The notes under the pieces: model-generated
Told to the model about the DNA's origin: nothing
What the model saw: the letters and a program-made list of their open reading frames with translations, nothing else
Databases searched by the model: none
NCBI GenBank assembly: GCA_017431225.1
Contig: JAFRLM010000018.1
Span: 1 to 64,000, forward strand
DNA: 64,000 bases
Direction: 5' to 3'
Source: Erysipelotrichaceae bacterium
Lineage (GTDB): Bacteria; Bacillota_I; Bacilli_A; Erysipelotrichales; Erysipelotrichaceae
Translations under genes and position numbers: made by a program
Shown here: positions 1 through 64,000 of the stretch, piece after piece
Layout of the letters: each line of letters starts with the position of its first letter
Numbering within the stretch: position 1 is the stretch's first letter

Positions 1-435
1 GTCGATAAACAGTCACCGGGTTATGTAAGGAGGCTTGTTCTTCTGAAAAGACAAAGACGCCCGGCAGAAGAGCTTTCTGCTGAACGTCTCAAAAAAGGAT
101 AAACGAGGATACGAATTATCAGATTCGGTCAGAATCTTTCAATCGGTCCTGTCAGACAAAACTGGTTGAAGTAGTTCGAGAAAAGGGAACATCAAGCAGC
201 AAAACCGAAGCTCAAAAAATGAGATCAAACGGACTTCTTACGCTCTGTCATTCTCCGATTTTTCCCTCAATTTTTAACTAAAACGGGTCTAAAAAGGGCG
301 GTTCCCTCAGTATTAACTACTTTTTTCTCGTCAGATTTCGTCAGATTTTGTCAAAACAAATCAAAAAGATTTTGGAAAGAAAAAACCCCGGAAACGTTGA
401 ATTTCCAGGGTTTTTCGCATCTCTCTTGGTCTCGA
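1..435. other. Intergenic left edge, no clear gene
   Basis: No convincing gene is seen in the first 380 bases. The plus strand is open from the window edge to a TAA at 103-105 (34 codons, rich in Lys/Arg), which might be the 3' end of a gene starting outside the window, but nothing in it is recognisable. A 10-bp unit CGTCAGATTT is repeated in tandem at 329-338 and 339-348, and GTCAGA recurs around 126-155. The rpsI terminator occupies 381-415. Confidence 0.4.
381..415 (-). terminator. Intrinsic terminator of rplM-rpsI
   Basis: On the minus strand a stem of AACCCTGGAAA with TTTCCGGGGTT is followed by a T run, 21 bases after the rpsI stop codon. This closes the rplM-rpsI operon. Confidence 0.85.
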
Positions 436-840
436 TTAACGCTTCGAGAACTGCGGAGCACGACGTGCAGCCTTGAGGCCGTACTTCTTTCTTTCCTTTT
501 CACGCGGATCACGTGTGAGGAAGCCTGCGCTCTTCAGCGCCGGACGGAAATCGGAACCAGCTTCGAGCAGTGCTCTTGCAATACCATGACGCATAGCGCC
601 AGCCTGACCTGCGTAACCGCCGCCGTAGACGTTGATGAAAACGTCGTACTGGCCTTCAGTTTCTGTCAGGACCAGCGGTGATTTGACGACCATGCGGAGG
701 ATCTCCTGCGGGAGATACTCTTCAAGAGTCTTTTCACCAACCATGATCTTGCCTGTACCAGGAGTTAAATAGACGCGTGCAACGGAAGATTTTCTTCTTC
801 CTGTACCCATGTAAGATACACTATTCTTCTTTTTAGCCAT
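436..840 (-). CDS. rpsI: 30S ribosomal protein S9
   Basis: 134 residues, the normal length for bacterial S9. It has the family's [12 protein letters not shown] near the N-terminus, the [19 protein letters not shown] core, and the basic tail ending RRAPQFSKR that reaches the P site of the 30S subunit. It lies 12 bases downstream of rplM, the usual L13-S9 pair, and both should be translated from one message starting at the promoter at 1341-1369. A strong terminator follows. Confidence 0.98.
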
Positions 841-852
841 AGTTTATCCTTT

Positions 853-1281
853 CTATTTCAGCTCCATTGGTTTCTGAGCAGCATGCGGATGTTCCGGACC
901 TGCGTATACAAAGACATGATGACGGATCTTGTTGCCAAGCTTGTTGTGCGGAAGCATGCCCTGGATCGCATCTTCTACTAAGCCGGCCGGATCTTTTCTC
1001 ATACGTTCACCGATCGTCTTGGATTTCAGTCCTCCCGGATATCCGGAATGATGGTAGTAGACTTTCTTTGTTTCCTGATCGCCGCTGTAAACGACTTTGT
1101 CGGCGTTGATAACGATAACATAGTCACCGCAGTCAACGTGGGGAGTGAAGGTCGGCTTGTTCTTGCCGCGGAGAACAGTAGCAACCTTGGTAGCTAAGCG
1201 ACCAAGAGTCATTCCTGTTGCATCAACGACATACCAGTCTTTCTTCACTTCTTCTGCTTTAAGCATCGTAGTTTGACGCAT
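853..1281 (-). CDS. rplM: 50S ribosomal protein L13
   Basis: 142 residues, full length for L13. It opens [21 protein letters not shown], has [15 protein letters not shown], and ends in the [11 protein letters not shown] tail. L13 is an early assembly protein of the 50S subunit. The start ATG at 1281 follows AAGAGGT as ribosome-binding site. A short leader with a small hairpin lies between the promoter and the start and may be an autoregulatory L13 leader. Confidence 0.98.
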
Positions 1282-1334
1282 AGTATACCTCTTTCTCTAT
1301 GTAGTTTCCGGGGCTACAAAAAAATAATAAGGCA
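1282..1334 (-). promoter_or_regulatory. 5' leader of rplM, possible L13 leader
   Basis: About 53 bases separate the predicted transcription start from the rplM ATG. They contain a hairpin GTAG-CCCCGGAAA-CTAC (1302-1318) before the ribosome-binding site. Short structured L13 leaders that bind the protein are known in Bacillota; position and size fit, but I did not match a consensus. Confidence 0.4.
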
Positions 1335-1361
1335 ACAATTATTATATGTAATTGCTGCCTT
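1320..1361 (-). terminator. Terminator hairpin overlapping the rplM promoter
   Basis: A 13-bp stem with one mismatch (1329-1341 with 1349-1361) is followed on the minus strand by TTATTATTTTTTT. It should stop transcription from the C11 protease gene. The loop carries the -10 box of the rplM promoter, so promoter and terminator share bases. Confidence 0.65.
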
Positions 1362-1369
1362 TTCGTCAA
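1341..1369 (-). promoter_or_regulatory. Sigma-A promoter for rplM-rpsI
   Basis: On the minus strand, TTGACG (1369-1364), a 17-base spacer and TATAAT (1346-1341): nearly ideal. It lies inside the stem-loop that ends the upstream protease gene. Confidence 0.85.
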
Positions 1370-1431
1370 TTGAATGTGCCGTATTTCTGCGGAAAATACG
1401 GATATTGCACATTAATGCATCAATGGCTGTT

Positions 1432-4071
1432 TTATTTGGCTACCTGAACAGGTGTCCACATCTGCGAGCCGTATACATCTCTCAGCATGTAGCAGAAGTG
1501 CAGATCTGTATTCTCGATCGAACCCAGACCAACTTCGAGCAGACCTTTTTCTGTCTGCGTGGTCGCGTCATCACCGAGATCGGATGCAAATACTGCATCT
1601 GCGTATTCACCGGTGCCTTCGTCGACTGTCAGTGTATCGCCGAGATAATAGGTATCCTGATAATTTCCGTTGTAATCATAGTAATCACAGAGGAAATCGA
1701 TCTTATCACCCTTCGCGATCTGGATCAGATCCTTTGCCAGAACACCATCGTCATAAACGACCTGTGCGCCGAGAACGAAACCGTCCGGATTATCCTGGTC
1801 AAACTGAACGAGCAGGTTCACTCTCTGCGAACCGTCCGCATTCGTCAGGATCGCCGGGATGTAACCGGTCTGTGTGTATTCCGCGTCACTGACTTCTTCG
1901 TTTGCGAGCGGATAGTAAGCGACCAGATGACCGTTCAGAGTCGTCCAGGTGGAATCGTACGCAACGATCAGATCGCCGGTCTCGTTGAACTCGAAGAACG
2001 GATCATATCCGAGATCGATGTAACCGGTGGTGTCGTCTGCCCAGACATTCAGGTAGATATCGTCGACCAGTTTCCACTGCTCGTCTGTGAGTTCAAGAAC
2101 TGTCTCACCGTTCTTTTCCGTCAGTTCCAGAGCGGAAGCATCCAGATGGTTTCTGCCCAGGAGCATCGAGAAGAGGTCCAGCGAGTCGGAATCAACGACC
2201 TGTGTGCCGCCGCCTAAAAGCGAAGAGATATCGTAGCCGCTGCTGCCGAGGAGCAGGTTGAGGATGTCTTCACTGCTGTAAGTCGTGCCGTTGGAGACCG
2301 GTGCTCCGCCCAGTACATCAAAGAAGCTGTTCGTGGAAGTCTGGGTGACTGCCTGACCGGAACTCTGCAGTGTTGCGAAGGAACGTACAGCGGACGCGTA
2401 TTCACTTTCCATACCGATGCGGTCATAGATACCGGTGATCGCCGATACCTTGTTGATGGCGCGGTACGGGAAGTAGATGCTCAGTCCGTAAGAGTTCTTG
2501 ATGTTCTCCGTACGGTTGTATTTGACACAGCTCAGGATCGCATCCTGTAATGCCTTTGCCTCAGGATTGCTGAAATTCGAGCAGAAGTGCGCCAGGTCGA
2601 TCTGGTCGAGTTTATTCTGCTGGGAGAATTCCTTTGTGACACTGCGCGCTTTTGCGACAGTCATATAATCATCGGACTTGACCGAAGCAGTGACTGTTTT
2701 GGAGAAGTCGCGGAGCGCTGCCGGAACGACTGCGTCAAATTCCGCGAGATCGACCAGGGACAGCGTGGTCTGTACAGCCTGACGACCGGCAGCCTGCTTG
2801 GAAGCGGCTGTGTAGTCATCGATGATCTGCTTGCCGAGTTCGGTCGTCGGAATGGAAGTGTTATTCGCAAGGGATGTCAGCCAGTTCGTGTAATACCAGC
2901 CGGTGCCGGGTTCGGTCTCTTCGGAAGCGATCAGATAATCGGCAAACGGTGTTGTGGCAACGGCTGTTTCAACTGTCGCCATCAGGCAGGCGTCGAAACC
3001 GACGAAGTCGAATTTCACACCGCCCTTTTCAAGAGCGCTGTATACCTTATCAAGGGTCATCGTTCCGCGGTTATAAACTTCATCATACGCATAACCCTGG
3101 ACAGAGCCGCCGCCATGGTCCCAGAGAATCAGCATGTAGCGGTCTGCCGGATAGTTCTGCGCGCAGAGCTGAATGAAGTAAGCAAGGTTTTCCGGATCAG
3201 CCATGTTCTGGGAACCGACGTTTCCGAGCGGGACCAGACCGATCTGTTCGCCCTGGTTTACGAGCCAGAGCTGATTGGACTGGGTGGACATGACAGAGTT
3301 GCGCCATCTTCTGGTACCGCCTGTCTCGATCACGATATTGACTTTATCGGAATGCGCGGCATAGAGGATCTCGTTCAGATCGGATGTCGCCATACCATAG
3401 TTGGATTCAAGGTCAGAAGCGCACATATACAGCATGATCGTGACTGTATCCTGTCCGTTTCCTTTCAGCTTTGTATATTTTTCTCTGGCAGTACCGCTGA
3501 CTGTTGTGTTCAGCGAGCTGCTGTTGACATTCTGATAGGTCGTCTGCGGTTTGGAATAGGCGACTGCCGTCTGTGCCGGCTTCGGAGTCGCAGTGACCTG
3601 CGGCGTCGGCGTCGGAGTCGGTGTTACTGCGGAGTTATTCGAGGAAGAACAGCTGCGCAGACCGCCGGAAAGAAGGAAATAGACCAGCAGGAAGATCAGC
3701 AGCATGACCCAGAGCGGAACTCCTCTGCGGCGGGATCCGGAAGATCTGTTGGAAGAGAATGTGTTCTGCAGATTCGGTCCCTGCTGATAACCGGAACGCT
3801 GGTTACTGCTTTGACGATTCTGTGTAAAATATATCCGCTGACCGGAGGAAGGCTCCTGACGCGGGCTTTGATTTCCAAAAGCGCGGGTATTCTGAGAAGG
3901 CTCCCGCTGAGTACTGTTTGCGGTACCCGGACGGTTCGTCGTATCAACGTTACCGACCTTGCCGGTACCGAGACCATTTCCTCTTTTTTCAACTTTGTCG
4001 ACGGTTGAAGTCACTGTTCTCCTGCGGCGGGAGACCGGACGTTTGTTTTCCGTGTTGTTGTTTTCCGGCAT
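1432..4071 (-). CDS. Membrane-anchored clostripain-family (C11) cysteine protease
   Basis: 879 residues. A basic, Gln/Asn/Ser-rich cytoplasmic head of about 115 residues precedes one membrane segment (VPLWVMLLIFLLVYFLL), then a TPTPTPTP linker. The extracellular peptidase domain follows: TIMLYMCASDLES, the catalytic His in WDHGGG and the catalytic Cys in GFDACLMA, the dyad of C11 peptidases, which cleave after basic residues. The region after about residue 560 is not recognised and may be a substrate-binding or propeptide module. AAGGAGG lies 8 bases before the ATG. Unlike secreted clostripain this one is tethered with its N-terminus inside. Confidence 0.85.
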   Translation of the reverse strand: MPENNNTENKRPVSRRRRTVTSTVDKVEKRGNGLGTGKVGNVDTTNRPGTANSTQREPSQNTRAFGNQSPRQEPSSGQRIYFTQNRQSSNQRSGYQQGPNLQNTFSSNRSSGSRRRGVPLWVMLLIFLLVYFLLSGGLRSCSSSNNSAVTPTPTPTPQVTATPKPAQTAVAYSKPQTTYQNVNSSSLNTTVSGTAREKYTKLKGNGQDTVTIMLYMCASDLESNYGMATSDLNEILYAAHSDKVNIVIETGGTRRWRNSVMSTQSNQLWLVNQGEQIGLVPLGNVGSQNMADPENLAYFIQLCAQNYPADRYMLILWDHGGGSVQGYAYDEVYNRGTMTLDKVYSALEKGGVKFDFVGFDACLMATVETAVATTPFADYLIASEETEPGTGWYYTNWLTSLANNTSIPTTELGKQIIDDYTAASKQAAGRQAVQTTLSLVDLAEFDAVVPAALRDFSKTVTASVKSDDYMTVAKARSVTKEFSQQNKLDQIDLAHFCSNFSNPEAKALQDAILSCVKYNRTENIKNSYGLSIYFPYRAINKVSAITGIYDRIGMESEYASAVRSFATLQSSGQAVTQTSTNSFFDVLGGAPVSNGTTYSSEDILNLLLGSSGYDISSLLGGGTQVVDSDSLDLFSMLLGRNHLDASALELTEKNGETVLELTDEQWKLVDDIYLNVWADDTTGYIDLGYDPFFEFNETGDLIVAYDSTWTTLNGHLVAYYPLANEEVSDAEYTQTGYIPAILTNADGSQRVNLLVQFDQDNPDGFVLGAQVVYDDGVLAKDLIQIAKGDKIDFLCDYYDYNGNYQDTYYLGDTLTVDEGTGEYADAVFASDLGDDATTQTEKGLLEVGLGSIENTDLHFCYMLRDVYGSQMWTPVQVAK

Positions 4072-4218
4072 AAAATACCTCCTTAAAAAACAAGCATAGG
4101 CTCGATATAATTATACATTTTTTAGAATGCTGCTGATAGATTTTTCACAGTCCCTCCTGTGCTGTATTCATTGCCATATTCCCGGAAAAACCGATACAAT
4201 CAGGTAGAGGTAAAAATT

Positions 4219-4869
4219 ATGCTGAAAGCTGTATTATTTGATTTCGATGAAACTCTGGGCTGGCGACGCAAGTATGCCTACCGTACCTATATGGATCTCA
4301 TCACTTCCCTGACACCGGATCTTGATCCCCTGCACCGGGAAGCGATCGTTCAGGACTGCATGATCTGGGATATGCGCGGGTATTATTCAAAGCGTTTCAT
4401 TCTGGAGAATCTCCAGAAAAAATACGGGCTGAATGTCCCGGATAAAGATGAATTCTATGTCTGGTGGAATGACACCTGTGCCAAAAACATGGTCCTCTAT
4501 GACGGAGCCGAAGAGATCGTCAAAGAACTCCGCGGCCGTTACAAGCTTGGGATCGTGACGAACGGGTCCGCCCGCGGTCAGTACGGAAAGATCGACGCAT
4601 CAGGACTTGCCGGATACTTTGATTACCGGATCTGTTCAAATGACGCCGAATCCCGTAAACCGGATAAGGGCATCTTCTTAAACGCATGTGAACATCTCGG
4701 TGTCACTCCGGATGAGGTGCTGTTCATCGGAGATACATTCACCAGCGATATTCTGGGAGCTCTTGAACTGGGAATGAAAGCTGTCTGGTTCAATCCGACG
4801 GGGCATCCCTGTGATTATGATGTGCCGCAGATCAAAGATCTCCGCGAGCTGAAAAACTATCTGGATTAG
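4219..4869 (+). CDS. HAD-superfamily hydrolase (phosphatase)
   Basis: 216 residues from the ATG at 4219, chosen because AGAGGT lies 8 bases upstream and the HAD motif begins at once (KAVLFDFDETLG). An upstream GTG at 4159 would add 20 unrelated residues. The four HAD motifs are present: DFDET (nucleophile Asp), IVTNGSA, the Lys in SRKPDKG, and FIGDTFTSDI. The helical cap after motif I places it with small-molecule phosphatases of the phosphoglycolate/YjjG type. Substrate not known. It is convergent with madM and shares a terminator. Confidence 0.85.
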   Translation: MLKAVLFDFDETLGWRRKYAYRTYMDLITSLTPDLDPLHREAIVQDCMIWDMRGYYSKRFILENLQKKYGLNVPDKDEFYVWWNDTCAKNMVLYDGAEEIVKELRGRYKLGIVTNGSARGQYGKIDASGLAGYFDYRICSNDAESRKPDKGIFLNACEHLGVTPDEVLFIGDTFTSDILGALELGMKAVWFNPTGHPCDYDVPQIKDLRELKNYLD

Positions 4870-4896
4870 AGTTCTTCATTTACAGACACAAACACT

Positions 4897-4924
4897 AAAA
4901 AAGGCAACCGCGGGGTTGCCTTTA
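4897..4924. terminator. Bidirectional terminator between HAD gene and madM
   Basis: AAAGGCAACC / GGTTGCCTTT stem. The minus-strand copy runs into TTTTTTAG, so it mainly serves madLM; it also lies 27 bases after the HAD stop codon. Confidence 0.8.
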
Positions 4925-4957
4925 GAATACTTTGGTTGTTCTCTGTTGTTATTCAGA

Positions 4958-5785
4958 TTAGTGGATGAACAGACGGAGAGCTGCTGTGAAGACAGTCGGT
5001 GTGAGTAAGCAGCCGAGACCTGTGTAGAAGGTAGCGACCATTGCACCGTAAGGAACGAGCTTGGAGTCAACAGCAGCCAGACCACCGGCAGTACCGGAAG
5101 TGGAGCCGATCAGACCACCAAAGATCATAGCAGCAGTCGGGTTGTCAAGCTTGATCTTCTTAGCGATCAGCGGAGCGATGATCATAGCAGCGATGGACTT
5201 AACAGCACCAGCAGCGATGGACAGAGCGACAACGTCGGAGCTTACGCCGAATGCAGCACCTGTGACCGGGCCGACAACGAATGTCTGAACACCAGCACCG
5301 ATAGTAGCGAGTTCGTAAACATCTCTGTAACCGAATACCAGACCAACAACGACACCGATAACGAAGGAGAAGAGAAGACCGAGAGCCAGAGCAACGATAC
5401 CAGCCAGACCAGCCTTGACCAGGTTCTTCGGATCAATACCCCAAGCTGTGGAGATGATTGCGAAGTCACGCATCATGCCGCCGCCGAGGATACCGATACC
5501 ACCGAAGATCGCATATTTCTTCAGGGAGTCACCGGAACCAACTGCGTAAACAACGTCTGTGATACCTTTGGAAGCGGATGTCAGAACACCAGCGTCTAAC
5601 TGTTTGTGAGCGATAACGCCACCGATATAAGCAACGACCAGAGCTAACAGGATCGCGAAAGCGGAACCCATTCTCTTCTGACCGATCAGTTCAGCGATCT
5701 TATAGCCGAGGAATGTAACAACAGCAGTAAGGATGAAGGAACCGACTAAGCCGTAGCCGGAAGCCATTTTAGCAAAAATTGTCAT
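4958..5785 (-). CDS. madM: Malonate transporter, MadM subunit
   Basis: 275 residues, almost all membrane segments with short polar turns, and the Gly-rich GILGGGMMRDFAIISTA that I associate with MadM. In Malonomonas rubra MadL and MadM together form a sodium-linked malonate carrier. It follows madL by 19 bases, the same order as there. The malonate decarboxylation genes are 26 kb away (32.4-37.5 kb), but both promoters carry the same 16-bp element, which supports a shared role in malonate use. Confidence 0.85.
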   Translation of the reverse strand: MTIFAKMASGYGLVGSFILTAVVTFLGYKIAELIGQKRMGSAFAILLALVVAYIGGVIAHKQLDAGVLTSASKGITDVVYAVGSGDSLKKYAIFGGIGILGGGMMRDFAIISTAWGIDPKNLVKAGLAGIVALALGLLFSFVIGVVVGLVFGYRDVYELATIGAGVQTFVVGPVTGAAFGVSSDVVALSIAAGAVKSIAAMIIAPLIAKKIKLDNPTAAMIFGGLIGSTSGTAGGLAAVDSKLVPYGAMVATFYTGLGCLLTPTVFTAALRLFIH

Positions 5786-5804
5786 TTAATGTTTCCTCCC
5801 TTAA

Positions 5805-6164
5805 TTAGTCCTTCGCAAGCTTACTGATAAGCGGAATTGTCAGAAGCGGAATGATGACAGCGAGAATACCGGAAATGATCGGAACCAGACCGGAAGCAAC
5901 AGCGGAGTATACGTCCTGGTTCATACTCATCGCAACGACGACCGGGATGTAAAGAGCAGAAATGAACTCAATACCGCCCTCTGTTTTCGGGTTAAGTTTC
6001 TTTCCTGTTTTTGCAAGATAAACCTGAATAAGAATAAAGAAGACCATAGCGAAGCCTACGCCGCCGACATCACTGTTAAGTCCCAGAGCTGCACCAAGCA
6101 GGTTTCCGAGATAGCAGCCGGCGAACATGCAGGCACCGATAATGCCTAAACCGTAAATACCCAT
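5805..6164 (-). CDS. madL: Malonate transporter, MadL subunit
   Basis: 119 residues with three or four membrane segments; it starts MGIYGLGIIGACMFAGCYLG and continues VGGVGFAMVFFILIQVYL, typical of MadL. AAAGGAG stands 7 bases before the ATG. It is the first gene of a two-gene operon with madM. The upstream 259 bases are AT-rich and hold the element ATAACATCTAATACAT that is also found before the decarboxylase operon. Confidence 0.85.
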   Translation of the reverse strand: MGIYGLGIIGACMFAGCYLGNLLGAALGLNSDVGGVGFAMVFFILIQVYLAKTGKKLNPKTEGGIEFISALYIPVVVAMSMNQDVYSAVASGLVPIISGILAVIIPLLTIPLISKLAKD

Positions 6165-6221
6165 TTGTTTCTCCTTTCAAAGTAATGTATTAACGTGCCT
6201 TTAGCATATCTTCCCGCTTAG

Positions 6222-6237
6222 ATAACATCTAATACAT
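6222..6237 (+). promoter_or_regulatory. Shared operator-like element upstream of madLM
   Basis: ATAACATCTAATACAT, 58 bases upstream of the madL start. It matches 15 of 16 bases with 37579-37594 upstream of the decarboxylase operon, in the same orientation to its gene. On the minus strand it overlaps a possible -35 (TTAGAT), with TATGCT as a possible -10. Likely target of the LysR regulator at 37985, by inference. A weaker ATAACGT occurs at 6310 and its complement near 6263. Confidence 0.6.
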
Positions 6238-6376
6238 ATTTTTTAATTTATTAATATCCCGGACGTTATATTTTTGAATATGCCGTTAAAATGGGCATTT
6301 TTGTGAAGTATAACGTTTTTTACGCATTGCTTTTTGGAATATATTTACTCCTTTCAATATCATTTTTGTAATATAA

Positions 6377-6404
6377 AAGATCCGTCTTCCAACGGATCTT
6401 TCTG
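6377..6404 (-). terminator. Terminator of the small lipoprotein gene
   Basis: AAAGATCCGT / ACGGATCTTT stem with a 6-base loop, about 20 bases after the stop codon at 6424 on the minus strand, followed by T-rich sequence. Confidence 0.75.
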
Positions 6405-6423
6405 TGTTTTGATGATCGTTTTC

Positions 6424-6780
6424 TTATTGTTCTTTTGCGAAAACCAACGTTCCGCCGCTGTCTTCGATCAGGATCTGGCCGTTCTCGTAACGGAAAGACT
6501 CCTCCATGCCGTCGATAACAGCGGTTCCCTTTTCAAGATCGTATGTCAGCTCCATCTTTTCGTTCATAGCAAGCATTTCGCCTGTGCCGTCGCTATTGAG
6601 AGTGAGACTGAATTCATATCCCAGGTCACGAAGTTCTTTCATCGTTTCTTCTGTTACCGGATCGTTTTCCGCATCGATCCGGAGGAGATAGTATTTACCG
6701 CTGACATCCACTTTCTTGGAACATCCAAAGAATGTGACAGCGATCAGCAGTACGCAGATCAGTTTTAATACTCTTTTCAT
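6424..6780 (-). CDS. Small putative lipoprotein
   Basis: 118 residues from the ATG at 6780, chosen because GGAG lies 10 bases upstream and a signal peptide starts there: MKRVLKLICVLLIAVTFFGC, with the lipobox Cys at residue 20. The mature part is small, acidic and mainly beta-strand in character (FSLTLNSDGTGEMLAMNEK), like many extracytoplasmic lipoproteins with a lipocalin-like repeat. Function unknown. It follows the ApbE-like gene by 47 bases on the same strand. Confidence 0.7.
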   Translation of the reverse strand: MKRVLKLICVLLIAVTFFGCSKKVDVSGKYYLLRIDAENDPVTEETMKELRDLGYEFSLTLNSDGTGEMLAMNEKMELTYDLEKGTAVIDGMEESFRYENGQILIEDSGGTLVFAKEQ

Positions 6781-6827
6781 AATAAGCACTCCATTCTTAT
6801 AAATATTGTAACATTCCCGAATACAGA

Positions 6828-8036
6828 TCATTCGTCGGCTTCGCGGATCTCTACGCTTTGATCCGTTGCTTTCAGCTGTTTTGTGAGATTGCTGTAACAA
6901 ATGTCCGTCTCACCCAGAAGCGAGTAGAAGTATCCGTCCGATTCCGGCAGTTCTCCCTCCTGCAGAGACAGATTGCGGCAGACCGCATCGACCGGATCGC
7001 CGGTATTGCTGATCACATAGGATACCGCGTACTTTTCCTGGGGAATACCCTCCGAAAGATAATACGGATGACGGTAGTGGATATTGCCGTCTTCGCCTGT
7101 GATCGTGTAGTACAGGGAGCTTTCTCCGCCTGCTATCGTGAAGCGGCTCATCGCCATAACGGCTGAAGCCGGCAGGACCGCTACATTCTTCAGCGTATTG
7201 TTCCCGCTGTCAAAGCCGCACAGATTCAAGCCTTCGATGTCGACTTCTCCAAGAAAAACAAGAACTCCACTGTCGCTTTGCAGGAAACCATTCGTCCAGC
7301 CATTGCGGACCAGATCGTCCGCTACAAGACGGAGTACATAAGCATCATGCAGCAGATTCAGATCGATATAATTGGCCGGATATTCATTCTCTGCTATAAA
7401 GTCCAGATATCCTTCGCCCGGCATATAAGTGACTTTATTCCCGTTAAAACGCAGTTCGCCGTGTACGCCTTCTTCCAGAGCCCGAAACGCTTCGATACGT
7501 TCGGCGACATTCGGATCATTTAGCGGATCGCTTTCAAGCGGCTCGCTTAACGATAGCACATCTTCCCAGAGCGCGTAGAGCGGACCGTTGTAGAGGGAAT
7601 AAACATTGCTTCCCCTGCTCTGCGCATCCTTCAGCACAGTGACCAGCTCTTCGCTCAGTTCGATCTCTTCCCCGGGATGATTGTTTAGAGCTGCCAGAGA
7701 AACAATGCTCTCATACTCATTGACCGGATCGAGCTCTTTTACGACTCTGCCCAGAGAGATACTGTAGAAATCACCCAGCTCGCTCTGTTTCTGGCGGATC
7801 TCACCGGAACCTCCTTCGAAATTGTAGTATAAGTGGAATCCGTGATCGTACATCTTGTTCTCAACGTCCGGGTTGGCCTCGACTTCATAAATGCCGGGAT
7901 CTTTATGCATCATCTGACGGATCCCGTAAACAAAGGAAAAGATCGCAACCAGAAAAGCCAAAACAAATAATACTGTTCTGAGTTTTATATGTCTGGTGCT
8001 GAGCACCAGCTGTTCATCTCTTTCGCTATCGAACAT
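6828..8036 (-). CDS. Membrane-anchored ApbE-like protein, probably catalytically inactive
   Basis: 402 residues. One N-terminal membrane segment (TVLFVLAFLVAIFSFVYGI) and then a domain whose landmarks fit ApbE flavin transferases: the stretch ELSEELVTVLKDAQSRG before NGPLYALW, and YIDLNLLHDAYVLRLVADDL aligned with the family's DLGGIAKGYAxDxxxxxL. The GGIAKGY signature is changed beyond recognition, and I do not see the metal-binding Asp/Thr set near the C-terminus. It may be a non-catalytic relative. TATAAT about 25 bases before the start may be its -10. Family call is from pattern memory only. Confidence 0.45.
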   Translation of the reverse strand: MFDSERDEQLVLSTRHIKLRTVLFVLAFLVAIFSFVYGIRQMMHKDPGIYEVEANPDVENKMYDHGFHLYYNFEGGSGEIRQKQSELGDFYSISLGRVVKELDPVNEYESIVSLAALNNHPGEEIELSEELVTVLKDAQSRGSNVYSLYNGPLYALWEDVLSLSEPLESDPLNDPNVAERIEAFRALEEGVHGELRFNGNKVTYMPGEGYLDFIAENEYPANYIDLNLLHDAYVLRLVADDLVRNGWTNGFLQSDSGVLVFLGEVDIEGLNLCGFDSGNNTLKNVAVLPASAVMAMSRFTIAGGESSLYYTITGEDGNIHYRHPYYLSEGIPQEKYAVSYVISNTGDPVDAVCRNLSLQEGELPESDGYFYSLLGETDICYSNLTKQLKATDQSVEIREADE

Positions 8037-8103
8037 TCAATACCTCATTTTCAACTATCATTATAAGTCAGCGTTCCGTCTTTCGAAAGAAAAGAAGGAG
8101 CGC

Positions 8104-9057
8104 TTACGCCCCTTCTCCAAAACGGATCTGTTTGTATTTTGCGATCTCTTCGCTGTTGCCGAAGACCATGTGTCCGTTGCCGATATCGACCAGCTGCGGC
8201 TGTTCCTTGGAATAATCGTGGAACTTCGCCGGATCATAGACAAAGAGTTTTTTCTGCTTTTCGATGATCGGATCCGGTACCGGGATCGCTGAGATCAGAG
8301 ACTTGGTGTACGGATGCAGCGGATAAGCGAAGAGTTCTTCAGCTTCCGCGATCTCCATGACACGGCCCTTGTAGATAACGACGATACGGTCGGAAATGAA
8401 GCGGACAATCGAAAGGTCGTGGGCGATAAAGAGATAGGTCAGGCCTTTTTCAACCTGGAATTTCTTCAGCAGGTTAAGGACCTGGGCACGGATCGAGACG
8501 TCAAGAGCGGAGATCGGTTCATCGGCAACGATGAATTCCGGTTCCATGACGATCGAACGGGCCATACCGACACGCTGACGCTGTCCGCCTGAGAATTCAT
8601 GCGGATAACGGGTCAGGTGTTCCGGGAGCAGACCGACATCTTCAACGATCTTTTCGATCTTGGAGATACGGTCTTTTTCATCTTTATACAGATGGAAGTT
8701 ATAGAGACCTTCGGAAATGATGTATTCGATGGTCGCTCTTTCATTCAGAGATGCAGCCGGATCCTGGAAGATCATCTGGATCTTACGGATGACTTCACGG
8801 TCTTCCTGCTTGCTGATCTTACCGGAGATCTTTTTACCATCATAGTAGATGGCACCGGCAGAACACGGGTTGATACGCATGATCGCACGGCCGATGGTTG
8901 TTTTACCGGAACCGGATTCACCAACCAGGGAAAGCGTTTCACCCTTATAGATATCGAAACTTACGTTATCGACAGCTTTGAAAGCTTTTTTACCGCGGCC
9001 GAAGACAACATCAAGGTTCTGAATGGAAAGTAATACTTTTTTCTCTTCGTTACTCAT
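8104..9057 (-). CDS. oppF: Oligopeptide ABC transporter ATPase OppF/AmiF
   Basis: 317 residues. Walker [10 protein letters not shown] (47-55), Q-loop FQDP, signature [14 protein letters not shown] (155-168), Walker B FIVADEP and the switch His in AHDLS. The C-terminal peptide-transporter extension includes [16 protein letters not shown]. The second ATPase of the importer: it overlaps oppD by 8 bases and is the last gene of the operon A-B-C-D-F. A weak imperfect hairpin follows at about 8061-8108. Confidence 0.95.
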
Positions 9058-10861
9058 GTACTACCTCCTCATCAAAGTCAACATAGGTCTTCTTGATCTT
9101 CTCGTGCAGATTCTGGATATTCTCCGGTTTCTCGACCTTCGGTGCGCGAGGATCGAGCAGCCAGGTCTTAGCGAAGTGTGTATCGCTGATCTGGAACATT
9201 GGCGGTTCCTGCTCCAGGTCGATCGCCATTGCGTATTTGGAACGCGGTGCGAACGCATCACCCTTGATCTTGTTGTAGAGGGACGGCGGAGTTCCCGGAA
9301 TGGAGAACAGGTCCTTACCCTTTTCGGAAAGCTGCGGCAGTGAGGACAGCAGCGACCAGGTGTACGGATGACGCGGATCATAGAAGATCTCTTCAACTGT
9401 ACCCAGCTCGACGATCTGTCCGGCGTAGAGTACTGCGACTCTTTCCGCAACGTTCGCAACGACACCAAGGTCGTGTGTGATGTAGATCGTAGTGAAACCA
9501 AGTTCCTTCTGCAGATCCTTGATCAGACGGATGATCTGCGCCTGGATCGTAACGTCCAGAGCGGTCGTCGGTTCGTCACAGATCAGGATCTTCGGCTGGC
9601 AGGAGAGAGCGATCGCGATAACGATACGCTGACGCATACCACCGGAATATTCGAACGGATAATCATCGAAACGGCTTTCCGGATCAGGAATACCGACTTT
9701 CGCCATGATGTCCAGCGTTCTTCTGCGTGCTTCTTCAGTAGAGCACTTCTGATGTTTGAGGATGACTGTCATGATCTGTTTGCCGATCGTGATGACCGGG
9801 TTCAGTGATGTCATCGGGTCCTGGAAGACAGTTGCGATACGGCAACCGCGGATCTGTTCCCAGTCTCTTTCGAGCGTGATCTTGGCACAGTCGATGATCG
9901 TGTAACCATGGACGATCTGATTGGCTTCATCAAGCTCACGGAATTCAACACGGAAGGTACCGACTTCGAAGATCTTATTCAATGTATCTCCGTCTGTCAG
10001 GTCTTCCCCTCTCTTCATAGCTTCCTCGAAAGATTTATCGAGTTTGCTCAAAAAATTCTTCTGAGAATGTTTCGGATAGCGGGCGATAGAGAGCAGGATC
10101 TCATATGCGATCTTTTCGTTACGGGTGAGCACTTCATCGCTCAGACCGTTGGGATTGCCTTCTTTGTCTGCTTTTGCGATCTTTTCCTGACGCTTAGCTT
10201 CAAGAGCTTTGATCTGCTCCTGATATTTGGCATTCAGTTCTGTATTCTTGGCAAAATCATCCGCTTTCTTTTTGATGAATTCTTTTTCCTCTGCTTCGAT
10301 CTCTTCTTTTTTCTTTGTCAGATCTTTGAGAGTATCATTAAGGGATTTGATCTCGGCGGCATCTGCCTTCTTATCGAGGGTCCAGAGGTAGTTTGTCTTT
10401 TCGACGATCGCGTCTTCAACTTTCTTGAGCTTTTCATCGAAAGAAGCTTCTTCTTCCGGTGTCAGCGCCTTAGCGTACTTGATTTCGTCGTTGATCTTCT
10501 GGATCGCGAGGTACTCCTCTGCGCCTCTTTCAAGAACAGAGTGCTTATTCAGCATGTCTTTCGCGTTTTTCAGGATCTGACGGTTAGCATCAGTCAGTTT
10601 AACATCCGTCTTGGAGATCTCATCATCGGAGAAGATGATCTTGCCGTTCGGGATGAAACCATTGGAGTCCAGCATACCGGCGAATGTCTTTGTCAGAACG
10701 GATTTACCGGAACCGGATTCACCGACGATCGCGATGGATTCATTCTCATAGATATCCAGCGATACGCCGCGGATTGCAGTAAGGATACGGCCGCGGACAT
10801 TGAATTTTACTTCAACGTCTTTTAAGGAAAGGAGAACTTTCTTGTCGTTCTTTTCGCTCAT
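9050..10861 (-). CDS. oppD: Oligopeptide ABC transporter ATPase OppD/AmiE with large coiled-coil insertion
   Basis: 603 residues, against about 350 for AmiE/OppD. Residues 1-80 and 330-603 follow streptococcal AmiE closely: Walker A GESGSGKS (47-54), [19 protein letters not shown] with Q-loop Gln347, signature [15 protein letters not shown] (405-419), Walker B ILICDEP, switch ITHDL, and the tail [19 protein letters not shown]. Between residues 80 and 330 lies an insertion rich in Lys and Glu with heptad-like helices, in frame and with no sign of frameshift. It sits in the arm between Walker A and the Q-loop, facing the partner ATPase or cytoplasm. Confidence 0.92.
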
Positions 10862-10873
10862 ACGCTTTCCTCC

Positions 10874-11839
10874 TTACATATGGGTTCTCGGGTCAGATGC
10901 GTCAGCAAGACCCTGGCCGAGAACGTACAGAATGATCGTGATCGCGGACGCGACGACAACAGGCGGCCAGAATTCCCACGGATATGTCAGGAAGGCGGAC
11001 TGTGCCTGCTGGATCATTCGGCCCAGCGACGGGATCGATGCGGACAGACCGACACCGATATAGGACAGGAAGACTTCCATGCCGATGTAGGACGGAAGCT
11101 CCGTTGCGAGCAGTGTAACGATGACAGATGTCAGGAACGGCAGGATATTCTTGGAAATGACACGGGAGACCGGAGTACCCAGACATCTGGATGCCAGGGA
11201 ATACTCACGGTCACGGATGATCATGACCTGCGTACGGAAGAAGTACGCAATACCTAACCAGCCTGTGATCGTCAGCGCGAAGATGAAGCTCCAGAAACCG
11301 GAACCAATGATATACACAAGGACCGAGATCAGGAGGATATAAGGAACGTTTGCAACGATGTTGTAAATGACCAGCATGATCTGATCGACTTTACGGGAGT
11401 AGCCCCAGACAGAGCCGACAATGATACCGACCGTCATGTTGATAGCAGCACAGATGACCGCGAGCAGGAGGCTGGTACGGGACGACGCGATAACACCATA
11501 GAAGATGGAGTTGCCCATCGGACCGGAACCGAGCAGCCACTTCAGCGAGAAACCGCCGAAGTAATCCCAGGCAGCCATTGGGGAAAGGTTGTAGGTCCGC
11601 GCGTTTGTAACGTTTTCCATCATGTCATATGGGAAGATGATCGGTCCGATAAAGGAGATCAGGATGATCAGCGCCAGAATGATGAGAATAACGATGTTGA
11701 TCTTCTTGCGGAAGAAAACACGGAAAACACTGGACCAGTAGGAGTAACGGGGGGCAACGATCTTTTCTGAAGAGATCGTATCACTGTCGATAAAGCGGAA
11801 CAGTTCGTCCTGGTTGACAGCCGGATTCTTTTCAGACAT
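10874..11839 (-). CDS. oppC: Oligopeptide ABC transporter permease OppC/AmiD
   Basis: 321 residues with the N-terminal SYWSSVFRVFFRKK segment, six membrane helices, the binding-protein-dependent permease loop around SRCLGTPVSRVISKNILP (the EAA-like loop that contacts the ATPase), and the ending GQGLADASDPRTHM, very like AmiD. Its ATG overlaps the oppB stop by one base; oppD follows after 12 bases. Confidence 0.94.
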   Translation of the reverse strand: MSEKNPAVNQDELFRFIDSDTISSEKIVAPRYSYWSSVFRVFFRKKINIVILIILALIILISFIGPIIFPYDMMENVTNARTYNLSPMAAWDYFGGFSLKWLLGSGPMGNSIFYGVIASSRTSLLLAVICAAINMTVGIIVGSVWGYSRKVDQIMLVIYNIVANVPYILLISVLVYIIGSGFWSFIFALTITGWLGIAYFFRTQVMIIRDREYSLASRCLGTPVSRVISKNILPFLTSVIVTLLATELPSYIGMEVFLSYIGVGLSASIPSLGRMIQQAQSAFLTYPWEFWPPVVVASAITIILYVLGQGLADASDPRTHM

Positions 11840-13422
11840 TATCTTCCACCTCCTTTATCTTCCTGCAGCGAGATACGCGGATCGTACTTCGTCAGCAACA
11901 GGTCACCGAGGATCAGGGAAATGATCGACAGTGAGGTGTAGAAGACGGTACAAGCAACGATAATACCGTTATCGTGCGAGTTGATCGCTCTTGTTAAAAG
12001 GTTACCGACACCAGGTACGGAGTAGACGCGTTCTGTGATGATCGCGCCGGTCAGACAGCCTAAGATATTTGCCGGGATACCGTGAACGAGGTAGATCATT
12101 GCGTTTCTGGAGATATGGATATCGAAGATCTCCTTTTCAGAGAGACCCTGAGATCTTGCGAATTTAACATAATCGGAGTTCATCTGGTCGATCATGTAAC
12201 GGCGCATCCATTTCATCAATGAACCGATAGACGGCAGAGACAGAGATATCGTTGGAAGGATATAAGCAAGGATCGGTACCTCTGCGTTCGCAAACTTATA
12301 CGGTAAATGGAATAAGGTCGTACCTAAAGCGGCAAACATGAATATATACGCCAGACTCGGAACAGCGCCGATAAAGATGATATACGCATTACCGAGCTTA
12401 TCTGCCAGCTGGTCTTTTCTTCTGGCCATCAGCATACCAAGCGGCAGACCAAGCGCGTAAGCGATGATCGTAGCGATAATGCCCATGACGAAAGAGTTTC
12501 CGATCATAGAAAGACCGCTGCGCTTATAGCTGTAGACTGTGTACTTATCGTTGAACTGACTGCGTTCGATCTCGCTTAAGATACCGCTGTTGTAGGTGAG
12601 GGTATGGAAATCGATCGCGGTGTCAGTATAGTTATCCGTACCGATCTGGGACGGATACTGCTGCTTTGAAACGACAAGGTCACCGGTTGGACTGTTGATG
12701 ACCGTAGTGATCTCCTGACCACGGTAAGTCGTATAACTGGTACCAAGGTTGATGCGGATCCAGTTCTGATGAATGAACGGGAAACTGGAATCGAAGTAGA
12801 GAAGATATTTATGAGTCGTTCCCGAGCCGACAACAGCAAACAATCCGGAATAAGGATCTTTCTCGATCCGGATATACCGGTCGGTGAGCTCCGGATCCTT
12901 TACGTCATTGGTCGTCTCGATCTTGATGAAACCTTTCAGATAGTCGATCAGACGGAAGAAAACATTCTTCTCCTGGATCGCTATAAGATAACCCTTACCA
13001 CCCGGTTTCGTGCCGCCGCGCTTGTAAGTGATCGGCTCCATGTATTTGACTTCGTAGCCCTGAGCGGAATACTTTTCGGTGAATTCCTTTACCGAAGCGT
13101 TCTTCTTAGCGGCTTTGGCATCCTGAATAGCCTCGACGTCCGCGATGAAATCATCGTGCGTCTCATAACCGGCACCGTATTTGGCGGTATACTTCTCCTT
13201 CAGGAAGCTGGAATAATCCACGTACGTCAGATACCCGTATTTCTGATACTGAACATACTCGTACATTTCACGGTCGTTGTTGCTCTTTTTATTCCATGTA
13301 TCATCCTGCTGGAAGATAACACTCCTTTCGATCATCGTATAGACCAGCAACATGACAGTCATTACGACGACAAAGAGCGAAAAGATCGAGAATGCGATAC
13401 GTTTTGCAAGGTACTTTTTCAT
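11839..13422 (-). CDS. oppB: Oligopeptide ABC transporter permease OppB/AmiC
   Basis: 527 residues: one N-terminal membrane helix (residues 10-31), a long extracytoplasmic part to about residue 305, then the five-helix permease core with the EAA-like loop DYVKFARSQGLSEKEIFDIHISRN. The long external segment is a known feature of the Ami-type permease AmiC (about 500 residues), absent from OppB of E. coli (about 306). It may shape the docking site for the lipoprotein receptor. It lies 204 bases after oppA, with a strong hairpin between. Confidence 0.92.
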   Translation of the reverse strand: MKKYLAKRIAFSIFSLFVVVMTVMLLVYTMIERSVIFQQDDTWNKKSNNDREMYEYVQYQKYGYLTYVDYSSFLKEKYTAKYGAGYETHDDFIADVEAIQDAKAAKKNASVKEFTEKYSAQGYEVKYMEPITYKRGGTKPGGKGYLIAIQEKNVFFRLIDYLKGFIKIETTNDVKDPELTDRYIRIEKDPYSGLFAVVGSGTTHKYLLYFDSSFPFIHQNWIRINLGTSYTTYRGQEITTVINSPTGDLVVSKQQYPSQIGTDNYTDTAIDFHTLTYNSGILSEIERSQFNDKYTVYSYKRSGLSMIGNSFVMGIIATIIAYALGLPLGMLMARRKDQLADKLGNAYIIFIGAVPSLAYIFMFAALGTTLFHLPYKFANAEVPILAYILPTISLSLPSIGSLMKWMRRYMIDQMNSDYVKFARSQGLSEKEIFDIHISRNAMIYLVHGIPANILGCLTGAIITERVYSVPGVGNLLTRAINSHDNGIIVACTVFYTSLSIISLILGDLLLTKYDPRISLQEDKGGGR

Positions 13423-13553
13423 AGTTTTTCAATAAAAGCTGCCTTTTATTACTATCCTCCCTTCTCCTCGTTTTGTTTTTGGAAAGCCTTTAACTAGACT
13501 TACGTCTCAAAATCAATTTAAGCCGTAAGTTTAATTGGTTTTCAATAAGCAAA

Positions 13554-13583
13554 CACATAGGAGGTCGTGTGGCCTCCTATGTG
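13554..13583. terminator. Hairpin between oppA and oppB
   Basis: CACATAGGAGG and CCTCCTATGTG form a perfect 11-bp stem with an 8-base loop, followed on the minus strand only by TTTGCTTATT. This looks like a partial terminator or a 3' end stabiliser, which would let the binding protein be made in excess over the permease. Confidence 0.7.
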
Positions 13584-13626
13584 TACTAGCTAAGTGTTGT
13601 TACTTATCGGTTTGCCTAGGAAACAA

Positions 13627-15696
13627 TTAATACAGACCGACAACCTTGGTCATGTAACCGGCACCAGCACCTAAGAATGTATCCAGGTATGTGGACGGGT
13701 CACCATAGTCCGGACCCCAACCAGAACCGTAGAACATATCGAAGTTACCAGCTTCACCGTTACTTGCACGGTAACCGCATGCGTAGAAGTCATCCGGTGT
13801 AGTAGCTTCAACCAGGTTGACCTGAACGTTTTCAGCACCTAAGCAGTCTTCGATGACCTTCTTGTAAGCGTTGCCCTGAGCGACCTGAACATCATTAGCG
13901 GAGTAGTATACAACGTCGATCTGGATCGGGTATGTAACTGTATCGCCGAGTTCTTCTTTAGCCTTTTCAAGGTATGCCTTAGCTTCATCCGGGAAGTACC
14001 AGCCGTTAACACCATCGTGGATGTCGACCGGGTTGCCCATTTCCTTAAGGAAGAACTGAACCAGTTCGCCATAGAATGTACCAGCCGGGAATGTTGTGCC
14101 GTTGACTGTTACGTCAGAGCTCAGCTGAACGAATTCCGGATGTGTGTACATATTTCTCAGGTTTGTGTTAGCGAGATCTTCACCACGCTGAACAGCGTTC
14201 CAAGTTGTCTTATCGAAAGCGAACAGTAATGCCTTACGGAAGTTCTTGTTCTGGAGAGCTGTGTTGGTGTCGATTCTCTGCTGAGCTGTCTTCGGGGAAG
14301 CAACAGCACCGGATTCAAGCTGGAATGTACCACGGTTGAGGTTCAGACCGCCGAAGTAAGTGGTGGATGTTGTATCGGAAACGTAAGCATACTTATCGAA
14401 GTTACCATCAGCTTTAGCCTTGTCGAGCAGGCCGTTGGAAGCGGATAATGTAACACCAGCATAAGTTCCGTTCAGAGCATCGTTGTAAGTAGCATCCGGG
14501 TTTTCACCGTTATCGAAGACCCACTTGATGGAGTTAAGTCTGACTTCGTCAGCCTTGTAGTAACCCGGGTTCTTAACAACAACGATCTCGGAGTCGCCCT
14601 GCAGCTTCTGGAGCAGGAACGGTCCGCAGTAAACCTGAGAGGATACGTCTGTGCTCTTACCAAATGTGTAACCATCTGTATCAGCAAATGCTTCAGCGTA
14701 TTCGTCGATACCGTAAACGCCGCCGCGGCTCTGATAGAAGGAATCACAGATCGGTAAGAAGCAGGAGTATGTCAGCATGGTCAGGAAGTAAGATGTCGGC
14801 TGGCAAAGTGTGACTTCCAGTGTGTAGTCATCAACTGCCTTGTAGCCAACGCCGTCAAAGCTTGCACCGTTGAAGTATTCATCAACACCAACGATAACGC
14901 CCTGAACGAGCCATTCAAGACCAGCCTGAGCATCCAGCATGTGATGGAAACCAGCAACGAAGTCGTTAGCTGTAACTTCAGCATACTGTGTGCCTTCAGA
15001 TGTGTACCAGTAAGCACCCTGTCTGATATGGAATGTGTAAGTTAAACCATCATCAGAAACTTCCCAGCTTTCAGCTAATGCCGGCATCATCTGGCCTAAG
15101 TTGTTGTATTCAACCAGACCATCAACAGTGTTGACAGTGATCTCGGTATCGGACTGAGAGCTTGTGTTCAGCCAGTCGATTGTAACCGGAGCGGTTGAGA
15201 AGCTGTAAGTGTAATCAGTAGCGATTGTGTGGCCCTTGCCTTCAAGGTAGCCAGCCGGATCGTATGTGCCTTCACCACGAACTGCTGCAGCCCACTGATC
15301 GAGCAATTCTGTTCTTTCAGCCGGTGTGAGGAATTCGTCGGAGATGACAAGACCCTTCAGACGGTCGTCGTCGTTACCCCACTGAACATACGGAACTGTT
15401 CTCGGAGCAATACGGCTGATCGTGTAAGCGCCGCCCTGAGTTGTTGTCGGGATCATGACTGCGCTGTCGAGAAGAGCAGCTTCAGCCTGAGCGAATAAAA
15501 CGAATTTTTCGTCAATGCTAGAAGCCTGCTTTGCGTTAGTAACTAATGCTTCATAGTCGCCTAACTGTGCTTCGTAGACTTCGTCATCATCCCCGCGTAC
15601 GTAAACGACTTCTTCCTGCTTTTTGTTACAGCCAAATAAAGCCATAACCATCAGGAGAGCCAAAACGGACGCCATCAGTTTTCTGACATTCTTCAT
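13627..15696 (-). CDS. oppA: Oligopeptide-binding lipoprotein, circularly permuted AmiA/OppA type
   Basis: 689 residues. Signal peptide with lipobox FGC (Cys23). Residues about 44-140 (YEALVTNAKQASS, AEAALLDSAVMIPTTTQGGA, ISRIAPRTVPYV, LTPAERTELLDQW) match what is normally the C-terminal end of AliA/AmiA proteins. Residues about 160-675 match the usual start to near-end (TYSFSTAPVTIDWLNT, VDGLVEYN, GSGWGPDYGDPSTYLDTFLG), and the protein stops at TKVVGLY, just where the C-terminal part would normally follow. So the order of segments is permuted. ATGGAGGAG precedes the start. First gene of the opp operon with its own promoter. Confidence 0.9.
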   Translation of the reverse strand: MKNVRKLMASVLALLMVMALFGCNKKQEEVVYVRGDDDEVYEAQLGDYEALVTNAKQASSIDEKFVLFAQAEAALLDSAVMIPTTTQGGAYTISRIAPRTVPYVQWGNDDDRLKGLVISDEFLTPAERTELLDQWAAAVRGEGTYDPAGYLEGKGHTIATDYTYSFSTAPVTIDWLNTSSQSDTEITVNTVDGLVEYNNLGQMMPALAESWEVSDDGLTYTFHIRQGAYWYTSEGTQYAEVTANDFVAGFHHMLDAQAGLEWLVQGVIVGVDEYFNGASFDGVGYKAVDDYTLEVTLCQPTSYFLTMLTYSCFLPICDSFYQSRGGVYGIDEYAEAFADTDGYTFGKSTDVSSQVYCGPFLLQKLQGDSEIVVVKNPGYYKADEVRLNSIKWVFDNGENPDATYNDALNGTYAGVTLSASNGLLDKAKADGNFDKYAYVSDTTSTTYFGGLNLNRGTFQLESGAVASPKTAQQRIDTNTALQNKNFRKALLFAFDKTTWNAVQRGEDLANTNLRNMYTHPEFVQLSSDVTVNGTTFPAGTFYGELVQFFLKEMGNPVDIHDGVNGWYFPDEAKAYLEKAKEELGDTVTYPIQIDVVYYSANDVQVAQGNAYKKVIEDCLGAENVQVNLVEATTPDDFYACGYRASNGEAGNFDMFYGSGWGPDYGDPSTYLDTFLGAGAGYMTKVVGLY

Positions 15697-15744
15697 TTTT
15701 TCTCCTCCATGTCAATAAATGCATATTCCATGCAAATATACCCA

Positions 15745-15774
15745 ATTATACATTTCATAGAAAACAAACGTCAA
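15745..15774 (-). promoter_or_regulatory. Sigma-A promoter of oppA
   Basis: Minus strand TTGACG (15774-15769), 18-base spacer, TATAAT (15750-15745). The leader to the oppA ATG is about 42 bases. Confidence 0.8.
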
Positions 15775-15802
15775 GAATTTGCAGGGAAGTATTGCGCTAT
15801 AT

Positions 15803-15869
15803 TTCATGAAACAAATCAAGTTTTTTTCATGGATTTTGAATGATTTTTAATCTGTTCACATTTCATGAA
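15803..15869. promoter_or_regulatory. Pair of TTCATGAA palindromes upstream of oppA promoter
   Basis: TTCATGAA occurs at 15803-15810 and 15862-15869, both within TTTCATGAAC/A, with a near copy TTTCATGGA at 15827. They lie 30-95 bases upstream of the -35 box, a normal position for a regulator. Which protein binds is unknown. Confidence 0.35.
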
Positions 15870-15945
15870 CACGAAAAAAAGCGTTAACTTGCACATTTTA
15901 GGTATATAAGCGGAATATACTATCTTTCATGTCTATATAAAATAG

Positions 15946-15978
15946 ACAAGCCGTCTTTTTTTCGCTTTGACGGCTTGT
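15946..15978 (-). terminator. Terminator of the sigma/lipoprotein operon
   Basis: ACAAGCCGTC / GACGGCTTGT, perfect 10-bp stem, 23 bases after the stop codon at 16002. A second small hairpin GTCTA/TAGAC follows. Confidence 0.75.
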
Positions 15979-16001
15979 ATGCGCTTACTTTTTTTATGCG
16001 T

Positions 16002-17708
16002 TCAGAACCGGTAGCCGCCCCACTCTACGACGGTGAATCCTTTTCGCTGGAACGGAACGATCTCCGGCGGGTCAATAGCGACAGGTTTCTCCAGTCCCTT
16101 GAAGACCATGAACACTCTGAGGACCGATTCCGGTTGCGGAGAGATCTTCAGTTTTGCGTGATCACTGTAGCTTTCTTCCTGGAAAGTGATCAGGTTATAA
16201 GGGTTCTCCAGAAGCGATGGCAGCCAGTAAACGATCATCTCGTTATACTCTTCCGGTAGCATCCCCATCTTGCTTAGAACATCCTGCAGGAAAGCAGCGG
16301 AATCCACTCCGGCAACACAGTAGCCTTCGCTCCAGTCGATCTCGTAGTGTCCCTCGCCCTCCCAATACAAATAGGAATACTCCTTTCCGTCACGGCGGTC
16401 GATCAGATGACCGTCAGGGAAAGCGGTCACTTTCCATCCTTCTTCATATTTTGGATATGTCACGGTAAGTTCCCCGTCAAATGCAAGCTCGACATCGACA
16501 TCCGTCTCTGTCTCCGGATAAAGATAGATGACCGGTTTGGCGGCTCCCAGCGCTTCCGGCATATTTGCCGGTACACATTTCAGAAAGAGGAAGTCCTCAT
16601 TTTCATAACGGTAGAATACTTCAACATAACTTCCCGGCGCACATCCTTTCGGAAGCGGAAGATCGACTTTGATCGCGGAATGATTATGGAATCCCTTTTC
16701 GACTGTCGGTTCCCCTTCCCAGCTGTCTTCGGAACTCTTTGTGACCAGAGCGACGTTGCTTTCGATAGCCACATCATCCGCAAAGGCTTTTTGTTCAAAC
16801 AGATAAGGCAGCCAGATCGGGCCATGCATCTTCATGAAGAAGGAAGGATCGCTGCTGCGGTCGATCGTAAAACTCTCACCGCGCCATTTCAGGGTGATGC
16901 TGTCAGCTTCCCCGTAGCGCAGGTCAAGATCCGAATAATCACCCAGTACGTCGATCGTATCCGGGATGATCAGCTCCTGGGCACCGGAAGCGAAACGTAC
17001 TCTTTTCAGACGGAAATAGAGTTCGATCTCTTCTTCGCTCATGCCCATAAACGAAGTATCGATATTGCCGCAGGTCTGAGGGTTCTCCATTACGTTATAT
17101 GCATAGGCATCAAATGTTCCCTGATCTGTCATTTCCGGACACCATTCGGCATCCAGATAAAGATAGTCTCCTTTATCGTAACTATTCGGAATGCATTCAG
17201 CAGGGATATTCAGGATCGTGCCGGGGCGGATCAGTGGTCCGTCGATCACTTTTACAGATGACCCTGTTTCGTTTTTCTCCTCGATCCTTCCAAGATATAC
17301 AGGAGCGAGGAAATGTGAACGGTCAAGTCCGCCGTCTTCCGCCATCTGGCGGATAGAACGGGTCTTTTCGTTCTTTTCATTTAACTGCCCGCTGATCGCC
17401 GTACTTTCAAAAACATATTCTGTGCCGTTTACTTCGAAGACCCAGGTCTTTTCCCCGAAAGAAGCTAGTTCCTTCAGGTCAGAGTCTTCGATCCGCGGAT
17501 CGTTCAGATGGATCGTCAGTTTTTCCGCTTTTTTGAGCGCCGCGCGGTCACCGCGGTTCTTTATCGCCTCTTTGTATGTCTCTCCCCGGTAGACAGTCAG
17601 TTCCGCCTCTTTTGCGGAAGAAGGCTCTTCGGGTTCTTTTGCGGGAGTATCTGCCGCACAGCCGCAAAGCAGACAAAGAACACATAATGTCAGCATCAGT
17701 TTTTTCAT
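16002..17708 (-). CDS. Large lipoprotein with C-terminal KPVIYLYP domain
   Basis: 568 residues. Signal peptide MKKLMLTLCVLCLLCGC with lipobox Cys17, then an acidic linker. The middle part is not recognised. From about residue 390, AAKPVIYLYPETETDVDVEL and the following beta-rich stretch with YSYLYWEG match a widespread domain of unknown function seen in many extracellular bacterial proteins. The gene begins 23 bases after the anti-sigma candidate and is the third gene of an ECF operon, so it may be an output or a sensor of that pathway. Confidence 0.6.
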   Translation of the reverse strand: MKKLMLTLCVLCLLCGCAADTPAKEPEEPSSAKEAELTVYRGETYKEAIKNRGDRAALKKAEKLTIHLNDPRIEDSDLKELASFGEKTWVFEVNGTEYVFESTAISGQLNEKNEKTRSIRQMAEDGGLDRSHFLAPVYLGRIEEKNETGSSVKVIDGPLIRPGTILNIPAECIPNSYDKGDYLYLDAEWCPEMTDQGTFDAYAYNVMENPQTCGNIDTSFMGMSEEEIELYFRLKRVRFASGAQELIIPDTIDVLGDYSDLDLRYGEADSITLKWRGESFTIDRSSDPSFFMKMHGPIWLPYLFEQKAFADDVAIESNVALVTKSSEDSWEGEPTVEKGFHNHSAIKVDLPLPKGCAPGSYVEVFYRYENEDFLFLKCVPANMPEALGAAKPVIYLYPETETDVDVELAFDGELTVTYPKYEEGWKVTAFPDGHLIDRRDGKEYSYLYWEGEGHYEIDWSEGYCVAGVDSAAFLQDVLSKMGMLPEEYNEMIVYWLPSLLENPYNLITFQEESYSDHAKLKISPQPESVLRVFMVFKGLEKPVAIDPPEIVPFQRKGFTVVEWGGYRF

Positions 17709-17731
17709 AAGATCTCCCTCCCTTTCTGTTT

Positions 17732-18865
17732 CTACTTCAAAAAACGGAAACGGATCTCTTCCCGGTCTGCCGGGAAGGCGTAAACCTGGGCTTTGCGGTC
17801 GATCACACCATCTCCGATCGCTTCACTGAGGTCAAAGTTCAGCTCACGCAGGTCCGGCATATCTACCATCAGTTCTACGATCTCAAGATTGCTGTTGTTC
17901 AGGATGCGGTATTCTTCGGAACCTGCTTCATAAGCTTCAAGCGCGTATTTGCCATAGTCGACACGGATGCGCATCAGGTAATAGATCTTCGTTTCTTCGC
18001 GGAGCCAGAAAAGGTGTTCCTCTCCGTCATCAGTAAACTGATCAGCAGGTGCGGCATTGCGGAAGTCGAGATCGTCTCTCTCCGTCACCAGCAGCTGCTC
18101 ATTTCCGTCTGCCAGTGTAAAGTTTTCATAGTCGTAACAGTCTTCGATCGTCAGTTCCGGACGGTTTTTCTCCAGATCAGAGAATGTGCTAAGGAACGGA
18201 TAGTAAAGAACGATCTCCTTGGGTTCACCAAGATTCCACAACGTGTAACACTCACTCAGCACGATCCGCGGAGAAACGATCGTATAGGTCTTCCCGTCCG
18301 GATAATACGCATCCAGTTCTTCCAGGATCGCCTGTTCTTCTTCAAGACTCGGTGTACCGTAATAGGCATTCTGCCAGCTATAGAACGCATCCTGTGACGA
18401 GACCGAAACACCCCGATAAGTGCTCTCGTTCATAAAGACATCCCGTGACACCTTGATCTCGCTGTCTTCTTCGCCGAGATAAAGACTGTAGAGAGGTCCT
18501 TCATAATAGGATACACGGTAAAACAGTTCTGTTTCTCCTGCTCCCGCGGCTCCGTAGATCGCTGTCGGCACGTTATACTGCTGCGGTTTATTGTAGGGCA
18601 CGCGTACCCTTTCCGGTCCCGGTGTCTCTGTATTTCCGCTCTCCGCTGTTGTGACCGGAACTTCGGTCGCCGGCGGCGCCGGCGGCAGAGGTGAGCGGAT
18701 ACCGCGAGAGATGTACAGTCCGAAGAGTCCCAGCACCAGAACCGTCGCAAAGACCAGAGCCGGTTTGCGGTAAGCATGGAAGGAGAAGAACTTCGCGTTT
18801 TCACATTCCTCCAGGTATTTCGCGGGAACGAGCCCGATCGCTTTAAACAGGTCTTCTTTTTTCAA
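17732..18865 (-). CDS. Putative transmembrane anti-sigma factor
   Basis: About 377 residues from a TTG at 18865. That start overlaps the sigma-factor stop as TTGA and has AGGAGG 8 bases upstream; an ATG at 18889 is possible but has no such site. A short cytoplasmic head (KKEDLFKAIGLVP) is followed by one membrane segment (PALVFATVLVLGLFGLYI), a Pro/Thr linker and a large extracytoplasmic domain of unknown fold. Position directly after an ECF sigma gene and this topology suggest an anti-sigma or signal-sensing partner; no classic zinc-binding HxxxCxxC motif is seen. Confidence 0.5.
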   Translation of the reverse strand: MKKEDLFKAIGLVPAKYLEECENAKFFSFHAYRKPALVFATVLVLGLFGLYISRGIRSPLPPAPPATEVPVTTAESGNTETPGPERVRVPYNKPQQYNVPTAIYGAAGAGETELFYRVSYYEGPLYSLYLGEEDSEIKVSRDVFMNESTYRGVSVSSQDAFYSWQNAYYGTPSLEEEQAILEELDAYYPDGKTYTIVSPRIVLSECYTLWNLGEPKEIVLYYPFLSTFSDLEKNRPELTIEDCYDYENFTLADGNEQLLVTERDDLDFRNAAPADQFTDDGEEHLFWLREETKIYYLMRIRVDYGKYALEAYEAGSEEYRILNNSNLEIVELMVDMPDLRELNFDLSEAIGDGVIDRKAQVYAFPADREEIRFRFLK

Positions 18866-19419
18866 AGCCAGCCCTCCTTCTGCAGCCATGTCTTCAGACG
18901 GCCGCGGGTACGGGAAAGGGAAACACTGACAGCATGCGCGCTGAGTCCGGTCGCTTCAGCGACCTCCGGAATCTCCAGGGCATAGAAATAACGTTTTAAA
19001 AAGAGCACCCGGTCCTTACGGGAGATCGTATCGAGAAATTCACATATGCAATGAGTCAGCTGATCCAGTTCAAAATCCTGACGGACATTGTCTGCAGAAC
19101 CGATCACTCCTTCAAGTTCCTCAAGAGCAGTCTCGACATTGCTGCCGCCTCTTTTCTGCGCGTGGGAAGCCTCGTAACGCTTGAAGGCAAGATTACGGAC
19201 GATCGTGGCGAAGAAAAGCTTCAGAACAGCCGGCCTCTGCGGCGGCATGGCATACCAGGAACGCAGCCAGGTATCGCTCACGCATTCTTCGCTGTCCGCC
19301 ATATCATGCAGGATCCTGTCAGCGATGCTCAGACAGTATCTTCCGTATTTATTGTCCGACTGCCGGATCGCATCCTCATTTCTTTTCCAGTACAGTTCAA
19401 TGATTTCCCTGTCTTCCAT
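18862..19419 (-). CDS. ECF-type RNA polymerase sigma factor
   Basis: 185 residues. Region 2 near residues 10-75 (ADSEECVSDTWLRSWYAMPP, typical of ECF factors) and region 4 with a helix-turn-helix at the C-terminus (LFLKRYFYALEIPEVAEATGLS, VSVSLSRTRGRL). The linker between is short, as in extracytoplasmic-function sigma factors. AAAGGGG precedes the ATG. It leads an operon with a membrane protein and a lipoprotein. Confidence 0.88.
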   Translation of the reverse strand: MEDREIIELYWKRNEDAIRQSDNKYGRYCLSIADRILHDMADSEECVSDTWLRSWYAMPPQRPAVLKLFFATIVRNLAFKRYEASHAQKRGGSNVETALEELEGVIGSADNVRQDFELDQLTHCICEFLDTISRKDRVLFLKRYFYALEIPEVAEATGLSAHAVSVSLSRTRGRLKTWLQKEGWL

Positions 19420-19483
19420 GGTTCCCCTTTCACCCTATAAGACCGGATCGGCTTTGAAGTGTCTCAGAATTTTTCTTATTTTT

Positions 19484-19511
19484 ATTCTAATCCGTTCTTT
19501 TCTTTTGACAA
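19484..19511 (-). promoter_or_regulatory. Promoter of the ECF operon
   Basis: Minus strand TTGTCA (19511-19506), 16-base spacer, TAGAAT (19489-19484), about 60 bases before the sigma gene. It resembles a sigma-A promoter rather than an autoregulated ECF promoter. Confidence 0.55.
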
Positions 19512-19526
19512 AATGACCGGACACAA

Positions 19527-19557
19527 TAAAAAAACACTCACATGCCGTGAATGTTTT
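19527..19557 (-). terminator. Terminator of ktrB-ktrA
   Basis: AAAACACTCAC / GTGAATGTTTT stem (one mismatch) followed on the minus strand by TTTTTTTATTG, 25 bases after the ktrA stop. Confidence 0.85.
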
Positions 19558-19581
19558 CCTGTTTATTGAAACAGCAGAAGA

Positions 19582-20229
19582 TCAGTAGCGGAAGACTTTC
19601 TGCAGGTCGTCGTTCTTGCCCAGGACCATGATATCCTGGCCGGTCTGCAGGATCGTATCGGAAGAGATGCTCATATTCATCTTGCCGTTGATCTCGATAC
19701 CGAGGATGTTCATGCCGTACAGGTTGCGGAGGTTCAGACTGCTCAAAGACTTGCCGTTCCATTCGGTCGGGGTATCGACTTTCAGGATCGAATAGCCATC
19801 TTCAAGTTCGATGTAATCCTGGATGTTGTCCGCGCTGAAACGGATCGCGGTCCAGCGTCCGAGCTGTCTTTCCGGGAAGACGACTTCATCCGCGCCGCAG
19901 CGGTACAGAAGCTTTTCCTGGGATTCGCCGGTCGCTCTGGCTACGATCTTCTTCGCTCCGAGATCCTTTAAGACAGCTGCTGTCTCCAGTGAACTGAGGA
20001 AATCGTCACCGATCGCTACGATGCAGAGATCAAAGTCCTCCACACCCAGCGTCTGCATGAACTGCATATCGGTACTGTCACCGATCTCCGCACTGGTGAC
20101 CATCGGCAGGATCTTATTGATCCGGTCTTCATGACGGTCGATCGCAAGGATCTGATGACCGAGATTATGCAGTGCTTCGATGGCGTAACGACCGAAACGC
20201 CCTGTTCCGACAACGAGAATGTTTTTCAT
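19582..20229 (-). CDS. ktrA: Potassium uptake regulatory subunit KtrA/TrkA (RCK)
   Basis: 215 residues: an N-terminal Rossmann RCK_N domain with GTGRFGRYAIEAL and the acidic AIDRHE end of strand two (binds NAD or ATP), and a C-terminal RCK_C domain from about residue 135. These cytoplasmic octameric rings gate the KtrB channel. It follows ktrB by 12 bases. Confidence 0.92.
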   Translation of the reverse strand: MKNILVVGTGRFGRYAIEALHNLGHQILAIDRHEDRINKILPMVTSAEIGDSTDMQFMQTLGVEDFDLCIVAIGDDFLSSLETAAVLKDLGAKKIVARATGESQEKLLYRCGADEVVFPERQLGRWTAIRFSADNIQDYIELEDGYSILKVDTPTEWNGKSLSSLNLRNLYGMNILGIEINGKMNMSISSDTILQTGQDIMVLGKNDDLQKVFRY

Positions 20230-20241
20230 TTAAATTACCTC

Positions 20242-21582
20242 CTACCCGACGTTAACCTTTTCGGTGGCCTGTTTGCTTAACGGGATGACATTTACAGAAG
20301 ATGCGGCATAGGCAAGCGTCATTCCGCCTACACGCCCGAGATACATGAAGCAGATCAGAATGACCTTGGAAGGACTGCTAAGCCCCGGTGTGATACCGGT
20401 CGTCAGACCAACAGTCGCGATCGCCGAAGCAGTCTCGAACATTGCGTCGACCAGCGGGACTCCTTCGTATCCGCTGATAAAGAAGGAACCGAACAGGAAC
20501 AGGGTGATATAGACCGCGAAAAGCGCATACGCGTTAAGAACGATGTACTTCTCGATACGGCGGTTGAATGCGGTAGCGTCCTCTCTGCGGCGCAGCACAG
20601 CAACGGTCGCGATCGCCGCGACAGCAAAAGTCGTGATCTTGATACCGCCGGCAGTGGATCCGGAGGAACCGCCCACCAGCATCAGCATGATCGTCAGGAA
20701 TCTTCCGGTCTCGCTCATGTCCTTATAATCGATCGTCGCGAATCCGGCTGTACGCGGAGTAACGGCCTGAAACAGCGAAACGAGGATCCGCTCCTTGAGC
20801 GGCATGCCCGCGAATTCGAAAAAGAAGAAGAGCAGGAACGGGATCAGGATCATGAAAAAGGTAAAGACCAGGACCAGCTTGGTCTGTAAACGGTATTTCT
20901 GAAAGCGGAAATGGTGTACCGCGATATCATCCCAGGTAAGGAAACCGATACCGCCGATAATGATCAGCAGCATCAGCACGATATTGATCAGCGGTACCGA
21001 CTGGAAAGTAACGATCGAAGAGAACGGCTGTGTATCCGGCAGGATATCGAAACCCGCGTTACAGAACGCCGAGATCGAATGGAAGAACGAATATAGTACA
21101 CCCACTTCGCCATAGCGGGGCAGGAACACCGGCATCATCAGGACGGCGCCGATCGCCTCGACCGCGAAGGTCGTGCCCAGGATAAAGCCGGACAATTTAT
21201 AGATACCACCGATCTGCGGAGCCGAGATCGCATCCTTCAGGATGCTGCGCTGCATGATACTGTTGTCCTTATGACCTAAAAAGGCGACCATGAACAGGAC
21301 TGAGGTCAGGATGCCGAGACCGCCGATCTGGATCAGCAGGATGATGACTGCCTTGCCGAAAGGTGTCCAGAAGCTGGCTGTGTTCTGCACGATCAGTCCG
21401 GTAACACAGACAGCGGATGTGGAAGTGAACAGAGCATCGATGAAATCCACTTCGCCTGTCACACTGGAGAACGGCAGCATCAGCAGGAAGGTGCCGATCA
21501 GGATCAAAGTCAGGAAAAATGCCAGAATGATCCTGGCGCTTGAACTCTGCCGGTTAAACAATTTCGCAAGGCTGAATTTCAT
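20242..21582 (-). CDS. ktrB: Potassium transporter membrane subunit KtrB/TrkH family
   Basis: 446 residues with the four pseudo-repeats of the TrkH/KtrB superfamily. Selectivity-filter loops are visible: TSTSAVCVTGL, SAFCNAGF, GSSGSTAGGIK and SAIATVGLTTG, each giving the conserved Gly. It takes up potassium with sodium coupling when bound to KtrA. AAGGAG stands before the ATG. No riboswitch fits in the 75 bases upstream. Confidence 0.93.
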   Translation of the reverse strand: MKFSLAKLFNRQSSSARIILAFFLTLILIGTFLLMLPFSSVTGEVDFIDALFTSTSAVCVTGLIVQNTASFWTPFGKAVIILLIQIGGLGILTSVLFMVAFLGHKDNSIMQRSILKDAISAPQIGGIYKLSGFILGTTFAVEAIGAVLMMPVFLPRYGEVGVLYSFFHSISAFCNAGFDILPDTQPFSSIVTFQSVPLINIVLMLLIIIGGIGFLTWDDIAVHHFRFQKYRLQTKLVLVFTFFMILIPFLLFFFFEFAGMPLKERILVSLFQAVTPRTAGFATIDYKDMSETGRFLTIMLMLVGGSSGSTAGGIKITTFAVAAIATVAVLRRREDATAFNRRIEKYIVLNAYALFAVYITLFLFGSFFISGYEGVPLVDAMFETASAIATVGLTTGITPGLSSPSKVILICFMYLGRVGGMTLAYAASSVNVIPLSKQATEKVNVG

Positions 21583-21657
21583 TCACAAACTCCTTCAATC
21601 TTTCCTAGTATAGCAGATTCATTCAAAACAGGAAGTTGTTGTTATAGCGTCGAACCT

Positions 21658-22689
21658 TTAAAGAAGCGCAACTGTCTCCTTCAGGACCGGCTGCATATGT
21701 TCATCAACGAAGCCGAAATCCTTCCCCCGGTAATTCCAGGCGGCACGGCCGATCCCGTACTTCTCAAAGACCGGGGAGATCATCTTATACCAGGCAAGGA
21801 TATCTTCCGGGGCGGCGCGGTCGACCACGCCGTATTCACCGCAGTAAAGCGCGACATTCCTTTCTTCCGCCACACTTACCGCTTCTTTGAACAGGTCATC
21901 GAAATAAGCGCTGCTCAGCAGTTCCTCATCCGGGAAATCCGTTTCTTCCACAAAATGGTCGCCGAGCTGTTCTTTCGTAAGCCGGCGGATATCCCCGTAA
22001 GTCAGACGGGAACTCGTACGGAAGGTGGTGTCCATACTGGGGATCCAGTAAGCACCCTGATGGGTGAACACCAGCGGTTCGTAACAATGGAAATTATAGA
22101 CGACATTATCCTTCTCTTCCGGGACCCAGAGGTCCTTTAGGGCATCGATGCTGTTGTTGTAGTAGCCGCCCAAAAGGATCGGGATATCCGGTACGATACG
22201 GCGCAGGCGGACGACACATTCTTTCGAGATGCGGTTCCAGGCCTCGCCATCCTCCTTCCGGGTCACTTCGTTCAGCAGCTCAAAGGCGATATGTCCGCGG
22301 TGGTCCGCAAAGGTGTGCGCCAGCTTTTCCCAGAGACGGTAAAAACGTTCCTGGTATTCTTTGTTCGTAAAGAAACCTTCCTCGTTTTCCTCAGCATCAA
22401 AACTGAAGCCGCAGGTCTTGTGCAGGTCAAGGACCGTATTCAGGCCGTTGTTTTCCGCCCAGCCGACAGCGCGCAGAAGAAGCGCGAAACCCTCTTCCCG
22501 GTAATTCCCCTGTTCATCCTCGAACAGTTCATAGTCGAGCGGGATGCGGACATGGTCCAGTCCCCAGGAAGCGATCCGGGCAAAGTCCTCCTCTTTTATA
22601 TATTGTTCATATGTTTCCTGTGTGTGATCGCACTGGGACAGCCAGCCGCCCAGATCGATCCCATGCTGAAATCCTTCAAAACGTTTCAT
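21658..22689 (-). CDS. Glycoside hydrolase family 5 protein
   Basis: 343 residues without signal peptide, so probably cytoplasmic. GH5 landmarks: HGIDLGGWLSQ at the start, DHVRIPLDY, acid/base Glu in FELLNEV, FHCYEPLVFTHQGA, and nucleophile Glu in YCGEYGV. This pattern is near the exo-glucanase/beta-glucosidase GH5 members acting on imported oligosaccharides. Last gene of mntP-GNAT-GH5, 2 bases after the acetyltransferase stop; its AAAGGAG lies in the preceding coding end. Confidence 0.85.
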   Translation of the reverse strand: MKRFEGFQHGIDLGGWLSQCDHTQETYEQYIKEEDFARIASWGLDHVRIPLDYELFEDEQGNYREEGFALLLRAVGWAENNGLNTVLDLHKTCGFSFDAEENEEGFFTNKEYQERFYRLWEKLAHTFADHRGHIAFELLNEVTRKEDGEAWNRISKECVVRLRRIVPDIPILLGGYYNNSIDALKDLWVPEEKDNVVYNFHCYEPLVFTHQGAYWIPSMDTTFRTSSRLTYGDIRRLTKEQLGDHFVEETDFPDEELLSSAYFDDLFKEAVSVAEERNVALYCGEYGVVDRAAPEDILAWYKMISPVFEKYGIGRAAWNYRGKDFGFVDEHMQPVLKETVALL

Positions 22690-22691
22690 AT

Positions 22692-23135
22692 TTATTCTCC
22701 TTTGACCGGACGGATCATCCGCAGATGCGGGATACCGTCCAGATCGAATTCCTCCGAACAGCCGGCAAAGCCTTCCCGTTCATAAAAGCCGCGGGCATAG
22801 ACCTGCGCCTCGATCTCGATCTCCGCCGGAGTTTCCTCATCAATGCGCCTGAGCGCTTCATGAAGCGCGATACCGCCCCAGCCTTTTCCGTGCTCGGCAC
22901 TCAGCATGCGTCCGATATGCAGTCTCCCGGAACCCTCAGGATCCGGAAACCAGCGCAGATACGCGAGCATCTTTCCGTCTTCCTCCAGCCACAGATGGAC
23001 ACTGTTCTGATCGAGCCCGTCGACATCCTGATAAGGACAGTTCTGCTCAACAACAAAAACAGCGCTGCGCTGCTGCAGGATCTGATAGAGCTCATCCAGC
23101 GTCAGTTCTTCGAATCTCTTTACGATACAGTTCAT
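22692..23135 (-). CDS. ElaA-type GNAT acetyltransferase
   Basis: 147 residues. The N-terminal VFVVEQNCPYQDVDGLDQNS is the hallmark of ElaA-family N-acetyltransferases; the acetyl-CoA binding loop is around RMLSAEHGKGWGGIALHEAL and the C-terminal ARGFYEREGF closes the fold. Acceptor unknown. It sits between mntP and the GH5 gene with gaps of 9 and 2 bases. Confidence 0.85.
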   Translation of the reverse strand: MNCIVKRFEELTLDELYQILQQRSAVFVVEQNCPYQDVDGLDQNSVHLWLEEDGKMLAYLRWFPDPEGSGRLHIGRMLSAEHGKGWGGIALHEALRRIDEETPAEIEIEAQVYARGFYEREGFAGCSEEFDLDGIPHLRMIRPVKGE

Positions 23136-23144
23136 ATTCAGCTC

Positions 23145-23729
23145 CTAAAAAACACCGGTCACGAAGATCTCGATCCCGATACCGATCAGGATCAGACCAC
23201 CCAGCAAGGAAGCTCTGCGGGCGATCCTGGTCCCGAAGTGTTTGCCCAGGCGGATGCCGCACATGCATATAAAGAAAGTGACGACGCCGATGATCAGCGA
23301 CTCCAGGAACGCCATTTTAAATGTGTAACCGGAGATCGTGAAACCGACCGACAGGGCGTCGATCGAAGTGGCGATCCCCTGCATGATCAGGCTTTTCATA
23401 TCCGCCGCCGGTTTTTCTTCCGAAAGCGGGTCGCCGGCGACCCCCTCGTACAGCATCTTGCCACCGATATACAGCAGCAATAAAAGCGCGATCCAGGGCA
23501 CGAAGGTCTGGAAGGAACGGAAGGTATCTTCCGCCCAGCGCACGGCGAACCAGCCGATCAATGGCATCATCATCTGGAAAACCGCGAAAATACCGGCTAC
23601 CAGACACATCCTTTTCAGGGGCATATGATTCTCATTCAGCCCGTTTACAGCTGAAACACAAAAAGCGTCCATCGCCAGGCCTACGCCGAAGAGCACGCTG
23701 TTTATCAAAAATAAAAAACTGTTATTCAT
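23145..23729 (-). CDS. mntP: Manganese efflux pump MntP
   Basis: 194 residues, six membrane helices, two repeats with the acidic motifs GLAMDAFCVS and TSIDALSVGF that bind the metal. It matches the MntP (DUF204) family in length and pattern. MntP exports Mn(II) and is often preceded by a yybP-ykoY riboswitch; the 100 bases upstream show no such fold that I can see. Confidence 0.9.
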   Translation of the reverse strand: MNNSFLFLINSVLFGVGLAMDAFCVSAVNGLNENHMPLKRMCLVAGIFAVFQMMMPLIGWFAVRWAEDTFRSFQTFVPWIALLLLLYIGGKMLYEGVAGDPLSEEKPAADMKSLIMQGIATSIDALSVGFTISGYTFKMAFLESLIIGVVTFFICMCGIRLGKHFGTRIARRASLLGGLILIGIGIEIFVTGVF

Positions 23730-23829
23730 CTTCTCATTCTTTCCTCTGGGAACAGAGGCCGTTCTCCAACAATGCTCTGATCCGTATCTCTAATTGTAGA
23801 CGTTTTCTTTGTTGCAGACAATCTGCCTG

Positions 23830-25017
23830 TTATTCCGCCGGAACGATCCTGTTCTTTTTACGATCGACCACTACCGTATGGGCATAATGATCATGCGGCA
23901 GACAGCCGAAACGGATCTGGCTTCGCAGGACCCAGACGAAAGCGATCGTCGGGAAGAAAGCGGACAGCGCCATCGCGAAGACACGGAAACCGCCCCAGTC
24001 GTTCCCGGAATCAATAAGCGTAAACATCAGGAAGGCCAAAAAGGCGCCGCTGAAAAGAGCGATGACCGGTTCGATCCCGTAAAGAACGAGATTGCGGACA
24101 AAATGCTGGCGGACCTTGGCGGGACTGCCGTCGGTGTCAACGGTGCGCAGTCTTAAAAGCGCCTGCCCCGGCGTGCTTCCATTGAGCAGCATAGGCAAAA
24201 GCACGAAATAGACCGGCAGGATCATCAGGAAAATGAGCAGGACTTTTTTTCTGCCGGTGACAAGATACATATCCAGAAAAGCCAGCATAAGCAGAAAGAG
24301 CCCGTCGATCCCGGCAGCGAAGACCCGCCGCAGGAAGGTGACCCGTTTCCCTTTGAAATAAGAGATCCGGTCGATCTCCTCCCGGCTGGGCAGAATGAAG
24401 GTAAAATACGGGGAGATGCAGTAACCGATCGCCGTGCCCAGGGTATTGGTGATCAGGTCATCGACATCGGTATAACGGTATGGTTTGGGATAAAAACCGT
24501 AAAGTCCGCTGAGCTGCGTCAGCTCAAAGAACAGGCTGACCAGAAAGCCGCAGAGGATCGCCTTTTTCAGATCGAAGCGGAAATAATAACGCAGATAAAA
24601 GCCCAGCGGGACCATCATCACAGTGTTCGCCACTAAAAGGAAGAGATCATTGCTTTTCAGAAGGCGCCACCACAGCGATCTGCTTTTCAGGGTGGAAAGG
24701 TTTGAAAAATCAAAGCCGATCTCCTTCATACAGAGATAGAGATTCCGGAACGGGATCCAGCCGATCGGCGGCGCTTCGCTGGCAGCCACCGCCTCCCGGC
24801 TCGGGAGCGGCAGGACCGTCAGGAAAAAGGCGCACATGCAGTACAGGACGAAAGAATAGACGACCATGACCCGAAGCACCGCGATACCACCGTATTTGCG
24901 GTAATGACGGATGACAAAAGGCAATGTGAAAAGACCTGCGATGAATGGAAACAGCACGCAGGCCCAGTAGATCGGGTGAAAATACGGCATAAGCCGGTTC
25001 AGGATCTTCGTCAGCAT
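23830..25017 (-). CDS. VanZ-like and RDD-domain membrane protein
   Basis: 395 residues. N-terminal VanZ-like region with five helices, including the conserved GFLVSLFFELTQLSGLYGF and YTDVDDLITNTLGTAIGY. From about residue 225 there is an RDD-like domain (FLRRVFAAGIDGLFLLMLAF, and GSTPGQALLRLRTVD, the typical GKTxGKxLxxLRVV pattern). VanZ proteins affect glycopeptide or lipopeptide sensitivity in some bacteria; the role here is unknown. Monocistronic. Confidence 0.8.
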   Translation of the reverse strand: MLTKILNRLMPYFHPIYWACVLFPFIAGLFTLPFVIRHYRKYGGIAVLRVMVVYSFVLYCMCAFFLTVLPLPSREAVAASEAPPIGWIPFRNLYLCMKEIGFDFSNLSTLKSRSLWWRLLKSNDLFLLVANTVMMVPLGFYLRYYFRFDLKKAILCGFLVSLFFELTQLSGLYGFYPKPYRYTDVDDLITNTLGTAIGYCISPYFTFILPSREEIDRISYFKGKRVTFLRRVFAAGIDGLFLLMLAFLDMYLVTGRKKVLLIFLMILPVYFVLLPMLLNGSTPGQALLRLRTVDTDGSPAKVRQHFVRNLVLYGIEPVIALFSGAFLAFLMFTLIDSGNDWGGFRVFAMALSAFFPTIAFVWVLRSQIRFGCLPHDHYAHTVVVDRKKNRIVPAE

Positions 25018-25084
25018 ATTTCAGTGGTATTTTAACAGAAGTGCACAGAAAAACCGAATAAGGTCTTCTTAAGCTTTGCTGAAG

Positions 25085-25522
25085 CTATTCAAAATTGCCT
25101 GATACGATGCAGAGGACTTCCTTTTCAAAAAAGACAAAAAACAGATCGGTAACAGTATAAAACGGGCCTTTTGTACCGCCGATCACATCCAGCAGTTTTC
25201 CCCGCTCTTTGGGATAACAGATCTTTTCCGTTTTTCCGAATTTGTTTTCGGTAAGCTGCGCGGCCGCCTCGGCGAGCCGGAAGTCTTCATCGCTCAAGCC
25301 AAAAAACTCCTTGTATGCCTCACTGAGAGAATGATCGCTCTCAGCAAGTTCGAGCGGATAGTCTTTGCAACGGAACTCTTTGCGGAAGGCATCGATCAGA
25401 TCGTCTTTCGGCAAAGAGACCGGCAGCACTTCATCCAGACCGAAATTGCCTCCTGCTCTCGCTGTAAGATCCAGCAGCGCGTCAAGATAGTGATGTCTGT
25501 ATTCTCTTTTCGGTGAGCTCAT
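25085..25522 (-). CDS. Hypothetical protein
   Basis: 145 residues, soluble and acidic, with no motif that I recognise. Its ATG overlaps the stop of the upstream ATC-hydrolase-like gene (ATGA type), so the two are probably translated together and may act together. Ends ...FFEKEVLCIVSGNFE. Confidence 0.6.
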   Translation of the reverse strand: MSSPKREYRHHYLDALLDLTARAGGNFGLDEVLPVSLPKDDLIDAFRKEFRCKDYPLELAESDHSLSEAYKEFFGLSDEDFRLAEAAAQLTENKFGKTEKICYPKERGKLLDVIGGTKGPFYTVTDLFFVFFEKEVLCIVSGNFE

Positions 25523-26226
25523 AGCTGATCCTCCTCGATCTTTTCGAAATCATAATTCTCATAATCTGAAAGAAGCGCGGATGCTTCTGCTCCCAGCTGT
25601 TCATTTATCTGTTTCATGACCTTCTCCGCGATCTCTTCCCCTTTTTCCGGGAAACAGAGTTTCGCGGCTTTTTTATAGGCATAGAAGGAATTTGCGCAGT
25701 GGAAGCCGAAGTCACGGACATATTCCTCTTTGCGGCGCGGCATTGCGCTGCTGTTAAGGCAGGCACCACAGGCACGCTGGATGCAGCAGGAACGATCCCG
25801 CAGAGTCTGCTCGGTAACAAATTTCAGTTCCGGAGAGAAGCCATGCACGATCGCCTTATCGATCTCAGCACAGTAGATCTCTTCTGCCTCCGAAAGTCCC
25901 ATCTCCTGAAACTGGTCATGCCAGAGACAGTTCGGGATCGCGATCACGTAGTCCGGCGAATAGGAAAGCACCTCTGCCTTTGGGCGCTGAAGACTTTGCG
26001 AATATTCGCTGGGACGCCATTCGCCATAGCGGAAGTAGCTGCGGAAATCCGAACTCTCCCCATCCTTCAGGGCATGAGCGGCCATCCGTTTTCCGCGGCT
26101 CTCCCCATGCAGGATCGTTCCCTTGCGGAAAGCCTCTTTCCCCTTTTCAGGATCCAATGCGCAAAGTTCGCGATAATACAGTCCGGCGATCAGCGCGTGC
26201 GTTTTTTCCGTGAATTCTTTCATCAT
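25519..26226 (-). CDS. L-2-amino-thiazoline-4-carboxylate hydrolase-like protein
   Basis: About 235 residues from ATG at 26226 (or 26223). An upstream ATG at 26274 is in frame, but the first codons would lie within the terminator of the preceding gene, so I prefer the later one; no good ribosome-binding site is seen for either. The central pattern CLWHDQFQEMGLSEAEEIYC, EIDKAIVHGFSPEL and the Cys-rich RDRSCCIQRACGAC resemble the ATC-hydrolase family. Many members are of unknown role. Coupled to the 145-residue gene downstream. Confidence 0.5.
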   Translation of the reverse strand: MMKEFTEKTHALIAGLYYRELCALDPEKGKEAFRKGTILHGESRGKRMAAHALKDGESSDFRSYFRYGEWRPSEYSQSLQRPKAEVLSYSPDYVIAIPNCLWHDQFQEMGLSEAEEIYCAEIDKAIVHGFSPELKFVTEQTLRDRSCCIQRACGACLNSSAMPRRKEEYVRDFGFHCANSFYAYKKAAKLCFPEKGEEIAEKVMKQINEQLGAEASALLSDYENYDFEKIEEDQL

Positions 26227-26243
26227 TTTTATTTTAGCAGAAA

Positions 26244-26271
26244 CAAAAAGCCATCCTCCATGAAGACGGCT
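26244..26271 (-). terminator. Terminator of the peptidase-nitroreductase-methyltransferase operon
   Basis: On the minus strand AGCCGTC and GGATGGCT (with a G-T pair) form a stem followed by TTTTTG, 13 bases after the methyltransferase stop. Confidence 0.65.
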
Positions 26272-26283
26272 CATTTTGACTGA

Positions 26284-26853
26284 TCAGTGTTTGCAGGCGA
26301 TGATCCCGATATAACCCCGGAAGGAATCGCTGAAATCACGGATCTCCGAGAATCCGGCTTTCATGATCTCCTGCAGGATCGCTGTTTTATCCTTATCTTC
26401 TCCCTCGAGGGCGTAAACGAGCAGGATCCCCTGTGTTTTCAGCACACGGTAGATCTCTTTCAGGGCGCCTTCCGGGAAAGTATCGATATTATCCGCGGAA
26501 ACAGCCAGTTCAAAAGCGCGGGAGCGGAACGGAAGCTTTTCCAGCGGACTGCAGACCAGTTCACAGCGGCCTTCGCTGATATCTTCCTTCAGCATCCTCT
26601 CTGCTTTTTCGATCGCGATCTTTGAGGGATCCGCACCGGCGACTTTGGCCTTGGGACAGTGCTCCAGAAATGTCGCGACTGTCTTTCCGCCGCTGCAGCC
26701 GGGCACGAATACATGGTGACGGCTTTCGGTCGGGGTCAGTGACAGCGCCCATTCTGTCAGTTGTTTCCGGCGGTAGCCCAGAAGCGGTGCCGGAGAACCG
26801 CTGAAAAAGGTCCTGGGCGTTCCGCCGTCAGTGACTCTTCTTTCTTTTGCCAT
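26284..26853 (-). CDS. SAM-dependent methyltransferase
   Basis: 189 residues with a class I fold: motif I VFVPGCSGGKTVATFL (Gly-rich loop), the acidic end AGADPSKIAIEKAERML, and motif IV-V around FELAVSADNIDTFPEGALKEIYRVLKTQGILLVY. Related to UbiE/ArsM-like enzymes; substrate unknown. Its ATG shares one base with the nitroreductase stop (TGATG). Confidence 0.8.
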   Translation of the reverse strand: MAKERRVTDGGTPRTFFSGSPAPLLGYRRKQLTEWALSLTPTESRHHVFVPGCSGGKTVATFLEHCPKAKVAGADPSKIAIEKAERMLKEDISEGRCELVCSPLEKLPFRSRAFELAVSADNIDTFPEGALKEIYRVLKTQGILLVYALEGEDKDKTAILQEIMKAGFSEIRDFSDSFRGYIGIIACKH

Positions 26854-27371
26854 CAGCAGCAGAAGACACGTCCTTCACGTTTTTCCTTGGGCTGCGGCAA
26901 CTCACCGTTCGGATGACCGAGGATCAGATTGCCGATGCCTTCGTATTCGCCTTCGACACCGAGTTTTTTCAGAAGAGCTTTTCCCTCTTCTCTTTCAAAA
27001 GTCTCGCGCGCACGGTGGATCCAGCAGGTCCCCAGACCAAGTTCCGAGGCTGCCAGCATCATGTTCGCCATTGCGATCGATCCGTCATAAACATGTGTCG
27101 GAACGCTCTTGTCCGCCAGGACGACGATCAGCATCGGCGCACCGTAAAAGGGATCGCCTTCGCGGCCCATGATCTCAGCATTGATCCGACTGAGTTCATC
27201 ACGCACTTCGCGGTCAGTGATGACCAGGAAGATCGGGGACTGACGGTTCATTCCCGTCGCTCCCGCAAGACCGGCTTTCACGACCTTTTCGATGTCTTCC
27301 CTGCTGACTTCCTCCTGTGTGAAGGAACGGCAGGATACACGTTTGGAAATGGCATTCAGTACTTCATTCAT
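26853..27371 (-). CDS. Nitroreductase family flavoprotein
   Basis: 172 residues from ATG at 27371, which has AAAGGAG 8 bases upstream; a longer reading from 27419 lacks a site. FMN-binding pattern: AISKRVSCRSFTQEEV, GMNRQSPIFLVITD, MLAASELGLGTCWIH, and GHPNGELPQPKEKR near the end. These small enzymes reduce quinones, nitro groups or unsaturated compounds with NAD(P)H. Between a M24 peptidase gene and a methyltransferase, all one operon. Confidence 0.88.
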   Translation of the reverse strand: MNEVLNAISKRVSCRSFTQEEVSREDIEKVVKAGLAGATGMNRQSPIFLVITDREVRDELSRINAEIMGREGDPFYGAPMLIVVLADKSVPTHVYDGSIAMANMMLAASELGLGTCWIHRARETFEREEGKALLKKLGVEGEYEGIGNLILGHPNGELPQPKEKREGRVFCC

Positions 27372-27396
27372 AACAGATTCTCCTTTCAGTACAAGA

Positions 27397-28482
27397 TCAG
27401 CCGATGACCCGCAGGTCATGCGGATAATGATTTAGGATCTCCACACCGTCTTCGGTGATCAGGACCAGATCTTCAATACGGACGCCGACACCCTCTTCCA
27501 GAGAGTAGATCCCGGGTTCGATCGAGAAGGTATTGCCTGCTTCGGCGGTCCTGGGATTTGCCTGGGAAACATCGCCGGCTTCATGGGTCTCGATCCCGAT
27601 AAAATGTCCCAGACGATGGGTAAAGTCTTTCCCGTAACCGCCTTCAGTGATGATATCGCGGGCTGTTTTATCGATCTCTGCGATCTTTCTTCCCGGGGCA
27701 CAGAAGGCTTCCGCGCTCTCATTAGCCTTGCGCACGAGTTCGTAGATCCTTTCAGCTTCCGGTTTCGGGCCTTCCTTGAAGAAGAAGGTCCTGGTCATAT
27801 CAGAACAGTAGTCATCGACGATACAGCCGACATCAAAGAGAACGGCGTCGCCCACACGGAGCTTCGTGTCATCGGGCATATGGTGTGGATCAGCCGCGTT
27901 CTTTCCGAAGGCGACGATCGGTTCGAAGGAATACGCGCTGGCGCCGAGCTCCTTATAGATACCGAGCATCTGGTCAGCGATCTCGATCTCCGAGATCCCC
28001 TCTTTCACAAGTTTGGTAAAGCGTTCCATGGCCTGATCGTTGACCAGGCTGGCACGGCGCATCTTTTCCTTTTCTTCCTCGTCCTTGATCGCTCTCGCAT
28101 CATCGACCGCGAAGGAAGCGTTGACGAATGCGGAAGCGGCTTTCGCGTCGATCAGCGGAAGAAGGAAACGGGCAGGCAGATTCTTATCGACGCCGAGCGT
28201 TTCGTTTTCATTGAGATACGGACGCAGCAGAGCTGTAAGATCATCGCCGTCCTTGAAATAGACTTTGGTAACACCGATCTCTTCCTCGAAACGGAAGAGC
28301 TCATTCAGCACCAGGACCGGACGGGCGTCCTCTTTTAAGATCAGTCCCAGGAAACGTTCTCCCGGAAAGATCCATTTGCCGCAGAGGTAATACACGGCAT
28401 AAGGATCGCTGATCAGAGACTGGTGCAGATCGTTTTTCTTTAAATTGGAAAGGACTTTTTGTCCCCGCTGAACATTGAACAT
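27397..28482 (-). CDS. Xaa-Pro peptidase, M24 family
   Basis: 361 residues: creatinase-like N-domain (1-135) and a pita-bread catalytic domain with the five metal ligands visible, Asp in LFDVGCIVDDY, Asp in YCSDMTRTFFF, His in HRLGHFIGIETHE, Glu in FSIEPGIY and Glu in VRIEDLV. Cytoplasmic; it removes residues next to proline from imported peptides, fitting the oligopeptide importer and PepT of this window. Confidence 0.92.
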   Translation of the reverse strand: MFNVQRGQKVLSNLKKNDLHQSLISDPYAVYYLCGKWIFPGERFLGLILKEDARPVLVLNELFRFEEEIGVTKVYFKDGDDLTALLRPYLNENETLGVDKNLPARFLLPLIDAKAASAFVNASFAVDDARAIKDEEEKEKMRRASLVNDQAMERFTKLVKEGISEIEIADQMLGIYKELGASAYSFEPIVAFGKNAADPHHMPDDTKLRVGDAVLFDVGCIVDDYCSDMTRTFFFKEGPKPEAERIYELVRKANESAEAFCAPGRKIAEIDKTARDIITEGGYGKDFTHRLGHFIGIETHEAGDVSQANPRTAEAGNTFSIEPGIYSLEEGVGVRIEDLVLITEDGVEILNHYPHDLRVIG

Positions 28483-28521
28483 AGTGTTGTATCTCCTCTG
28501 CTCCTATTATATAAGCGAATG

Positions 28522-28549
28522 AAAAAAGAGTGTGAAATTCACACTCTTT
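28522..28549. terminator. Bidirectional terminator after the Rrf2 gene
   Basis: AAAGAGTGTGAA / TTCACACTCTTT perfect stem, four bases beyond the Rrf2 stop; minus strand continues TTTTTTCATT. Confidence 0.85.
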
Positions 28550-28552
28550 CAT

Positions 28553-28972
28553 TTAACCGATCGCCTTCTCGAAATACTTTAGGACATCTGCGAGAGAATG
28601 AGCTCTGAGGTTCCTTTCGAATTCCTTCTGGATCGCAGTGAATAGATCGTAGAAAGGTTCCTTCTTACGTTCTGCCTTTGTTTTGGGAGCCTTTCCGGCC
28701 AGGGTTCTGTCGATCAGCATTGTGTCTTCCGAAGTGCTGAGTATATCGTAGACAGAGATCTCGGTCGGATCTTTAAGAAGTCTCCATCCACCCTTAACAC
28801 CGCGCGAAGCTTCGATCAGTCCGGCTTTACGCAGTTTTCCGAGAATGTTGTAGAGAAATGCAGTTGGGATCTTCATCTCCTGAGAGATTTCTGATGTGTT
28901 GGTCACCCCTTCTTGAGTGGCAAGATATACCATTGCTTTCAGGGCATAATCTGACGCCGCATTCAGTTGCAT
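28553..28972 (-). CDS. Rrf2-family transcriptional regulator
   Basis: 139 residues. Winged helix near the N-terminus: MQLNAASDYALKAMVYLA, TNTSEISQEMKIPTAFLYNILGKLRKAGLIEASRGVKGGW, as in Rrf2/IscR/NsrR. There are no cysteines in the usual ligand loop, so no iron-sulfur cluster is expected by the known mode; the loop instead is Lys/Arg-rich. GGAGGT precedes the ATG. Target unknown. Confidence 0.88.
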   Translation of the reverse strand: MQLNAASDYALKAMVYLATQEGVTNTSEISQEMKIPTAFLYNILGKLRKAGLIEASRGVKGGWRLLKDPTEISVYDILSTSEDTMLIDRTLAGKAPKTKAERKKEPFYDLFTAIQKEFERNLRAHSLADVLKYFEKAIG

Positions 28973-29163
28973 AAACTACCTCCAACCTAAAGCAATTACA
29001 TTTTATAAAATTCAAATCAAAAAAGATATATTTTCTATTCTTTTTCACAAAAAATTCAGTTTTGTAGTAATTTTGTCACATTTAACACAACCCCCGAAGA
29101 AGTCCCCTTCTTCTTGTGAAGTGTAAAGGAGGGGATGAATTCGCGCTTCAAAAGTGATAAAAT

Positions 29164-29610
29164 ATGATCAGTTGTATAGGGTATAAAGTGGAAAATACTT
29201 CGCATAAGATCGCTGTTTTAGACAATAATAACCATTCGGTATTCGCGATGTATTATCATCTTATACTTGTGGTGAAATACCGCCGGAAAGTCTTTGACGA
29301 TCTTCTTTCGGAGTATGCCAGAGATATCTTTGAGAAGATCGCTCCTTCCTACAATATCTCTCTTTTAGAGTGGGATCACGACAGTGATCACATACACATC
29401 CTCTTCAAGGCACATCCCAACAGTGAATTATCGAAATTCATCAATGCCTATAAAAGCGCTTCTTCGCGACGGATCAAGAAGGAATTTCCCGAAGTGAGAA
29501 AGAGACTCTATAAGGAATACTTCTGGAGCCAGAACTTCTGTCTGTTGACAACAGGCGGCGCACCGCCTGAAGTGATCAGGAAATATATCGAAACACAGGG
29601 GGAAAAGTGA
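29164..29610 (+). CDS. tnpA: IS200/IS605 transposase TnpA (Y1 HUH)
   Basis: 148 residues. HSVFAMYYHLILVVKYRRKVF is the family opening; the HUH pair is His76 and His78 in DHIHIL, and the catalytic Tyr is Tyr141 in VIRKYIETQ. It cuts and rejoins single-stranded ends of the element. The true start may lie slightly later than 29164, but no better ribosome-binding site is seen. No break or missing catalytic residue. Confidence 0.93.
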   Translation: MISCIGYKVENTSHKIAVLDNNNHSVFAMYYHLILVVKYRRKVFDDLLSEYARDIFEKIAPSYNISLLEWDHDSDHIHILFKAHPNSELSKFINAYKSASSRRIKKEFPEVRKRLYKEYFWSQNFCLLTTGGAPPEVIRKYIETQGEK

Positions 29611-30722
29611 AACGCAATATCGCTTACCGTTACCGCATATATCCTAATAAGGCGCAAAAGATCCTTCTTCAGAAGACATTTGGCTGTGCCCGTTTTATCT
29701 GGAACCGGATGCTTGCGGACACGAAAGCGTATTACGAAAAAGAAAAGAAGATGCTGGATCCACTGCCTGCTCACTATAAGAAAGAATACGAATGGCTGAA
29801 GGAAGTGGACTCTCTGGCTCTGGCAAATGTACAGCTGCAGCTGAAAAAAGCCTTTCGCTCTTTCTTCAAAGGCGGAATGGGTCATCCCGGCTATAAATCC
29901 AAACATCACAGTAAAAAGAGCTATACCACGAATCTCGTAAACGGAAACATCGTCTTATCGGACAAGACGATCCGCCTGCCGAAACTGGGAGAAATAAAGA
30001 TCAGGAAACACCGCTCAGCACCACAGGACTTTAAGCTGAAGTCTGTCACGGTCAAAGAGGAGCCAAGCGGCAAATACTATGTATCACTTCTCTACGCTTA
30101 CGAAAGCCAAGTAAGCGAACAGAAAGATACCGAAAAGACGATCGGTCTTGATTTTGCCATGGACGGACTGTATGTGGATTCCAAAGGACATCGTGCAGCG
30201 ATGCCTCACTTCCTGCGCAGCAGCGAGAAACGTCTTAAGAAAGCGCAGAGGAAACTCTCGAAGATGTTTGTAAAAGGGAAAGAGAAACAGTCGAACCGCT
30301 ATTACAGACAAAAGAAGAAGGTCTCTCTTCTTCATGAAAAAGTACGTCATCAGAGATCGGACTGGCTCCATAAACAGGCAAAAGATCTGATAGACCATTA
30401 TGACTATATCGGGATCGAGGATCTCGATATGAAGTCCATGAGTCAGTCGCTTCATTTCGGTAAAAGCGTCAGTGATAACGGCTGGGGAATGTTCGTGAAT
30501 ATGCTTATATATAAAGCGGAGGCCTCGGGAAAACATGTGATCAAAGCGGACAAGCTGTTTCCTTCCTCACAGAAATGTCATGTCTGCGGATATCTGAATC
30601 CGGAAACAAAAGATCTGAAGATCCGTGAATGGGACTGCCCGGTATGTAAAGCACATCATGACCGGGACCATAACGCTGCGATCAATCTGAAAACAGAAGC
30701 GCTCAGGATTGCGCTTCTGTAA
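29607..30722 (+). CDS. tnpB: RNA-guided nuclease TnpB of IS605-type element
   Basis: 371 residues from GTG at 29607, overlapping tnpA by 4 bases. N-terminal helix-turn-helix and TnpB core; RuvC-like residues Asp182 (GLDFAMDG), Glu271 (GIEDLDM) and the Asp of DRDHNAA (352-358). A zinc finger is made by Cys324, Cys327, Cys344 and Cys347. All catalytic motifs are intact, so an active omega-RNA-guided nuclease is plausible. TnpB is the ancestor of Cas12 and helps such elements persist at the donor site. Confidence 0.93.
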   Translation: MKRNIAYRYRIYPNKAQKILLQKTFGCARFIWNRMLADTKAYYEKEKKMLDPLPAHYKKEYEWLKEVDSLALANVQLQLKKAFRSFFKGGMGHPGYKSKHHSKKSYTTNLVNGNIVLSDKTIRLPKLGEIKIRKHRSAPQDFKLKSVTVKEEPSGKYYVSLLYAYESQVSEQKDTEKTIGLDFAMDGLYVDSKGHRAAMPHFLRSSEKRLKKAQRKLSKMFVKGKEKQSNRYYRQKKKVSLLHEKVRHQRSDWLHKQAKDLIDHYDYIGIEDLDMKSMSQSLHFGKSVSDNGWGMFVNMLIYKAEASGKHVIKADKLFPSSQKCHVCGYLNPETKDLKIREWDCPVCKAHHDRDHNAAINLKTEALRIALL

Positions 30723-30855
30723 ACTGCTCAAATAAATAAGGTACCCTGGGGCACAGGGGATCCGATAAGCTCGGGTTATCTGGACACGTTGGTGTCCTTG
30801 ACCGAGAAGCCCCCACCTCTAAGCATCCGCGAAGGTGGTGGGAGTATGTCACGCA
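30700..30855 (+). ncRNA. Probable omega RNA (right-end RNA) of TnpB
   Basis: The TnpB guide RNA normally covers the 3' end of tnpB and the right end of the element. Here the segment holds a GGACAC-GTTG-GTGTCC hairpin (30782-30797) nested in CTCGG/CCGAG (30771-30804) and the terminal CCACCT/AGGTGG hairpin. The guide would be read from the bases just beyond the right end, near 30850. Ends inferred, not measured. Confidence 0.6.
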
Positions 30856-30882
30856 AATGGGCAAATCTGTTAAAATAAAACC

Positions 30883-31620
30883 ATGTTAAATATCAACCAG
30901 ATCGATCAATGGCGCAAAAACCGCCTCCCCTTCTTCCTTGAGGAAGAAACCGCTTCTACCAACGCGGACTGCCGCGTCTATGCTGAAGAATACGATGGTG
31001 ACTTCGTGTTCCTGGCTGAGAAACAGACTGCCGGCCGCGGACGCCGCGGACGTGACTTCTACTCCCCGGATCACGGATTCTATTTCTCGATGTGCGTGAA
31101 TGCCGTTACCGGAAAGGAGATCCTTTATACGCTCGTCTGCGCTGTTGCGGCAGCCGAAGCGCTTGAAGGCTGCGGACAGCATACCGAGATCAAATGGGTC
31201 AATGACCTTTACCAGAACGGAAAGAAAGCTTCCGGCATCCTCTGCGAAGCCATCCGTTCCCCGGAAGACTTCTCCCTGAAAAAGGTCATCATCGGTATCG
31301 GTATCAATGTATCCGAGGATCCTTTCCCGGAAGAACTGCAGGATAAGGCTGTTCGTCTTGAAGGAGTTGACCGTGAAAAACTCGGCGCCCTGCTCTCTGA
31401 CTCCATCCTGAAATGGTTGCATGCGCCGGAAGAAGAACTGCTGAAAGAATATAAAAGAAGATCCTTCCTGATCGGCAGAGAAGTCGTCTACGAACTCAAC
31501 GGAAAGGAAAAATGCGGTACCGTCCGCGATATCAACGACAAGGGTAATCTCATCGTGCAGACACCGGAAGGAACGGACATCCTCTCTTCCGGAGAGATCT
31601 CACTGAAAGAATGGAAATGA
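30883..31620 (+). CDS. birA: Biotin-protein ligase BirA (class I, no DNA-binding domain)
   Basis: 245 residues: the catalytic domain with ETASTNADC, biotin-AMP loop AGRGRRGRDFYSPDHGFYFSM (Gly-Arg-Gly motif), KWVNDLYQNGKKASGILCE, and a C-terminal SH3-like domain. The N-terminal helix-turn-helix of bifunctional BirA is absent, so it should biotinylate but not repress. No Shine-Dalgarno site is visible; a TAAAAT lies 9 bases before the ATG, so it may be leaderless. It is beside BioY and the biotin-carrier operon it would serve. Confidence 0.92.
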   Translation: MLNINQIDQWRKNRLPFFLEEETASTNADCRVYAEEYDGDFVFLAEKQTAGRGRRGRDFYSPDHGFYFSMCVNAVTGKEILYTLVCAVAAAEALEGCGQHTEIKWVNDLYQNGKKASGILCEAIRSPEDFSLKKVIIGIGINVSEDPFPEELQDKAVRLEGVDREKLGALLSDSILKWLHAPEEELLKEYKRRSFLIGREVVYELNGKEKCGTVRDINDKGNLIVQTPEGTDILSSGEISLKEWK

Positions 31621-31653
31621 AAAAAAGCAGCTGTCATTCAGACAGTTGCTTTT
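31621..31653. terminator. Bidirectional terminator between birA and bioY
   Basis: AAAAGCAGCTGTC / GACAGTTGCTTTT stem with one mismatch, A run before and T run after, between convergent genes. Confidence 0.85.
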
Positions 31654-31677
31654 AATTGAAACAGAAAGGATTCCGGA

Positions 31678-32235
31678 CTAATAACGGTTCGGAACAAAAC
31701 GCTTAAGCGCATCACGCAGAATATAGACCACGATCATCTTAAGAGCGTCACCGAAGAGGAACGGAATGACACAAAGACCCAGAGAAGCCATCAGATCCAT
31801 TTTCGTGACATACATGAACCAGACAGTACCCAGCGCGTACAGAACGGCTGTGCCGATCAGCATTCCTGCGACCAGCATGGTCTTGTTTTCCTTTTCGGTG
31901 AAAAGACCGGTAAGATAAGCGAGTGGCAGATAACCGACAAGATAACCGCCTGTCGGACCGAGAAGCACATGAGCTCCGGAAGAATATCCGGCAAAGACCG
32001 GCATTCCGATGCAGCCGAGGATCAGATAGATCAGAGTGCTCATCGTTCCCATTTTCTTTCCGAGGACAGCACCGCACAGCATAACGCCGAGAGTTGCCAG
32101 AGAGATCGGAACGAAGTTTCCGAGCGGGATCGAGATCGGAGAGAGCGCGGAGATGATCGCTGCTCCAAGAGCAGTCATGACCATTGCGCGTGTTTTTTCG
32201 CGTGAAGACATCTGCGTTTTTTCGGTTAATTGCAT
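31678..32235 (-). CDS. bioY: Biotin transporter substrate-binding subunit BioY
   Basis: 185 residues, six membrane helices, with the BioY motifs ISIPLGNFVPISLATLGVML, GCIGMPVFAGYSSG and LLGPTGGYLVGYLPLAYL. It is the S component of an ECF-type vitamin transporter; the energising EcfAAT genes are not in the window. AAAGGAA precedes the ATG. It follows the decarboxylase operon on the same strand after a strong terminator, and probably supports biotin supply for it. Confidence 0.92.
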   Translation of the reverse strand: MQLTEKTQMSSREKTRAMVMTALGAAIISALSPISIPLGNFVPISLATLGVMLCGAVLGKKMGTMSTLIYLILGCIGMPVFAGYSSGAHVLLGPTGGYLVGYLPLAYLTGLFTEKENKTMLVAGMLIGTAVLYALGTVWFMYVTKMDLMASLGLCVIPFLFGDALKMIVVYILRDALKRFVPNRY

Positions 32236-32277
32236 AACACTGTTTTCCTTTCGACTGTAGAGTGTTTTAGAGATAAA

Positions 32278-32301
32278 GGAAGGCGGCAGAAGCCGCCTTC
32301 C
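32278..32301 (-). terminator. Terminator of the decarboxylase operon
   Basis: GGAAGGCGGC / GCCGCCTTCC perfect 10-bp stem with 4-base loop, then TTTATCTC on the minus strand, 66 bases after the beta-subunit stop. Confidence 0.8.
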
Positions 32302-32366
32302 GTCTTAGCAAAATAATAAGGTGGAAAGGGGAGTTTTATATTGCTAAGAAATCTTTTATATGCAGC

Positions 32367-33533
32367 TTAGTGTCCGAAGAACAGGAGCAGCATACCGGCC
32401 GCAACAGCGGAACCGATAACGCCGGCAACGTTCGGGCCCATAGCGTGCATAAGCAGGAAGTTGGAAGGATTGTATTTCTGGCCTTCCTTCTGGACAACAC
32501 GGGCAGCCATCGGGACTGCGGATACACCGGCAGCACCGATCAGCGGGTTTGTCTTACCGCCGTCCAGCTTGGACATCAGTTTACCTAACAGGACACCACC
32601 GGCTGTACCGAGGGAGAATGCCAGGATACCGAGGACGATGATCTTGATGGTCTCAGCTCTTAAGAACATTTCTGCAGTTGCTTTCGCACCGACAGTAACG
32701 CCTAAGAAGATGGAGATCATGTACATTAAGGAGTTCTGCAGAGCATTTACCAGATGCGGAACAAGTCCGGATTCCTTAGTCAGGTTACCGAGCATGAGCA
32801 TACCAATCAGCGGTGCAGCATCCGGGAGAAGCAGACATACGAAGATCGTAACAACGATTGGGAAGATGATCTTTTCTGTCTTGGAGACCGGACGGAGCTG
32901 TTCCATCTTGATCTTTCTTTCTTCTTCCGTTGTCAGCAGCTTCATGATCGGAGGCTGGATGACCGGAACCAGAGCCATGTAGGAGTAAGCAGCGATTGCG
33001 ATCGCACCAAGGAGGTTCGGAGCAAGCTGGGAAGTCAGCAGCAGAGCTGTCGGGCCGTCAGCACCACCGATGATACCGATGGATGCAGCTTCCGGACCGG
33101 TGAAGCCCAGGGCGATAGCACCAAAGAATGTGGTGAAGATACCAAGCTGAGCAGCAGCACCGAGCAGTAAGCTCTTCGGGTTAGCAAGCAGCGGACCGAA
33201 GTCTGTGCCGGCACCGATGCAGAGGAAGATCAGCGGCGGATAGATACCGAGATCAACACCCTGATAGAGATAGTACAGAAGACCACCCTTCGCGGATTCA
33301 GTAGCATGGTCCATCAGACCTGCCAACGGCAGGTTAACGAGCAGCATACCGAATGCGATCGGGATGAGAAGATACGGTTCGAATCCTTTATGGATTGCGA
33401 GATAGAGGAAGAGGCAGGCCAGGCAGATCATGATCAGATGTCCCGGAAGCGGAATTCCGAAGAGCACCGTGTCAAGTTTGAAGATCTGCGAAAAGCCCGT
33501 ACTCTCCCAGAAACCTAAGAGTATGTCGAGCAT
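32367..33533 (-). CDS. Sodium-pumping decarboxylase beta subunit (MmdB/GcdB/MadB type)
   Basis: 388 residues, strongly hydrophobic. It carries the family's [12 protein letters not shown] (Asp159, equal to the sodium/proton-binding Asp203 of OadB), [14 protein letters not shown], and [15 protein letters not shown] with Asn368 and Ser375 in the second ion site. This membrane subunit removes CO2 from carboxybiotin and exports sodium. Last of five genes, 14 bases after the biotin carrier. OadB, MmdB, GcdB and MadB are too alike for the substrate to be read from this subunit. Confidence 0.92.
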
Positions 33534-33547
33534 TGGCTAATAACCTC

Positions 33548-33937
33548 CTAGCCGAGGGTTACCAGCGGATCACCGGCAGCAACGGATTCACCCTTGTTGC
33601 ACTTAACAGCAGTAACTGTGCCATCTGTCGGAGCAACGATTTCGTTTTCCATCTTCATTGCTTCGATGACGACCAGTGTCTGACCAGCCTTGACGGAATC
33701 GCCAGCCTTGACGTTAACGGAAAGAACTGTACCCTGCAGCGGAGCTGTAACATCGCCTGCAGCAGCAGCTGCCTTCGGAGCAGCCTTCGGAGCAGCCTTC
33801 GGAGCCGGTGCGACCGGAGCCGGTGCGACCGGAGCTACCGGTGCAGCGACCGGAGCGGAAGCAACAGAACCAACTTCTTCAACTTCTACGACATGAGCAA
33901 CACCATCAACGGTGATATTGAATTTTTTTACAGACAT
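33548..33937 (-). CDS. Biotin carboxyl carrier protein (gamma subunit)
   Basis: 129 residues. The C-terminal biotinyl domain has EAMKMENEI with the biotinylated Lys95. A flexible Ala/Pro linker (about residues 26-62, repeats of [10 protein letters not shown] and KAAPKAA) lets the arm swing between the carboxyltransferase and the membrane subunit. This matches MmdC/GcdC/MadF. Between the delta and beta genes of the decarboxylase operon. Confidence 0.95.
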
Positions 33938-33958
33938 TTTAACTATTGTACCTTTCTT

Positions 33959-34315
33959 TTATCTTAAGGAAGAGCTGCGGCTAATGCGGCCCCATTCGGA
34001 ATCCTGGTTTAAAGGACGGATGCTTTTGATGACAAAGGAGCTTGCGCTCTTTCCGGTTGCGGCGGCGATCGCAGCTGCGATAACAGCTGTCAGAGCGCCA
34101 TCGTCTTCGGGTTCAGCTGTTTCTGTTACGGTCTCGACCGGTGCCGGCGCAGCTTTTGTTGCTGGTGCCGGAGCCGATTTTTTCTGTGCAGCGTTAATGA
34201 TAGCTGCAACAACATTGATGAGAACAGAAAGCAGGAACAGAACGAGGAAGACGACCGCGATTGAGAATACACAGACAATAATTGCCTGAGGAATCGTTAC
34301 TACATCTCCGTACAT
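33959..34315 (-). CDS. Decarboxylase delta subunit (OadG/MmdD type)
   Basis: 118 residues: one membrane helix (IIVCVFSIAVVFLVLFLLSVLI), an Ala/Pro/Thr-rich linker and a C-terminal end with SEWGRISRSSS; a Trp near an Arg-rich end is typical of MmdD/GcdD. It anchors the soluble carboxyltransferase to the membrane pump. 9 bases after the alpha gene. Confidence 0.85.
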   Translation of the reverse strand: MYGDVVTIPQAIIVCVFSIAVVFLVLFLLSVLINVVAAIINAAQKKSAPAPATKAAPAPVETVTETAEPEDDGALTAVIAAAIAAATGKSASSFVIKSIRPLNQDSEWGRISRSSSLR

Positions 34316-34324
34316 GATTCCTCC

Positions 34325-35872
34325 TTATAACGGCATGTTACCGTGTTTCTTTAACGGATGAGATACTCTCTTTCCCTTGAGGGAAGCAAATGCTTCGATC
34401 AGGTGTTTACGTGTTTCATGCGGCATGATGACATCGTCAACATAGCCTCTGGAAGCTGCAACGTACGGGTTCATCATCAGATCCTGGTATTCAGCGATCT
34501 TCTTAGCTCTTTCAGCTACCGGGTCAGCAGCATTCTTGATGTCCTTGGAGAAGATGATGTTAGCAGCGCCTTCAGCACCCATAACAGCGATCTCTGTATC
34601 CGGCCAAGCGAAGACAACGTCAGCGCCCAGGTGTTTGGAGCACATACCGATGTAAGCGCCGCCGTATGCCTTACGAGTGATCAGAGTGACCATCGGTACA
34701 CTTGCTTCTGAGTAAGCGTACAGCATCTTAGCGCCGTGACGGATGATACCACCATGTTCCTGAGCTGTACCCGGCATGAAGCCCGGAACATCTTCGATTG
34801 TCAGCATCGGAACGTTGAAGGAGTCACATGTGCGGATGAAGCGAGCAGCCTTATCTGCACCGTTGATATCGAGGGAACCACCGATGACTTTCGGCTGGTT
34901 AGCGATGACACCGACAGAAGCGCCGTTCAGACGGATGAAGCCGGTGATGATGTTTTTAGCATAGTGTTCCTGAGTTTCGAAGAAGACACCGTTATCTGCT
35001 AAGGAGCGGATAACTTCCTTCATATCGTATGCCTTACGCGGATTTTCCGGAACGATCGTGTCGAGGTTTTCATCTTCACGGTTCGGATCATCGGAGGAAG
35101 CATATTCAGGAGCTGTTTCGTTGTTGTTCTGCGGCAGGTAGGACAGCAGTTCACGGATCTTGTTCAGGCATGCGTCTTCGTTTTCGCAAGCGAAGTGTGC
35201 ACAACCGGAAATGGAGTTGTGAGCCATTGCACCACCGAGTTCGTTAGCAGTGACTTCTTCACCGGTGACACTCTTGATGACAGCCGGTCCTGTGATGAAC
35301 ATCTGGGAAGTGTTCTCAACCATGAAGATGAAGTCAGTGATAGCCGGGGAGTAAACGGCACCACCTGCGCACGGTCCCATGATAACGGAGATCTGCGGGA
35401 TGACACCGGAAGCAAGTGTGTTGTTCTTGAAGAGCCAACCGTAACCGGCTAATGCGTCAACACCTTCCTGGATACGAGCTCCGCCGGAGTCGTTGATGCA
35501 GATCATCGGAGCGCCGACCTTCAGAGCAGCCTGCTGGCAAGCTGCGATCTTAGCAGCGTGCTGTTCGCCTAAGGAACCACCGACAACAGTGAAATCCTGA
35601 GCGGCAGCGTAAACGAGACGACCGTTTACATAACCATGTCCGGTTACAACACCGTCACCGGCAAGGTCTTTCTTTTCCATGCCGAAGTTGGAGCAACGAT
35701 GCTTAACGAACATACCTGTTTCGACGAATGTGTTCTCATCGAAGAATTTCTCGAGTCTTTCTCTTGCGGTGTATTTGCCGAGAGCGTGCTGCTTTTCAAT
35801 AGCCTTCTCGCCGCCGCCAAGAGCTAACTGCTCTTTTTTCTTAAGAAGTTCCTCTTGTTTTTTTGTTGGCAT
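34325..35872 (-). CDS. Acyl-CoA carboxyltransferase/decarboxylase alpha subunit (MmdA type)
   Basis: 515 residues, full length, with both crotonase-like halves: N-half with SGGARIQEG (129-137) and GPCAGGAVYSPA (166-177), C-half with PGFMPGTAQEHGG (363-375) and KAYGGAYIGM (401-410). It moves carboxylate from an acyl-CoA to biotin. The residue after GGAY is Ile408; at this place acetyl-CoA carboxylases have Ile and propionyl-CoA carboxylases Asp. That is compatible with malonyl-CoA as substrate, but some methylmalonyl-CoA enzymes also lack Asp. The fused form differs from the split MadC/MadD of Malonomonas. Confidence 0.9.
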   Translation of the reverse strand: MPTKKQEELLKKKEQLALGGGEKAIEKQHALGKYTARERLEKFFDENTFVETGMFVKHRCSNFGMEKKDLAGDGVVTGHGYVNGRLVYAAAQDFTVVGGSLGEQHAAKIAACQQAALKVGAPMICINDSGGARIQEGVDALAGYGWLFKNNTLASGVIPQISVIMGPCAGGAVYSPAITDFIFMVENTSQMFITGPAVIKSVTGEEVTANELGGAMAHNSISGCAHFACENEDACLNKIRELLSYLPQNNNETAPEYASSDDPNREDENLDTIVPENPRKAYDMKEVIRSLADNGVFFETQEHYAKNIITGFIRLNGASVGVIANQPKVIGGSLDINGADKAARFIRTCDSFNVPMLTIEDVPGFMPGTAQEHGGIIRHGAKMLYAYSEASVPMVTLITRKAYGGAYIGMCSKHLGADVVFAWPDTEIAVMGAEGAANIIFSKDIKNAADPVAERAKKIAEYQDLMMNPYVAASRGYVDDVIMPHETRKHLIEAFASLKGKRVSHPLKKHGNMPL

Positions 35873-35888
35873 TATTCTTATTCCTTTC

Positions 35889-37532
35889 TTATTTGTTTTC
35901 TTCCGGCTTGTATTTCAGTTTTTCCGGGATCTCATAGAGGCCGCCGGAGATCTCTGCGATCTCTTCGAGGGATTTCGCAGCAAGCAGGTCCTTTGTAGCG
36001 CGCTTCGGATCGATGTCCAGATCTTCCGGTAAAGCGACTTTGCCCTGACGGCGCAGTGTTTCGAGTTCGGAAGCGGAAACTGTTTCTCCGAGCGGAGTAC
36101 CCTGGGCAACAGCACCCATGAGTTTAGCTCTTTCAGCCCTGTTCTGAGCTGTGTAGAGGTAAGCGATACCCTGTTCTGTAACGACATGAGTTACGTCTTC
36201 GCCGTACATCATGACCGGAACAGCATCCATACCGGCGTCCTTACCGATCTTGACAGCGTCGAGTTCCGGAACGAATGCCGGACCGAACTTGGAGGAGGAC
36301 TTGACCATCTGGACGACCAGCTTACGGCCGGAAACGAGAGATCCGTTACCCGGTGCCATATCCTTCCAAGCCTTTGTTGTATGACGACGACCGCCTGTGG
36401 AGTTACCCATGTTCGGAGCACCGCCGAAACCGGATAAACGACCGTTGGTAACTGTGGAAGAGTTAGCATCGTAGTCCATCTGCAGTGTGCCGCCTAAGAA
36501 GAGGTCCATACCGTAGAGGCCTGCGCACTGTGCATATGCACGGTTGGAACGCAGAGAGCCATCCTTACCTGTGAAGAAGATATCGGAACGAGCTCTTGTG
36601 TATTTTTCCATACCGACTTCGCCACCGAACGCGCAGATCGATTTGACCCAACCGTCTTCGATAGCCGGGATAAGAGTCGGATGCGGGTTCAGGACCCAGT
36701 TCGTGCAGATCTTGCCCTTCAGTCCGAGTTCGTTACCGTATGTCGGGAGCAGAAGTTCGATAGCACAACCGTTGAAGCCGATACCATGGTTTAAGCTCTT
36801 GACTTCGTGCTTAGCGTAGATACCTTTGATCGTCATCATACCCTGGAGGACATGAGCATCCTGGATCTTGCGCGGATCTCTTGTGAAGAGCGGAACCATC
36901 GGATACGGTTTGTCAGCCTTGACGATGAAGTCAACCCAGTCAGACGGGATGTCGACACGCGGGAGGTCTTCTGTATCAACGATGTCGTTGACCTGAGCGA
37001 TAACGATACCGTTCTTGAATGCAGCAGCTTCCGTGATCATCGGTGTGTCTTCTGTGTTGAAACCTGTGTACAGGTTACCGTTTCTGTCTGCCTTATCTGC
37101 AGCGATTAAGCAAACGTTCGGTGTCAGGTCGACATACATACGGGAGTAGAGCTCAAGATAAGTGTGGATAGCACCGATCTTCAGCTTGTGAGCAGCCAGC
37201 ATCTGGGAAAGCTGAACGCTCTGTACGCCGGCGAAAGCGAAGTTGACCTCTTCGGCGATACCTTCTTCAAAGAGCTGAAGGTGTTCGTCACGGGAGATCG
37301 AAGGAATGATCATGTTCAAATGATTGACTTTGTCCGGAGAGACTTTTGTCAGAGAAGCAGCAAGGAATGCAGCCTGCTTCTGGTTACAACCTTCGAGAAC
37401 TACACGGTCGTAAGGACGGATGGTAGCTTCGAGCAGACGGACGATGTCTTCAGTCGCAACGACTTTTCCGTCAGCGAAGGTGCACTGAGCCAGTCTTTCC
37501 TGTTTGGATTGTTTTTGGGTTTCCCAGTTCAT
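35889..37532 (-). CDS. Malonate CoA/ACP transferase, MdcA/MadA family
   Basis: 547 residues, the length of malonate decarboxylase alpha subunits. Stretches that fit MdcA: RVVLEGCNQKQAAFLA, IGAIHTYLELYSRMYVDLTP, DRNGNLYTGFNTEDTP, SLNHGIGFNGCAIELLLPTYG, VLNPHPTLIPAIEDGWV, DGSLRSNRAYAQ and GRLSGFGGAPNMG. MdcA/MadA exchanges acetate for malonate on a carrier thioester. No carrier protein gene is nearby, so CoA itself may be the acceptor here (inference). First gene of the operon, 16 bases before the alpha subunit. This gene is the main reason to call the system malonate-specific. Confidence 0.85.
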   Translation of the reverse strand: MNWETQKQSKQERLAQCTFADGKVVATEDIVRLLEATIRPYDRVVLEGCNQKQAAFLAASLTKVSPDKVNHLNMIIPSISRDEHLQLFEEGIAEEVNFAFAGVQSVQLSQMLAAHKLKIGAIHTYLELYSRMYVDLTPNVCLIAADKADRNGNLYTGFNTEDTPMITEAAAFKNGIVIAQVNDIVDTEDLPRVDIPSDWVDFIVKADKPYPMVPLFTRDPRKIQDAHVLQGMMTIKGIYAKHEVKSLNHGIGFNGCAIELLLPTYGNELGLKGKICTNWVLNPHPTLIPAIEDGWVKSICAFGGEVGMEKYTRARSDIFFTGKDGSLRSNRAYAQCAGLYGMDLFLGGTLQMDYDANSSTVTNGRLSGFGGAPNMGNSTGGRRHTTKAWKDMAPGNGSLVSGRKLVVQMVKSSSKFGPAFVPELDAVKIGKDAGMDAVPVMMYGEDVTHVVTEQGIAYLYTAQNRAERAKLMGAVAQGTPLGETVSASELETLRRQGKVALPEDLDIDPKRATKDLLAAKSLEEIAEISGGLYEIPEKLKYKPEENK

Positions 37533-37578
37533 AGTTTTTTTCCTTTCCTTTGTACCCTCATGGTATAGATGTTGACTT

Positions 37579-37594
37579 ATAACGTCTAATACAT
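37579..37594 (+). promoter_or_regulatory. Shared operator-like element upstream of decarboxylase operon
   Basis: ATAACGTCTAATACAT, 47 bases before the transferase start and overlapping a possible -35 box. One base differs from the madLM copy at 6222-6237. LysR-type activators commonly bind near -35, so this is a good candidate site for the divergent regulator. Confidence 0.6.
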
Positions 37595-37811
37595 GAATTG
37601 GTATTTTTCTATAACTGCTGAGTTATGTCAGTACAGAGCACGACCCCGTTTCGCCGGGACTGTTCACAGATAACTGCGATTTCTGTGTCCTGCCTATTTC
37701 CTATATCTATATATAGCGCCACGGAGACATCGGTCGCGGGCATATCAGATTTTCAGGAAATCGCATTGTCGTGGTTCTGTTCTTACACGCAAAAAATACC
37801 ATTCGGCACAT

Positions 37812-37827
37812 ATAACGTAAAATACAA
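37812..37827 (+). promoter_or_regulatory. Third copy of the shared element
   Basis: ATAACGTAAAATACAA, 13 of 16 bases like the copy at 37579. It lies 158 bases before lysR and 280 before the transferase gene; possibly an upstream or autoregulatory site. Confidence 0.45.
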
Positions 37828-37984
37828 GATTATGGATAAACAAATAACTTGTTTGTTATAATAAACAAGTCTGATAACGTTAATCGCTTATTTAGCGGAT
37901 TTCAGGGAAGTTTTCATTAGAAAAATGTAATTATTATCACAAATCTGATAACACAAATGATAAAATACTAACGGGGTCAAGATT

Positions 37985-38923
37985 ATGAACTATCACAGCT
38001 TGTTTTATTTCAAAAAAGTTGCGGAACTACAGCATCTGACCAAAGCTGCCGAAGAGCTGTATGTTGCTCAGCCTTCTCTGAGCCGGTCGATCTCCTCGCT
38101 CGAAGATGAACTTGGGGTGAAGCTTTTTGACCGCGTCGGAAAGAACATCGTTCTGAATGATTTCGGCCGTATCGTTCTGCGCCATGCGGACGCGATCTTC
38201 AAAGAGGAAGAAGCCATCTACTCCGAGATCGCGGATTATAAAAAGGAAGGCGTAAAAGTCGTCCGTCTCTCCATGCGCGCCGGCACCCAGCATTTAGGTG
38301 ATCTCCTCAGCGGATTCGTTAAGATCCATCCGGATATCAAGGTCTCGACTCTGCAGGGCTATGTTACCAAGGAACAGTACGATAAGCTTGATTTCACGAT
38401 CTTTGCCCGTAACCGGAAAAAGGAAGATCCGGGAGAGCACCTTCTGTATACAGAACGCATCCTGGTCGCCTTACCGATCGACCATCCGCTGGCCAGCCAC
38501 AAAAGCATCGATATTCACGAACTGGAAGGTCAGCGCTTCCTGTCGCTGCCGAAAGGCAACGCGATGCGTGACCTGCTGGATGAGTACTGTCATAACGCCG
38601 GGTTTGAACCGAATATATTCATCGAATGCGATTCCGCCGAGACCGTCCGCAAGACGCTTCGTCTAGGCGGCGTGATCTCGCTCGTACCGGAGATCTCCTG
38701 GGACCGCATCTCGACCGATACCACCGTCCTGCGTCCGTTAAGCAAGCCGGAAGGCAAACGCTATATGTATCTCGCCGAACGGAATAAGGCTTATCTGAGC
38801 GATTCCGCAAGGATCTTCCGCAAGTACATGCTGGAGTTCTTCAAGAATCTGGAAAGCACCTACAGCAAAAAACTGGCAGGCAGTCCTTACGGAAAGACCG
38901 TGGGAAACAAGACATCATTCTAG
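37985..38923 (+). CDS. LysR-family transcriptional regulator
   Basis: 312 residues. N-terminal winged helix (FKKVAELQHLTKAAEELYVAQPSLSRSISSLEDELGVKLFDR, residues 10-52) and an effector domain with two periplasmic-binding-protein lobes. Divergent from the malonate-type decarboxylase operon, the classic place for a LysR regulator; MdcR plays this role in Klebsiella. Effector probably malonate or malonyl-CoA, by context only. Confidence 0.93.
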   Translation: MNYHSLFYFKKVAELQHLTKAAEELYVAQPSLSRSISSLEDELGVKLFDRVGKNIVLNDFGRIVLRHADAIFKEEEAIYSEIADYKKEGVKVVRLSMRAGTQHLGDLLSGFVKIHPDIKVSTLQGYVTKEQYDKLDFTIFARNRKKEDPGEHLLYTERILVALPIDHPLASHKSIDIHELEGQRFLSLPKGNAMRDLLDEYCHNAGFEPNIFIECDSAETVRKTLRLGGVISLVPEISWDRISTDTTVLRPLSKPEGKRYMYLAERNKAYLSDSARIFRKYMLEFFKNLESTYSKKLAGSPYGKTVGNKTSF

Positions 38924-38939
38924 GATCCTTCAAAAGATA

Positions 38940-38964
38940 AAGGGGATGGACATCCCCTTTTTTT
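38940..38964 (+). terminator. Terminator of lysR
   Basis: AAGGGGATG-GA-CATCCCCTT followed by TTTTT, 17 bases after the stop. Confidence 0.85.
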
Positions 38965-39065
38965 GCGCTCATAACAATTCTTTTATGAGATCAGAATCAA
39001 AATAGTATTTTCCTCCCGGGAGCTTCTGTTGTATCGTTACATTGTTTGAAATTCGAGGTACAACA

Positions 39066-40010
39066 ATGAACAGTTTCGTAACTGCGTTAAGCGCCGTATT
39101 CCCGATGTTCTGCATGCTGGGGCTGGGCGTCTTCCTGCGACGTATAGGCTTTCTCGATAAAAACACGCTGGAGAAGATGAACAAGCTGTGTTTCAAAGTC
39201 TTTCTCGCCTGCAACATCTACTACAATATCTGCAAGGTCGATATCGCTGAGGTCTTCGACGCGAAGCTTCTGTTTTACGCGATCGCCAGTCAGTTCCTGA
39301 TCCTGCTTCTCTCTCTGCTCGTTTCCCTGCCCTTCCGTTCCGAGAAAAAGCGCCGCGGCGCACTGGCGCACGGCGTCTTCCACACGAACTTCGTCATTTT
39401 CGGAACGCTGATCGGCACAGCGATCTGCGGTGAGGGCAACATCGGCAGCATCGTGCTTCTGATCGCGATCATCGTTCCCTTCCAGAACGTCATCTCCGTC
39501 ATCCTGCTTGAGCATTTCCGCGAAGGCGAATACACTTCCTCACTGAAGAACACCGTTCTTTCGGTCATGAAGAATCCCTACGTCATCGCCGCCCTGCTTG
39601 GTTTCGCAACACAGCTGCTCCATATCCATTGGCCGGATTTCCTCTCCGGGATCTTCCGTGATCTGGGACGCTGTGGAACACCGGTCGCGCTGATCGCCAT
39701 GGGCGGACTGTTCAATTTCAGTTCGATCAAAGACAACCTGAAGCCGATCCTTGTCGGCGTCGTAAGCCGTCTGGTGCTGGTTCCGGCACTGCTGATCCCG
39801 CTGACCGTGAAGCTCGGTTTCCGGGGCAGCGCATTCGTCGCTCTCATGTGCATCTTGATCGCGCCTTGCGCAACGACATCCTTCAACCTGGCCAGCCAGA
39901 TGGATTCCGATGCCGATCTTGCCAGCCAGCTCGTCGTCTTCACCTCTGTCTGCTCCCTCTTCACGATCTTCCTCTGGATCTACGGTCTGAGCAGTCTGGG
40001 ACTTTTCTAG
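39066..40010 (+). CDS. AEC-family transporter, possible dicarboxylate/malonate carrier
   Basis: 314 residues from ATG at 39066 with GAGGT 8 bases upstream; an earlier TTG at 39042 is less likely. Ten membrane helices in two halves, the auxin-efflux-carrier fold: MFCMLGLGVFLRRIGFLDK at the start, and FNLASQMDSDADLASQLVVFTS near the end, typical of this family. MdcF of malonate clusters belongs here. Next to the LysR gene on the same strand, it may be a second malonate carrier beside MadLM. Confidence 0.8.
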   Translation: MNSFVTALSAVFPMFCMLGLGVFLRRIGFLDKNTLEKMNKLCFKVFLACNIYYNICKVDIAEVFDAKLLFYAIASQFLILLLSLLVSLPFRSEKKRRGALAHGVFHTNFVIFGTLIGTAICGEGNIGSIVLLIAIIVPFQNVISVILLEHFREGEYTSSLKNTVLSVMKNPYVIAALLGFATQLLHIHWPDFLSGIFRDLGRCGTPVALIAMGGLFNFSSIKDNLKPILVGVVSRLVLVPALLIPLTVKLGFRGSAFVALMCILIAPCATTSFNLASQMDSDADLASQLVVFTSVCSLFTIFLWIYGLSSLGLF

Positions 40011-40029
40011 AAACTCAACAAAGCATATT

Positions 40030-40057
40030 AAAGGGAGGCTTTCATAGCCTCCCTTTT
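40030..40057. terminator. Bidirectional terminator between AEC and lipase genes
   Basis: AAAGGGAGGCT-TTCAT-AGCCTCCCTTT between convergent genes. Confidence 0.85.
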
Positions 40058-40070
40058 CTGTTTCTCTTGT

Positions 40071-41003
40071 TTATTTTCCGAGAGTGATCTTCCGCTTGTT
40101 TTCCAGCCAGTTATAAAGATCCTCATAGACCTGCTCGCGGTCGAGCTCGTTCAGGATCTCATGACGGTCATCCGGATAGAGCTTGATATTGACGTCGGTC
40201 ATACCGGCTTCCTTGAACTTCGTGCAGGAAGTGATGACGCCTTTTCCGTAAGCGCCGACCGGATCCTGTTCTCCGGAAACGAAGAAGACCGGCAGATCCT
40301 TCGGGATCTTTGCGATATTCTTCTGTTCATCCTCGATCGCGTTGAACAGGAACTTATAGCCGTTCAGTGTGAAACGGAACGTGCATCGCGGTTCCTTCAG
40401 ATAGGTATCGACGATCTTATCGTCTTTTGTCAGCCAGTCGACCCGGGTGCGTTTCGGGAAGCGGTCGTTATAGCTTCCGAAAGCGATCTTCTCAACCGTG
40501 CCGCTGCGGTGTTTCTCGCCTTTGAAAGCGCCGATCAGATTGCAGACGAATTTACCGGCCGTCAGCACAGGCTGATCCGTCCAGCCGGTACCCATGATGA
40601 TAACGCCGTCGACATCCCCGCCCCAGCGCTCGATGTACTGGCGAACCAGGAAAGAGCCCATGGAATGGCCCAGGAAGAAATACGGGACATCCGGATATTC
40701 CGCTTTTGTTTTTTCGTGCAGCTGACGGATATCCTTTAATACGTCTTCGCTCCCGGTCTTGCCGAAGTAGCCGTATTCACTTTCATCATTGACAGAGAAG
40801 CCGTGTCCGAGATGATCTTCGCCGACAACGACATAGCCTTTCGAACTCAGATAATTCGCGAAATCATCATAGCGGTCGACGAACTCCTGCATGCCGTGGA
40901 TGATCTGCAGGACCGCGACCGGTTTTTCCGCTTCCCAGCGCAGAGAATAGATCTCGTTCTTTCCGTTGACGGAAGGATAACGGTATTCAAATTTACCTGC
41001 CAC
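40071..41003 (-). CDS. Alpha/beta hydrolase, monoacylglycerol lipase type
   Basis: 310 residues. Oxyanion region IHGMQEFVDRYDDFANYL, nucleophile Ser in FLGHSMGSF, acid Asp in SGEQDPVG, His in YPDDRHEIL. The SHAL-like lysophospholipase/monoglyceride-lipase group (Hydrolase_4) fits. Cytoplasmic. Its start overlaps the rpiB stop by 11 bases. Confidence 0.88.
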   Translation of the reverse strand: MAGKFEYRYPSVNGKNEIYSLRWEAEKPVAVLQIIHGMQEFVDRYDDFANYLSSKGYVVVGEDHLGHGFSVNDESEYGYFGKTGSEDVLKDIRQLHEKTKAEYPDVPYFFLGHSMGSFLVRQYIERWGGDVDGVIIMGTGWTDQPVLTAGKFVCNLIGAFKGEKHRSGTVEKIAFGSYNDRFPKRTRVDWLTKDDKIVDTYLKEPRCTFRFTLNGYKFLFNAIEDEQKNIAKIPKDLPVFFVSGEQDPVGAYGKGVITSCTKFKEAGMTDVNIKLYPDDRHEILNELDREQVYEDLYNWLENKRKITLGK

Positions 41004-41448
41004 GATTGCGCTCCTCGATATCCATGATCAGTCCCACCCGGCGGGCGTGGCGTCCGCCTTCGAACTCATTAGTCAGAAAGGCATCGACGATCATCTTGGC
41101 AAGCTCCGCGCCGACGACACGGGCGCCGAACGCCAGCATGTTGGCGTTGTTGTGGTTGCGTCCCATCTTTGCGGAATACGGTTCGCTGCAGCAGACGCAG
41201 CGGATGCCGCTGACCTTATTGCAGGCAAGCGAGATCCCCACACCGGTACCGCAGATCACGATACCGAGGTCGGCCTGTCCGTCTCTGACGGCATTGGCAG
41301 CCTGTTCTCCGGCGATCGGATAATCGAAGCTTTCGTAGGAATTGGTACCGAAATCCAGGACCTCGTACTGGTATTTCTGTTCAATATACTCCTTGATCTC
41401 CTTTTTCAGATCGACCGCGGAGTGATCATTTCCCATAGCGATTCTCAT
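40993..41448 (-). CDS. rpiB: Ribose-5-phosphate isomerase B
   Basis: 151 residues with the RpiB/LacAB pattern: MRIAMGNDHSAVDLK, YPIAGEQAANAV, ICGTGVGISLACNK (catalytic Cys), RNHNNANMLAFGARVVG. Interconverts ribulose-5-P and ribose-5-P in the pentose phosphate pathway. The C-terminus carries ARRVGLIMDIEE. Confidence 0.93.
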   Translation of the reverse strand: MRIAMGNDHSAVDLKKEIKEYIEQKYQYEVLDFGTNSYESFDYPIAGEQAANAVRDGQADLGIVICGTGVGISLACNKVSGIRCVCCSEPYSAKMGRNHNNANMLAFGARVVGAELAKMIVDAFLTNEFEGGRHARRVGLIMDIEERNRGR

Positions 41449-41553
41449 GATAATTTTCCTCAGCTTTCTTTTTTCATTATAACCGAAACCGGACAGGACA
41501 ACGCAGAGATAAAAGCTGTGCTAGAATTAATAATGACAAAGGAGCAATCTACA

Positions 41554-43248
41554 ATGAACGCTAAAGAAAAATATAATTACTGGCTCAGCCGTCTCCCGGA
41601 CGGAGATCCTTTGAAAGAGGAACTTCTCGCGATCGCGGATGACGAGAAAGAGATCGAGGAACGCTTCTATCTCGACCTGACTTTCGGAACCGCCGGACTG
41701 CGCGGTATCCTGGCTGCAGGCACCAACCGCATGAACTATCTGACCGTCGGCAGAGCGACCCAGGGCATCGCCAACTACATCAAGACCTATGGCGTCGAGG
41801 CCCGTAAAAAAGGCGTCGTCATCGCTCATGACTGCCGTTACAAATCCCGTGAGTTCTGTCTGCTGACTGCCCGCATCCTGGCGGCCAACGGCATCAAGGC
41901 CTATATCTTCGATGATCTGCGCACGACTCCGGAGCTTGCCTTCATGGTCCGCAACCTGGGTACGATCTCCGGTATCAACATCACCGCCAGTCATAACCCC
42001 AAGGAATATAACGGCTACAAGGCCTACTGGCAGGACGGCTGCCAGGTCAGTGCCGATGTTGCCGAGGGCATGCTGAAGGAGATCGGCAAGCTCGACTATT
42101 TCGACGGCATCCAGATCATGGATTACGACGATGCGGTGCTCGCCGGAATGATCGAAGTCCTGGACGAATCAAAGGACCGTGAATATCTTGACCTCGTTGA
42201 AAGCTGCAAAGTTCACGAAGGTGATGAACTGGCGCTCGATCTGCCGATCATCTATACCCCGCTGAACGGCGCCGGCGCGATCCCCTTCGCCGTCATGATG
42301 AAGGAGCGCGGTTTCACCAACTGGCATATCGTTGAGGAACAGCGTCTGCCGGACCCGGAATTCACCACTGTCGGCTATCCGAACCCGGAAGACCCGAAAG
42401 CCTTCAAGCTCGCTGAGGAACTCGGACGCAAGGTCGGCGCGGAAGTCCTGATGGCGACAGACCCGGACGGTGACCGTTTCGCGATCGAACTGCGTGACGA
42501 GAACGGAGACTACGTTCCGCTCAACGGCAACCAGACCGGTTATCTTCTGGTCAATTATCTTCTCGAAGGCCATAAAGATGCAGGCACACTTCCGGAAAAC
42601 GGAGCGATGGTCAAATCGATCGTCACTTCCAACCTCTCCGCGATCATGGCCAATGCCTACGGTGTGAAGATGTTCGAGGCGCTGACCGGATTCAAGAATA
42701 TCTGCGGACGCATTCCGGATCTGGAGAAAATGGGACTGAAGTACATGTTCGGTTATGAGGAATCGATCGGCTACGCCGCCTGCCCGGAGATCCGTGACAA
42801 GGACGGTATCAGCGCCGGTATGCTGGTAGCGGAAGCAGCCGCTTACTATAAGAAACAGGGCAAGACCCTCTTCCAGGTCCTCAATGAGATCTATGAAAAA
42901 TACGGTTGGGTCTCCGAAGATGAACCGAACATCGTTCTCAAAGGCATCGAGGGCAGCAAGCGCATCGCCCGCATGATGGATGATCTGCGCGCGCATCCAA
43001 TCACCGAAGTCAACGGCCATAAAGTCATCAAGCTAATCGACTATAAGTCCGGCTATGAAGATATCCCGGCGTCGAATGTCCTGCGTTACTTCCTCGATAA
43101 CGATGCCTGGTTCGCGATCCGCCCGAGCGGAACAGAACCGAAGATCAAATTCTACTTCTACGCTATGGGCAAGGACCGCGAAGACGCGATCGCCGTGAAT
43201 AAAGCGATCAAAGACGAAGTGTTCGCCCGCGTGAATTCTGTCGACTGA
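41554..43248 (+). CDS. pgm: Phosphoglucomutase/phosphomannomutase
   Basis: 564 residues from ATG at 41554 (AAAGGAG 9 bases upstream); the reading frame is open further upstream, but that stretch is antisense to rpiB. Four domains: phosphoserine loop ITASHNPKEYNGYK, metal loop TDPDGDRFAI, sugar loop GYEESIGYA, and phosphate loop RPSGTEPKIKFYF. Converts glucose-1-P and glucose-6-P, as in the long PgcA type of Bacillota. Confidence 0.95.
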   Translation: MNAKEKYNYWLSRLPDGDPLKEELLAIADDEKEIEERFYLDLTFGTAGLRGILAAGTNRMNYLTVGRATQGIANYIKTYGVEARKKGVVIAHDCRYKSREFCLLTARILAANGIKAYIFDDLRTTPELAFMVRNLGTISGINITASHNPKEYNGYKAYWQDGCQVSADVAEGMLKEIGKLDYFDGIQIMDYDDAVLAGMIEVLDESKDREYLDLVESCKVHEGDELALDLPIIYTPLNGAGAIPFAVMMKERGFTNWHIVEEQRLPDPEFTTVGYPNPEDPKAFKLAEELGRKVGAEVLMATDPDGDRFAIELRDENGDYVPLNGNQTGYLLVNYLLEGHKDAGTLPENGAMVKSIVTSNLSAIMANAYGVKMFEALTGFKNICGRIPDLEKMGLKYMFGYEESIGYAACPEIRDKDGISAGMLVAEAAAYYKKQGKTLFQVLNEIYEKYGWVSEDEPNIVLKGIEGSKRIARMMDDLRAHPITEVNGHKVIKLIDYKSGYEDIPASNVLRYFLDNDAWFAIRPSGTEPKIKFYFYAMGKDREDAIAVNKAIKDEVFARVNSVD

Positions 43249-43278
43249 TCTGTCGTTTCAGAACAAACAGAAACAGCA

Positions 43279-43306
43279 GCTGGATCCAAAAACGGATCCG
43301 GCTTTT
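43279..43306 (+). terminator. Terminator of pgm
   Basis: GCTGGATCC-AAAAAC-GGATCCGGC stem followed by TTTT, 30 bases after the stop codon. Confidence 0.8.
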
Positions 43307-43375
43307 CAGTCGCTTCCGGGAAAACGTAGATCATCGCGCGCCTGCGCAAAGAAGCGGGAAACAGCCACAATACGC

Positions 43376-43400
43376 AAAAGACACCGGGCCGGTGTCTTTT
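43376..43400. terminator. Terminator of the reverse transcriptase gene
   Basis: AAAAGACACC-GGGCC-GGTGTCTTTT, symmetrical, 24 bases beyond the RT stop on the minus strand. Confidence 0.85.
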
Positions 43401-43423
43401 TCTTCAGAGTGCGGATCTGGAAA

Positions 43424-44635
43424 TTATTGATCCCGTAATTCCTTGTTTTCCTTCTTCCAGCGGTAGTATTCCGCTGTCAGAGGGGTATAGCCGAGTCTTT
43501 TCAGCTGTTCATAGGTGATGCGGAAGTTGCCTTTGCGGTGTCTTCCGGAAGAGAGATAGCGCAGGTATTCCTGCATGCAGCGGTCGATCTCTTTCAAACC
43601 GTCCGTGCGGGTCAAAAGCGGGAAATAGAAGCGGGACCAGGTAAAATCATTCGTTCCGCTGAGATCGAAGAACTTGTAGTCAAAGCTGCGGATCATTGCG
43701 GAAGCCGCTTTTTCAAACAGGATCCCCTTCCGTTTCATATTACGGCGGATCTTCCGCGCCTTGCGGCGGATCTTCGCTTTCATCTTTTTTACAGTAACAG
43801 CGGACAGATCGATCTCTCCCCGGTGCCAGGAAAAACCGAGGAACTCCCACGGTTCTCCGGGCTGTGAGATATGCAGCTTCTCCGGATTCAGTTCCAGTTT
43901 TTTCTCTGCAAGCTCCGCCTTCAGCAGGGCATCATACTTTTCTTTCTGTGCTTCGTTCTCGTAGAAGATCAGGATATCGTCGGAATAGCGGAAATACGGG
44001 ATCTCCACTTCCGCGAACAGAAGATCCAGGCTGCGCAGATAGAAATTCGCAAAGAAGCTTGCCAGCGGGACTCCGGCCATTGCGCCGTGTTTCTCGCGGA
44101 TCACCTCACCGTTATAGCGGCAGCGCTCTTCTGTCAGCAGTTTTTCCAGAAAAGCATAAAGCGCAGGATCGTCCCGCAGGACTTCTTTCAGGATCTCCAG
44201 CAGCTGGGGGACATCGATCGAATTAAAGTAATTGCGGACATCAAGCTTCACAACGATCCTGTCATCGACCTCCGGGATCTTCCGGATCCTGTCAAACGCT
44301 GTCTTTGCGGTGATGCGGCGGCGGAAGGAATAACAATTGTCCGACAGCTCCCCATCATAGCGGTAAAGCAGCCAGGCAAGCATCTTCAGGATCCAGGTCT
44401 CCTCTCTGTTAAAACAGTAGACAGTCCGTTTCTTATTGGAACCGGCTTTTGAAAGGATGCATTTTTCCGGCAGGGAGAAGGAAAGTGTTTCCGCCATTGG
44501 CAAATAGGCTTTTTCCGCAAGAAAAAGATCCAGCTCCTTCATTTCCTTTTTATTGAGCTGCCCGTGTTCGTTTTTCCAGTCGCGGAACTCCTGCCAGCGG
44601 GCGGGTTCGCGCAGTTCATCGAGAAGGCTTTTCAT
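43424..44635 (-). CDS. Lone reverse transcriptase, retron-like or unknown-group
   Basis: 403 residues from ATG at 44635 (a TTG at 44641 is in frame). Palm motifs: YSFRRRITAKTAFDRI, KLDVRNYFNSID with Asp132, AGVPLASFFANFYL, catalytic YSDD (217-220), and WEFLGFSW. The basic C-terminal region (from about 280) has no HNH, maturase X or Cas1 domain. The PLAS-FFAN form is not that of diversity-generating elements, and the NAxxH and VTG retron motifs are absent. No Shine-Dalgarno site is seen; a folded RNA ends 6 bases upstream of the ATG. It may be an antiphage RT of the DRT/Abi-like classes. Family not settled. Confidence 0.85.
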   Translation of the reverse strand: MKSLLDELREPARWQEFRDWKNEHGQLNKKEMKELDLFLAEKAYLPMAETLSFSLPEKCILSKAGSNKKRTVYCFNREETWILKMLAWLLYRYDGELSDNCYSFRRRITAKTAFDRIRKIPEVDDRIVVKLDVRNYFNSIDVPQLLEILKEVLRDDPALYAFLEKLLTEERCRYNGEVIREKHGAMAGVPLASFFANFYLRSLDLLFAEVEIPYFRYSDDILIFYENEAQKEKYDALLKAELAEKKLELNPEKLHISQPGEPWEFLGFSWHRGEIDLSAVTVKKMKAKIRRKARKIRRNMKRKGILFEKAASAMIRSFDYKFFDLSGTNDFTWSRFYFPLLTRTDGLKEIDRCMQEYLRYLSSGRHRKGNFRITYEQLKRLGYTPLTAEYYRWKKENKELRDQ

Positions 44636-44641
44636 AAACAA

Positions 44642-44778
44642 AAAAAGAAAGAGAAAACGCTTTGAAGTAAGCTGTGCTTACGATACCGGACGGTACCTGA
44701 TCCAACTGCCTGCAAAGTGTTTCCGGGGATCAGGCTGCGGCCGCCGCAGGCGCAATGAATGCTTTTCTCTTTCTGTTT
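44642..44778 (-). ncRNA. Structured RNA with terminal inverted repeat, msr-msd-like
   Basis: Read on the minus strand. AGAAAGAGAAAA with its exact complement (44646-44657 / 44763-44774) closes the segment, extended by GC/GC past a bulged C and by AAA/TTT outside. Inside are four hairpins: 44735-44740/44744-44749 (6 bp), 44696-44703/44727-44734 (8 bp, 23-base loop), 44684-44687/44692-44695 (4 bp, tetraloop) and 44667-44672/44676-44681 (6 bp). The paired ends recall a1/a2 of retron RNA. It begins about 10 bases after the stop of the upstream gene. Confidence 0.65.
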
Positions 44779-44788
44779 ATTCCTCAGA

Positions 44789-45322
44789 TCACAGGTATTT
44801 ATGCAATCTGTCGGAAATGTATTCGGTAGTATTCGGATAGTGTTCGACGAAATTCAAAAACGGAATGCCGCGTTTTTCGGCTTCTTCCCGGCTCCAGCGG
44901 TACTCGCGATGCGCGGTCGTTGTCTTCCCGATCAGCATCAGAATGAGTTTCGGGGATCCACCGTCGTAGATGACGATCGAATAATCCATGAACCGGCCTT
45001 CGCCTCCCAGTTCCTTCGGGGAGACGTTTTCCCGCACCTTGTATTGCGGGAATTCGTTTGCCAGCACATTCAGTATACGCTGACGGCTGGTCAGCCCGTC
45101 TTCTGTTTCTTTCAGATACTCGTCCTTTTTCGTTTCTTCCGCTTCTTTCTTCTGAGCTTCCGTCTGGAATTCATCGACGGCTTTCTTCAGTTCGTCCGCG
45201 TGTTCGTTGATCGTGTCTTTCAGAGAATTGAAAAGAGCGGCTGCCTTTTCCTTATTCTCCTCGGTGGCGATCTCTTTCAGGGCTTCAGCGCCTTCTTTGA
45301 GCAGTTTGTCTAACAGTCCCAT
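44789..45322 (-). CDS. Uncharacterised protein upstream of the RT and its RNA
   Basis: 177 residues. Residues 1-80 form charged, probably coiled-coil helices (KLLKEGAEALKEIATEENKEK, DELKKAVDEFQTEAQKKEAEE). The rest looks alpha/beta: RFMDYSIVIYDGGSPKLILMLIGK, then helix, then IPFLNFVEHYPN. The strand-Asp-strand-Lys order faintly recalls the PD-(D/E)XK fold, but the acidic residue before the Lys is missing, so I do not call it a nuclease. A good ribosome-binding site (AGGAGG) precedes the ATG. It shares a transcription direction with the folded RNA and the RT. Confidence 0.65.
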   Translation of the reverse strand: MGLLDKLLKEGAEALKEIATEENKEKAAALFNSLKDTINEHADELKKAVDEFQTEAQKKEAEETKKDEYLKETEDGLTSRQRILNVLANEFPQYKVRENVSPKELGGEGRFMDYSIVIYDGGSPKLILMLIGKTTTAHREYRWSREEAEKRGIPFLNFVEHYPNTTEYISDRLHKYL

Positions 45323-45402
45323 GATATTTCCTCCTGCAAGAATAACAGCTCTCCGGAAACCGGAGACAGAGGATGGATGATGTGGTGGTTCTTCTTTCTT
45401 TT

Positions 45403-45411
45403 ATCATACCA
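45403..45411 (-). promoter_or_regulatory. Extended -10 element upstream of the RT locus
   Basis: Minus strand TGGTATGAT, an extended -10; the -35 region is weak. A CTCCGG/CCGGAG hairpin (45352-45366) lies in the leader. It is the only promoter-like site I see for the 177-residue gene, RNA and RT. Confidence 0.4.
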
Positions 45412-45437
45412 TACTTATACAGAAGGAAACAGACGGA

Positions 45438-47921
45438 TCAGATGTACTTTCCGGTGATACTGTTAGGATTACTGCGGACTTCTTCCGGTGTGCCGCAGGC
45501 GACGATCCTGCCGCCGTCTTCTCCGCCGCCCGGACCCATGTCGATCAGATAATCGGCGCTGCGGATCACATCAAGATCATGTTCGATCACGAGCACGGTA
45601 GCGCCGTTGTCGATCAGCGTACGGAAGACCTGCAGGAGCGTTTCGATATCCTGCGGATGCAGACCGATCGTCGGCTCATCGAAGACGAAGACCGAATCAT
45701 TCTGCTGACGCCCCATTTCGCTGGCAAGTTTCAGACGCTGGGCTTCGCCGCCGGATAAGCTCGGCGTCTCCTCACCCAGTGTCAGGTAACCCAGTCCGAG
45801 ATCACGCAGGATCTCCAGTTTCGGGCGGACAGCGCCGAGGTCCCTGCAGAAACGCACAGCGGTGCTGACATCCATATCCATGACTTCCGGAAGGGAACGG
45901 GTCTCCCCGGCTTTGTTGGTAAAGCGGATCCTTTTCGCCGTTTTGGAATAACGGGAGCCGCGGCATTCCGGACAGGGGATATCTACATCCGGAAGGAACT
46001 GCACGTCTAGTGAGATCTCACCGGTCCCGTCGCAGACCGGGCAGCGCAGGGAACCGGTATTATAGGAGAAGTCGCCGGCTTTATATCCCAGTGCTTTCGC
46101 CTCCTTCGTGCGTCCGTAGATCTTGCGCAGCTCATCGTGCACATTGGCGTAGGTGGCGACGGTCGAGCGGACGTTGATGCCGATCGGAGTCGCGTCGATC
46201 AGTTTGACGTGGTGAATGCCTTCCGCCTCGATGCGGTGGATATGCGCCGGCATCGCTTTGCTGTTGCACAGGGCGTCCAGACCCGGCACAAGACTTTCGA
46301 GGACCATCGTCGTTTTTCCCGAGCCGGAAACACCAGTCACGACGGTCAGCTTATTCTTCGGAATGCGTACATTCAAAGGGTGAACGGTATGGATCTGTTC
46401 TGTTTCGAGAAGGATCTCCCCTTTCGCGAAAAGATCTTCCTTCTTCGCCACATGGACCGGTTCACGCCCGAGATATTTTCCGATCAGGGAGCGCGGATCC
46501 TTTTCGATCTCTTCGACTGTTCCTTCGGCGACGACCTGACCGCCCTCGGCACCGGCCTGCGGACCAAGTTCGATCAGCCAGTCGGATTCCTTCAGGATCT
46601 GGGTATCATGGTCGACCAGGAGCACGGAGTTTCCGTCCCCAACGAGGTCATGCATGACGGCGTTAAGACCGAGGATATTTGCCGGATGCAGTCCGATCGA
46701 GGGTTCATCCAGTACATATAAGACACCGGTCGTGCGGTTGCGGACCGCTCTCGCCAGCTGCATGCGCTGACGCTCACCGGTCGAAAGCGTGGAGGAGGCA
46801 CGGTCCAGGGTCAGGTAGCTGAGACCGAGATCCATCAGCCGTTTGGCGACTTCAAGATACGATTCGCAGATATTCTTCGCCATCTCCCTCATTTCTTCGG
46901 GGAGCGAATCCGGGACTTTCTTTACCCATTCGATCGATTCCTTCAGGCTCATCTGACAGGCCTGGTCCAGCGAGATCCCCATGATCCTGGGGGCTCTGGT
47001 AGCTTCGGACAGACGGGTCCCGTGACATTCCGGACAGACATCTTCCTTTAAGAACTTCTCGACCCGTTTCATGCCCTTTTCGTCCTTGACTTTGCTGAGG
47101 GCGTTCAGGACCGTGGCGGTCGCGCTGTAATAGGTAAAATCCATCTCGGTCGCGATCGGGTTGGACTTGTCTTTGGGACGGTAGAAGATATGCTTCTTGA
47201 CCATCGGTCCGTCATAGACGATCTCTTTTTCCTCATCGGTCAGATCCTTAAAAGGAACGTCTGTACGCACGCCCATTGCCCGGCAGACGTCGGTCATCAG
47301 TGCCCACATCAAGGAATTCCAGGGGGCTACGGCTCCCTCGTCGATCGTAAGATCCTGGTTCGGGATCAGGGTGCTGCGGTCAACGGTGCGCACCATGCCG
47401 GTGCCGCCGCAGCATTTGCAGGCGCCCTGGGAGTTGAAAGCAAGCTCTTCCGCTCCGGGACCGTAAAAGTGTTCCCCGCATTCGGGGCAGACGATCTCCT
47501 GCATCGTCGCGACCGCAAAGCTCGGCTTCTGGTAATGGCCGTTGGGACAGCGGTGGCTGGAAAGACGTGAGAACATTAAACGCAGACTGTTGAGCAGTTC
47601 CGTCCCGGTACCGAAAGTGGAACGGATGCCCGGGACCGAGGGACGCTGATGCAGAGCCAGCGAAGCCGGAACATAAAGGACATCATCGACATCGGCGCGG
47701 GAAGCCTGGGTCATGCGTCTTCTGGTATACGTTGATAAGGATTCAAGGTACCGGCGGGAGCCTTCCGCATAAAGAACACCCAGCGCCAGCGAGGACTTTC
47801 CGGAACCGGATACACCGGCAATGCCGACGATCTTGTTCAGCGGGATGTCCACATCGATATTTTTCAGATTGTGCACGCGGGCGCCGCGCACCAGGATCTT
47901 ATCCGGGGTCTCTTTATTCAT
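45438..47921 (-). CDS. UvrA-like excinuclease ATPase (short UvrA2 form)
   Basis: 827 residues against about 940 for UvrA. Two ABC ATPase modules: Walker A GVSGSGKSS and GVSGSGKTT, signatures STLSTGERQRMQLARAV and SLSGGEAQRLKLAS, Walker B VLYVLDEPSIGLHP and VFVFDEPTIGLHP. Zinc fingers: CPECGEHFYG...CKCCGGTG, and CPVCDGTG...CPECRGSRY. The shorter form with first signature STGE is typical of UvrA paralogues, some of which give resistance to DNA-damaging drugs. Monocistronic. Confidence 0.88.
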   Translation of the reverse strand: MNKETPDKILVRGARVHNLKNIDVDIPLNKIVGIAGVSGSGKSSLALGVLYAEGSRRYLESLSTYTRRRMTQASRADVDDVLYVPASLALHQRPSVPGIRSTFGTGTELLNSLRLMFSRLSSHRCPNGHYQKPSFAVATMQEIVCPECGEHFYGPGAEELAFNSQGACKCCGGTGMVRTVDRSTLIPNQDLTIDEGAVAPWNSLMWALMTDVCRAMGVRTDVPFKDLTDEEKEIVYDGPMVKKHIFYRPKDKSNPIATEMDFTYYSATATVLNALSKVKDEKGMKRVEKFLKEDVCPECHGTRLSEATRAPRIMGISLDQACQMSLKESIEWVKKVPDSLPEEMREMAKNICESYLEVAKRLMDLGLSYLTLDRASSTLSTGERQRMQLARAVRNRTTGVLYVLDEPSIGLHPANILGLNAVMHDLVGDGNSVLLVDHDTQILKESDWLIELGPQAGAEGGQVVAEGTVEEIEKDPRSLIGKYLGREPVHVAKKEDLFAKGEILLETEQIHTVHPLNVRIPKNKLTVVTGVSGSGKTTMVLESLVPGLDALCNSKAMPAHIHRIEAEGIHHVKLIDATPIGINVRSTVATYANVHDELRKIYGRTKEAKALGYKAGDFSYNTGSLRCPVCDGTGEISLDVQFLPDVDIPCPECRGSRYSKTAKRIRFTNKAGETRSLPEVMDMDVSTAVRFCRDLGAVRPKLEILRDLGLGYLTLGEETPSLSGGEAQRLKLASEMGRQQNDSVFVFDEPTIGLHPQDIETLLQVFRTLIDNGATVLVIEHDLDVIRSADYLIDMGPGGGEDGGRIVACGTPEEVRSNPNSITGKYI

Positions 47922-47999
47922 ACGTTCCCTCCTGTCGTGTTCAAAACAATACCCATTTTATCGTTTATTCCGGACACGGACAAGGATGCACCCATAAGA

Positions 48000-48020
48000 A
48001 AAGATCCCTTTCGGGATCTC
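48000..48020 (-). terminator. Terminator of hsp20
   Basis: AGATCCC-GAAA-GGGATCT then TTTCTTATG on the minus strand, 13 bases after the stop. Confidence 0.75.
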
Positions 48021-48031
48021 TTCGTTTCGTG

Positions 48032-48481
48032 TTATTCGATCGAAATGAGCTTCTTTTCCGGAACCTTCTTTTCTTCCTTCTTCGGAATCGTCAAGGTAAG
48101 GACGCCGTTTTCGTACTTCGCTTTGATCTGCTCCTCGGTGATTTCTTCACCGACATAGAAGCTTCTCTGCATCGTACCGGCGTAACGTTCCTGGCGGATC
48201 AGTTTGCCGCTCTTGTCTTTCTCATCTTCATCAAGACCCTTGGCAGCGGTAATAGTCAGATAGCCGTTCTTCAGTTCAATATTCAGTTCGTCCTTCTTGA
48301 AGCCCGGCAGATCGATATTGACCTCGTAATGGCCTTCGTGTTCGCGGACATCTGTCAGCATCATGCGGTTCGAATGCTTACCGTAAAGCTTGTGTTCGGC
48401 CTCGTTGCCGAAACCTCTGAACAGATCGAAATCATTCATCCAGTCATCAAATAAATTCTCATTGAATAATGTAGGTAACAT
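48032..48481 (-). CDS. Small heat-shock protein Hsp20
   Basis: 149 residues with the alpha-crystallin domain: REHEGHYEVNIDLPGFKKDELNIELKNGYLTITA, then RSFYVGEEITEEQIKAKYENGVLTLTIPK, the conserved G-x-L motif. The N-terminal LFDDWMNDFDLFRGFGNE is typical. ATP-independent holdase for unfolded proteins. Controlled by a CIRCE site (HrcA) overlapping a strong promoter; the leader is about 115 bases. Confidence 0.93.
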   Translation of the reverse strand: MLPTLFNENLFDDWMNDFDLFRGFGNEAEHKLYGKHSNRMMLTDVREHEGHYEVNIDLPGFKKDELNIELKNGYLTITAAKGLDEDEKDKSGKLIRQERYAGTMQRSFYVGEEITEEQIKAKYENGVLTLTIPKKEEKKVPEKKLISIE

Positions 48482-48602
48482 AGTTTTTATCCTCCTTTAC
48501 TCTTTTTCATTGTTCCTATGGAACTATGTTTCCGAGCAAGGGACCGGAGGGTTTGGATTCTATATTTCCTGTAGGATCTTCTCTGTTCCTTTGTTCAACT
48601 AT

Positions 48603-48645
48603 GTTATAACTCTTTGTTTTAGCACTGTCAAGTATAGAGTGCTAA
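48603..48645 (-). promoter_or_regulatory. hsp20 promoter with CIRCE operator
   Basis: Promoter TTGACA (48631-48626), 17-base spacer, TATAAC (48608-48603) on the minus strand. The inverted repeat TTAGCACTG-N9-GAGTGCTAA (48619-48645) matches the CIRCE consensus TTAGCACTC-N9-GAGTGCTAA in 17 of 18 bases and covers the -35 box, so HrcA should repress. Confidence 0.92.
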
Positions 48646-48708
48646 TTTTTTTAATTTTTTTTTAAGATCGTTTTGGCCGTGAAAACGATCGTTCCGGGAG
48701 ATAAAAAC

Positions 48709-48744
48709 AGCCGGAAACTTATCGTTTCAGATAAGCCTCCGGCT
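48709..48744 (-). terminator. Terminator of glmS-AKR-cupin operon
   Basis: AGCCGGA / TCCGGCT with inner CTTAT / ATAAG arms, then GTTTTTATC on the minus strand, 18 bases after the cupin stop. Confidence 0.85.
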
Positions 48745-48762
48745 ATTTTCTTTCTTAATGTT

Positions 48763-49125
48763 TCAGATCCACTCAAGCTCTTCAACGGTGTGCTCGTTGA
48801 TGACGTCGCCCGTATTCAGTGTGCTCTTCGGCTCAAGAAGCAGCACATCCGCGGTCTCTTCGGCTTTGGGGCAGTGTTCCACGCCTTTGGGAACGATGAA
48901 GAACTCTCCTTCCTTCACTTCGACATCGCGGTCACGGAACTGGATCGTGATGGCACCGCGGACGACCATGATCAGCTCGTCCTCAGTCTCATGTTTGTGC
49001 CAGGTGAATTCGCCGTTGAACTTGGCAGCCTTGACATAGCAGTCATTGAGGTCGCCGATGATCTTCGGGCTCCAGCAGTCGGAGAACTTCGCGTATTTCT
49101 CCGCAAGATTCACGACTTCGTTCAC
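48763..49125 (-). CDS. Small cupin-domain protein
   Basis: 120 residues forming a single cupin barrel: motif 1 WHKHETEDELIMVVRG (two His and a Glu for a metal) and motif 2 EGEFFIVPKGVEHCPKA. Likely metal-bound; function unknown. It starts 3 bases after the aldo/keto reductase stop and is the last gene of the glmS operon. Confidence 0.85.
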   Translation of the reverse strand: MNEVVNLAEKYAKFSDCWSPKIIGDLNDCYVKAAKFNGEFTWHKHETEDELIMVVRGAITIQFRDRDVEVKEGEFFIVPKGVEHCPKAEETADVLLLEPKSTLNTGDVINEHTVEELEWI

Positions 49126-49128
49126 GAA

Positions 49129-49998
49129 CTAAAACTCCACTGTATCCGGGTCGTGATTTCCGCCCATGTTGCTGAGGCCGTCAAGGGCTGCCATCTCTTC
49201 CGCGGTCAGGATGAAGCCGAAGAGATCGAGATTGGCTTTCATGCGGGATTCATGTACGGATTTCGGGATCGGCAGCACATCATGCTGCAGACAGAAGCGC
49301 AGGCAGACCTGGGCAACACTGACGTTGTGGGCATTGGCGATCTTGTTGATCGTCTTGTCCGAAAAGATCGTTGTCCGGCCTAACGGACTCCAGGCTTCAA
49401 CAAGGATCCCTTTTTCCTTACAGAAGGAAACTGTTTCATACTGCAGCCAGCCGGGATGGAATTCAAGCTGGTCGACCATCGGTTCGATGCGGGCTGTCTC
49501 GTAGAGGTCTTCGATATGGTGCTTCAGGAAATTGCTGACACCGATCGCGCGGACACGTCCGCTGAGATAAAGGTCTTCAAGCGCTCTCCAGGTCTCCTGA
49601 TTGAGTTTCTTCGCCTCTTCCGGAGCGAACTGGCGGGTATTTGCCGGCCAGTGGATCAGATAGAGATCGAGATATTCGAGACCAAGGTTTTCAAGAGTTT
49701 TATCGAAGGCAGCCATCGTTTTATCGTAGCCCCTGTCCGCGTTCCAGAGCTTGCTGGTGATGAAGAGATCGGAGCGCTTCAGCTCTTCCTCCTCTTCCAG
49801 GAACTTCGCGACGGCCTTGCCGACTTCTTTTTCGTTCTTGTACAGGCTGGCCGTATCGATCAGACGATAGCCTGCTTTTAATGCGTGATAGACACTGCGG
49901 TAAGCTTCTCCTCCTTCCTCGAGATAGGTACCGTAGCCGACACAGGGCATCTTTACGCGGTTGCGTAAGACGAACGGTTCTTCTAATGAGCGGATCAT
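49129..49998 (-). CDS. Aldo/keto reductase
   Basis: 289 residues, (beta/alpha)8 barrel. Catalytic tetrad residues visible: Asp and Tyr in LIDTASLYKNE, Lys in LFITSKLWNADRG, His in LYLIHWP; NADPH-binding IPKSVHESRMKANLDLF near the C-terminus. Close to 2,5-diketo-gluconate reductase types. Substrate unknown. ATG overlaps the glmS stop by 4 bases. Confidence 0.92.
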   Translation of the reverse strand: MIRSLEEPFVLRNRVKMPCVGYGTYLEEGGEAYRSVYHALKAGYRLIDTASLYKNEKEVGKAVAKFLEEEEELKRSDLFITSKLWNADRGYDKTMAAFDKTLENLGLEYLDLYLIHWPANTRQFAPEEAKKLNQETWRALEDLYLSGRVRAIGVSNFLKHHIEDLYETARIEPMVDQLEFHPGWLQYETVSFCKEKGILVEAWSPLGRTTIFSDKTINKIANAHNVSVAQVCLRFCLQHDVLPIPKSVHESRMKANLDLFGFILTAEEMAALDGLSNMGGNHDPDTVEF

Positions 49999-51833
49999 TC
50001 GACAGTCACCGATTTCGCGAGGTTGCGCGGTTTATCCGGATTCAGACCCTTGTTGACAGACATGTAGTAACCCAGAAGCTGCAGGGAAGGTACGGTCAGC
50101 AGCGTGGTGAAATGGGAGTCTGTGCGCGGGATATAGATCGTGAAGTCCACTGTGTCTTCGATCGAATAATGACCATAGCTTGTGATCCCGACCAGGTAGC
50201 CGCCGCGGCTCTTGACCTCGATCATGTTGCTGAGGGTCTTTTCATATAATTCATTCTGGGTGGAAACACCGATCACGAGCGTTCCCTTTTCGACCAGGGA
50301 GATCGTGCCATGTTTCAGTTCGCCGGCTGCATAGGCTTCGGAATGGAGAAAGGAGATCTCCTTCATCTTTAAGGAACCTTCAAGACAGGTCGCGTAGTCC
50401 ATGCCTCTGCCGATATAGAAGATATCGCGGTTGTTGGCGAACTTGGCGGCGAACCACTGCAGTCTCTCCTTATCTTCCAGGCTCTTGGAGATCTTCTCCG
50501 GAAGCGCGGAGAGCTCGTCGATATATTTCCCGTACTCTTCTCTGGTGATCTTGCCGCGGACATAGGCAAAGCGGACCGCGAGACAATACACCGCCATCAG
50601 CTGGGCACTGTAGGCTTTGGTGGTCGCGACCGCGATCTCCGGACCGGCAAGGGTATAGAAGACATTGTCCGCTTCTCTGGCGATCGAGGAACCGACGACA
50701 TTGACGATGCCCAGGGTCTTCACGCCCTGACGCTTGGCTTCGCGCAGAGCCGCTAAGGAATCGGCAGTCTCACCGGACTGGGAGATGACGATCACGAGCT
50801 CATTCTCGCTGAGGATCGGATTGCGGTAACGGAATTCGGAAGCCAGTTCGACCCGGACCGGGATACGGGAAAGGTCTTCGATGACGTACTGCGCCGCAAC
50901 GCCGACATGGTAGGCGCTGCCGCAGGCAACGATCGTGATGTGGGCGATCGAACGGATCTCTTCCTCGTCAAGATGGATATCCTTGAGATCGATCTCCTGA
51001 CCGTCACAGACGGAATGCAGGGTATCCTCAACGGCTTTGGGCTGTTCGAAGATCTCCTTCATCATGAAATGCTCGTAGCCGCCCTTTTCCGCCGCTTCCG
51101 CATCCCAGGTGATCTCGGTGATCTCTTTTTCGATCTGTTCGCCGTCGATATTGTAGAAGGTCACGCCACCCTTGGAGAGGCAGGCGAGTTCCATATTGTC
51201 GATATAGTATACGTGACGCGTATGTTTCAGGATCGCCGGTGCGTCACTGGCGGCGAAAGATTCGCCTTCGGTCACGCCGATGATCATCGGAGAATCCTTG
51301 CGGGCAAGATAGATCTCACCCGGACGGTCCTTGAAAAGAACAGCCAGCGCATAGGATCCGCGGATACGCATCATTGCCCGGCGCAGAGCACCGATCGGTG
51401 TCTCGTCGTATTTATGACGGTAGTATTCGATCAGGTTGACCGCGATCTCCGTATCCGTCTGGGAATAGAACGTATAATCATGTCTTTCGAGCTTCGCCCG
51501 GATCTCCTGGTAGTTTTCGATGATGCCGTTATGGACGGCAACGACTTCCGCGTGCAGGGATTCGTGCGGATGCGCGTTGTTTTCCGATGGTTCGCCATGG
51601 GTCGCCCAGCGGGTATGGCCGATACCGCAGTCGCCTTTCAGGCTCTTGCCGTCATTTGTCTTTTCGGCCAGGACTTTCAGACGTCCTTTGGCGCGGACGA
51701 CTTCGATGTCGCCTTCACCGTCACGTACGGCAAGGCCGGCAGAGTCATATCCGCGGTATTCAAGTTTTTCCAGTCCTTCCAGCAGGATCGGGGCAGCCTG
51801 TTTCTGTCCGTTATATGCAACGATTCCGCACAT
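49995..51833 (-). CDS. glmS: Glutamine-fructose-6-phosphate aminotransferase
   Basis: 612 residues from ATG at 51833, set by GGGAGGT 7 bases upstream and by Cys2, which must be the N-terminal nucleophile (MCGIVAYNG). Glutaminase domain to about 240 (GHTRWATHGEPSENNAHPH), then two SIS domains (ACGSAYHVG, SQSGETADSLAAL, EIAVATTKAYSAQ) and the ending PRNLAKSVTVE. Makes glucosamine-6-P for the cell wall. A TATAAT lies at 51866-51861, only about 28 bases before the start, so no room is left for a glmS ribozyme. Confidence 0.96.
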   Translation of the reverse strand: MCGIVAYNGQKQAAPILLEGLEKLEYRGYDSAGLAVRDGEGDIEVVRAKGRLKVLAEKTNDGKSLKGDCGIGHTRWATHGEPSENNAHPHESLHAEVVAVHNGIIENYQEIRAKLERHDYTFYSQTDTEIAVNLIEYYRHKYDETPIGALRRAMMRIRGSYALAVLFKDRPGEIYLARKDSPMIIGVTEGESFAASDAPAILKHTRHVYYIDNMELACLSKGGVTFYNIDGEQIEKEITEITWDAEAAEKGGYEHFMMKEIFEQPKAVEDTLHSVCDGQEIDLKDIHLDEEEIRSIAHITIVACGSAYHVGVAAQYVIEDLSRIPVRVELASEFRYRNPILSENELVIVISQSGETADSLAALREAKRQGVKTLGIVNVVGSSIAREADNVFYTLAGPEIAVATTKAYSAQLMAVYCLAVRFAYVRGKITREEYGKYIDELSALPEKISKSLEDKERLQWFAAKFANNRDIFYIGRGMDYATCLEGSLKMKEISFLHSEAYAAGELKHGTISLVEKGTLVIGVSTQNELYEKTLSNMIEVKSRGGYLVGITSYGHYSIEDTVDFTIYIPRTDSHFTTLLTVPSLQLLGYYMSVNKGLNPDKPRNLAKSVTVE

Positions 51834-52003
51834 AAAGATACCTCCCAAAAATACTTTTTTATTATAACGCGAAAAAAACGCCTGAAAAAAGGTCAACCTA
51901 TACCGGAAAGTAAATTTTTTCTCCCGCATTCTGTGCGCGATAGCCGGCTGTTTTTTGAAAGACGAAACGGAGGAAATCCATTATAATGGTGATGAGGTGA
52001 GCT

Positions 52004-52927
52004 ATGGCAAACTACATCATCATCGCAGGCCTTCCCGGTTCCGGGAAGACGAGTCTTGCGCATCAATTGGAAAAACAATATGAAGCGGCTTTTCTGACGA
52101 GCGACAGTTATAAGCATACCGAGACCAATCAAAACGGCGAGAAGATCATTGTCACCGACTTCGAACAGATGAAGAAGGACGCGGATGAGCTTCTCGAAAA
52201 AGAGACTTCTGTCGTTCTGATGGCCTCGAACCTGACCGAGAAAAGACGGCGTTTCCTTTTAAGGGATATCAGCGGATTCCGTCACAAACGGATCTGTTAT
52301 CTGACTCTCCGCGAGTATTCCGCCTGCATGCAGGAACTCGAAAAACGCGGCTCAACGATCGCCCTGACTCTGCAGGACAGTCTCTACCGTTCCTTTGAGA
52401 CTCCCTATTACTGCGAAGGCTGGGACGAGATCCATCTCGTCTATCCCGACCACAACGAAACTTCCAAAGGAAAGAGCGAAGGCTACTACCGGAATTTCCT
52501 GAACTACGGTCAGGACAACCCCCACCATCTCGAGTCGCTGGGTGAACACCTGAAGATGACCGGCGATAAACTGCTCTCTACCGGTGACCCGGAACTGATC
52601 ACTGCCGGCTATCTGCACGATATCGGAAAACCTTTTGCCCGCACCTATGGGGAACCCGGGGAAGACGGCGTAAGGATCGCCCACTATTTCGGCCATGCCG
52701 GGGTCGGCGCTTATGAATCACTGTTCTTCGATATGGAGGGCCTCGACAAGCTGCGTATCTCCTGGCTGATCAGCCAGCACATGAAACCGCTTGACTGGCG
52801 GCGCAGCGGCTCCAAGAACGGCGCGGAAAAAGCGAAACGCCGCTGGGGCGAGGACTTGTTCTACGAGATCAGGCTCCTTTCCGAAGCCGATGAATCCAGC
52901 AAGATCAAGAGTCCGGGAGTGCTCTGA
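52004..52927 (+). CDS. P-loop kinase and HD-phosphohydrolase fusion
   Basis: 307 residues. N-terminal P-loop kinase domain with GLPGSGKTS (9-17), TSDSYKH at the position of the phosphate-acceptor Asp of polynucleotide-kinase-like folds, and an Arg-rich lid (EKRRRFLLRD). C-terminal HD domain: HHLESLGEH (174-182), LHDIGK (His205, Asp206), HYFGHAGVGA and Asp296 near the end. Kinase plus HD phosphatase recalls HD-Pnk RNA/DNA end-healing enzymes, but those have the HD part first. Substrate unknown. Promoter-like TATAAT 21 bases upstream and GAGGTGAG as ribosome-binding site. Confidence 0.75.
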   Translation: MANYIIIAGLPGSGKTSLAHQLEKQYEAAFLTSDSYKHTETNQNGEKIIVTDFEQMKKDADELLEKETSVVLMASNLTEKRRRFLLRDISGFRHKRICYLTLREYSACMQELEKRGSTIALTLQDSLYRSFETPYYCEGWDEIHLVYPDHNETSKGKSEGYYRNFLNYGQDNPHHLESLGEHLKMTGDKLLSTGDPELITAGYLHDIGKPFARTYGEPGEDGVRIAHYFGHAGVGAYESLFFDMEGLDKLRISWLISQHMKPLDWRRSGSKNGAEKAKRRWGEDLFYEIRLLSEADESSKIKSPGVL

Positions 52928-52937
52928 GGTCAAACAA

Positions 52938-53102
52938 ATGCCAGAGGAAGAGAAGATCGAAGAACTGAGAGAAAAACTCAGAGACTACTACGGGACCGCG
53001 ATGGTCTCCGGTATGCCGATGGCTGTCGTCGATCTCGCGAAGCTCGAGAATATGGACGATGACGAGATCCTTGAGGAAGCGGAGAAGAATCATATCCGAT
53101 AA
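52938..53102 (+). CDS. Small acidic protein, 54 residues
   Basis: Starts at ATG 52938, 10 bases after the kinase-HD stop, with GAGG in the stop region as ribosome-binding site. Mostly helical and charged: MPEEEKIEELREKLRDYYG, then AMVSGMPMAVVDLAKLENMDDDEILEEAEKN. Not recognised. Its tight spacing before a strong terminator suggests a real gene coupled to the kinase-HD enzyme. Confidence 0.65.
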   Translation: MPEEEKIEELREKLRDYYGTAMVSGMPMAVVDLAKLENMDDDEILEEAEKNHIR

Positions 53103-53108
53103 AAAGCG

Positions 53109-53135
53109 AAAAGATCCCTTGGCGGGATCTTTTTT
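53109..53135. terminator. Bidirectional terminator
   Basis: AAAAGATCCC-TTGGC-GGGATCTTTTTT between the small gene and the convergent dehydrogenase. Confidence 0.9.
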
Positions 53136-53153
53136 CGTGGTTTTTTTATCTGC

Positions 53154-54218
53154 TTATTTCGGAAGACGGATCAGCGGCAGATCGAGAGCGTCATGATAGC
53201 CCGGTTCCGCCTCAACGATCGTCGGGATCATGTTGACATTCGGAGCTGCTGAAGTCAGGAAGGGATCGAAGTGATCGATGATACCGTCGATGTCTACACG
53301 GACGTGCGGTTCACCGAAGATCTCGATCGCCTTATCGACTTTGTAGTCGTCCAGGATCTCGTTGGAGCCCTTGTGGTTGAAATGGAAGCCGACGACTTCC
53401 TTGCCGTTAAGATAGGTCGCCATGACAAAGAAGTGGGTGCCGATCGTTCCCGGCAGGATGTGAGCATTCGGGGTCGTGATCTCCTTGTCTGCCATGATCT
53501 GGGTCACATCGCACCGGTATTCGTCGTATTCAAGACCCAGACGCTCGGTGATCTCGATGACGGTCGGTCCGTAATAGGTGAAGAAGAGGCTCTTGAGAAA
53601 GGCGAACTGGGCGGCCGGGATATCCCCGACAGTCTTGCCGTAACATAAGAAGTTCACCCACGGAGCGGTATTGGCGGAATCGTCCTGTCCGCCGTAGACG
53701 ATGACCTTTTCGATCTTTCTTGTCAGCAGACCGAAGACGGTCGGCAGATACGGGGTGAAGAAGCCCGGGAAGATGCCCTGCTGTGTATAGGTCACGCCGC
53801 CCTCTTTTGCCGCTTCATCGATCTCTTTGAAATAGCGGGGCTGATTCTTTGCGGCGAAGTAGATATTCACCGTTGTGGTGACATTCTTGCCGTGACGCAG
53901 CAGATCCTTGATGTCATCGACATTTGCCTGACAGGTCTCCAGATCCGGCAGTTTGCCCTCATCCCAGACAGAGGAAGCGTAGTAAAGGCAGATATCCGCT
54001 TCGGTATTCAGGACGGCTTCGCGGTCATTGCTGACGGGAACACCGGCATTTTCAAAACCGCAGACCTCACCGGCATCGCGGCCGATCTTTTTGGGATCGA
54101 TATCGTAAACAGCGACCAGCTTGAGGGAGCTTCTGGCATTGATGATCTGCAGGGCGCTTCTGCCGACACTGCCCAGTCCCCAGATGATGACTTTGTATTC
54201 GTTTTTCAGTGGTTTCAT
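53154..54218 (-). CDS. NAD(P)-dependent dehydrogenase, 2,4-diaminopentanoate dehydrogenase-like
   Basis: 354 residues. N-terminal Rossmann domain: VIIWGLGSVGRSALQIINAR and the acidic AVYDIDPKKIGRDAGEV, as in DapB-like enzymes. The middle and end (NVTTTVNIYFAAKNQ, TYTQQGIFPGFFTPYLPTVFG, ILPGTIGTHFFVMATYLNGK) fit the amine-dehydrogenase group to which 2,4-diaminopentanoate dehydrogenase of ornithine fermentation belongs. No other ornithine pathway gene is near, so the substrate is open. Confidence 0.7.
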   Translation of the reverse strand: MKPLKNEYKVIIWGLGSVGRSALQIINARSSLKLVAVYDIDPKKIGRDAGEVCGFENAGVPVSNDREAVLNTEADICLYYASSVWDEGKLPDLETCQANVDDIKDLLRHGKNVTTTVNIYFAAKNQPRYFKEIDEAAKEGGVTYTQQGIFPGFFTPYLPTVFGLLTRKIEKVIVYGGQDDSANTAPWVNFLCYGKTVGDIPAAQFAFLKSLFFTYYGPTVIEITERLGLEYDEYRCDVTQIMADKEITTPNAHILPGTIGTHFFVMATYLNGKEVVGFHFNHKGSNEILDDYKVDKAIEIFGEPHVRVDIDGIIDHFDPFLTSAAPNVNMIPTIVEAEPGYHDALDLPLIRLPK

Positions 54219-54299
54219 TTTGATTACCTCCGTTATGACTTCAACTTAACACGGAGGTATTTTCTTTTCCGGAACGAAGAAAGAGAACCGTCATAAAAA

Positions 54300-54323
54300 G
54301 GAACGGATCTTCCGATTCGTTCC
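54300..54323 (-). terminator. Terminator of the TetR gene
   Basis: GGAACGAATC / GATCCGTTCC with loop GGAA, followed by TTTTTATG on the minus strand. Confidence 0.8.
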
Positions 54324-54350
54324 TTTCTCCCCTTTCTCCCCGAAAGTCCA

Positions 54351-54896
54351 TTATCTCTTTTCTTTGCGCAGCGGTACTCTGTAGCGCGGGTCGATGATCT
54401 TGGCGACCGCCTGACCGGCTTCTTCCGGCGTCATATCGCGGTAGCGTCCGCAGACCCATTCCTCCAGGATCCTGGCGCCGCCTCCGCAGAAATAGGCGAT
54501 ATTGAAATCCTCTTTCTCACTCAGCGGTCTGCCCCAGGCCTTCTCGATGATCTGCTTCCCTCTCTGATAAGTGTAGTGATAGATGAAATCACGGTAGGAA
54601 TCATAGCCAATGGTATCGAACATCGAGAGCTCCTCGGGATGTTCGCGGGTGATGCGGAACAGGGCGGTAAAAAGATCTTCCAGTTTCTGTGTGTTCTTAT
54701 CCTCAAAGGCGCTGTCATAAAGACGGCGGTAATGCCCGTCCATGACATCGGCCTTATTGCGGAAATAACGGTAGAACGTGGTCTTGCTGAGAGACGCCCT
54801 TGTGAGGATCATCTCCACCGTCACCTTTTCGTACCCGTATTCACTGACAAGAGCGGTAAACGCTTCGTCGATCCGTCTTTTCGTCCATTCGCTCAT
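54351..54896 (-). CDS. TetR-family transcriptional regulator
   Basis: 181 residues from ATG at 54896. The frame is open further upstream, but the TetR helix-turn-helix starts just here (WTKRRIDEAFTALVSEYGYEKVTVEMILTRASLSKTTFYRYFRNKADVM). The ligand domain has FIYHYTYQRGKQIIEKAWG, as in the DhaS-like/TetR_C group. The start has TGGTATGAT 10 bases upstream, so the transcript may be nearly leaderless. It may govern the dehydrogenase downstream. Confidence 0.85.
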   Translation of the reverse strand: MSEWTKRRIDEAFTALVSEYGYEKVTVEMILTRASLSKTTFYRYFRNKADVMDGHYRRLYDSAFEDKNTQKLEDLFTALFRITREHPEELSMFDTIGYDSYRDFIYHYTYQRGKQIIEKAWGRPLSEKEDFNIAYFCGGGARILEEWVCGRYRDMTPEEAGQAVAKIIDPRYRVPLRKEKR

Positions 54897-54984
54897 GTTG
54901 TCATCATACCACCCGGATCCCTTCCGGGAAGAAGATGCCCGCCCTGTTTGTGACAGAAAACGCATTTCCGTATCACAAAAGGCA

Positions 54985-55010
54985 GAAAAAAGGCCGGGAA
55001 TTTCCCGGCC
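54985..55010 (-). terminator. Terminator of pepT
   Basis: GGCCGGGAA / TTCCCGGCC then TTTTTTCTG on the minus strand, 17 bases after the pepT stop. Confidence 0.9.
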
Positions 55011-55026
55011 GATACTCAACAGGATC

Positions 55027-56241
55027 TTATTCGGAAACGCGGACGATCTCTTTGAGGACTTCGACGACCTTCTCAAGTTCGTTCAGGTTGACGTATTCGA
55101 ACTTGCCGTGGCAGTTGCGGTCACCGGTGCCGAGGTTCGGTGTCGGCAGACCCATCGCCGTCAGGCCGGCGCCGTCGGTGCCGCCTCTTACCGCGTAGGA
55201 ATTCGGTTCATAGCCGAGGGAGCGGATCGCAGCGGAGGCTCTCTCGAGAACTTCCGGACACTGTTCGATCTTTTCACGCATGTTGCGGTAGGTCTCACGG
55301 ATATCCATCGTGATCGTATCCTTGCCGTATTTATAGTTCAGGAATGCGGCAGCTGCCTTGAAATCACCGACCTGCTTGTTCAGCTTCGCGAGATCATGGT
55401 TGCGGATGATGTAATGCATCACGGTATCCTCACAGTCGCCCTGCATATCGCAGAGATGGTTGAAGCCTTCTCTGCCTTCGGTATACATCGGGTTATCAAA
55501 GGCCGGCAGCAGGCTCTGGAATTCCATCGCAATCAAAAGCGAGTTCTTCATCTTGCCCTTGGCATCGCCCGGGTGGATCGAAAGACCGTGGACTCTGACT
55601 TCCGCGCTGTTGGCGAAGAAGCAGTCATAGCAGAGCTCATCCGCGTTGAAGCCGTCAACTGTATATGCGAAGTCCGCGCCGAAGCGTTCGATCGAGAAGT
55701 TCTCGACGCCTCTGCCGACTTCCTCATCCGGTGTAAAGGCAACAGCGATCGGGCCGTGTTTGAATTCGGGATGTTGCTGGCAGTACTCCAGCAGTGTCAT
55801 GATCGCGGTGATCCCGGCTTTATCGTCGCCGCCTAAAAGGGTCGTGCCGTCCGTGACCAAAAGATCACAGCCCTTGTCCTTTAAAAGCTGCGGGAACTGA
55901 TCCGGGCTCATGGTGATCCCCAGTTCCTCGTTTAAAACGATCGCGCCGCCGTCGTAGTTTTCGATGAGGCGCGGTTTGACATTTTCTCCGGAAGCGGCCG
56001 GGGAAGTATCCATATGGGCAAGGAAGCCGATGCAGGGCTGTCCTTCCGTATTTGCTTCAAGCGTACCGTAGACGATACAGCTGTCGGTCAGCTCCACATT
56101 GGAGAGACCAAGGGAGACGAGCTCCTCTTTCAGCATCTCGGCCAGCACGAACTGCTTCTTTGTGCTCGGCACGCTGACGCTGAATTCATCCGACTGTGTA
56201 TCGATCTTCGCGTAACGCGTTAATCTTTCCATAACACTCAT
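55027..56241 (-). CDS. pepT: Peptidase T (tripeptide aminopeptidase)
   Basis: 404 residues from the ATG at 56241; GGAGG lies 8 bases before it and only 2 before the alternative ATG at 56247. M20B metal-site motifs: GFLAHMDTSPAASG, LGGDDKAGITAIM, AFTPDEEVGRG, TVDGFNADEL and HPGDAKGKMKNS. Cleaves N-terminal residues from tripeptides in the cytoplasm, a natural partner for the oligopeptide importer and the M24 peptidase. Confidence 0.95.
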   Translation of the reverse strand: MSVMERLTRYAKIDTQSDEFSVSVPSTKKQFVLAEMLKEELVSLGLSNVELTDSCIVYGTLEANTEGQPCIGFLAHMDTSPAASGENVKPRLIENYDGGAIVLNEELGITMSPDQFPQLLKDKGCDLLVTDGTTLLGGDDKAGITAIMTLLEYCQQHPEFKHGPIAVAFTPDEEVGRGVENFSIERFGADFAYTVDGFNADELCYDCFFANSAEVRVHGLSIHPGDAKGKMKNSLLIAMEFQSLLPAFDNPMYTEGREGFNHLCDMQGDCEDTVMHYIIRNHDLAKLNKQVGDFKAAAAFLNYKYGKDTITMDIRETYRNMREKIEQCPEVLERASAAIRSLGYEPNSYAVRGGTDGAGLTAMGLPTPNLGTGDRNCHGKFEYVNLNELEKVVEVLKEIVRVSE

Positions 56242-56278
56242 AAACATATCCTCCGCTACTGATTATAGCGCAATTCCT

Positions 56279-59200
56279 TTATTCAACGGATTTCAGTGAT
56301 TCGATCATATCGATCTTCTTCAACGGCTTGCGGGTGAAGAAGAGAACGATGACCGTGAAGACGATCGTCACCAGGAAGGCGTAGAGGAAACTCAGGAACT
56401 TGATGTTGCTGCCGAACATGATCATCTCCATATTGATGACATTCATGATGAAGTGGTGCTCGACGATGCCTAAGGGCATGCCGACGAGCGCCCCGATCAG
56501 CGTCAGCAGGAAGATCTCCTTGAAGATATAGGAGTTGACTTCATAGTCGCGGAAACCCAGGACCTTCAGGGTCGCGATCTCGCGGATACGTTCCGAGATA
56601 TTGACCTGGGTCAGGTTGATCAGGACGACGAACGCCAGCGAGCCGGCAGTCAGGATGATGACCAGGATGATGATGTCAAGCGCCTGGATCATGGTGGTGA
56701 ACTGCTCGATGACATTGGAAAAGTCAACGACACTTTCAAAGCCTTCGAACTTCTTGAGCGACTCGAAGTTTCCGCCGCTGCTGTTCTTCACCGCGATATT
56801 GGTGTAGTGCAAGGGCTCCGCGAATAAGGTGCTGTAGTATTCTTCGGAGATATAGAGATAATGCTGGAAGTACATCTCGCAGACTTCGGTGATGCGCACA
56901 TCCTTCTTGATGCCGTTGGCGCTCTCGATCGTGATCGTATCCCCGGCTTTAAGGTCGTTGTTCCGGGCAAATTTCTCCGAGATGATCACACCGCTGTTCT
57001 TCAGCCGGATCGGCGTCTTATGATCCGCTGCCAGACGCAGGTTCAGGATATCCTGCGCCTCGCGGGCATCGAGCACATTAACGTTGATCGTTTTCTCCTC
57101 CTTCTCGAGATAGACCTTGGAGGAATAGGAAGCGTAAGGAACGACATATTCATTATCAAGATCCTTCTTCAGCTCATTCACGATCGCGTTCACGTTGCGG
57201 TCGTCTTCAAGGTTGACGACATAGTCATGGTTGAAGATGCTGCCGAACTGCAGGTCGACGACATCGGCGATCGAGTCCTTGATCCCCCAGCCGACAACGA
57301 GCAATGCCGTACAGCCGGCGATGCCGACGACCGTCATGATGAAGCGGGCTTTATAACGGATCAGGTTGCGGGCCGTGATCTTGGAAGTAAAGGAGAGCCG
57401 GCGCCAGATAAACGGCAGATATTCAAGGAAGACCTTCTTCGAGCTCTTCGGCGCCTTGGGACGCAGGAGCTGGCTCGGCATCTCTTTTAAGGAATTATTG
57501 ACGACGAGATAGGTCACGAAAGACATCAGACCGGTGAACAGGACAAAGCAGATCAGGATGTTCTCGGGCGGGAACAGCATTTGTCTCGGCGGCAACATGT
57601 ACATCAGCCGCCAGGTCTCATAGATGACGGTCGGGAAAAGCGCCATGCCGAGGCCGATGCCCAAAACACCGCCGCTGACAGTCGCCAGCAGGGCGTAAAG
57701 CACATATTTCATGATGATCTTGCCTTTGGAGAAACCAAGCGCCCGGAAGATGCCGATCTGACCACGCTGCTCATCAACCAGGCGGGTCATCGTCGTCATA
57801 CAGACAAGGGCGGCGACAAGATAGAACAGGAAAGGCAGGGCGATGCCGATCGCACCCATCTGTTTGGCGTTCTCGGAAAACATGAATGTCGAGTAATGAC
57901 TGTCACGGTCGAGGATCATCCATTCCGCCGCCGGCAGTTCTTCAAGATCCTGCTTCGCTTTGCGGATATCCGCCTCGGCTTTTTCAACTTCTTTTTCGTA
58001 TTCGAGCAATCCTTCTTCATACTGCTTCTTGCCGCTTTCGTATTTGCGGCGGGCGTCCTGCAGTGTCCACTGGGTGGAAGCGATCTCTTTATTCACCCGG
58101 CTGATCGCCTCGTCGGCGATATCGATCTCCTGCTTTAAGGCATCGTAGATCAGCTTGTCACGCTGCAGCTGGGAGTATTCGTTATAGCTCTTCTCGATCG
58201 AACCGCCGTATTTCCTGTCCAGCGCCTCCTTCGCGGCTTTGGCTTCGCTTTCACTGAGCGTGCGCGCTTCTTTTAAAGAATCCAGGACCTGCTGGTCGAC
58301 ATCCGCGCGGGTGCGCAGGGAATCGATCTCAGGGCCGATCGCGGCAAGTCGCGTTTCCGCGGCGGCGCGTTCCTCCTCGCTGAGTTCGGGATCTTCGAGT
58401 TTTGCCTGCAGTTCGCTCCTCTCGTTTTCAAGAGTTGCGATCTGTCCGTTCAGATCATTGATCTCATTCTGCAGTTCGCTGATCCGCTGGTCATAGGCTG
58501 CCTGGGAATCGGGACTGCTTAAAGTGGCAAGTGTGCGGTAGGAACCGTAATCCGCCAGGAGTTCGGTATAGATGGTATCGAAGGAGCGGTGGGAACTGTC
58601 GGCGTTCTCGATCGCGGCGATGCGCTGATAGACCGGCAGACCGTTCTCCTCATAGCGTTTGTTCAGATCCTTCTGCTGTTCCTGCAGCTGCTGGACAGCC
58701 TGCTGCATCGAAGTCAGCTGGGTCTCTCCGGCAATGATCTGGATATTCGCGTTCTCGAGTTCTTCCTCGGCTTTCTTGAATTCCTCTTCCGCTTCCGCCT
58801 TCTTTTCGGCGAGTTCCTTCTCGCCGTCAGTGATCTTGTCCTCGTACTCCTTCAGGATCGAGGCTTTGAGCACTTCCTGCTGGTCCTTGGTAAAGACTTC
58901 AAGCTCCGCTTTCTGCTCGGCAATATAATCCTTGTAGTCCTGCTCAAAGGATTCATAGTCCTTCGCGCCGGCAAAGGTCAGATAGACGGTCGTATAGTAT
59001 TCGGAGATGAAATTCTCATTGGGAAGATAGATGACGATCGAAAGATCGAGGTTCTTCATGGTGCCGGTGCCCAGAGTCTTGGACATATAGGCCGGGGTGC
59101 GGACCTTGCCGACGATCGTGAAATCGGTATTCTTCAGCTTCTCGCTGATATCTTCCTCTTCAAGATAAAGATGCAGCTTCTCCCCGATATCGTAGGAAGT

Positions 59201-59611
59201 GCTCATCGAGCCGTTGTCGAGGATCAGGATCTCACGCGCGTTCTCCGGCATGCGTCCTTCGCTCAGTTCAAAACGGTCGACATTCCTTTCAACTTCCTCA
59301 GCCCGAGTCACGGCGACACCGTATTTGTCATTTTCGCTGTAGCAGTCGACCAGACGGCTGGGGAAGACGCTTTGGACATATTCGAGCTTCTCAAGAGCCC
59401 GGACATCCTTGTCGTCAAAGCCATAAGAAGAGTAAAGCTGGATATCCTGCAGATCCATCTCATCGGCATAACGGTCCACGTTGTATTCCATGATCCGGCG
59501 CGTACTCAAAAGACCCATCATGAAAGCCACGCCGATCAGAACGATCAGCAGCAATGACAGGAACCGGTTGAAGGTATTCTTGATGAGACGCAGGGTATCC
59601 TTATGAAACAT
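56279..59611 (-). CDS. ABC transporter permease, FtsX/MacB type with long coiled coil
   Basis: 1110 residues. One N-terminal helix (FLSLLLIVLIGVAFMMGLL), a large outer part that includes long coiled-coil stretches between about residues 245 and 560 (KEYEDKITDGEKELAEKKAEAEEEF and Gln/Glu-rich heptads), then two groups of three membrane helices with FtsX-like cores (GQIGIFRALGFSKGKIIMKYV and REIATLKVLGFRDYEVNSYIF). Such proteins transmit force rather than carry a substrate through the membrane; they export lipids, peptides or toxins or act on cell-wall enzymes. Starts at the stop of the ATPase gene. Confidence 0.88.
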   Translation of the reverse strand: MFHKDTLRLIKNTFNRFLSLLLIVLIGVAFMMGLLSTRRIMEYNVDRYADEMDLQDIQLYSSYGFDDKDVRALEKLEYVQSVFPSRLVDCYSENDKYGVAVTRAEEVERNVDRFELSEGRMPENAREILILDNGSMSTSYDIGEKLHLYLEEEDISEKLKNTDFTIVGKVRTPAYMSKTLGTGTMKNLDLSIVIYLPNENFISEYYTTVYLTFAGAKDYESFEQDYKDYIAEQKAELEVFTKDQQEVLKASILKEYEDKITDGEKELAEKKAEAEEEFKKAEEELENANIQIIAGETQLTSMQQAVQQLQEQQKDLNKRYEENGLPVYQRIAAIENADSSHRSFDTIYTELLADYGSYRTLATLSSPDSQAAYDQRISELQNEINDLNGQIATLENERSELQAKLEDPELSEEERAAAETRLAAIGPEIDSLRTRADVDQQVLDSLKEARTLSESEAKAAKEALDRKYGGSIEKSYNEYSQLQRDKLIYDALKQEIDIADEAISRVNKEIASTQWTLQDARRKYESGKKQYEEGLLEYEKEVEKAEADIRKAKQDLEELPAAEWMILDRDSHYSTFMFSENAKQMGAIGIALPFLFYLVAALVCMTTMTRLVDEQRGQIGIFRALGFSKGKIIMKYVLYALLATVSGGVLGIGLGMALFPTVIYETWRLMYMLPPRQMLFPPENILICFVLFTGLMSFVTYLVVNNSLKEMPSQLLRPKAPKSSKKVFLEYLPFIWRRLSFTSKITARNLIRYKARFIMTVVGIAGCTALLVVGWGIKDSIADVVDLQFGSIFNHDYVVNLEDDRNVNAIVNELKKDLDNEYVVPYASYSSKVYLEKEEKTINVNVLDAREAQDILNLRLAADHKTPIRLKNSGVIISEKFARNNDLKAGDTITIESANGIKKDVRITEVCEMYFQHYLYISEEYYSTLFAEPLHYTNIAVKNSSGGNFESLKKFEGFESVVDFSNVIEQFTTMIQALDIIILVIILTAGSLAFVVLINLTQVNISERIREIATLKVLGFRDYEVNSYIFKEIFLLTLIGALVGMPLGIVEHHFIMNVINMEMIMFGSNIKFLSFLYAFLVTIVFTVIVLFFTRKPLKKIDMIESLKSVE

Positions 59612-60312
59612 CAGTATTCAATATCCTCGATATTCTTCGGGTTCTCGTTGATCGTGACAGATTCGATCTGTCCGCTCTTGACCCGGATGATCTTCTGTCC
59701 CATATCGGCTAAGGCGCCGTTATGGGTGATCATGACGACAGTCATCTTCTGCTGGGTGCACATATCCTGCAGGACCTTGAGGACCTGCTTGCCGGTCTTA
59801 TAGTCGAGAGCGCCGGTCGGCTCATCGCACAGCAGAAGCTTGGGATTCTTGGCGACAGCGCGGGCGATCGCCACACGCTGCTGCTCGCCTCCCGAAAGCT
59901 GGGAGGGGAAATTATTCATACGGTCTTCAAGACCGACAAGTTTTAAAACAAAATGGGCGTCGAGCGGATCCTTGGAGATCTGCAGCGCCAGTTCCACGTT
60001 CTCCCTGGCAGTCAGGTTCTGCACCAGGTTATAGAACTGGAAAACGAAGCCGATGTCATAGCGGCGGTAGTCGCATAATTCACGGTCATTGGCATTGGAG
60101 ATATCGTTGCCGTCGACGACGACGCTGCCTTTGGTCGCGGTATCCATACCGCCCAGGATGTTCAGGATCGTGGTCTTGCCGGCGCCGCTGTTGCCTAAAA
60201 CGACGACAAATTCGCCCTTATCGATCGAAAAGGAGATGTCATCCAGTGCTTTGATCTCCACCTCGCCCATCTGATAGATCTTGGAAACATTGCGGAATTC
60301 GATAAAACTCAT
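59611..60312 (-). CDS. ABC transporter ATP-binding protein, LolD/MacB type
   Basis: 233 residues: Walker [10 protein letters not shown] (41-49), Q-loop FVFQFYNL, signature [15 protein letters not shown], Walker [13 protein letters not shown], switch His VMITHNGAL. Drives the 1110-residue permease. Its start overlaps the TetR stop by 4 bases and its stop overlaps the permease start by 1. Confidence 0.94.
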
Positions 60313-60947
60313 ACGGTCCCTCCCAGATAATGCTGCAGGTCGTTGTCAAGCAGACTGACGAAGGAATTCAGGAAGACCTCCGCCAGTTTCGGCAGTTCCG
60401 GGCTTTCGGCAGGTGCCCGGTTCATGATCTCTTTTACGCCGCTGAAGATCGCGGCGGCATAGCCCTGCGCCAGGAGCCGGACATGTTCGTTCTCCTCGCT
60501 CAGGTTGTAATTGCGGAGGATGACACTGCAGATCAGTTCGCTGAACCAGTCCGTGATCCGGTCATTGACGTCGGAACGCATCATCAGGATACGCATCTCC
60601 TTCTGATGCCGCTGATAGATACCGATGAAACCGCTGCAGAGACCGGAGATCATCGTCTTGATCTCCTCGATGCTCAGGCCTCCCTGCGGGAATTCCCGGC
60701 TTTCCAGGCTGATCCTGCCATCCGTCAACGTACTGACCAGCTCGCTTAATTCCTTGTAGGCGGGAAAGACCGCGGCCAGGATCAGTTCTTCCTTATTTTT
60801 GAAGTAACGGTAAAGATTACCGACAGTCATATTGCTGCGGAACGCGATGCGCCGCATGGAGGAGCTCCGGTAGCCATGCTGCAGGAATTCGCTGCGGGCG
60901 GACTCGACGATCCGCTCACGGGATTCTTCTTTTAAAAACTGCGCCAT
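60309..60947 (-). CDS. TetR-family regulator of the ABC operon
   Basis: 212 residues from ATG at 60947, which has GGAGG 8 bases upstream; an ATG at 60965 overlaps that site. Helix-turn-helix SRERIVESARSEFLQHGYRSSSMRRIAFRSNMTVGNLYRYFKNKEEL. First gene of the operon TetR-ATPase-permease. A perfect inverted repeat at 60953-60981 covers its promoter, so it probably represses itself and the transporter until a ligand binds. Confidence 0.9.
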   Translation of the reverse strand: MAQFLKEESRERIVESARSEFLQHGYRSSSMRRIAFRSNMTVGNLYRYFKNKEELILAAVFPAYKELSELVSTLTDGRISLESREFPQGGLSIEEIKTMISGLCSGFIGIYQRHQKEMRILMMRSDVNDRITDWFSELICSVILRNYNLSEENEHVRLLAQGYAAAIFSGVKEIMNRAPAESPELPKLAEVFLNSFVSLLDNDLQHYLGGTV

Positions 60948-60952
60948 AAATA

Positions 60953-60981
60953 AACCTCCGTTCATTATTATAACGGAGGTT
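60953..60981 (-). promoter_or_regulatory. TetR operator over promoter and ribosome-binding site
   Basis: AACCTCCGTT-N9-AACGGAGGTT, perfect 10-bp arms. On the minus strand it includes TATAAT (60972-60967, the -10; TTTACT at 60995-60990 as -35 with 17-base spacer) and GGAGG (60959-60955), the ribosome-binding site of the TetR gene. Confidence 0.85.
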
Positions 60982-61036
60982 CAAATCATAGTAAACAGTT
61001 GTTCATTATTGGACTGCCTGGGGCAGTTTTTCTAAA

Positions 61037-62218
61037 TCAGAAGACCAGGCTGTCCAGTTTTTCGGTGAGCTCGAGGATATGCTTCTTACAGTTCTCGACC
61101 TCGGCTTTGCCCTTCTCGTTATTGAGGGCGTCACGGCGGATCAGACGGCGCATATTGCGGGTGTAGCCGATGAGCTTTGCCTTATCGGCGATCTCCGCGA
61201 TCTCTTCCTTGCTTTTGCCGTCGAAGTAGAGTTCGAGCGTCTTTTCCCAGATGCGGGTGCCGGTCTCATAGGGGATGCCCAGGAACTGCAGCATGTTGTC
61301 ATGATCCAGTTCGCTGTAGCCCTGATAGGCATTGAAGATCGAAGCGAACTCAAAGACCGGATGACCGGTGCAGAGCGTATCCATATCGATCAGCAGGACT
61401 TCCCCGTCCTGCAGCATGATGTTTTTCAGATGGTAGTCGCCATGCAGCATGTGCAGATCTTCCGGGACCCCGTCGACCAGGGAAACGAGCTTGTTGAAGT
61501 TCTTTTCCGGCAGATAGTCCTTTAAGAAGGCAGCCCAGTTCTGGGCAACGGCCTTCATCGGCGGCATCTTGTCCGGTTTTACGAGCGTGCCGTGGATCTT
61601 CTTGAGCAGATCGACTGACATCGCAACGACCTGATCGGTGCTGTCAGGATCGGTCTGGATCAGTTTGGCAAAGGACTTCGCGTTCAGCAGTTCAAAGACT
61701 GAACCGTAGCCTTCGCCGACCTTGACGACATCGTAAGGAATCGCTGTCGGGATCCCCAGGATCAGAGCGGTGCGGGCGAGCTCTCTTTCACGCTCGATCT
61801 CCGGCAGCGCGTCCGATTTGAAGTAGACTTTGACGATCGTATCGGCATCGATGCGGTAGACCTTGCCGTTGGCGCCCTGGCCGATGACTTCGCAGCCTTC
61901 GACCGAGACTTCACGGTAGGCTTTCTGAACGTTCATCATCTCGGAGAAACCGGTGATGTCGAGGATCTCATAGACCTCGGAATTGACGTTGACGATCTTC
62001 AGATCGGCGAAATTCTTCTTCAGACGCAGCAGGATACGCAGACCGGCACTGGAAATGTACTGCAAGTCCTGCATGTCGATGATGACATTGCTGACATCCT
62101 TCCCTTCCATTGCCTGGTTGATCTCCGCTTCCACCGCGGCTGCGTTGTTTGAATCGATATGACCCTGCAGACCGACCGTCAGGATATTCTCTTTAAAATC
62201 ACTTTTGATCAGTTCCAT
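61037..62218 (-). CDS. STAS domain fused to an aminoglycoside-phosphotransferase-like kinase
   Basis: 393 residues from ATG at 62218 (AAAGGAAG upstream). Residues 1-105 are a STAS anti-anti-sigma domain: VGLQGHIDSNNAAAVE, and LQYISSAGLRILL with the Ser that is normally phosphorylated. From about 110, an APH-fold kinase: glycine loop IGQGANGKVYRI, Lys in TIVKVYF, catalytic HGDYHLKNIML and metal-binding LIDMDT. Such kinases act on small molecules or proteins. It follows the PP2C-HATPase gene by 28 bases, suggesting one partner-switch module. Confidence 0.85.
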   Translation of the reverse strand: MELIKSDFKENILTVGLQGHIDSNNAAAVEAEINQAMEGKDVSNVIIDMQDLQYISSAGLRILLRLKKNFADLKIVNVNSEVYEILDITGFSEMMNVQKAYREVSVEGCEVIGQGANGKVYRIDADTIVKVYFKSDALPEIERERELARTALILGIPTAIPYDVVKVGEGYGSVFELLNAKSFAKLIQTDPDSTDQVVAMSVDLLKKIHGTLVKPDKMPPMKAVAQNWAAFLKDYLPEKNFNKLVSLVDGVPEDLHMLHGDYHLKNIMLQDGEVLLIDMDTLCTGHPVFEFASIFNAYQGYSELDHDNMLQFLGIPYETGTRIWEKTLELYFDGKSKEEIAEIADKAKLIGYTRNMRRLIRRDALNNEKGKAEVENCKKHILELTEKLDSLVF

Positions 62219-62246
62219 TGTTTTCTTCCTTTCCAAGATCTGTTCG

Positions 62247-64000
62247 TCAGAATTTCTTATGCAGGCAGAGAATGTTCTTGCCATCCTTGTATTCATAGCG
62301 GACATCGTCCATCGTCTTGCGGACGAGGAAGATACCGAGACCGCCTACATCACGCTCTTCGGCAGGCAGGCTGACATCCGGCGTTTCCGCGCTCAGCGGA
62401 TCATAGGGGATACCTTCGTCGATAAACCAGATACAGGCTCCCCGGGGATCGCTCTGCGGTTCAAAGCGCACGGTCGCTTTGCCATTTCCCTGCGGATAGG
62501 CGTATTTGGCGATATTGCTGAAGATCTCATCGATCGCGACATCGATCTGCGTGCGCGCCTTGAACGGACAATCCAGCTTTTCCAGCTGCTCGTCGATAAA
62601 ATCCGTTACCGGTCCGACATTGTCGATCTTAGCTTCAACCGTTATTTCTTTCATATTTGTTGCTCCGTTATATCTGAATGCCAGCATCGTGATGTCGTCA
62701 AACTGATCGGCATCACCGACGAAGACACTGACTGCATCCGCGACATTGCTGATGATCGCGCGGGTATCCGCTGACGGATCCCTGTTCAAAGCTTCCATCA
62801 GGCGGTCGTTGCCGAACAGCTGATTATTGCTGTCGGTCGCTTCCGGCACACCGTCGGTGTAGACGAAGAGCGAATCGCCCGGCTGCAGTTGCACTTCATA
62901 GCTGTGGTAGACACTTTCCGCCATCGCTCCGAGAACGAGTCCGTGACGGTCCTTCATCATCTCGTAGTCTCCGCTGGCGTGGCGGAAGCAGGGATATTCA
63001 TGTCCCGCGTTGGCGGCGGTCAGTCTTCCGGTCGAGAGTTCAACGATGCCCAGCCAGACACTGACGAACATCATTTCCGCGTTCTTGCTGCAGATCGCTT
63101 CATTCGTCTTCTGCAGGATCTCCTCGGCCGATCTTCCCAGCATCGCGCAGCTCTGCAGGATGATCTTGGAGACCATCATGAACAATGATGCAGGGATGCC
63201 CTTACCGGAGACATCGGCGATAACGAGGCACAGATGATCCTCATCGATCAGGAAGAAATCGTAGAAGTCACCGGCTACGGTCTTGGCCGGATCCACCATG
63301 GCATAGAGATCGAATTCGGTCCTGCCCGGGAAGGCCGCTTCCGCGGACGGCAGCATGGCCGACTGGATCTTATTGGCCAGATCGAGCTCGACCCCGATCC
63401 TTTCCTTTTCGGCAGAGATCTTGCGGATCTCGTTCATGTAGTCATCCATCTCCACAGTCAGATCGACGACGTCTTCCGAGAGAACGCCCAGTTCGTTGTC
63501 CGAGCGGATCTTATCGAGTTTATCGGCGATCTCCTTGCTGTCTTTCTTGATCTTGTACTGGCGGATGCCCTCCTGGACTTCGCGCAGCGGCTGCAGCACC
63601 TGTTTCCAGATGACGAGCAGGAAGATGGCTGCCATCGCCGCCAGAAGACCGACACCGAAACCGACGCCCTTCCAGGTGGTGGATTCGATGTGTTTATTCA
63701 GACCGCTGAGGTTGAAGGTCAGTCCGGTCAGGATCGCATGTCCGTCAAAAGACATGAGATGCGTGTAATAGTCCATATAGTTCCCGGCATTGGCAAGGTA
63801 GCTCGAATTCGCTTCGGCGCTGCGCATCGCTTCTGCCTGTTCCGGGGCAACACTGACTGTCGTTCCCAGCGTATAGACCTCTTCATACTTGGTCCCCCGG
63901 ATGCATCCCGGCTCACCGGCGCTGAAAAGGAAGAACTGTCTCTGATAAGGTTCTTCTGTAAGCACACAGAAGAGGTAGTCCACATCATAGGATTCCTTGA
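62247..64000 (-). CDS. RsbU-like PP2C phosphatase with C-terminal RsbW-like ATPase (partial)
   Basis: The frame is open to the right edge, so the N-terminus is outside the window; at least 583 residues are seen. Extracytoplasmic sensor part, a membrane helix (VGLLAAMAAIFLLVIW), HAMP-like and coiled-coil linker, PP2C/SpoIIE phosphatase (DPAKTVAGDFYDFF, VIADVSGKGIPASLFM, ANAGHEYPC, FVYTDGVPEATD, DDITMLAF), and from about residue 440 a GHKL ATPase with DVAIDEIFSNIAKYAY (N box), FIDEGIPYDP and GGLGIFLV. Phosphatase and anti-sigma-type kinase in one chain would set the phosphorylation of a STAS protein, probably the next gene. Confidence 0.88.
   Translation of the reverse strand, partial: KESYDVDYLFCVLTEEPYQRQFFLFSAGEPGCIRGTKYEEVYTLGTTVSVAPEQAEAMRSAEANSSYLANAGNYMDYYTHLMSFDGHAILTGLTFNLSGLNKHIESTTWKGVGFGVGLLAAMAAIFLLVIWKQVLQPLREVQEGIRQYKIKKDSKEIADKLDKIRSDNELGVLSEDVVDLTVEMDDYMNEIRKISAEKERIGVELDLANKIQSAMLPSAEAAFPGRTEFDLYAMVDPAKTVAGDFYDFFLIDEDHLCLVIADVSGKGIPASLFMMVSKIILQSCAMLGRSAEEILQKTNEAICSKNAEMMFVSVWLGIVELSTGRLTAANAGHEYPCFRHASGDYEMMKDRHGLVLGAMAESVYHSYEVQLQPGDSLFVYTDGVPEATDSNNQLFGNDRLMEALNRDPSADTRAIISNVADAVSVFVGDADQFDDITMLAFRYNGATNMKEITVEAKIDNVGPVTDFIDEQLEKLDCPFKARTQIDVAIDEIFSNIAKYAYPQGNGKATVRFEPQSDPRGACIWFIDEGIPYDPLSAETPDVSLPAEERDVGGLGIFLVRKTMDDVRYEYKDGKNILCLHKKF

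What the first reader, a model, noticed from the sequence alone, without database searches (positions are those of the whole stretch)
43424..45322. Retron-like locus: lone reverse transcriptase behind a folded RNA with long terminal repeats
Seen: on the minus strand a 137-base segment (44642-44778) is closed by a 12-bp exact inverted repeat, extended to about 17 bp, and holds four hairpins. It ends 6 bases before the ATG of a 403-residue RT with a YSDD active site. Known: retrons and several antiphage RT systems (DRT classes) have a structured RNA directly 5' of the RT, and retron RNAs have paired ends (a1/a2). The RT lacks the retron NAxxH and VTG motifs and the group II maturase domain. Inference: this RT copies its own upstream RNA and belongs to an uncharacterised or little-known class, perhaps defensive.
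Basis: partly seen in the sequence, partly recalled or inferred. Interest (0 to 1): 0.9.

Follow-up and report, generated by a model that had tools for sequence, protein, structure and literature searches.

The report
UG26 reverse transcriptase with RT-5 RNA
A gut-type bacterium carries a three-part cassette, a small nuclease-fold protein, a folded RNA and a reverse transcriptase, whose parts are each already catalogued but whose function nobody in the papers searched has tested, and which most likely copies a short stretch of its own RNA into DNA as a defence against phages.

Summary
The RNA upstream of the RT is Rfam RT-5 (RF03026, 84.6 bits), and the RT is PADLOC class UG26 (488 bits). It is neither a retron nor a group II maturase. 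Both labels were already public, so the RT class is not uncatalogued.

New here, from 40 homologous RNAs:
1. So do a 5' hairpin and a 6-bp pseudoknot that Rfam's nested model lacks. One hairpin of the single-sequence fold is not supported.
2. The RNA occurs in 39 of 41 family genomes with a UG26 RT and in 0 of 232 without.
3. A third part, the 177-aa protein upstream (PADLOC RTasCOG2852, PD-(D/E)XK-like fold without catalytic residues), accompanies nearly all of them. Other neighbours vary, so this is a three-part cassette.
4. Size and layout match the published DRT10 ncRNA: 137 nt, terminal helix, and a single-stranded segment after the last stem-loop at nt 113-120 (DRT10 template 107-115). 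In UG26 that segment, UUCAAAGC, is the only long invariant unpaired run.

Best reading: an uncharacterised antiphage RT of DRT class-2 type that reverse-transcribes part of its own RNA. Template use, priming and defence are inferred. One divergent copy sits beside an AbiO/Nhi defence gene.

The parts
43424..44635 (-). UG26-class reverse transcriptase, 403 aa, YSDD at residues 217-220; C-terminal Tyr375 and Tyr383 invariant in 45 of 45 relatives
   Evidence: PADLOC RT_UG26 488.1 bits, E 3.9e-147; Pfam RVT_1; alignment A2; AF2 model pLDDT 93.6; tree; motifs
44644..44778 (-). Extended RT-5 RNA (terminal helix to terminal helix)
   Evidence: Rfam RF03026 covers 44653-44755, 84.6 bits; extended model R1 built here 145.5 bits over 44644-44778 (the window was in the model); covariation
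44763..44774 (-). P1 5' strand, AGAAAGAGAAAA, pairs with 44646-44657
   Evidence: 93.3% of cells paired, 9 of 12 pairs with two-sided changes; outside the Rfam model
44646..44657 (-). P1 3' strand, UUUUCUCUUUCU
44752..44762 (-). P2 hairpin GCA/UGC (longer in Lachnospiraceae)
   Evidence: 94.2% paired, 2 of 3 pairs with two-sided changes; not paired in the Rfam consensus
44746..44751 (-). Pseudoknot 5' strand GCCUGC, pairs with 44708-44713
   Evidence: 99.2% paired, 28 cells changed on both sides, 0/500 shuffles
44708..44713 (-). Pseudoknot 3' strand GCAGGC in the apical loop of P3
44687..44743 (-). P3 stem-loop (three helical segments)
   Evidence: 83-95% paired per helix, nearly every pair covaries; also in Rfam RT-5
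44667..44681 (-). P4 hairpin GUAAGC-ACA-GCUUAC
   Evidence: 86-98% paired with two-sided changes
44659..44666 (-). Invariant unpaired UUCAAAGC between P4 and P1: candidate template (inferred)
   Evidence: per-column identity 1.00,1.00,1.00,1.00,1.00,0.95,0.97,0.85 over 40 RNAs; nt 113-120 of the 137-nt segment
44789..45322 (-). 177-aa accessory protein, COG2852/PD-(D/E)XK-like fold, no conserved catalytic residues, N-terminal helical region
   Evidence: same place and strand in about 40 loci; PADLOC RTasCOG2852 in 27 of 36 members; alignment A1; AF2 model with alpha-beta-beta-beta-alpha-beta-alpha core
44785..44810 (-). P0 hairpin across the stop codon of the accessory gene (Erysipelotrichaceae only)
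   Evidence: 90.8% paired, covariation score 0/500, but number of pair types not above shuffles, and partly coding

Best explanation
The locus is a three-part cassette: accessory protein, RT-5 RNA, UG26 reverse transcriptase. Shown by sequence: the parts, their order, the RNA structure and their co-inheritance. Inferred: the RNA is bound by the RT and is its dedicated template, in the manner of DRT9 and DRT10. The terminal helix and pseudoknot form a scaffold; P4 sets the 5' template boundary; the invariant single-stranded UUCAAAGC is copied, probably repeatedly, into a short-repeat cDNA containing GCTTTGAA, primed by a C-terminal tyrosine (Tyr383 or Tyr375). The cDNA or the RT-RNA complex is released or changed on phage infection, with the nuclease-fold protein as DNA-binding sensor or effector, giving antiphage defence.
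For: RT is UG26 by full-length profile, and all 45 relatives match it; next PADLOC models include UG17/DRT10, UG4, UG27, Drt3a, Drt2, Drt9. RNA is RT-5 with a covarying terminal helix and pseudoknot. RNA in 39 of 41 family genomes with a UG26 RT, in 0 of 232 without. Accessory gene conserved while further neighbours are not. DRT10 has a 137-nt ncRNA with a central stem, four smaller stem-loops, a template loop at nt 107-119 just after the last stem-loop, repeat synthesis and priming by a C-terminal Ser/Tyr (PMC12632851); DRT9 primes from C-terminal tyrosines and has its ncRNA immediately upstream (PMC12483538); DRT2's ncRNA is pseudoknotted (PMC12039810 abstract). UG26 RNA has UUCAAAGC at nt 113-120. 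A UG26 relative only 27% identical (L100) has, 1.7 kb upstream on the same strand, an RNA with an 11-bp P1, a GUCCGC/GCGGAC pseudoknot and UUCAAAGG although the surrounding sequence is different. In L085 the gene next to the RNA is AbiO/Nhi, a PADLOC defence family (502.9 bits).
Against: No experiment. The window locus lies between housekeeping genes (a uvrA-like ABC ATPase gene and a phosphoglucomutase gene), not in an evident defence island, and no neighbourhood-wide defence count was made. UG26 was not recovered from IMG/VR, plasmid or phage collections. The template is chosen by conservation and position only; unlike DRT10's variable template it is invariant, and an A-B-A' repeat is present only as UU...UU, which the U-rich P1 strand gives for free. 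The accessory protein's fold is weakly matched (best Foldseek E 0.05).
Confidence: 0.6

Rival explanations
1. The RNA is a cis-regulatory leader: it controls transcription or translation of the RT gene (for example autoregulation by RT binding) and is not copied.
For: It ends only 5-20 nt before most RT start codons and the window RT has no obvious Shine-Dalgarno sequence; median stop-to-P1 distance is 13 nt, so it lies in the spacer of an operon.
Against: In L100 the RNA precedes two SpoU-type genes and is 1.7 kb from the RT; in L092 a strong GC hairpin with a U run lies between RNA and RT; in L151 an RNA of the same fold is 12 kb from the RT. RNAs in this position next to DRT2 and DRT9 are templates.
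Confidence: 0.17
2. The RT-RNA pair is real but serves another role than phage defence, for example a stress response or a domesticated housekeeping function.
For: Found on chromosomes between housekeeping genes, kept in all four genomes of the window's genus, absent from the mobile collections searched.
Against: Neighbours differ between lineages, presence is patchy (41 of 273 genomes), AbiO/Nhi adjoins one copy, characterised UG relatives are antiphage.
Confidence: 0.16
3. A retron: the terminal repeats are a1/a2 and the RNA gives msDNA.
For: Structured RNA with paired ends directly upstream of a single-domain RT.
Against: No NAxxH in any of 45 RTs; VTG absent in the window and in 39 of 45; NCBIfam retron_St85 41 bits against a cut-off of 235; RNA is RT-5, no retron RNA family matched; profile is UG26.
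Confidence: 0.04
4. A degraded group II intron maturase carrying part of its intron.
For: Best solved-structure matches are group II RTs (GsI-IIC); TIGR04416 105 bits.
Against: TIGR04416 cut-off is 300 bits; no group II intron RNA in the window by Rfam; in the tree UG26 and UG27 are split from local group II RTs with support 100/98, and UG26 is one group at 99/94; full-length UG26 profile.
Confidence: 0.03

Closest known systems
PADLOC class RT_UG26 (unknown-group RTs, DRT)
   Same: The RT matches the model over its full length (488 bits); all 45 relatives match.
   Different: The one relevant paper held here that mentions UG26 reports it only as an annotation (PMC10504277); no function was found. 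The link to RT-5 RNA and the RNA structure are worked out here.
Rfam RT-5 RNA (RF03026)
   Same: P3 and P4 match at 84.6 bits.
   Different: The RNA is longer: terminal helix P1 and hairpin P2 lie outside or unpaired in the Rfam consensus; the pseudoknot is not in its nested structure. Whether the original authors drew it could not be checked.
DRT10 (UG17) with SLATT protein and 137-nt ncRNA (PMC12632851)
   Same: RT + ncRNA + one accessory protein; terminal/central stem with smaller stem-loops; single-stranded segment after the last stem-loop near nt 110-120; RT profile similarity (101 bits).
   Different: Accessory is nuclease-fold, not SLATT; candidate template invariant, not variable; gene order accessory-RNA-RT instead of RNA-SLATT-RT (but L100 has RNA-accessories-RT).
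DRT9 (PMC12483538, PMC12489045)
   Same: ncRNA immediately upstream of RT, protein priming from C-terminal tyrosines, fixed template sequence; among the best structural matches (Foldseek E 1.3e-12, TM 0.63).
   Different: DRT9 template is poly-U giving poly-dA and the system has two components; UG26 segment is UUCAAAGC and there is an accessory gene.
DRT2
   Same: Pseudoknotted ncRNA beside the RT; Foldseek hit (9c0i).
   Different: DRT2 copies about 120 nt by rolling circle to make a gene; RT-5 has no such long template region.

Membership tests
UG26 reverse transcriptases | Full-length match to the PADLOC RT_UG26 profile, far above other RT classes | tested here: met
   488 bits over 2-397 of 398; next best 108 bits
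UG26 reverse transcriptases | Groups apart from group II RTs in a tree | tested here: met
   99/94 for UG26, 100/98 for UG26+UG27 versus group II and other viral RTs; retron, DGR and most UG references were not available, so exact placement untested
RT-5 RNA (RF03026) | Covariance-model score above the gathering threshold (45.7 bits) | tested here: met
   84.6 bits, all 104 positions
Class 2 DRT (ncRNA-templated) | Dedicated conserved ncRNA in cis | tested here: met
Class 2 DRT (ncRNA-templated) | RT synthesises cDNA templated by that ncRNA | not testable with these tools
   needs cDIP-seq or miniprep-seq
Class 2 DRT (ncRNA-templated) | Phylogenetic placement in class 2 of the UG tree | tested here: inconclusive
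   PADLOC cross-hits rank class 2 types DRT10, Drt3a, Drt2, Drt9 high, but no reference sequences for a tree; the classification paper is not held
Class 2 DRT (ncRNA-templated) | Protein priming by C-terminal Tyr/Ser | not testable with these tools
   Tyr375 and Tyr383 invariant in 45 of 45: compatible only
Class 2 DRT (ncRNA-templated) | Antiphage activity | not testable with these tools
   needs plaque assays
Retron | RT motifs NAxxH and VTG | tested here: not met
   NAxxH in 0 of 45; VTG not in the window protein
Retron | 2'-5' branched msDNA | not testable with these tools
   needs sequencing
Group II intron | Catalytic intron RNA around the RT and maturase-level profile score | tested here: not met
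   No group II RNA family in window; TIGR04416 105 of 300 bits
PD-(D/E)XK nuclease (accessory protein) | alpha-beta-beta-beta-alpha-beta core | tested here: inconclusive
   AF2 order of elements fits, pLDDT mostly above 90 in that part; Foldseek best hits TnsA, Bax1, VRR_NUC but E about 0.05 or worse
PD-(D/E)XK nuclease (accessory protein) | Conserved D...(D/E)XK catalytic residues | tested here: not met
   D/N mixed at the first site, hydrophobic residues where E-x-K should be

The most novel reading that the evidence does not exclude
UG26 is a telomerase-like defence RT with a universal fixed template: one invariant octamer, UUCAAAGC, kept across RTs with down to 27% identity, is copied into a constant short-repeat DNA, which a catalytically dead nuclease-fold protein recognises; the RT-RNA core has been combined with different partners (nuclease-fold protein, AbiO/Nhi, SpoU methylases).
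Probability: 0.22. Interest if true: 0.8.

Novelty: new member of a known kind. Interest (0 to 1): 0.52.

Why it matters
Two public catalogue entries of unknown function, the RT-5 RNA and the UG26 RT class, turn out to be the two halves of one cassette with a third protein, and the RNA has a terminal helix and a pseudoknot that its public nested model does not show. This gives a ready construct and a single eight-base prediction (cDNA containing GCTTTGAA) with which to ask whether the ncRNA-templated, protein-primed DNA synthesis found in DRT9 and DRT10 extends to a family in rumen and gut Firmicutes. If the template is invariant, the product's sequence, not just its repetitiveness, may be what matters for immunity.

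Tried and rejected
Retron and group II readings: rejected. The single-sequence hairpin CUGCGG/CCGCAG: rejected for the pseudoknot. Mobile origin: UG26 not recovered from IMG/VR (28 hits; of the five best, about 25% identical, the three tested are UG27), plasmids (the listed hits are group II RTs) or phages. An RNA for UG27 phage loci: none by Rfam or model R1. Reference sequences of UG17, UG27 and UG4 from 195 genomes of the phylum: none found, so a tree with DRT references was not possible. An empty site for the cassette in a fourth genome of the genus: gene order there differs, so no clean empty site. Promoter scan of the window: no sigma-70-like site in 43300-45700. RNA near the divergent UG26-like RTs L108, L109, L110: none found, L108 being at a contig end. 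The 2022 UG classification paper and the 2017 paper reporting the RT RNA motifs are not held, so what they said about UG26 partners or an RT-5 pseudoknot could not be checked.

Full report
WHAT IS THERE. On the minus strand of the window a 403-aa reverse transcriptase (43424-44635) is preceded by a 137-nt segment (44778-44642) and, before that, by a 177-aa ORF (44789-45322). The segment folds better than 199 of 200 shuffles (z = -3.63).

WHAT IT IS CALLED. Rfam identifies the RNA as RT-5, RF03026, 84.6 bits against a threshold of 45.7, the only Rfam match in the window. PADLOC identifies the RT as UG26, 488 bits over its full length, the next model scoring 108. The upstream ORF is a weak match to PADLOC RTasCOG2852 (32 bits, full length); 27 of 36 homologues match it too. 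So all three parts had been catalogued before; in the papers searched, no function of UG26 or RT-5 was found.

RELATIVES. One scan of species genomes gave 14 relatives from uncultured Erysipelotrichaceae and Lachnospiraceae, several of them rumen or gut samples. Of 273 genomes of the window's family, 41 have an RT with more than 200 bits to UG26 and 39 have an RT-5 RNA at E <= 0.001; all 39 are among the 41, and none of the 232 others has the RNA. Thirty-six of the 39 exceed the Rfam threshold. In all but one the RNA lies next to the RT as far as inspected; the exception is G426 (below).

RNA STRUCTURE. Forty homologous RNAs were aligned by sequence (A3) and the structure tested: 93.4% of 1745 cells pair; 35 of 44 pairs show two-sided changes; no shuffle of 500 reaches any of the five measures; sliding the partner by 1-3 columns drops pairing to 41-48%. 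The terminal helix P1 holds on its own, including compensatory versions such as GAGAGAGAAA/UUUCUCUCUC and GGGGAAGGGAA/UUCCCUUCCCC. A pseudoknot joins GCCUGC (44751-44746) to GCAGGC (44713-44708) in the loop of P3: 99.2% paired. The competing hairpin of the minimum-energy fold has no support. A further hairpin across the accessory gene's stop codon is conserved in Erysipelotrichaceae, with weaker statistics because it is partly coding. A nested fold prediction alone misses the pseudoknot.

THE INVARIANT SEGMENT. Between P4 and the 3' strand of P1 lies UUCAAAGC (44666-44659), unpaired and invariant at its first five positions in 40 RNAs, 85-97% at the rest. It is the longest conserved unpaired run. 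In the most divergent linked RNA (L100) it reads UUCAAAGG although P1, P2, the pseudoknot and P3 there have different sequence; in that single RNA the segment can also pair with a GAGGCUUU upstream, so its single-strandedness there is uncertain.

THE THIRD PART. Forty-one locus records (about 40 distinct loci) have the accessory gene immediately upstream on the same strand. Its AF2 model has a confident C-terminal domain with the element order of the PD-(D/E)XK core and a helical N-terminal half of low confidence. Foldseek's best hits are TnsA, Bax1 and VRR_NUC, all nucleases of that fold, at E about 0.05 or worse: suggestive only. The catalytic D...(D/E)XK is not conserved. Median distances are 13 nt from its stop codon to P1 and 11 nt from P1 to the RT start, so the RNA is probably cut from, or made alongside, the operon transcript. 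Genes further out are not conserved between lineages: the cassette is the unit.

RT PLACEMENT. The model (pLDDT 93.6) is closest among solved structures to the group II RT GsI-IIC and, among defence RTs, to DRT9 (TM 0.63) and DRT2. In a tree of 75 RTs, UG26 forms one group (99/94), joined by UG27 (100/98), apart from group II RTs of the same bacteria. References for retrons, DGRs and most UG classes were missing, so the deeper position is open.

MECHANISM. Class 2 UG enzymes studied so far copy a template in their ncRNA: DRT2 rolling circle, DRT9 poly-dA, DRT10 tandem repeats, DRT3a poly-dTdG (PMC12632851, PMC12483538, PMC13174585). [quoted passage not shown] priming is by a C-terminal Ser or Tyr. 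RT-5 with its terminal helix has about the same length, a terminal helix, stem-loops, and its invariant single-stranded segment at nt 113-120 directly after P4. The RT has two invariant C-terminal tyrosines, 375 and 383. From this I infer templating by UUCAAAGC, repeat or single copy, and Tyr priming. Steps shown: parts, structure, linkage. Steps inferred: RNA-RT binding, template, priming, product, defence, role of the accessory protein. My confidence: dedicated RNA partner 0.85, template for cDNA 0.7, defence 0.7, this octamer as template 0.35.

EVIDENCE ON DEFENCE. For: the characterised UG relatives discussed in the papers read are antiphage; patchy distribution; variable sites; AbiO/Nhi (502.9 bits) beside a divergent copy, L085, absent in its close relative L089. 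Against: no defence island at the window locus, and none of the viral, plasmid or phage collections yielded a UG26 RT.

ODD CASES. L100: RNA, then two SpoU-methylase-like genes (Pfam PF00588, 81.2 and 23.4 bits; the second below the cut-off), then a UG26 RT (274.7 bits). L085/L089: RNA of the same layout with P1 GUAAAGGAGA/UCUCCUUUAC. G426: an RNA of the same fold (Rfam 42.1 bits, below threshold; 24.6 bits with R1) next to IS200/IS605-type tnpA/tnpB-like genes, with the UG26 RT 12 kb away. These suggest an RT-RNA core that can act at a distance and change partners, but each is one or two cases.

VERDICT. A genuine, well-conserved ncRNA-RT-protein cassette; a member of catalogued families (UG26, RT-5) with new structural detail and a testable template prediction, not a new kind of system.

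Noticed in passing
L151 (G426:C12:11000-20000), 5326-5450 minus: RT-5-like RNA with an 11-bp P1, UCCAGC/GCUGGA pseudoknot and P4, not next to an RT but next to IS200/IS605-type tnpA- and tnpB-like genes; the genome's UG26 RT is 12 kb away without an adjacent RNA. Split cassette or trans pairing.
   Followed up: partly
L100, 9200-11021 minus: Divergent UG26 RT in an apparent operon RNA - SpoU-like methylase - second SpoU-like protein - RT, with a TATAAT just before the RNA's first paired base.
   Followed up: partly
L085, 6335-7777 plus: AbiO/Nhi defence gene (PADLOC 502.9 bits) directly upstream of a divergent RT-5-type RNA and UG26 RT; absent at the corresponding place in L089.
   Followed up: partly
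L092, between RNA (7724-7824) and RT start (7877): A strong GC hairpin with U run, CCGUCCGGCAG..CUGCCGGACGG UUUU, between RNA and RT suggests that the RNA ends there as a separate transcript.
   Followed up: no
L111, L113, L115 (IMG/VR contigs): UG27-class RTs (268-316 bits) on viral contigs, sister to UG26 in the tree; L113 has no intergenic space for an upstream RNA.
   Followed up: partly
window 44785-44810 minus: Hairpin spanning the accessory gene's stop codon, kept in Erysipelotrichaceae but not in Lachnospiraceae; possible processing site of the operon RNA.
   Followed up: partly
L080/L052 (G489:C8): A further UG26 copy in one genome whose RT frame is broken by one in-frame TAA, with intact RNA and accessory gene.
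   Followed up: no
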